Assembly: GCF_037038585.1 (NCBI RefSeq) | Contig: NC_092525.1 | Coordinates: forward strand, 23,766,867-23,830,866 | Reading direction: 5' to 3' | DNA: 64,000 nucleotides | Source of the DNA: Patagioenas fasciata | Lineage: Eukaryota > Chordata > Aves > Columbiformes > Columbidae | Shown here: piece by piece, positions 1 to 64,000 of the stretch | How positions within the stretch are numbered: position 1 is the first letter of the stretch | Layout: every line of letters begins with the position of its first letter | Notes under the pieces: model-generated | Database searches by the model: none | Told to the model about the DNA's origin: nothing | What the model saw: only the letters and a program-made list of their open reading frames with translations | Position numbers and translations under genes: made by a program

Positions 1-1054
1 CCGTTGTAAAGTTATCCTTTTGAATCCTTCATGTAAAGTGTTTTTTAAGGAAACACTGCCTTTTCTTCACAACAACATTCAGAGTTTTGGTATTTTTGGT
101 TGTTCTCCGTGAGGGAAAGAGGGAGAAAGAAAACAAGCCTCCCAGAGATAAAATGCTGGCAGTTTTGGTACTTTTGGAAGGAAAGCATAGTTACAAAAAG
201 GAAGGAAATAATGTAGCGAATCTGCAGATAGAAGGGAAAAATAGAGAGTGCTGACACAGTTTGCACTGTGCCCACTCCCACAGCACTTGAATTACACATC
301 TTCTTCACATGGAAACATACTGTCATACACAACTGTCAGGAAAGTGGACACTTAGAAACCTGTAGTTTAATTTTGTAGGAATCAGTAACACAGAAGCCTT
401 TCATTACCCCTCCTAGTATTAGACAGAATGTATTTTAAGGCATAATTTAACAACCATTTCTTCCTAAAGCAATTGAAAGTGTAATGAGCCAAGATGTCAG
501 ACACAGAAAACTCAACAATAGCTATTCTGACAGAGGTGAAAGCTATTATATGTATAGTGCAGTATCTGCCTTCAAACAGGGGTGTCTTGTCTTAAAAAAA
601 AAAAAAAAAAAACCAAACAAAAAAAACCCCAGAAAAGTAACTGCAGACCCACATTCTAAAAAAGCAAATGTTGCCAAGACAAGGAATGTTCATTAGAGTC
701 CAGTTCCCACTAGAGCTACTCAACAGGAGGACATACAACGTGATTACGCTAAACCGCCCTGATTGACTGTTCCAGAGTGTGCCCCGGGAGGGGGGCAGAA
801 CCGTGGGAGGCCAAACTGTGCAGTTCCCTAGTGCAAACTGCCTCAGAGGAAAAGCCTGTAGTCAACAAGCCTTTACACCTATTGTTAGGCTTCACTGAGA
901 GGTGTAGTAGTCAGGTGCCACCTAACAATTTCAGGACACTCCTGTGAAAGTAATGGTCCTGTGTGGATTCTAATGCACATCCCCCGTGAACAGTGTCCTG
1001 CACACATACACCTGCCAGGCTACCGGCTTTCCCTCTTGCACGATGGCAGCTGGC
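1..1054 (-). other. SEC22B: SEC22B 3' UTR and/or downstream flank
   Basis: This stretch lies downstream of the SEC22B stop codon, reading leftwards. I see no conserved coding frame in it. On the minus strand no AATAAA is present. The only polyadenylation-like hexamer I found is ATTAAA, the complement of 366-371, which would give a 3' UTR of about 0.7 kb. The mammalian SEC22B 3' UTR is longer than this, so the true end may lie left of the window. A 19-nt A tract sits at 594-612. The 70- to 95-codon open frames here look like chance. Confidence 0.5.
594..612 (+). repeat. poly-A tract (19 A), followed by A/C-rich sequence
   Basis: Nineteen consecutive A residues are followed by an A/C-rich tail of the kind common in avian noncoding DNA. 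On the SEC22B strand this is a poly-T tract in the presumed 3' UTR. It could be the tail of a decayed retroposon, but no element body is recognisable beside it. Confidence 0.9.
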
Positions 1055-1209
1055 TCACAGCCACCAGAATCTCACGTAGACGATCAACATGATAAAAAAC
1101 ACAGCTACGGCTGCAAGTTTGGCGTAAGTAGAGCGCATGTTCAGGTATTTTGCATCCTGACGGTATTTCTTGGACAAACTGGACAAGTTGTTGGCCTTGG
1201 AATCAAGAG
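1055..1209 (-). CDS. SEC22B: SEC22B coding exon 5 (residues 165-215): second half of SNARE motif and membrane anchor
   Basis: The last coding exon starts after a taacag acceptor with [10 protein letters not shown] and finishes the coiled-coil SNARE motif. It then encodes a 20-residue hydrophobic C-terminal anchor beginning [10 protein letters not shown] and ending RFWWL. The TGA stop is the complement of 1055-1057. The anchor would be inserted post-translationally, with the N terminus in the cytosol. Confidence 0.97.
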
Positions 1210-4200
1210 CTGTTAAAGGCAAAGGGGAGAGAAGTTAATCAAGGTTAACCCAGCCAGACGTTCTCCAAATGTTACATTAACTGTGCAAGTCTTTCCGGAG
1301 CAGCTGGAAGCACAGCAGTTTCACACGGCAGTACGCCCTGTGCCTTTCTGCAGTGCCCTAGTGCTTGTCTTGCTGGGGTGAGAGCTGCCCAAGCTGACGA
1401 GATGCTGGTCTCGCCTAAAAGCACCACTACCTGCCAGGTGCTTCAGGAGGCAACTGATCCAACTGAAACACCAACCACGTCCATTGTTTTTCTCAGGAGG
1501 CTCAGGGATTCACAAGCCTTTCCCTCCGGTGTGCTCTACCCACCCAACTGATGGAGAGGACAAGGAACCATATGCCAAATATCAGCCGTTCCCTGTACCT
1601 GAAAGCGCTTCTCCTCGCTGTAAGACTTCCTCAATGTTGGCCACCATAATCCTCTGCACATCTTGTAGCTCTGTGTTGATGGAGCCCAGGTTCCTCCTCG
1701 CCCGGCTATCAATGTAGAGCTTCTTGGTTTTCTGGATGTAGGTATCTGGAACAAGAGGGGGCAATCAGAGGGAACCTCACCTCACACAGAGCAGCCAGGC
1801 TGACAAAGGAGTGGGAGCACTGCTGAGACAGCCAGCAGGCTGCACATAAATATTCACTGGAGCGAGGCCAAGAGAAATATGAAGGAAGCAGGAAATACGA
1901 ATCGAAGGACATTTACCATTTCCTTACCACTTCTCTTGTTCTATTCTCCTGCTCAAAACACCCATTTCTCTAGTGCCAAAAAGAGGCTGAACTGTCAACT
2001 CCATAAGCAAAGCTAGAGAGGATCCTGTGGTTGCTGCTCCCTCCCCAGCAAGATGTTTCCTAACTAGGCACAAGGAGAAAGATCTCACCAAATTCAATGA
2101 AGGAATAGGGCCTGGAGACTGTTGGCACCTTCTTGCCATGCTGCTCATCAAACTCTGAATGTAAGTCTTCCAGATATGCAAAGGCCAGTTTCTTGGGGAA
2201 TGTAGCTTCACAGAGGACCAGATAACACACTCCTTTCTCAATGATGTAGCTAGAAGAACAGCAGACAGAGCATTGATTAATCAATTTTGCACCCATCTTA
2301 TCACACATCACCCTACATACCTTTATTCCTAGGAGGCAATGAGAACTGGGTACAGGGAATTCCAGTCTGCCATGTCTGGCTGAGGTACAAACCTTTCTAC
2401 AAAGTAATGGCTTAGTTTTCTTTACCCAAAATAAATGTTCTTGTAGCCTCGGACCCTATACCTGTGCCAACAGCCCTAAACTTTGATTTAACTGGAACAA
2501 AGGTTGGCCTGTGAATATCATTAGTTTAACAAAACACCAGTAACAAAAGAGTTGTAATTTTGGAATTTGCCATGGGTAAGTATGATTGCACTACCAGCTC
2601 TTCGGCTGCCATGTCAGGAGTTCCAAAACGTATGTTGAAACAGGAGACGCTCTTGCTTTGTGATGCTGTTTGGTTTGTTCTGCAGCTGAAGGTGCAGAGA
2701 GGTCCCTGTTCTCCCCCTCCCACCACCCCATCCCCATTGCATCTAATTTATGTTTCCTCACAGAGGCTTAGCGCTGACCTTGTTTCAGTGTGAGCTCCAG
2801 TGCCCCTTTCAGCACTGAGAACAGGGGCCTTTCATTATAACTCAGTTTAAAAGCCTATTGAAATAAGGAATAAGACAGAACCAATCTTGAGCTTATTTAG
2901 GCTTCACTTCAATTGCCTCCTGCTGCACTTTCCAAACTACATTTTCCTCCTCATTTGGCCAATAGGAAAACAAAGGCAACAATATATCCACCAAAACCAA
3001 GGGAGTGGAGACGGTAGATAGTCCTGCATACATTTTTGAATGTTTATCTATATTTTTCAGGGTGGAATTTGAATGCTGCTTTCATGTTGCTTTCCTTTGA
3101 CATTCTGCATAATGCCATTATGTAGCAGTCTAGTTAGCATAAAGATTAACAGTGCATTAAAGAATTGACCCAGTCTCAAGGGCACTGTAATTAAATAGGT
3201 AGCTTAAAATTTGCTTAATAGCCACATGAGGCTTACAAAATTACTTTCCCTTCACACTGTTTTTCCAGATATCTCAACAGGTCTAAGCCATTTGAATTAA
3301 CCAGCCTCAACTTATTTTCTGGGCTCTGGAGTATCCATCTCTCCTGCCTCTACATGGCCTGCATGCAAATCCCACCAGCCTTCAAATAACAACTGATCCA
3401 CCCCAACCAGAAGCAAGAAACTCCAGTTACTATAATCCATTCCATGAGTGGATCCCCAGAAGCTCATGCTGTTATTCTTTTGTACGTCCCTCAGCTTGGA
3501 CTGCACTAGTGTGTAAGATTAATCCTACAGCAATAAATCACGCCTCTGTTCTTCCCTTACTCTTGGAGACCTGCTGACAACTTGGAGCTTCTACAAATCA
3601 TCACCCATAGCTTGATTTAGCCACTGCCATGATCAGCAATATTTGAAAAAGTCTTTTGAAATAAGTAAAACTCATGTCAGACAGGAATTCTGGCAGTATT
3701 CCCCGAGAGCCAGAGCAGCGCACTCAAGATGAGAGCAGCCCAAGGAACATCCCCATCAGTACAGCTCTGTCGTCTTGGGCCAGCTGGTCCTGCTTGGAGC
3801 TCTCCAGCTGTATTTCCCACCTGCTTTTCTCCTGATGTGACATTAGACATGTTGGATTTAAAGCTGATCTGTCAGCACCAATGAGAGCAAGCACAACTCA
3901 TTCTGTCCCAGATAGAGATGATTTTGTCAACCTCAGTTCAACAGCAGCACAGAGTTCCTGCACAGTGGGGCTTCTCAGTTTTACACTCCACACTGACTGC
4001 TTGGCAGCACACGAGGGGCAGACCAGACATTGCCATTTGTCACTGCTAACTTCTGCACTCCAGATTTCCACGCACTGAGTGTAGCCAGCAGGTTTCTTAT
4101 AATTATCTTGCATAATTTTGAGAGAGCAGAGCTTTATCCTATTAACAGTGGCAAAGGTCAAAGGTTGTTTTCAACATGACAGGTAACAGCCAATTCAGCC

Positions 4201-7110
4201 ATTCACCAGCCAAAGGTCAGCCACTCACTGTGAGCAATGCAGGCTCCATCAGTGCTTCTGTACCTGCACAGCCACGTGCACTGAGTGCTGCCACTGAAAG
4301 GGTGACACAACTTTAAGTTTAAACATCACATTTGACAGAAATCACTTCAGCAGTTGCAGTTTAAGCTTCACACTTCAGCAAGACTAGACTCATCTCTGAA
4401 CTGATCAAGCTAAAAGCATTCAACACCACTCAGCAAGTTCAGCAATATCCTTAGCCATGCTTGTAACTCTCACACCACAAAACGCTCCGTCCTGGTTTGT
4501 GCTGCCCCTCAGCAGTCAGAGCTCTGATGTGGCAGAAAAAACAGATGTGCTGCATTAACAAACAGCACGGCCATCAGTCAGCATTATTTTAGACTAAATC
4601 TCAAACTCTCCCATTGCCTCCTCTTCCTGTACTGTTATCACAGTACTTTTCTAATCTGAAAGCGTTCTTTTTATATAGGTCCTGCCTTCATGTCCCACCT
4701 TAAAAGAGGCAGAGGTAGCACTTGAGTGCTGTGCAGGAGCAGCTGTCAATTCCTGTGGAACTTGTCTAGGGACTAACTCAACACAGAAGGAGAAACACTC
4801 CTTCCCCCGGCTATCTGTCCATCAGGTAACCTGCCTGTTTCTCCAAGACAGCTGTCAAAACATGAGCCTACCCAAGTCCTCCCACCTTGTCAGAACCAGT
4901 GACATTACAGCCACCATTAAGAGGCTTCAATCTCCTGGGCCCTGTAAGTGGCACAACTGCCCCAGACATTGCTGTGCTTGTGCTGTGAAAGCAACACAAG
5001 CAGGGATTTACAAGGATCTACACAGACTCTAACCCAAGGCTTCACTGCCAGTACCGTTACCCCACTGTAGTGCTACACAAACCTTTAAAAGCAGAGATTT
5101 AAAATTCTATAAAGTTTTAACTTCCAGAAAGATAATGATGCAGAGCACCACTTTGCAGTTAACCCTAGCACCAACACCCAAACAGGAGATAGCGATGGCC
5201 AGACTACTTTAATCAGAGCCATCCTCTGACCGCTATATATCCCTATCAAAAGCAAACAGAAGCCAAGAGGGGGAAAAAAAAAAAAAAAGATTAAAACAAC
5301 TCGTCACTGTTATGATACATAAGCCAACCACAAGAAAAGTTGCCCTCAAAACATCATGGCTTTTGCCAAAGACAGCCCTTCCAAAAAAACCCTGTTCATG
5401 TCTTTGCTTTTCACTGAATCTCTGGAAAAGGACTGGGCAGGAGAGTTGCTAAAGGGCTCTTGTTTTAGAAGGAGAGACCTCAAGCAATCCTTGCCCTGCA
5501 TCCAAGGCCATCTCCGACTCACACAGCCAGAAACCCACGCCCGGTCACCAGTGCTGGGGAATCAGAAGGGACCCCACTGCTGGCAGTGCAGCACTAGGGC
5601 CAAGCCTGTGAAAACTTGGCACATCCCTGGCAAAACTGCACAACTCTGCCTTGGTGATCTCGCATGGAAGCTGATCTCAGAAACCTCTAACACAGTTATT
5701 TCTGCCAATAGCAAAATCCTGACTCTTGGCAAGATCTTAGGCTTGATTAAATTCTCAGGCATTACTCTGCTAGGAAATCACATGTCATGTAAAGAAGCAT
5801 TTCCTTTTCTCAAACATAAGCTTACGCTCCTACCTTTCACTGACTGTCAGTTCTTCCTCCCTTGACTTGCCTTTCCAGTTCCCTTACTATTGGTTAGGGA
5901 GTTAGGGTGTCTGACCTGCACCCTCTGTGAGTTTTCATTATTTTATGTTCAAGTTCCTTTGTTAATGTGCTACTGGAAAAAACTAAAAGTGCTTTTAAGT
6001 TGAGAGTTTCCAAATAGTTTAGGAAGCGAGTTAAACACATATTTGGCAACAATAAGACTGAATCTACAAGATGAGAGAAAGCAGTTTGTCAGGTACTGAG
6101 GAAATAATAAAATAAAAAGAAAATGAGAGATGTTCCATGTGCTTATAATACACAAAGCTAGTGCACGAAAAAGTACATGCTCACGGAACACAGAGAGAGA
6201 AAAATCTTGTGCCAGACGAGCTCAGTGGTACTGCCAGAATGTTTTTACTAAGCACATCTCTTTTTAAAAAACACAAAACTCAGGAAGCACTAACGGTATC
6301 TTAGAGGGTGCAAACTAACGGGAAAACCTTACAGGGAAAAGAACCTACACTGTCTTCAGCAAAATCAGAACTATGAACCTCGCTGGAAAAGAAGTGTCAG
6401 GCACCAGTGCCAAGAAGTAACAACGCACACGCTCTTCCCTTCAAGCAGCTGTTACACGTCTGCAGCAGGGCTGACAGATGAATAACTCACCCTCTCTCAG
6501 GCAGTCCAGTTTCTAACTAACCCTCACCCCAACCCAAAAGCACCTTCGCTTATTTCCACAGCCCGTTCCCGCATCACCCCTCCAGATACTCACTGGAAAG
6601 CCATGGCTCCTGCCTCCAGCGTACACCTGGTGGGGGACTGCTCGTTCAGCTTGCGGAACAGCTGCTTTGCTTGGCTCTGGTACTGCTGCAGATCGCGGCC
6701 TGACTGAGAAGGGAGAACAGGCTATTGGGCGAGGCTGCTGCCAGAGAAACACCCCTTGCGGTCAGGTAGGGGGGCTCGGGGTGGGGGCGGGCAGGCAGGG
6801 GGGTTCCGGGGAGGCCGGGGCTCAGGTCGAGGAGGAGTTGCACAGAGGCGTCTCCACACCCGCCACCACCGGGCGGGCAAAGCTTGAGTAGGAGCCGCCT
6901 GACCTATGAGGAGGGAGTTTGTGTGGAGAGAGTTTGTGAGGAAGGGGTGTGAGGGTCCGGCTGGGCCGCCCCCCACGGACACACTGGGCCGGGCCCCCCC
7001 CCGCCTGCGCGCCCCCCGAGCGCGCGCGGCCCCACCTGCTCGTCCTCCTGCATGGAGGCGGCGAGCGGCAGCCCGTCCGCCACACGGGCGATCATGGTGA
7101 GCAGCACCAT
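1055..7110 (-). CDS. SEC22B: SEC22B, ER-Golgi R-SNARE with longin domain; complete 5-exon coding region
   Basis: SEC22B is a tail-anchored vesicle R-SNARE. It acts in ER-to-Golgi and Golgi-to-ER fusion with syntaxin-5 and syntaxin-18 class partners, and at ER contacts with phagosome and plasma membrane. The CDS joins 7036-7110, 6594-6703, 2089-2249, 1599-1745 and 1055-1209. These total 648 nt, or 215 residues plus stop, the usual family length. The longin domain covers about residues 1-120. The SNARE motif covers about 134-194, with the zero-layer arginine at R159 inside the motif LQRGEAL. A single transmembrane anchor spans 196-215 and ends RFWWL. The chosen ATG (complement of 7108-7110) has purine at -3 and G at +4, and its peptide begins [10 protein letters not shown] as in the family. 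All introns are GT-AG. There is no frameshift or internal stop, and the introns argue against a retrocopy. SEC22A and SEC22C lack this sequence. The gene shares a CpG-island promoter with the divergent PACS2. Confidence 0.98.
1599..1745 (-). CDS. SEC22B: SEC22B coding exon 4 (residues 116-164): first half of SNARE motif
   Basis: The exon contains the linker [17 protein letters not shown] and the first half of the SNARE helix. The zero-layer arginine R159 in LQRGEAL marks the protein as an R-SNARE. The exon ends in phase 1 within A165, before a gtacag donor. The linker has tyrosine at 118 where I recall phenylalanine in mammals, a conservative change. Confidence 0.97.
2089..2249 (-). CDS. SEC22B: SEC22B coding exon 3 (part of residue 62, residues 63-115, part of 116)
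   Basis: This 161-nt exon completes the longin fold. It begins [10 protein letters not shown] and runs through [17 protein letters not shown] to PYSFIEF, ending on the first base of D116 before a gtgaga donor. It is almost identical to the mammalian protein, which fits the strong constraint on the longin surface used for COPII capture and for folding back onto the SNARE motif. Confidence 0.97.
2250..6593 (-). other. SEC22B: SEC22B intron 2 (4.3 kb)
   Basis: This is the largest SEC22B intron. Read on the plus strand it is A- and C-rich, the complement of the T/G-rich composition seen in the PACS2 introns. A 15-nt A tract lies at 5274-5288. The longest open frame is antisense to SEC22B (5356-5865, 169 codons) and resembles no protein I know. 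I see no embedded gene or recognisable transposon. Confidence 0.85.
5274..5288 (+). repeat. poly-A tract (15 A)
   Basis: Fifteen A residues follow a short G run in SEC22B intron 2. On the SEC22B strand this is poly-T. No element body is recognisable beside it. Confidence 0.85.
6594..6703 (-). CDS. SEC22B: SEC22B coding exon 2 (residues 26-61 and part of 62)
   Basis: The exon opens in phase 0 after a ttctcag acceptor with [10 protein letters not shown] and closes on CA, the first two bases of H62, before a gtgagt donor. It encodes the middle of the longin domain, including the basic segment [10 protein letters not shown]. Relative to the human protein as remembered, one threonine near the end is replaced by alanine (GAMAF versus GAMTF). 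Confidence 0.97.
6769..6820 (+). other. G-run cluster with G-quadruplex potential
   Basis: Seven runs of three to six G residues, with one- to six-base loops, are packed into about 50 bp on the plus strand. The runs are at 6769-6774, 6778-6781, 6783-6787, 6789-6791, 6798-6803, 6808-6811 and 6817-6820. This fits the standard G4 pattern several times over. It lies in SEC22B intron 1, on the strand that serves as template for SEC22B transcription. Confidence 0.7.
7036..7110 (-). CDS. SEC22B: SEC22B coding exon 1 (residues 1-25)
   Basis: This exon encodes the start of the longin domain, from [10 protein letters not shown] to the acidic EDEQ. It ends in phase 0 before a gtgggg donor. Its 75 nt lie inside the CpG island. 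The following intron (6704-7035) is only 332 bp, G/C-rich and G4-prone. Confidence 0.97.
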
Positions 7111-7178
7111 CTCCGCGCTCCACTGCGGCCCGTCAGCCGCCTGGCCCCGTCAGCCGCCCGCCCCTGCCACGGAGCTGG

Positions 7179-7185
7179 CCGGAAG
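7179..7185 (+). promoter_or_regulatory. ETS-family-like site (CCGGAAG)
   Basis: A CCGGAAG core lies about 70 bp upstream of the SEC22B start codon. A second core, CTTCCGG in the opposite orientation, lies at 7231-7237. Such GABPA/ELK sites are typical of CpG-island housekeeping promoters. Assignment is by motif only. Confidence 0.45.
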
Positions 7186-7252
7186 CTGCCACCGGAACAT
7201 CCGGCCCAACAGCCTCCAGCAGTACGGGCGCTTCCGGCCGCGAGGCAATAAA

Positions 7253-7264
7253 CCGCCCGGGCGG
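7253..7264. promoter_or_regulatory. 12-bp perfect GC palindrome
   Basis: CCGCCCGGGCGG is its own reverse complement. It sits between the two genes, 143 bp upstream of the SEC22B ATG. It contains overlapping GC-box-like half sites in both directions. Its function is unknown. Confidence 0.5.
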
Positions 7265-7342
7265 CAACACGACCCATCACTGAGGGGCCGGAGCGGCGGG
7301 GAAGGAGCAGCAGAAACAGGCGCGGCTGCGTCCCCTTCCTGG

Positions 7343-7454
7343 CCACGCCCCCTCAACATGACCACACCCCTCGACATAACCACGCCCCCCGCACTGTAGC
7401 ACCGCCCACAATAAAACCGCACCCCTCAAACTTTAGCCCCTCCCAATCCCCTGG
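7343..7454. repeat. degenerate ~17-20 bp tandem array of CACCC/GC-box units
   Basis: Six imperfect units follow one another at 7343, 7362, 7380, 7400, 7417 and 7437. Each starts with a C-rich box such as CCACGCCCC, CCACACCCC or CCGCACCCC and ends with an A/T-containing spacer such as TCAACATGA, TCGACATAA or TCAAACTTTAG. The C-rich boxes match KLF/SP1 recognition. The array sits at the midpoint of the divergent promoter, so it may serve both genes. Confidence 0.65.
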
Positions 7455-7525
7455 CCCCGCCCCGCCGCGCCCCCCCTGCCCCCCCCCCCCGCCACACGTG
7501 ATCCCCCCCTGCCGGGGCGGGGCGG
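7455..7525. promoter_or_regulatory. GC boxes and CACGTG E-box upstream of PACS2
   Basis: SP1-type GC boxes lie at 7455-7466 (CCCCGCCCCGCC) and 7512-7525 (CCGGGGCGGGGCGG). A perfect CACGTG E-box lies at 7495-7500. They are 48-118 bp upstream of the PACS2 ATG, where the core promoter or 5' UTR would be. The E-box flanks (CA-CACGTG-AT) only partly match the TFEB/CLEAR consensus, so USF, MYC/MAX or TFE-family binding is possible. Confidence 0.55.
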
Positions 7526-7572
7526 CGGTGCAGGCGGCGGCGACCCGGTGGGCGCGCGCCAGGCCGGCAGCT

Positions 7573-60281
<52,709 letters not shown>

Positions 60282-61154
60282 GTAATGTCACTGATGTAAC
60301 GCTGACTTTTCCGAGTGAGCATCAGGTTGAAAGCGAAGTGCTTTTCTCGTCAGTCTTAAAATCACTCAACTTATGAACACCTTGAGAGCCTTATGGTAGC
60401 TTGCACCCAGTGATGTGTGTGCTGAATATGCAGAAGTATGCTTCCTTTAAGTGCAGTGATTTCTTTGAGGGTCTGAAAAGCTTGGGCAAGTGGCAACTGT
60501 GCAGGATCGGGGATGGACAGCTTGTATCTGCTTAGGTTATGGAGATCTCTTACCATAGAGACCTTAGGTCTGCAGCATTTTCCCCCAGGGTAACATCCAT
60601 GACACCTGACTTCTTTTACATGGGTATTGAGAGAACTGAAGCCCTTTTCTTTTGGAGGGTAAATAGCAGAGCTTTTCACAGGAGACAAAATCCTTGTTGA
60701 TTGGCAGTTGCAGGACTCCCCAGGACTCATACTGGGGAGGTCTGACATTCACCAGGTTTTATTTCAGCTTCTCTTAAGGGATGAGCAGCCTGTAGGAGGG
60801 AGAACTGAGATCTGAAAACAAGATTCAGAAGGAGGTACAGCCTCATGTGGCTGTGGTCCAGGAAGAAGAGTAACTGTCACTAAATGGTAGAGATCTGTTG
60901 TTTCTGAAGCACAGAGGAGAATAATAGACTTCAGGAGACTCCAGCTCACACCCCAGTAATTTCTGAGAGCAGGACAAACACTCAGCTTGTGTGACTAGCA
61001 ATCCCCTATGAGGCACGGATGATGTTAGTTGTTAATTACTACCCATCTCATGTTACATCTGATCTTTCATTTTTGGTCCATTAACATCCCTTATTGGTGC
61101 CCCCTTTGTGTAAGAACTGAGATAGATTAAAGGTGTAGGTAGAGTCACTTTTTT

Positions 61155-61197
61155 CATAGGATCACTGAATCATTTTGATTGTAAAAGACCTTTTTTT
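61155..61197 (-). mobile_element. CR1-like LINE 3' end, reverse orientation
   Basis: The plus strand reads CATAGGATCACTGAATCATT, then a diverged block, then GTAAAAGACCTTT. This is the reverse complement of the CR1 3' terminus, where an octamer-like tail (ATTCTATG) adjoins the AAGGTCTTTTCCAACC block. Only this short terminal piece is recognisable. Confidence 0.55.
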
Positions 61198-62498
61198 GCT
61201 CTTTTTGGAAATGCTCATTGTATGTTGTTTTTTTCATTCTGGTGCCTGCTCTACATTATTTTGCAGAAATGATTCAGTAGAATTTAACCCATTCTTCGTG
61301 CTCTCCTAGGGAAAGTATTTCCAGACTGACTAGTCTGCTAAAAAGAGTGCACTCTCTTCATGTGTTTATGAACTCCTGTAATGTTAACCTGATCAAGGTG
61401 AAGTTTGGAGAGCAACAGGGTACACAAAGCTCTTAGCTTCAATCTTTTATTTTGTTTTTGGAGTTCAGACTCCCCTAGTGCAGCGTGAACCCGGCTGCCT
61501 CGCCCTTTCTCCACACCCTTCAGTTGCTGGGTTCTGTGCTGGCCTCTGCTGCCTTCTCCATTTTGTTGCAGTTCATTTTTGTCATTAACACATATTTAGT
61601 CAGGTTGAGTTTCTAATGTGCCCAGAAAGATCAATTTGGTGTTTTGTTGAAAAACATCTTAAATGTACTTCAGCAACATGCCCTTGGCCCCCCCGGCAGT
61701 GTGCGTGACCACTTACCAAGCTGGTCTGATCCATTTGGATTGGAGACCCTTTGGACTTGGCAGTGCCATACCTCAAGCTGTTGACAGGTTTCCATCAGAC
61801 TGAAACCCTGCAGAAGGTCACTTGGAAGAGAGATTGCTGAGAGTTTTATTCAGACTCATGGCATAGCCTGTAGACTCTTAGTACATCTGTTGTGTCCACT
61901 TTAACATAACTTCTGCTTTCAGCTGAGCACCCCATCAGCAAACTGGAGAGTAAGTTAGAGGAACAAGCTCTCCCGTGGAATAACGGGCAGTTATGTCCCC
62001 ATGTGGCTTTTTCTAGAAATGCAGCTCTCTGTTGTTGGCAGCAGCTTAGGGAGGGTATTGTGAAAAACAACACAGAAATTGTGTTTCCATTACTGCTACC
62101 TAAATGAATGCATCACTTTGTAAGTATGATAATGTATTTATCTTTTTCTTTGGTTGCTTTCTCAAAAGGAAAAAGAGCTTTCATTTTGATTTTACCTTAA
62201 GGTATCCATTCCTTTTAGGTTTCCTCTCCCATCTCCTGTCTCTCTTTCCCCATGAACTGGTCTTTTGTGCCTTGTTTAACAGTTCCTGCAGGTCTGGGGT
62301 GCACAGTTTGTACTTTAGGTTAAATTCTGCTCGCTGCTTTGAAATGATGGCATCTGCTGGCAGAACGCATTGTTGACAGTGAGGCTCTGCCTTTGCACCT
62401 CACATATGGGTTCCCAGGATGTAGATTGAATGGGAATTAAGTGGTTGGTGAGAGAGTAGCTCTGAGCAGTAAAATACAGAGGAGATTGTTGTGTTTAC

Positions 62499-62510
62499 TT
62501 TTTTTTTTTT
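62499..62510 (+). repeat. poly-T tract (12 T)
   Basis: Simple T run in PACS2 intron 18. No element body is recognisable beside it. Confidence 0.8.
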
Positions 62511-64000
62511 GTCTTCCCTTCCTAGCCATTTTAGGATATAGTGTAGCTCCAAAAGGATCAGAGCTGGGCAAAGGCTCTTCAGTTCCCATCTGCTAGACCT
62601 GGAGTGCTGTAGGTGGCACTCAGTGGCTCAGGGTGGGGTTCAGCTCTGCAATGCCCAAGTGCAGACCAGCAAATCTTCTCCCTGTAAGCACAAAATTGAG
62701 GACTAGCCTCCTACCAGCAGGCTATCCCAAACATATGAGACTTTTCTGAGCTTAAGAAAGAAAAGACAGATGTATGCTAGCAGTGGAGTTGTGCTTCATG
62801 AGCTGCCTCCAAGGCCCCACTGCTCTGCAGGGTTCCCTGCTTCAAATGGTATGATTATTGGACATCATTATTTTGTCATCAGTTCACAAAGTTACTGCAG
62901 CTCCCTCTCCCTCAAGGCCAGAGGTGAATGCGTTCTCCAAGACCAGCTTTCAAGGCAGCGGTCCATGTATAAACAGCAGCGCTACCTACAAATTCATTGT
63001 GAGACAAGTCTCCCAGCACCTTCGCATTTGCTCTGTTAAACAAGCCCCAGTGGTCCAAGGAAAGCCACGCCAGTCTCTAGGATGTAGCTGTATGCGATGA
63101 GCTGCTTTATAACTTCATTGCCAGCCATCCCTATTTTGACTTACCTCCGCTCTCCTTCCTGTCCACTCGTTCTGTTTGTCATGCCGCAAGGTTGGCGCAT
63201 GTACTGCCTGTGATGGGCTGCAATGGTGCGAAAGCTTTGTCCCATGTTGGAGCATCTGCTGACCTTACCTGAAATCAAAGGGGTTGTCGATGAGGAGGGG
63301 ATTCAGGAAGGAAATGAATTGACATTTCAGCTCCTCCCCGTTACACTGGGTGACTGACTTTGTGAGCACTGGGAGAATTAGTGGTTAGTGAATTGTCAAA
63401 AAGCACTGCAGTCCAGGCAACACCTGGGGAGCTGAGACCGTGGTGGCAGTGGTGGGCTTTTCGCCAGGAGGGGTGTATCATCGATATTGGTATCACGGTG
63501 TTGCTTTCTTGAATGAAGCCCTGCAGTATTTGAGATCTGAGACTTGGCAGATGCCCATTCCCAGTGTAGCTGGATTGCTGATCAGTTCTGCGAACCTGGG
63601 CTGCTGTCACCCACTGTAATTCAGTGTCCAGCACAGCTCTTGCCTTGTGGCTTCTGGGTAGCCCTTGCATGAGTCTGGGGAGCAACTTGGCTGTCGGAAA
63701 TAAAAGCATCACTTGTGTGTCAGGGTGAGGGCTGGGTCATTTTCTGCCTTGTTACACATTTACCAAAGGCTCTTCACTCTTGTGTTGTAGAGCGCTTGCC
63801 CATCTCTTACTCCCTGGAGCATGAGTGCCTTGGGTTGGAGGGTTCCTGGGCAATAGGAAGCAGGGGCAGCGCTGTTTTCTGCCTGCTGCCTGTCTCTGAG
63901 GCTCTGGAGGGCAGTGTCTGAGCAGAGTCCAGGTCGTTTCCCTGAGTGCTGCTTCTAAAACACAGCCTGGAGTGGATGCTGAACACAAATACAGCTGGTG

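What the first reader, a model, noticed from the sequence alone, without database searches (positions are those of the whole stretch)
7111..7572. SEC22B and PACS2 are head-to-head neighbours sharing one CpG-island promoter
Both start codons are certain from protein matches, and they diverge from a 462-bp interval with no TATA box. In human, SEC22B is on chromosome 1 and PACS2 on 14q32, so this linkage is either an ancestral sauropsid arrangement lost in mammals or a lineage-specific rearrangement. Both products work at ER membranes (SNARE fusion and contact sites; ER sorting and ER-mitochondria contacts), so shared control of the pair would be functionally interesting.
Basis: partly seen in the sequence, partly recalled or inferred. 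Interest (0 to 1): 0.7.

Follow-up and report, generated by a model that had tools for sequence, protein, structure and literature searches.

The report
Bird SEC22B–PACS2 head-to-head gene pair
Two intact genes for membrane-traffic proteins start 462 bases apart and point away from each other inside one CpG island; matching gene order in chicken suggests an old bird arrangement that human lacks, and nothing yet shows that the two genes are controlled together.

Summary
SEC22B (minus strand, ATG ending at 7110; complete 5-exon, 215-aa model, 98.1% identical to recalled human SEC22B) and PACS2 (plus strand, ATG at 7573; complete 24-exon, 904-aa model, 86.4% to recalled human PACS2, 62.4% to PACS1) diverge from 7111-7572, inside the only CpG island above 320 bp in the window (6841-7800), with no TATA match. 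Flanking DNA of the same contig gives HMGCS2(-) NOTCH2(-) SEC22B(-) | PACS2(+) MTA1(+) CRIP2(+) CRIP1(+). A human chromosome-1 block (recalled) therefore meets a 14q32.33 block in this interval; a BRF1 family match, next to BTBD6-PACS2 in mammals, is on another contig. A published chicken table places CRIP1, SEC22B and NOTCH2 in the same order on GGA8, with about 158 kb between CRIP1 and SEC22B, where PACS2, MTA1 and CRIP2 lie here. So an assembly join or a species-private fusion is unlikely. Whether mammals split the pair or sauropsids made it is unresolved: no outgroup could be searched. The likely mechanism is an ordinary TATA-less bidirectional promoter; co-regulation is untested. Side finding: a third PACS-family gene.

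The parts
7111..7572 (.). Interval between the two start codons; putative TATA-less CpG-island bidirectional promoter
   Evidence: 462 bp, GC 0.74, CpG o/e 0.85; no TATA[AT]A; one match in the genome, itself
6841..7800 (.). CpG island spanning both first exons
   Evidence: Sliding-window scan, GC 0.74, o/e 0.79; longest of 4 merged islands in the window
7036..7110 (-). SEC22B coding exon 1 (ATG 7110-7108)
   Evidence: Gene model with GT donor
6594..6703 (-). SEC22B exon 2
2089..2249 (-). SEC22B exon 3
1599..1745 (-). SEC22B exon 4
1055..1209 (-). SEC22B exon 5 with stop
7573..7700 (+). PACS2 coding exon 1 (ATG 7573)
   Evidence: Gene model
32706..60281 (+). PACS2 exons 2-18; exons 19-24 lie beyond the window end (last coding exon ends at C6:23845342)
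7179..7237 (.). ETS-type sites: CCGGAAG at 7179 (+) and 7231 (-), CGGAA core at 7193 (+)
   Evidence: CCGGAAR 2 seen vs 0.15 expected (fraction of shuffles at least as high 0.014), CGGAA 3 vs 0.62 (0.029); motif names recalled
7343..7472 (+). Five CCRCRCCC (KLF/SP-type) boxes, some of them in an 18-bp degenerate tandem repeat at 7343-7389
   Evidence: 5 seen vs 0.89 expected (fraction 0.0025)
7495..7500 (.). E-box CACGTG
   Evidence: not beyond chance (fraction 0.08)

Best explanation
The interval is the join between two synteny blocks, HMGCS2-NOTCH2-SEC22B and PACS2-MTA1-CRIP2-CRIP1, that lie on one chromosome in this genome (very probably a bird) and, by published gene positions, in chicken, but on separate chromosomes in human. 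Mechanistically it most likely works as an ordinary CpG-island bidirectional promoter: an open, TATA-less region with ETS- and SP/KLF-type sites from which two separate polymerase assemblies start transcription in opposite directions, SEC22B leftwards and PACS2 rightwards. Shown: gene identities, orientation, distance, island, absence of a TATA match, flanking gene order here. Supported indirectly: same arrangement in chicken. Inferred: divergent transcription starts inside the interval. Not shown: any coordinated regulation of the two genes.
For: Gene models intact on both sides, agreeing with Pfam and PDB. One island over both first exons, no TATA[AT]A, ETS- and KLF-type sites above shuffled expectation. 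Gene order from neighbouring DNA of the same contig. Chicken GGA8: CRIP1 near 4.006 Mb, SEC22B 4.164 Mb, NOTCH2 4.230-4.249 Mb (PMC7143801 Table 1); REG4, HMGCS2, NOTCH2 and SEC22B in one candidate list on chicken chr8 (PMC9412053 Table 2). SEC22B-CRIP1 distance about 158 kb in chicken and 197 kb here. Mammalian listing BRF1 BTBD6 PACS2 TEX22 MTA1 CRIP2 CRIP1 (human 14q32.33; cattle BTA21); BRF1 family match here on contig C5.
Against: No transcription-start, chromatin or expression data. PACS2 and MTA1 are not named in the two chicken papers (0 occurrences of mta1 and pacs in both); their place in the chicken gap is inferred from CRIP1. Motif excesses are modest, uncorrected for seven motifs tried, and from first-order Markov shuffles; SP boxes, CCAAT and E-box were not above chance and no YY1-type site lies in the interval. 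No cross-species alignment of the interval was possible. The human SEC22B-NOTCH2 position is recalled.
Confidence: 0.78

Rival explanations
1. Two independent unidirectional promoters happen to lie back to back in one CpG-rich stretch; the genes are neighbours by chromosome rearrangement and share no control elements.
For: In human each gene sits beside other genes, so each can do without the other's DNA (PACS2; SEC22B recalled). ETS-type sites cluster near SEC22B (7179-7237) while KLF-type boxes and the E-box lie nearer PACS2.
Against: Only 462 bp separate the ATGs and both 5' UTRs would have to fit inside, so the open regions can hardly be separate; one continuous island.
Confidence: 0.3
2. 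Origin, first option (mammal-side event): the pair is ancestral for amniotes, and the ancestor of mammals broke it at the shared promoter, moving PACS2-MTA1-CRIP2-CRIP1 next to BTBD6.
For: Shared by this genome and, by gene positions, chicken. A BRF1 match is on another contig here, so one exchange could separate the two states.
Against: Direction untested. Recalled paralogy (PACS1 beside KLC2 on 11q13, KLC1 on 14q32) hints weakly that PACS2 belonged to the 14q32 group first.
Confidence: 0.45
3. Origin, second option (sauropsid-side event): the mammalian order is ancestral and a translocation in the line to birds fused PACS2 to SEC22B, making a joint promoter from two.
For: Same gene-order contrast; recalled PACS1/KLC paralogy.
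Against: Direction untested; would need a break that left both genes working within 462 bp.
Confidence: 0.45
4. Assembly join or chimera.
For: Human has the genes on different chromosomes (SEC22B recalled).
Against: Matching chicken gene order and comparable spacing, no N in the 264-kb region around it, one unbroken island over the junction, interval found once.
Confidence: 0.02

Closest known systems
Divergently paired genes / CpG-island bidirectional promoters of vertebrates (e.g. PREPL-C2ORF34, SERPINI1-PDCD10)
   Same: Head-to-head genes under 1 kb apart, TATA-less, ETS-type sites; a common layout: each row of Table 2 in PMC2670823 sums to 1427 human pairs, of which 416 are fully conserved in chicken.
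   Different: In human the two genes are on different chromosomes (SEC22B recalled), so this is not a human pair; no start-site or reporter data here. The two example pairs were seen as titles and abstract starts only.
Chicken GGA8 NOTCH2-SEC22B-(gap)-CRIP1 region
   Same: Gene order agrees and spacing is comparable; HMGCS2, NOTCH2 and SEC22B are listed together.
   Different: PACS2 and MTA1 are not named in those papers; gene strands and the promoter interval could not be compared.
Human 14q32.33 BRF1-BTBD6-PACS2-TEX22-MTA1-CRIP2-CRIP1 and human 1p12 HMGCS2-NOTCH2-SEC22B (latter recalled)
   Same: PACS2-MTA1-CRIP2-CRIP1 order and, by recall, HMGCS2-NOTCH2-SEC22B linkage are kept.
   Different: The two blocks are unlinked in human and join here at 7111-7572; a BRF1 match is elsewhere. 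TEX22 was not looked for.

Membership tests
Bidirectional (divergent) promoter pair | Two protein genes head to head on opposite strands | tested here: met
   Gene models on both strands
Bidirectional (divergent) promoter pair | Transcription starts less than 1 kb apart | tested here: inconclusive
   ATGs are 462 bp apart, so starts would be nearer if they lie between; no start-site data, and an upstream non-coding first exon is not excluded
Bidirectional (divergent) promoter pair | CpG island spanning the interval | tested here: met
   6841-7800, GC 0.74, o/e 0.79
Bidirectional (divergent) promoter pair | No TATA box | tested here: met
   No TATA[AT]A in 6800-7900, both strands
Bidirectional (divergent) promoter pair | Activity in both directions | not testable with these tools
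   Needs CAGE, RNA-seq or a reporter assay
PACS2 orthologue (not PACS1 or a third paralogue) | Closer to human PACS2 than to PACS1, and MTA1-CRIP2-CRIP1 downstream | tested here: met
   86.4% vs 62.4% against recalled sequences; MTA1, CRIP2, CRIP1 downstream
SEC22B orthologue | Intact multi-exon gene next to NOTCH2, near-identical protein | tested here: met
   5 exons, 211 of 215 identical to recalled human; NOTCH2 next door; best PDB hits SEC22b
SEC22B orthologue | Single copy in the genome | not tested
   The search with exon 4 did not complete
Ancestral sauropsid linkage | Present in chicken | tested here: met
   Through published SNP tables only; CRIP1 stands in for PACS2-MTA1, which are not named
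Ancestral sauropsid linkage | Present in crocodile, turtle or lizard | not testable with these tools
   No vertebrate genome collection to search; the paper searches gave no such gene order among the papers listed

The most novel reading that the evidence does not exclude
An inter-chromosomal break in early amniote evolution fell inside a working bidirectional promoter, so that birds retain a co-regulated SEC22B-PACS2 unit for ER membrane contacts that mammals run as two unlinked genes; comparing the two classes would show what such sharing does.
Probability: 0.12. Interest if true: 0.5.

Novelty: new member of a known kind. Interest (0 to 1): 0.3.

Why it matters
It pins a chromosome-level difference between birds and mammals to a 462-bp interval that is also a probable promoter. 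That gives a natural comparison, linked in birds and unlinked in human, for asking whether divergent pairing of two ER-related genes has any regulatory effect. As an architecture it is ordinary.

Tried and rejected
Assembly join: disfavoured by chicken order and spacing, continuity of the island, absence of N and the single match of the interval. Fusion private to this species: disfavoured for the same reason; I first suspected it because I recalled MTA1 on chicken chromosome 5, while the chicken table puts CRIP1, the far end of the same block, on GGA8. PACS1 or third-PACS identity of the window gene: rejected. Retrocopy of SEC22B: rejected, five exons with introns. Telomere repeats as a fusion scar: no 12-base double repeat with up to one substitution in the 264-kb region. 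tRNA and Rfam (gathering threshold) scans of the window: no hit.

Paper searches (10 of 10 used, open-licence papers only): SEC22B + PACS2 + synteny, 0 papers; SEC22B + PACS2, 1 paper on stroke microRNAs, seen in the listing only; PACS2/chicken/GGA8/GGA5/chromosome 8/SEC22B, 30 of 67 listed, all 30 with 0 occurrences of PACS2, so 37 unseen; PACS2/synteny/MTA1/BRF1, 4 of 4 listed; NOTCH2/SEC22B/chicken/synteny, 20 of 29 listed, which gave the two chicken papers; MTA1/CRIP1/CRIP2/TMEM121/synteny/chicken, 4 of 4; bidirectional promoters, 10 of 57; CRIP1/NOTCH2/SEC22B/MTA1/HMGCS2/PACS2, 11 of 11; IgH locus/turtle/lizard, 6 of 6, nothing useful, one opened for passages without use (PMC10721905); PACS paralogues, 10 of 600 listed, none on PACS. 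Searches for the PHR-domain family of BTBD6 (PF08005) and for SEC22B copies did not complete.

Full report
WHAT IS THERE. The window is C6:23766867-23830866 of a 1.454-Gb, 359-contig genome; C6 is 56.1 Mb. The interval gave one match, itself, in a search that skips simple repeats and common words. SEC22B lies on the minus strand with five exons, a complete 215-aa frame and 211 of 215 residues identical to human. PACS2 lies on the plus strand with 24 exons, GT..AG at 23 of 23 introns, a complete 904-aa frame, 86.4% identity to human PACS2 and 62.4% to PACS1. Human sequences were recalled; database checks agree: Longin and Synaptobrevin domains, C2_PACS_N and Pacs-1 domains, PDB chains of SEC22b, and, for the first 323 residues of PACS2, a single PDB sequence, a PACS1 chain. 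The start codons flank exactly 7111-7572, and each is the first ATG of its open frame.

THE INTERVAL. It is 462 bp, 74% GC, CpG o/e 0.85; the surrounding island (6841-7800) covers both first exons and is the only one above 320 bp in the window. No TATA[AT]A on either strand in 6800-7900; two CCGGAAG ETS-type sites plus one further CGGAA core within 7179-7237, five CCRCRCCC boxes in 7343-7472, SP-type boxes, one CCAAT, one CACGTG. Against 2000 first-order Markov shuffles of the interval, CCGGAAR (2 vs 0.15, fraction 0.014), CGGAA (3 vs 0.62, 0.029) and CCRCRCCC (5 vs 0.89, 0.0025) exceed expectation; SP boxes (0.20), CCAAT (0.43) and E-box (0.08) do not, and no YY1-type site lies inside; seven motifs were tried without correction. 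Part of the CCRCRCCC array is a degenerate 18-bp tandem repeat, so its count is not independent.

THE NEIGHBOURHOOD. I fetched 100 kb on each side, then further stretches, three of 10 kb, one of 10 kb and two of 10 kb. Left of SEC22B is NOTCH2 on the minus strand: tblastn blocks from region position 7,998 upward (that output was cut after about 36.6 kb) and EGF-repeat and signal-peptide reading frames up to about 91.8 kb, recognised by eye. Left of NOTCH2 is HMGCS2, C6:23663852-23666767 (blocks of 72 and 86% identity, and two gapped blocks of 36 and 44%). Right of PACS2 come MTA1, CRIP2 and CRIP1, all on the plus strand. BRF1 gave no match in the 264-kb region, nor did BTBD6. The BRF1 family model PF07741 matches contig C5 near 63.28 Mb (2 matches, best E 1.1e-8; the gene there was not read further). 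In human (PMC11256661, one passage) and cattle (PMC11108207, one passage) the listed order is BRF1 BTBD6 PACS2 TEX22 MTA1 CRIP2 CRIP1. HMGCS2, NOTCH2 and SEC22B on human 1p12 is recalled. The interval is thus the join of a chromosome-1-type block and a 14q32-type block.

CHICKEN. PMC7143801 (passages, incl. Table 1; Gallus_gallus-5.0) lists GGA8 SNPs at 4,012,906 and 4,014,014 lying 7.01 and 8.12 kb from CRIP1, at 4,164,384 within SEC22B, and at 4,230,320 and 4,249,450 within NOTCH2. The growing distance puts CRIP1 near 4.006 Mb, so the order is CRIP1, about 158 kb, SEC22B, NOTCH2. Here SEC22B to CRIP1 is 197 kb and holds PACS2, MTA1 and CRIP2. PMC9412053 (passages, incl. Table 2) lists REG4, HMGCS2, NOTCH2 and SEC22B among the genes within 100 kb of one chromosome 8 marker. 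PACS2 and MTA1 are not named in either paper, so their place in chicken is an inference, though a strong one because CRIP1 is the far end of the same block.

INTERPRETATION. An assembly join and a species-private fusion are both disfavoured. One exchange could separate the bird from the mammal state, but its direction cannot be told without an outgroup, and no vertebrate collection was searchable. The mechanism is most likely a standard CpG-island bidirectional promoter. Such pairs are common: Table 2 of PMC2670823 sums to 1427 human pairs, 416 fully conserved in chicken (outline with abstract; one section; sum). Known pairs under joint NRF-2 (ETS) and YY1 control exist (PMC2713978, title and abstract start only). 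Co-regulation of SEC22B and PACS2 for a common ER purpose is speculation: nothing here tests it, and human has the genes on different chromosomes.

LIMITS. Start sites unmapped, interval not aligned to any second species, SEC22B copy number and BTBD6 position not obtained because the genome search was mostly unavailable (Tried and rejected). I found no paper on the pair; these cover open-licence papers only, and searches listed only 30 of 67 and 20 of 29 papers.

Noticed in passing
L025 (G000:C3:14366600-14376599), PACS exons at about C3:14371450-14376445: A third PACS-family locus: compact, tblastn blocks 26-77% identical (lowest where blocks bridge introns) and nearly equally distant from recalled human PACS1 and PACS2 (summed bits 587 and 605; window PACS2 611). 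Human is recalled to have only PACS1 and PACS2, so this may be a paralogue lost in mammals. Two stops fall in a block that seems to bridge introns; intactness was not modelled.
   Followed up: partly
L026 (G000:C46:895000-899999), minus strand: PACS exons on a 1.68-Mb contig (67% GC in the 5 kb read), closer to PACS1 (130 vs 94 bits over the blocks found), perhaps a fast-evolving bird PACS1 on a microchromosome.
   Followed up: partly
window 7343-7389: Degenerate 18-bp tandem repeat of CCACGCCC-type boxes, 2.5 copies, inside the interval.
   Followed up: no
window 7701-32705: PACS2 intron 1 is 25.0 kb; the next 16 introns, those between exons in the window, are 0.5-4.0 kb. It was not searched for nested genes.
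   Followed up: no
   Followed up: no
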